Assembly (NCBI GenBank): GCA_027037705.1
Contig: JALVYZ010000460.1
Location: forward strand, 1-5,923
Source of the DNA: a bacterium
GTDB lineage: Bacteria; DYJV01; JALVYZ01
Length of the DNA stretch: 5,923 nucleotides
Direction: 5' to 3'
The notes beneath the pieces were generated by a model that saw only the letters and a list, made by a program, of their open reading frames with translations, made no database searches and was not told the DNA's origin. Each line of letters begins with the position of its first letter. Position 1 is the first letter of the stretch. This document shows, in pieces, positions 1 to 5,923 of the stretch. The position numbers were made by a program, and so were the translations under genes.

Positions 1-1
1 T

Positions 2-703
2 TCCTTCCCTCATAGACCAAAAAATTTTACTCATATAATTAATACAAATAAAGAAGGTGCAAAGTTATTGAAAGAATTACCAAAGTTAAAACATTTTTAT
101 GTAAATGAAATAAAAAGTTTTATTGAATCTGGAGGTGTAATAATTGATTTAAGAGATGCAACAAGTTTTGGAGGATCACACATCCCAGGAAGTATTAATA
201 TTGGATTAACAGATAAATCTCCAACCTGGTTAGGAACAACTGTTGAGCCAGATAAAAAAATTATGTTAGTGGCAAATAGTTTTGAAGATATAAATAAAGC
301 ATTAACATTATTTAGAAGAGTAGGGTATGACAATATAGTAGGTTATTCAATTGGGATTAATTCTTGGATTTTAGCTGGAGAAGATACAGGGTTTTTACCT
401 CAAATTTCTATTCATAGTCTTAAACATGTGTTAGAAAAATATGGGAATCATAATGTTATTGATGTTCGAAGTGAAGATGAATGGAATAGCGGTCATATAA
501 AAGAGGCATTACATATTCCTCTTGAAAAACTTATAGATTCTGAAATTAATTTAGGAGTAGAAGACCATATTAGTGTAATTTGTGGATCTGGATATAGGTC
601 AAATATTGCTGCATCAGTTTTAAAAACAAGAGGATATAAAAATGTTTACAGTGTAATTGGTGGAATGACTGCATGGAAAAGAAAATTTGAAGTAGTTTAT
701 TAA
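2..703 (+). CDS. C-terminal part of an MBL-fold hydrolase/double-rhodanese fusion (5' end outside window)
   Basis: The frame is open from base 2 to the TAA at 701-703, so 233 residues are visible. A TTG at 68 behind a purine-rich stretch could be taken as a start. However, the 22 codons before it also read as protein (FPHRPKNF...NTNKEGAKLL). This resembles the linker that follows the metallo-beta-lactamase domain in persulfide-dioxygenase-like hydrolases fused to rhodanese domains. Two rhodanese domains follow. The first (about bases 95-385) has DLRD and SHIPGSINI but reads LVANSFED where the active-site Cys loop should be, so it is probably non-catalytic. The second (about 410-690) has IDVRSEDEW, SGHI and the loop CGSGYRS, whose Cys codon at 581-583 is the likely persulfide-carrying residue. 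The family acts in cytoplasmic sulfane-sulfur or thiol-persulfide metabolism. The rhodanese call is firm. The MBL fusion is inferred from the linker and from general architecture. Confidence 0.8.
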   Translation, partial: SFPHRPKNFTHIINTNKEGAKLLKELPKLKHFYVNEIKSFIESGGVIIDLRDATSFGGSHIPGSINIGLTDKSPTWLGTTVEPDKKIMLVANSFEDINKALTLFRRVGYDNIVGYSIGINSWILAGEDTGFLPQISIHSLKHVLEKYGNHNVIDVRSEDEWNSGHIKEALHIPLEKLIDSEINLGVEDHISVICGSGYRSNIAASVLKTRGYKNVYSVIGGMTAWKRKFEVVY

Positions 704-717
704 ATTATATAATTATC

Positions 718-746
718 TTGACATTAAATTTTTAATAAATTAAAAT
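718..746 (+). promoter_or_regulatory. Sigma-70/sigma-A type promoter of the small-peptide gene
   Basis: A perfect -35 box TTGACA (718-723) is followed by a 17-base spacer and the -10 box TAAAAT (741-746, 5 of 6 consensus bases). Transcription would start near 752-755, about 46 bases before the peptide ATG at 800. It lies just after the stop of the rhodanese gene, so the peptide gene is probably transcribed independently of it. Box sequence and spacing are seen directly; activity is inferred. Confidence 0.75.
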
Positions 747-754
747 TTTAATGT
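721..754. promoter_or_regulatory. 34-bp imperfect palindrome over the promoter, candidate operator
   Basis: The outer arms ACATTAAA (721-728) and TTTAATGT (747-754) are exact inverted repeats. The inner arms TTTTAAT (730-736) and ATTAAAA (739-745) are also exact. Only the pair 729/746 and the central pair 737/738 fail, so 15 of 17 pairs match. The element runs from inside the -35 box through the -10 box to about +1, the position where a dimeric repressor would block RNA polymerase. High A+T makes chance palindromes more likely. It has no GC stem, so it would be a poor terminator for the gene upstream. Confidence 0.45.
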
Positions 755-757
755 AGA

Positions 758-776
758 TTTCTCCATGAAGGAGAAA
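758..776 (+). promoter_or_regulatory. 5'-leader hairpin before the peptide gene
   Basis: TTTCTCC (758-764) and GGAGAAA (770-776) form a perfect 7-bp stem around the loop ATGAA, within the predicted short leader. The CTCC of the left arm could pair instead with the GGAG of the real Shine-Dalgarno site (789-792), so two mutually exclusive folds are possible. Pairing is seen in the sequence; a regulatory role is inference. Confidence 0.35.
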
Positions 777-786
777 AAAATCCAAG

Positions 787-795
787 AAGGAGGTG
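787..795 (+). promoter_or_regulatory. Very strong Shine-Dalgarno site of the peptide gene
   Basis: AAGGAGGTG is a near-complete complement of the 16S rRNA 3' end. It sits 4 bases before the ATG at 800, with the GGAGG core 6 bases away. It is among the strongest sites in the window. It is the main reason to believe that the tiny ORF behind it is translated, and at a high level. Confidence 0.85.
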
Positions 796-799
796 TAGT

Positions 800-862
800 A
801 TGAAGGTAAAAAAAGTAGTAAAAAAATCATCTGGTCTTTGTAAATGTGGAAGCTCTTGCTAA
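800..862 (+). CDS. 20-aa Cys-containing peptide, candidate RiPP precursor
   Basis: The gene encodes MKVKKVVKKSSGLCKCGSSC and ends with TAA. The first half is basic and low in complexity, with six Lys, and would serve as a short leader. The last seven residues, CKCGSSC, hold three Cys (14, 16, 20) plus Ser and Gly, and would be the core. A complete expression unit frames it: a near-consensus promoter, an ideal Shine-Dalgarno site, and hairpin/T-tract structures directly after the stop. The next gene is a radical SAM/SPASM enzyme with a RiPP-recognition-like segment, the usual partner of such peptides. I infer that the enzyme modifies the core, for example by thioether or other Cys-linked chemistry. 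I do not recognise the peptide family. It is much shorter than the SCIFF (six-Cys) precursors that pair with other SPASM enzymes. Being a real gene is likely; the precursor role is fairly likely; the final product is unknown. Confidence 0.72.
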   Translation: MKVKKVVKKSSGLCKCGSSC

Positions 863-877
863 TTAGCAAGAATTTTT
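854..877 (+). terminator. First hairpin/T-tract after the peptide gene
   Basis: Bases 854-871 form a perfect 18-bp palindrome (TCTTGCT, loop AATT, AGCAAGA), followed by TTTTT at 873-877. It overlaps the last codons and stop of the peptide gene; the TAA straddles the stem and loop. It may act as a weak terminator or as a 3'-end-stabilising stem working with the stronger hairpin just downstream. Confidence 0.45.
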
Positions 878-882
878 AGCTT

Positions 883-906
883 GCCCGGTTTTAACCGGGC
901 TTTTTT
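883..906 (+). terminator. Strong intrinsic terminator between peptide gene and maturase gene
   Basis: GCCCGGT (883-889) pairs with ACCGGGC (894-900) around a four-base loop, and six T follow (901-906). This is a textbook Rho-independent terminator and by far the most GC-rich element in its surroundings. It stops just before the radical SAM start codon at 910. Expression of that gene would therefore depend on readthrough, giving much more peptide mRNA than maturase mRNA, an arrangement common in RiPP operons. Confidence 0.85.
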
Positions 907-909
907 ATT

Positions 910-2343
910 ATGGAAAAATTAAAAGATAAAATTTGTAGAAAATTTTGTTTCTTTTTTAAAGAAAATAAAGAATTACCATTAGAAGAAAAATGTGGGACAT
1001 TTCGATTTTTTTATAATCATCAAAATTTATTAAAAGATTTAACTCCCTCAAAAAAGATAAATTCAGAAATTAATAAAAAAATTATTAATTATTTTTGTAA
1101 ACCAATATGTGATTACTATATTAAAGACTGTGATTGGACAAATCCAGAGATTAAAAATAAAATTGAACCATGTGGTGGCTTTTATTTTTTACAAGAATTA
1201 TTTAATAAATATGTTATTCTGCAAGAAGAATTTTTTATTAAAAAACTTGAAAATTTGTTTCTATTTGACAGGAAAAGAGATGAACTTTACGAGCTTGATG
1301 AAAATGCTCTTGAATTTTTTAAAAATTGTGATGGTTCGCATAAACTTTATGAAATAATAAAAGATTTTGAAACTACAATTTATTTAATTGAAAATGGAAT
1401 AATAAAATTAAGTAAAGAAAAAAAATCAAAGAAGATAAAGCTTCCTAATATTGAAATCCCTTCTCCAAGTCTAAGATATCTTGAAATTCAGTTAACTTAT
1501 TCATGTAATTTAAGCTGTAAACATTGTTATCTTGGAAATAAAGAAAACATTCATTTAGATTTTAATTTATTAAAGAGGATTTTAGATGAATTTGAAGAGC
1601 TTCAAGGACTAAGAGTTCTTTTTTCTGGTGGGGAACCTTTTTTATACAAATATATTTATGAATTATTAGATTTACTTGAAAAATATTCGTTTAGAAGGGT
1701 TTTTATTTCAAATGGAACTTTAATTAAGAAAGATTTGCTTAAAAATATTGACCAAATTCAAATTAGTTTAGATGGCCTTGAAAAATCTCATGACTTTATA
1801 AGAGGAAAAGGAACTTTTAAAAAAATATTAGAAAATATAGAACTTATAAAATCACAAAATATTGATATCTCAATTGCAACAATGATTCACAAAAAAAATT
1901 TAAATGAATTTGATGAGCTTGAAAAATTGATTAAATCTATTGGTGTAGTTGAATGGGGAATTGATGTGCCAGTAGTAGAGGGGAATTTAAAGAATCATGA
2001 ATACTTATTAGTAACTCCAGAAGAGGCAAAATATCCTTTAAGTAAAAAATTTGGAGGGAGTTTTCACGAGCCTTTATCAGGATATGCTTGTGGTGCTCAT
2101 TTATCCACTATTTTTCCAGATGGGAAAATAGCTAAATGTGGATTTTATTATAATAATGCATATGCAGATTTAAATGATGATTTTTTAATAGAAGCTTTGA
2201 ATAATAAAGAAAATCTGAAACTTAATAATCTTGAATGTAATAAAATTCAATGTAAATTTTTAGAAGAGTGTAGAGGTGGTTGTAGATACAGAGCTGGTGA
2301 TGAATTAAAAAAAGATTGTTATATGTGTGTATTATTTTCTTAA
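910..2343 (+). CDS. Radical SAM/SPASM peptide maturase with PqqD-like recognition segment
   Basis: This 477-aa protein has four parts. Residues 1-100 form a Cys-rich region with C9, C13, C28, C63, C67, C74 and C88, including two CG(T/G)F motifs. Residues about 115-168 (LFDRKRDELYELDENALEFF... to ENGIIKL) look like a PqqD/RRE winged helix that would bind a peptide leader. Residues about 188-370 are the radical SAM core, with the CNLSCKHC motif (C199, C203, C206) that binds the SAM-cleaving 4Fe-4S cluster, and SGGEP at 239-243. Residues about 390-477 are a SPASM domain with C394, C410, C443, C448, C454, C458, C470 and C473 for auxiliary clusters. Its likely substrate is the 20-aa Cys peptide encoded just upstream. 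No Shine-Dalgarno site precedes the ATG, which lies four bases after the terminator T-run. An in-frame TAA at 892-894 rules out a longer form. The enzyme class is firm; the substrate is inferred and the bond formed is unknown. Confidence 0.88.
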   Translation: MEKLKDKICRKFCFFFKENKELPLEEKCGTFRFFYNHQNLLKDLTPSKKINSEINKKIINYFCKPICDYYIKDCDWTNPEIKNKIEPCGGFYFLQELFNKYVILQEEFFIKKLENLFLFDRKRDELYELDENALEFFKNCDGSHKLYEIIKDFETTIYLIENGIIKLSKEKKSKKIKLPNIEIPSPSLRYLEIQLTYSCNLSCKHCYLGNKENIHLDFNLLKRILDEFEELQGLRVLFSGGEPFLYKYIYELLDLLEKYSFRRVFISNGTLIKKDLLKNIDQIQISLDGLEKSHDFIRGKGTFKKILENIELIKSQNIDISIATMIHKKNLNEFDELEKLIKSIGVVEWGIDVPVVEGNLKNHEYLLVTPEEAKYPLSKKFGGSFHEPLSGYACGAHLSTIFPDGKIAKCGFYYNNAYADLNDDFLIEALNNKENLKLNNLECNKIQCKFLEECRGGCRYRAGDELKKDCYMCVLFS

Positions 2344-2918
2344 TAAGATGTTTTTAAAATTCCTTTTGTAAATATTTCAACAAAGTATTCTGAAAGTTTG
2401 TCAGGCTTTATACTGCCATTAGGATGATACCATTTAATTGTATAATGAACCATTCCAAAAAAACTAAAAGCAAGGACTGTTAAAGGAATATCTTTTAATT
2501 TTCCCTGTAAGTTTAATTCATTAAAAATTGATTTTATAAGGTTTAAATATTTTTTTTCTTTTTCAATTAAAATTTTTTTGTATTTTTCATTTAACGAATT
2601 AAGTTCATTTACAAGTAATATTAAATCATTTTGTTTGCTAACATAGTATTTTGAATAAAATTTTAATACATTTTTTAATTTTTCTTCAGGAGAAATATTC
2701 ATTTTTGAAATTTTTTCTAAATTTTGTAATGCTTCATCCATTACATTATCTAATATTTCAAATAAAATTTGTTCCTTACTTTTAAAATAATGATACAAAG
2801 TGGCTTTTGTTATATCTAAATTTTCAGAAATTTCCCTCATTGAAGTCGCTGCATAACCTTTTTTTGCAAAAAGTTCAGTTGCAGCATTTATTATTTCATT
2901 ATATCTATTTCTCCTCAT
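2340..2918 (-). CDS. TetR-family transcriptional regulator, probably acyl-CoA responsive
   Basis: At 192 aa it has the normal TetR length. The N-terminal DNA-binding domain (residues about 5-50) shows the family pattern AATELFAKKGYAATSMREI followed by the recognition helix region ITKATLYHYFKSKEQIL. The rest is a mostly helical ligand-binding and dimerisation domain ending in KWYHPNGSIKPDKLSEYF...FTKGI. This tail resembles TetR proteins that control fatty-acid or sterol-CoA genes. The start at 2918 is supported by AGAGGA ending 6 bases upstream, which overlaps the stop codon of the dehydrogenase gene; the gap between the genes is only 9 bases. It is thus the last gene of the acyl-CoA operon and probably represses that operon from a site outside the window. 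Its stop overlaps the stop of the convergent radical SAM gene. The family is certain; the ligand is inferred from context. Confidence 0.9.
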   Translation of the reverse strand: MRRNRYNEIINAATELFAKKGYAATSMREISENLDITKATLYHYFKSKEQILFEILDNVMDEALQNLEKISKMNISPEEKLKNVLKFYSKYYVSKQNDLILLVNELNSLNEKYKKILIEKEKKYLNLIKSIFNELNLQGKLKDIPLTVLAFSFFGMVHYTIKWYHPNGSIKPDKLSEYFVEIFTKGILKTSY

Positions 2919-2927
2919 TTATATCCT

Positions 2928-4079
2928 CTAATACATTGCATTTATTCCAAGTAATTCTCTTCCAATTGTTAATTTATGCATTTCAGATGTCCCACCTAAA
3001 ATGTTTGATAAAATTGAATCAAGATAATGATGAGCAACAGGATATTCATCAGAACATCCATAAGCACCATGAATTCTAATTGCTTCTTCAGAAGCTCTAA
3101 CAGCAAGTTCAGAACTTAACCATTTTGCAGCAGATAGCTCTTTAGCATGAGGTAGACCTTTATCTTTTAAATATGCAGCATAATATACTTGCCATCTAAT
3201 TGAACTAATTTCTGCATACATTTTTGCAATTTTTTCTTGAATTAATTGAAAACCTCCAATTGGCTTTCCAAATTGTTCACGTTCTTTTGCATATTTTATT
3301 GACCAATCAAGACAACTTTGAGCCATTCCAATACATCCAGCAGATATAAATAATCTTGCAGTATCAATGCCTTTTAAAGCATTCTGCAAACCTCTTCCAA
3401 CTTTTCCAATTACATTCTCTTTTGGTATTTTACAATCATCAAAATATAGATTGGCAATATCTCCAGCTCTATCACCTATTAAGTCATTTCTCATTGCTGA
3501 AAAGCCTGGTGTATCTTTATCAAGTATAATTAATACCATCCCTTTTGGGCCAAGAGATTTATCAGTCTGAGCAAGAACTATGATATAATCAGCAATATTT
3601 CCTGCACTTATAAAATTTTTACTTCCATTTATTATCCAGTAATTTCCTTTTAGTTCAGCTTTTGTTTCAATTGCTCTTGCATCTGAACCTGCATTAGGTT
3701 CTACAGTTGCAACAGCAATTATTTTTTCACCTTTGCATAGTGGGGGAAGATATTTTTTTTTCTGTTCTTCACTCGCACAGTGAAGTAAAATTGTGCCAGC
3801 TAAAACTCCATGTCCAAGGGATACAAGGGTTTGGGTCCAGCTTGCCCAGCTTAATTGTTCCCAGACAATTACACTTGAAACATAGTCAAGTCCACTCCCG
3901 CCATACTCTTTGGGCAAGTGGATTCCAATAAAACCTGTTTCTCCCATCTTTTTTATTAAATCAAAATTAATTTTTCTTTTTAATTCAAATTCTCTCAATG
4001 TAGGAAGCATTTCTTTTTCTGCAAATTTTCTTGCAACATCTTTTAACATTTTTTGTTCATCTGTTAATTCAAAATCCAT
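2928..4079 (-). CDS. Acyl-CoA dehydrogenase-family flavoprotein lacking both usual catalytic Glu positions
   Basis: This 383-aa FAD enzyme has the standard family length. The N-terminal helical domain starts MDFELTDEQKML, and GFIGIHLPKEYGGSG follows. The flavin/substrate beta domain has VEPNAGSDA (126-134) and NGSKNFISAG (151-160). The C-terminal helical domain has EREQFGKPIGGFQLIQ (266-281), IHGAYG and GGTSEMHKLTIGRELLG. I chose the ATG at 4079 because AAGGAGG (4085-4091, minus strand) sits 5 bases before it. A GTG at 4118 would add 13 residues, but it has no such site and turns this Shine-Dalgarno sequence into codons. The glutamate base of medium-chain enzymes (YEGT) is G362 here. The alternative base of isovaleryl-CoA and long-chain enzymes, just before the conserved Arg242, is A241. 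The protein may therefore be an acyl-CoA reductase, a desulfinase-like enzyme, or a dehydrogenase with a relocated base. The neighbours point to acyl-CoA catabolism. Confidence 0.9.
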   Translation of the reverse strand: MDFELTDEQKMLKDVARKFAEKEMLPTLREFELKRKINFDLIKKMGETGFIGIHLPKEYGGSGLDYVSSVIVWEQLSWASWTQTLVSLGHGVLAGTILLHCASEEQKKKYLPPLCKGEKIIAVATVEPNAGSDARAIETKAELKGNYWIINGSKNFISAGNIADYIIVLAQTDKSLGPKGMVLIILDKDTPGFSAMRNDLIGDRAGDIANLYFDDCKIPKENVIGKVGRGLQNALKGIDTARLFISAGCIGMAQSCLDWSIKYAKEREQFGKPIGGFQLIQEKIAKMYAEISSIRWQVYYAAYLKDKGLPHAKELSAAKWLSSELAVRASEEAIRIHGAYGCSDEYPVAHHYLDSILSNILGGTSEMHKLTIGRELLGINAMY

Positions 4080-4084
4080 TTTTT

Positions 4085-4091
4085 CCTCCTT
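4085..4091 (-). promoter_or_regulatory. Shine-Dalgarno site that fixes the acyl-CoA dehydrogenase start
   Basis: On the minus strand this reads AAGGAGG, 5 bases before the ATG at 4079. It is a near-perfect ribosome binding site and decides against the longer GTG start at 4118. The remaining gap up to the carboxyltransferase stop (4092-4151) shows no convincing promoter or terminator, so the two genes are probably co-transcribed. Confidence 0.8.
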
Positions 4092-4151
4092 GCAAATCCT
4101 ATTCTTAATCTCCAACACAATAACTATTTGATATTAATATTTTTTGTTAGT

Positions 4152-5711
4152 TTATAACGGCATGTTATCATGCCATTTATTCTTAAAAGGTTCTCTTAAT
4201 TTATTTTTTAATAGTTCAAAATGGTTAATTGCATATTTTCTTATATCCTTTGGTTCAATTATATCATCTATGTAAGAGACTTTTGATGCAATTGCAATTG
4301 AATCAGCATATTCTTTTCTATATTCTTCAATTTTCTCCTTTAAAAATTTTTCTTTATCTTCAGCTTTATCTAATTCATCTTTATAGAATAACTGAACTGC
4401 CTGTTCTGCACCCATTGGACCTATTTCAGCAGTTGGAAGTGCAAATACAAAATCAGTCCCAAACCCAGGTAAGATCCCCATTCCAAGAGCAGCTCCACCA
4501 TAAACTTTTCTTAATAAAATCGCAATCTTAGGGACAGTAGCTTCAGATAAAGCAAACAATACCTTTGCTCCATGTCTGATAATCCCTTCATATTCTTGCT
4601 GTTTTCCAGGTAAATATCCAGGAGTGTCAACTAATAAAAGTAAAGGGATATTAAATGAATCACAAAATCTTATAAATCTTGCCTGCTTAAATGAACTCTC
4701 AACAGTCATGCATCCTGCTTTTACTATCGGTTGATTAGCAACTATACCAACTGTTTTTCCATTCAATCTTGCAAATCCAATAACTACTTCTTGAGCAAAT
4801 TCCTTTTTAATCTCTAAAAATTCTTCATTATCAACAATAGATTTTATTACCTTTTTTACATCATAACCTGTTTTAGGATTTTCTGGAATTATATTCTCAA
4901 TTTCTATACATTCTCTAACTGGTGAATCTTTACATTTTATAACAGGAGGCAATTCTTTGTAATTAGAAGGTAAAAATGATAATAGTTTCCTTATCTCTTT
5001 AAAACATTCTATTTCAGAGTTTACCCTAAAATCGCATATTCCTGTAATTTGACTGTGAATTTTTGCACCACCAAGAGTTTCTAAATCAACTTTTTCTCCA
5101 GTAACTTTTTCTATAACTCTTGGTCCTGTAATAAACATTCTTGATATTCCATCTACCATAAAAATAAAATCTGTTAATGCTGGAGAATAAACAGAACCAC
5201 CAGTACAGTTCCCTAAAATCGCTGAAATTTGAGGAATTGTTCCAGAGCATTTTGTATTTATGTAAAAAACAACCCCAGCATGTTTTTCATCGCTAACTTT
5301 ATACGGATCATCACTTCCAGCTAAATCTGGTCTGATTACTCTTGCTCCAGGAGAATCATTTAATCCAATTATTGGTATACCAGATTTTAATGCAATTTCA
5401 TAAATTTTATATAACTTTTTACCATGCATATATCCTTGAGAGCCGCCAAAAACAGAAGCATCATGTGCAAACACACAAATCTTTCTCCCATCAATTGTAC
5501 CATGTCCAATAATTATACCATCTCCGGGAGCTCCAACATTATATTTCACCAATAAATTAATTTCCTGAAAGCTTCCTTCATCTAAAAGTAAATCTATTCT
5601 TTCTCGAGGAGTTAATTTTCCTTTTTCTTTTATCTTTTTTAATTTTTCAATTCCTCCACCTGATTTTGCTTCTTCTTTTACTTTTTTCAATCTATCAATT
5701 AAACTTTTCAT
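4152..5711 (-). CDS. Biotin-dependent acyl-CoA carboxyltransferase (PccB/MmdA-like beta subunit)
   Basis: At 519 aa the protein has the usual length of propionyl-CoA carboxylase beta or methylmalonyl-CoA decarboxylase alpha subunits. It has two crotonase-fold halves. The N-terminal half has KLTPRERIDLLLDEGSF (32-48), LNDSPGARV (117-125) and the oxyanion-hole region GNCTGGSVYSPALTDF (167-182). The C-terminal half has NQPIVKAGCMTVESSFKQARFIRFCD (326-351), LLLLVDTPGYLPGKQQE (357-373) and the second oxyanion region YGGAALGMG (404-412), then LPTAEIGPMGAEQAV. It would transfer a carboxyl group between carboxybiotin and an acyl-CoA; no biotin carboxylase or carrier gene is visible. The motif YGGAYDVM of propionyl-specific enzymes reads YGGAALGM, with Leu409 where the specificity Asp is expected, so propionyl-CoA should not be assumed. 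A decarboxylase role is also possible. AAGGGG lies 7 bases before the start, and the synthetase stop is 24 bases upstream. Confidence 0.9.
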   Translation of the reverse strand: MKSLIDRLKKVKEEAKSGGGIEKLKKIKEKGKLTPRERIDLLLDEGSFQEINLLVKYNVGAPGDGIIIGHGTIDGRKICVFAHDASVFGGSQGYMHGKKLYKIYEIALKSGIPIIGLNDSPGARVIRPDLAGSDDPYKVSDEKHAGVVFYINTKCSGTIPQISAILGNCTGGSVYSPALTDFIFMVDGISRMFITGPRVIEKVTGEKVDLETLGGAKIHSQITGICDFRVNSEIECFKEIRKLLSFLPSNYKELPPVIKCKDSPVRECIEIENIIPENPKTGYDVKKVIKSIVDNEEFLEIKKEFAQEVVIGFARLNGKTVGIVANQPIVKAGCMTVESSFKQARFIRFCDSFNIPLLLLVDTPGYLPGKQQEYEGIIRHGAKVLFALSEATVPKIAILLRKVYGGAALGMGILPGFGTDFVFALPTAEIGPMGAEQAVQLFYKDELDKAEDKEKFLKEKIEEYRKEYADSIAIASKVSYIDDIIEPKDIRKYAINHFELLKNKLREPFKNKWHDNMPL

Positions 5712-5735
5712 TCTTTTTCCCCTTTTTATAAATTA

Positions 5736-5923
5736 TCATTTATTAAATTCTCTTTCTCTTAAAACTCTTTTTAGAATTTTTCCAGTTGGATTTTTAGGGA
5801 CTTCGTTCATAAATTCAATAATTTTTGGGACTTTATATTTTGCTAAATTTTGTTTACAAAACTCTATAATTTTTTCTTCATCTATTTTTTTACCTTCTTT
5901 TAAAACAATACAAGCTTTAACAA
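5736..5923 (-). CDS. C-terminal end of an acyl-CoA synthetase (AMP-forming), cut by window edge
   Basis: The last 61 codons, ending with TGA at 5736-5738, read VKACIVLKEGKKIDEEKIIE, then FCKQNLAKYKVPKIIEFMNE and VPKNPTGKILKRVLRE. This is the mobile C-terminal domain of the adenylate-forming ligase superfamily. KYKVPK and PTGKILKR are its signatures, and the Lys of PTGK is the residue that contacts acyl-adenylate in the first half-reaction. The enzyme activates a carboxylic acid with ATP to its CoA thioester in the cytoplasm. The rest of the gene lies beyond 5923, so chain-length preference cannot be judged. It is the most upstream visible gene of the minus-strand operon and would supply the CoA esters used by the carboxyltransferase and dehydrogenase encoded after it. 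Confidence 0.9.
   Translation of the reverse strand, partial: VKACIVLKEGKKIDEEKIIEFCKQNLAKYKVPKIIEFMNEVPKNPTGKILKRVLREREFNK

Follow-up and report, generated by a model that had tools for sequence, protein, structure and literature searches.

Radical-SAM RiPPs are a known kind of system. SkfB and SuiB, the best structural matches listed for the enzyme described here, carry a leader-binding (RRE) domain, a radical-SAM domain and a SPASM domain in that order, and thioethers are the products of many characterised SPASM enzymes whose precursors are rich in Cys. The PQQ system (PqqA/PqqE/PqqD) combines a very short precursor with a SPASM maturase and PqqD-like recognition and has no exporter; SCIFF and the clostridial CcpA/CcpM systems place a Cys-rich peptide beside a SPASM maturase; and SbtA/SbtM (TIGR04081/TIGR04082) likewise join a radical-SAM/SPASM maturase to a Cys-containing precursor; SbtA is marked by an LKK(I/L)LAG leader and by S-(C/U)-(S/G) repeats. 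SbtM, cited in PMC12668002 for making thiooxazoles, is the one radical-SAM enzyme reported to do so. Captophorins (bufferins, oxazolin, fontiphorin and bulbicupramide) are precursors with Cys and Lys-Cys/Cys-Lys motifs that carry 5-thiooxazoles and are associated with copper (PMC12668002); bulbicupramide has thiooxazoles at Lys-Cys-Gly and binds Cu(I) (PMC12538549). Their modifying enzymes are MNIOs (non-haem iron enzymes), and the peptides exceed 20 residues in length, with signal peptides in the bufferins.

We analysed a contig of 5,923 nucleotides (hereafter the window) that encodes a 20-residue peptide ending in CKCGSSC and, next to it, a maturase with the domain order of SkfB and SuiB. 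As in other radical-SAM/SPASM RiPPs, a short conserved precursor is encoded and co-occurs with a SPASM enzyme; however, the enzyme shares only ~18% identity with SkfB and SuiB, has an extra N-terminal Cys-rich domain and is paired with a 20-residue CKCxxSC precursor. Unlike the captophorins, the system uses a radical-SAM enzyme and a 20-mer without a signal peptide. No MNIO (DUF692) gene was found in the window, the conserved enzyme being a radical-SAM protein, and an association with copper, judged by gene neighbourhood, was seen for a CKCHxSC paralogue only. In contrast to PQQ, the core is rich in Cys and lacks Glu-Tyr, PqqB/C/F-type genes were not noticed, and PqqE (TIGR02109) is absent from the best 25 NCBIfam matches of the enzyme. 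The peptide pattern also differs from those of SCIFF and CcpA; membership of CcpM was rejected at 60 bits (cut-off 500), and no SCIFF maturase model is among the same best 25 matches. SbtM was rejected at 67 bits (cut-off 350). Of 40 peptides compared with the SbtA model, three come close to it (best E 0.099) and none exceeds the TIGR04081 cut-off, the genes that do exceed it in those genomes being different ones encoded elsewhere, so that SbtA membership was also rejected. Genuine SbtA-type precursors coexist with the CKCxxSC system in the same Desulfobacterota genomes (L282-L286, L289 and L290), most of them with an in-frame TGA (probable selenocysteine).

None of the NCBIfam equivalogs was reached by the window maturase (best 91 bits against a cut-off of 400), no NCBIfam or Pfam model names the peptide or the maturase, and a literature search on the core strings returned no match. 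The first-pass annotation, made from the window alone, had proposed an undescribed RiPP system that it could not place in SCIFF, and this stands within the NCBIfam, Pfam and literature searched. As far as these libraries and papers show, the family, its fixed 20-residue precursor, the copper-operon paralogues, the Cys-rich partner and an RNA element upstream are undescribed. Three of these, namely the copper-operon paralogue, the separate Cys-rich domain (residues 1-97) and the conserved 5'-UTR RNA structure, had no place in the first-pass annotation.

The peptide gene and the maturase

The precursor, MKVKKVVKKSSGLCKCGSSC, is encoded at 800-862 on the forward strand, as are all features described here unless stated otherwise. 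It comprises a leader, MKVKKVVKKSSGL (800-838), and the core CKCGSSC (839-859), followed by the stop codon (860-862). This 20-codon frame is a real gene. The codon pattern TGY-AAR-TGY-GGN-S-S-TGY of the core has a single match in the window and none in 200 shuffles of it, and a Shine-Dalgarno sequence, AAGGAGG (787-793), lies 6 nt 5' of the ATG. A sigma-70-like promoter (TTGACA-17-TAAAAT, 718-746), called from its match to the consensus only, agrees at 11 of 12 positions and is the top sigma-70 match of the whole window, in which promoter-like sites are fewer than expected (22, against 33.9 in shuffles). A weak terminator-like hairpin overlaps the end of the peptide gene (854-871), and an intrinsic terminator, GCCCGGTTTTAACCGGGC-TTTTTT (883-906; hairpin 883-900 followed by T6), lies between the peptide and maturase genes, where it would probably keep the ratio of peptide to enzyme high. 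The short gene, a promoter, a Shine-Dalgarno site and terminators had all been listed in the first-pass annotation and were all recovered.

The maturase (910-2343) is a protein of 477 residues. Its radical-SAM domain (PF04055, 1.3e-21; barrel at residues ~190-380) contains the cluster motif CNLSCKHC (residues 199-206; 1504-1527), and eight cysteines at positions 394, 410, 443, 448, 454, 458, 470 and 473 (2089-2328) form the auxiliary-cluster set of the SPASM domain, in agreement with the radical-SAM and Cys-rich SPASM assignments made beforehand. The AlphaFold model of the maturase has a mean pLDDT of 94.1 and a pTM of 0.91, and the highest-scoring structures among those listed are SkfB, at Z 24.9, and SuiB, at Z 24.2 with an alignment over residues 101-477, with the sactipeptide maturase 5wgg/5why among the nearest structures. 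A PqqD-like segment had also been proposed. The PqqD domain gave no Pfam match in the maturase, and the model aligns with SuiB from residue 101, leader-binding domain included, so that an RRE/PqqD-like domain at residues ~101-170 (1210-1419) is predicted by fold only. Matches in plasmids were partial radical-SAM stretches only.

Residues 1-97 (910-1200) form a Cys-rich domain (Cys 9, 13, 28, 63, 67, 74 and 88) with seven invariant cysteines and no Pfam match. In many relatives this domain is a separate gene of ~105-135 residues upstream of the maturase, between peptide and enzyme; about ten relatives have it fused to the enzyme, as in the window, and in others a shorter form of ~78 residues precedes the enzyme. 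It probably carries an Fe-S centre.

The gene pair is preceded by a rhodanese-family protein cut by the contig start (2-703; PF00581, 1.5e-32), a possible functional neighbour. The remainder of the window (2340-5921, reverse strand) encodes a TetR regulator, an acyl-CoA dehydrogenase, a carboxyltransferase (carboxylase subunit) and the end of an AMP-ligase, and resembles an ordinary fatty-acid operon.

Conservation of the peptide and its pairing with the enzyme

Orthologues of the maturase (36-50% identity) were found in 16 of 385 other diverse genomes, and a scan with the maturase alignment added 80 further named loci, chiefly from Nitrospirota and Desulfobacterota but also from Methanoperedens archaea, Dehalococcoidia, Spirochaetes, Actinobacteria and Abyssobacteria. 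An ORF of 20-21 residues ending in CKCxxSC adjoins the maturase in 72 of 94 loci, or in 74 when a copy truncated at the edge of its contig and another lying ~1.5 kb upstream (L110) are added. Twenty genomes in which no copy sits directly beside the enzyme were searched, and 19 carry one elsewhere, L110 again being the case at ~1.5 kb. A profile built from 40 peptides and run against 386 genomes detected the peptide in all 17 genomes with a strong maturase orthologue and in none of the other 369 (p 5e-30, with genome relatedness ignored). Among 395 Nitrospirota genomes, with the enzyme called at E<=1e-40, the peptide was present in 121, the enzyme in 117 and both in 115 (p 2e-89, relatedness again ignored); genomes with the enzyme had one maturase match each, and the six with a peptide and no detected full maturase include some incomplete assemblies. 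The peptide is thus widespread in bacteria, extends to some archaea and is nearly confined to genomes that encode the maturase. The family occurs in about a third of the sampled Nitrospirota genomes as well as in Desulfobacterota, Methanoperedens and other lineages, and appears to have been hidden from annotation because its gene has only 20 codons. A scan of genome contigs with a single sequence recovered no relatives, whereas an alignment-based query recovered 288; the family, class and phylum of the window's own source are each represented by one or two genomes in the searched set.

Alignment of 132 distinct peptides showed that C14, K15, C16 and C20 are invariant and that I3, K5 and S19 are nearly so, with 122 of the 132 terminating exactly at C20. 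The lineages with such peptides, all of near-equal length and ending in CKCxxSC, include Nitrospirota, Desulfobacterota, Methanoperedens and Dehalococcoidia. Position 15 is always Lys and never Arg (0/132); the later peptide collection admitted only Lys or Arg at this position, yet the first look at the maturase loci imposed no Lys there and found Lys throughout. At the four invariant residues, codon positions 1 and 2 have zero entropy and position 3 ~0.9 bit, a pattern that indicates selection on the protein. A strong Shine-Dalgarno-like 5-mer lies at most 18 nt upstream in 142 of 154 homologous peptide genes. Some genomes hold extra precursor copies that are unlinked to the enzyme, and the copies within a genome differ. 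Distances between maturases correlate with those between peptide leaders (Mantel r 0.24, 0 of 500 permutations as high) and between peptide cores (r 0.15, 3 of 500).

The co-occurrence, the adjacency, the invariant core with free wobble positions and the RRE, radical-SAM and SPASM architecture bear out the dedicated peptide/maturase pair of the first-pass annotation, which had staked that proposal on two points: a conserved short Cys ORF does lie near the homologous maturases (72/94), and it is conserved at the codon level, with positions 1-2 invariant and position 3 free. The gene, the pairing and the architecture are supported by the data, and the pairing of enzyme and substrate is strongly supported by genomics.

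A His-containing paralogue and an upstream RNA element

In 27 bacterial copies the core reads CKCHxSC, with His at position 17. A co-directional copper-type gene (P-type ATPase, YHS-domain protein or thioredoxin reductase, Met-rich small protein, or multicopper oxidase) lies within 5 kb of 22 of these 27, whereas none of the 119 remaining copies from bacteria has such a neighbour (p 1e-21). When only copies unlinked to the enzyme were counted, the figures were 22 of 26 and 0 of 30 (p 7e-12); neither p-value allows for relatedness at a finer level, and genomes with several peptide copies were the source of many of these loci. The association recurs in at least 11 Nitrospirota families and is therefore not the property of one clade. 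Two of the neighbouring ATPases were checked with the TIGR01511 copper model and, at 608 and 636 bits, exceed its cut-off (397). The link between the His form and copper operons is thus supported by the data. In locus L238 the peptide gene lies inside the operon: a YHS-thioredoxin reductase gene precedes it, a Met-rich gene directly follows (likely start ~25 nt beyond the stop codon of the peptide), and genes of the YHS-Cu-ATPase and CusC types come next. CKCHxSC peptides were also seen in copper-resistance operons at L172, L179, L185, L187, L225, L229, L234, L248, L258, L264, L268 and others, often with genes for a small Met-rich protein and for a Cu P-type ATPase that has a YHS domain directly downstream of the peptide. 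The CKCGSSC peptide of the window is not of the His type and this 5.9-kb contig has no copper gene, so that a metal role for the window peptide would be an extrapolation.

Upstream of the peptide genes we observed one to three hairpins with ANGAA loops, the last of which overlaps the Shine-Dalgarno sequence. In the window, the tandem element (757-802) consists of hairpin 1, TTTCTCC-ATGAA-GGAGAAA (758-776), and hairpin 2, TCC-AAGAA-GGA (781-791), which overlaps the Shine-Dalgarno sequence; its MFE z is -2.1. With a hairpin defined as an [AG]NGAA loop closed by at least 4 pairs, at least one was present in 53 of 149 peptide upstreams, against 5.05 in dinucleotide shuffles, and ATGAA, AAGAA and ACGAA are the top three of all 1024 pentaloops in these regions. 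An alignment of 21 two-hairpin sequences had 89.6% paired cells and a covariation score of 0.557, compared with 0.162 ± 0.023 in shuffles (0 of 500 as high). The window copy, itself among the 21 training sequences, scored 42.6 bits and was the sole match in its source genome (G000), and in 37 genomes the top matches to the RNA element fall at peptide genes. Tandem hairpins also precede the peptide at, for example, L033, L171, L186, L269 and L270. Rfam gave no match across the window at gathering scores, nor at the element in relatives at E<=1, and a reading of the hairpins as CsrA sites was rejected because GGA is missing from many loops. Among bacterial copies, hairpins accompany 49 of 114 without the His and 1 of 27 with it (p 4e-5), a scarcity in line with separate regulation of the copper operons.

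Proposed function and alternatives

We favour, as rather probable, a new RiPP family in which a modified tri-cysteine 20-mer is kept in the cell as a soft-metal ligand, for Cu(I) in the case of the His form. The 20-residue ribosomal peptide would be translated beneath an RNA leader that occludes the Shine-Dalgarno sequence, and its Lys-rich leader, MKVKKVVKK, would dock on the RRE domain that the neighbouring SPASM radical-SAM enzyme carries, with the Cys-rich, probably Fe-S, domain assisting. The enzyme would then alter the C-terminal CKCxxSC core, and the modified peptide, which is not exported in this scheme, would serve the cell as a small ligand for soft metals. CKCHxSC peptides from copper-resistance operons would presumably be matured in trans by the same enzyme, giving a Cu(I) form; metal binding by the non-His form of the window is conjectured by extension. 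The first-pass annotation had suggested, from the lack of a visible protease or exporter, that the product might be cofactor-like or intracellular, and the loci examined are consistent with an intracellular product. As a 20-mer, the precursor is a synthetically accessible substrate for the maturase, the copper role is testable, and the RNA would represent a compact new control element.

The modification itself could be of thiooxazole or thioether type. Thiooxazole chemistry has precedents in the captophorins, in bulbicupramide and in SbtM; against it stands the lack of close similarity between the maturase and SbtM. The main rival to a thiooxazole is SkfB-like thioether formation of the sactipeptide or ranthipeptide type, a tentative but credible alternative in which a Cys sulfur would be joined to a neighbouring carbon, perhaps of Lys15, to give a cyclic product for which a metal role is optional. 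It would fit the thioether maturases among the nearest structures (SkfB and 5wgg/5why) and a position 15 that is never Arg in 132 copies, but it leaves few acceptor residues in a seven-residue core holding three Cys and does not by itself explain a His paralogue in copper operons. A fuller form of the soft-metal-ligand reading, which we regard as speculative and on balance doubtful, would see here a phylum-spanning radical-SAM route to minimal cytosolic copper-binding peptides, convergent with the MNIO-made captophorins. In it, Cys of the Cys-Lys-Cys core would become a ligand of the thiooxazole type, several unlinked precursors would share a single maturase, and a new class of RNA, the ANGAA tandem hairpins, would control translation of the main precursor.

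The non-His copies lie near varied genes (NifS/NifU/TusA, cupin and cytochromes), which suggests another or an additional role. A reading that we consider unlikely is a PQQ- or mycofactocin-like cofactor or redox peptide for cellular enzymes, with the copper-operon copies as a specialised offshoot: the tiny size, lack of an exporter, broad conservation, single maturase match per Nitrospirota genome and cytochrome c genes beside unlinked copies in several Nitrospirota are in keeping with it, but the 94 loci showed neither a peptidase nor a client enzyme that recurs, and several differing peptide copies per genome are unusual for a cofactor. NifS and NifU at some loci hint that sulfur or Fe-S is supplied to the system and raise the prospect of a sulfur- or Fe-S-handling peptide, a persulfide carrier or scaffold loaded via NifS, TusA or rhodanese. 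NifS-NifU-TusA genes lie directly 5' of the maturase in L032, L034 and L037, NifS/NifU adjoin L056, L065, L070 and L115, and rhodanese flanks the peptide copies of three Methanoperedens genomes as well as that of the window; such genes are common, however, occur at a minority of the loci and leave the copper link unexplained, and we judge this role quite improbable. Finally, an unmodified metallothionein-like micropeptide whose CxCxxxC could bind Cu(I), with a merely co-occurring maturase that acts on something else, is highly improbable given so exact a co-occurrence, the conserved leader and the RRE and SPASM maturase architecture of the enzyme.

Several other genes recur beside the system. 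A cupin-like protein of ~112 residues with a His-rich tail (GGHS...HHH) is encoded 3' of the maturase in L054, L066, L075, L094, L102, L110, L111, L114, L118 and L125, and on the opposite strand in several Nitrospirota. In L054, L060, L062, L105, L108 and L125, and also in L063, L079 and L103, the maturase gene has another radical-SAM gene of the SPASM type (FxQFYPTLRCNYSCxFCFN) as its neighbour. An ATP-grasp protein, perhaps a further tailoring enzyme, is encoded immediately 3' of the peptide in L056, L064, L065, L070, L077, L091 and L115. Flavoproteins of the disulfide-reductase family, CoA-disulfide-reductase-like or MerA-like and ending in SCCAE, lie 5' of the peptide or maturase in L061, L081, L092, L098 and L109, and in L073 and L093. 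Unlinked CKCK-type peptides adjoin small and membrane c-type cytochromes in L175, L184, L189 and L191.
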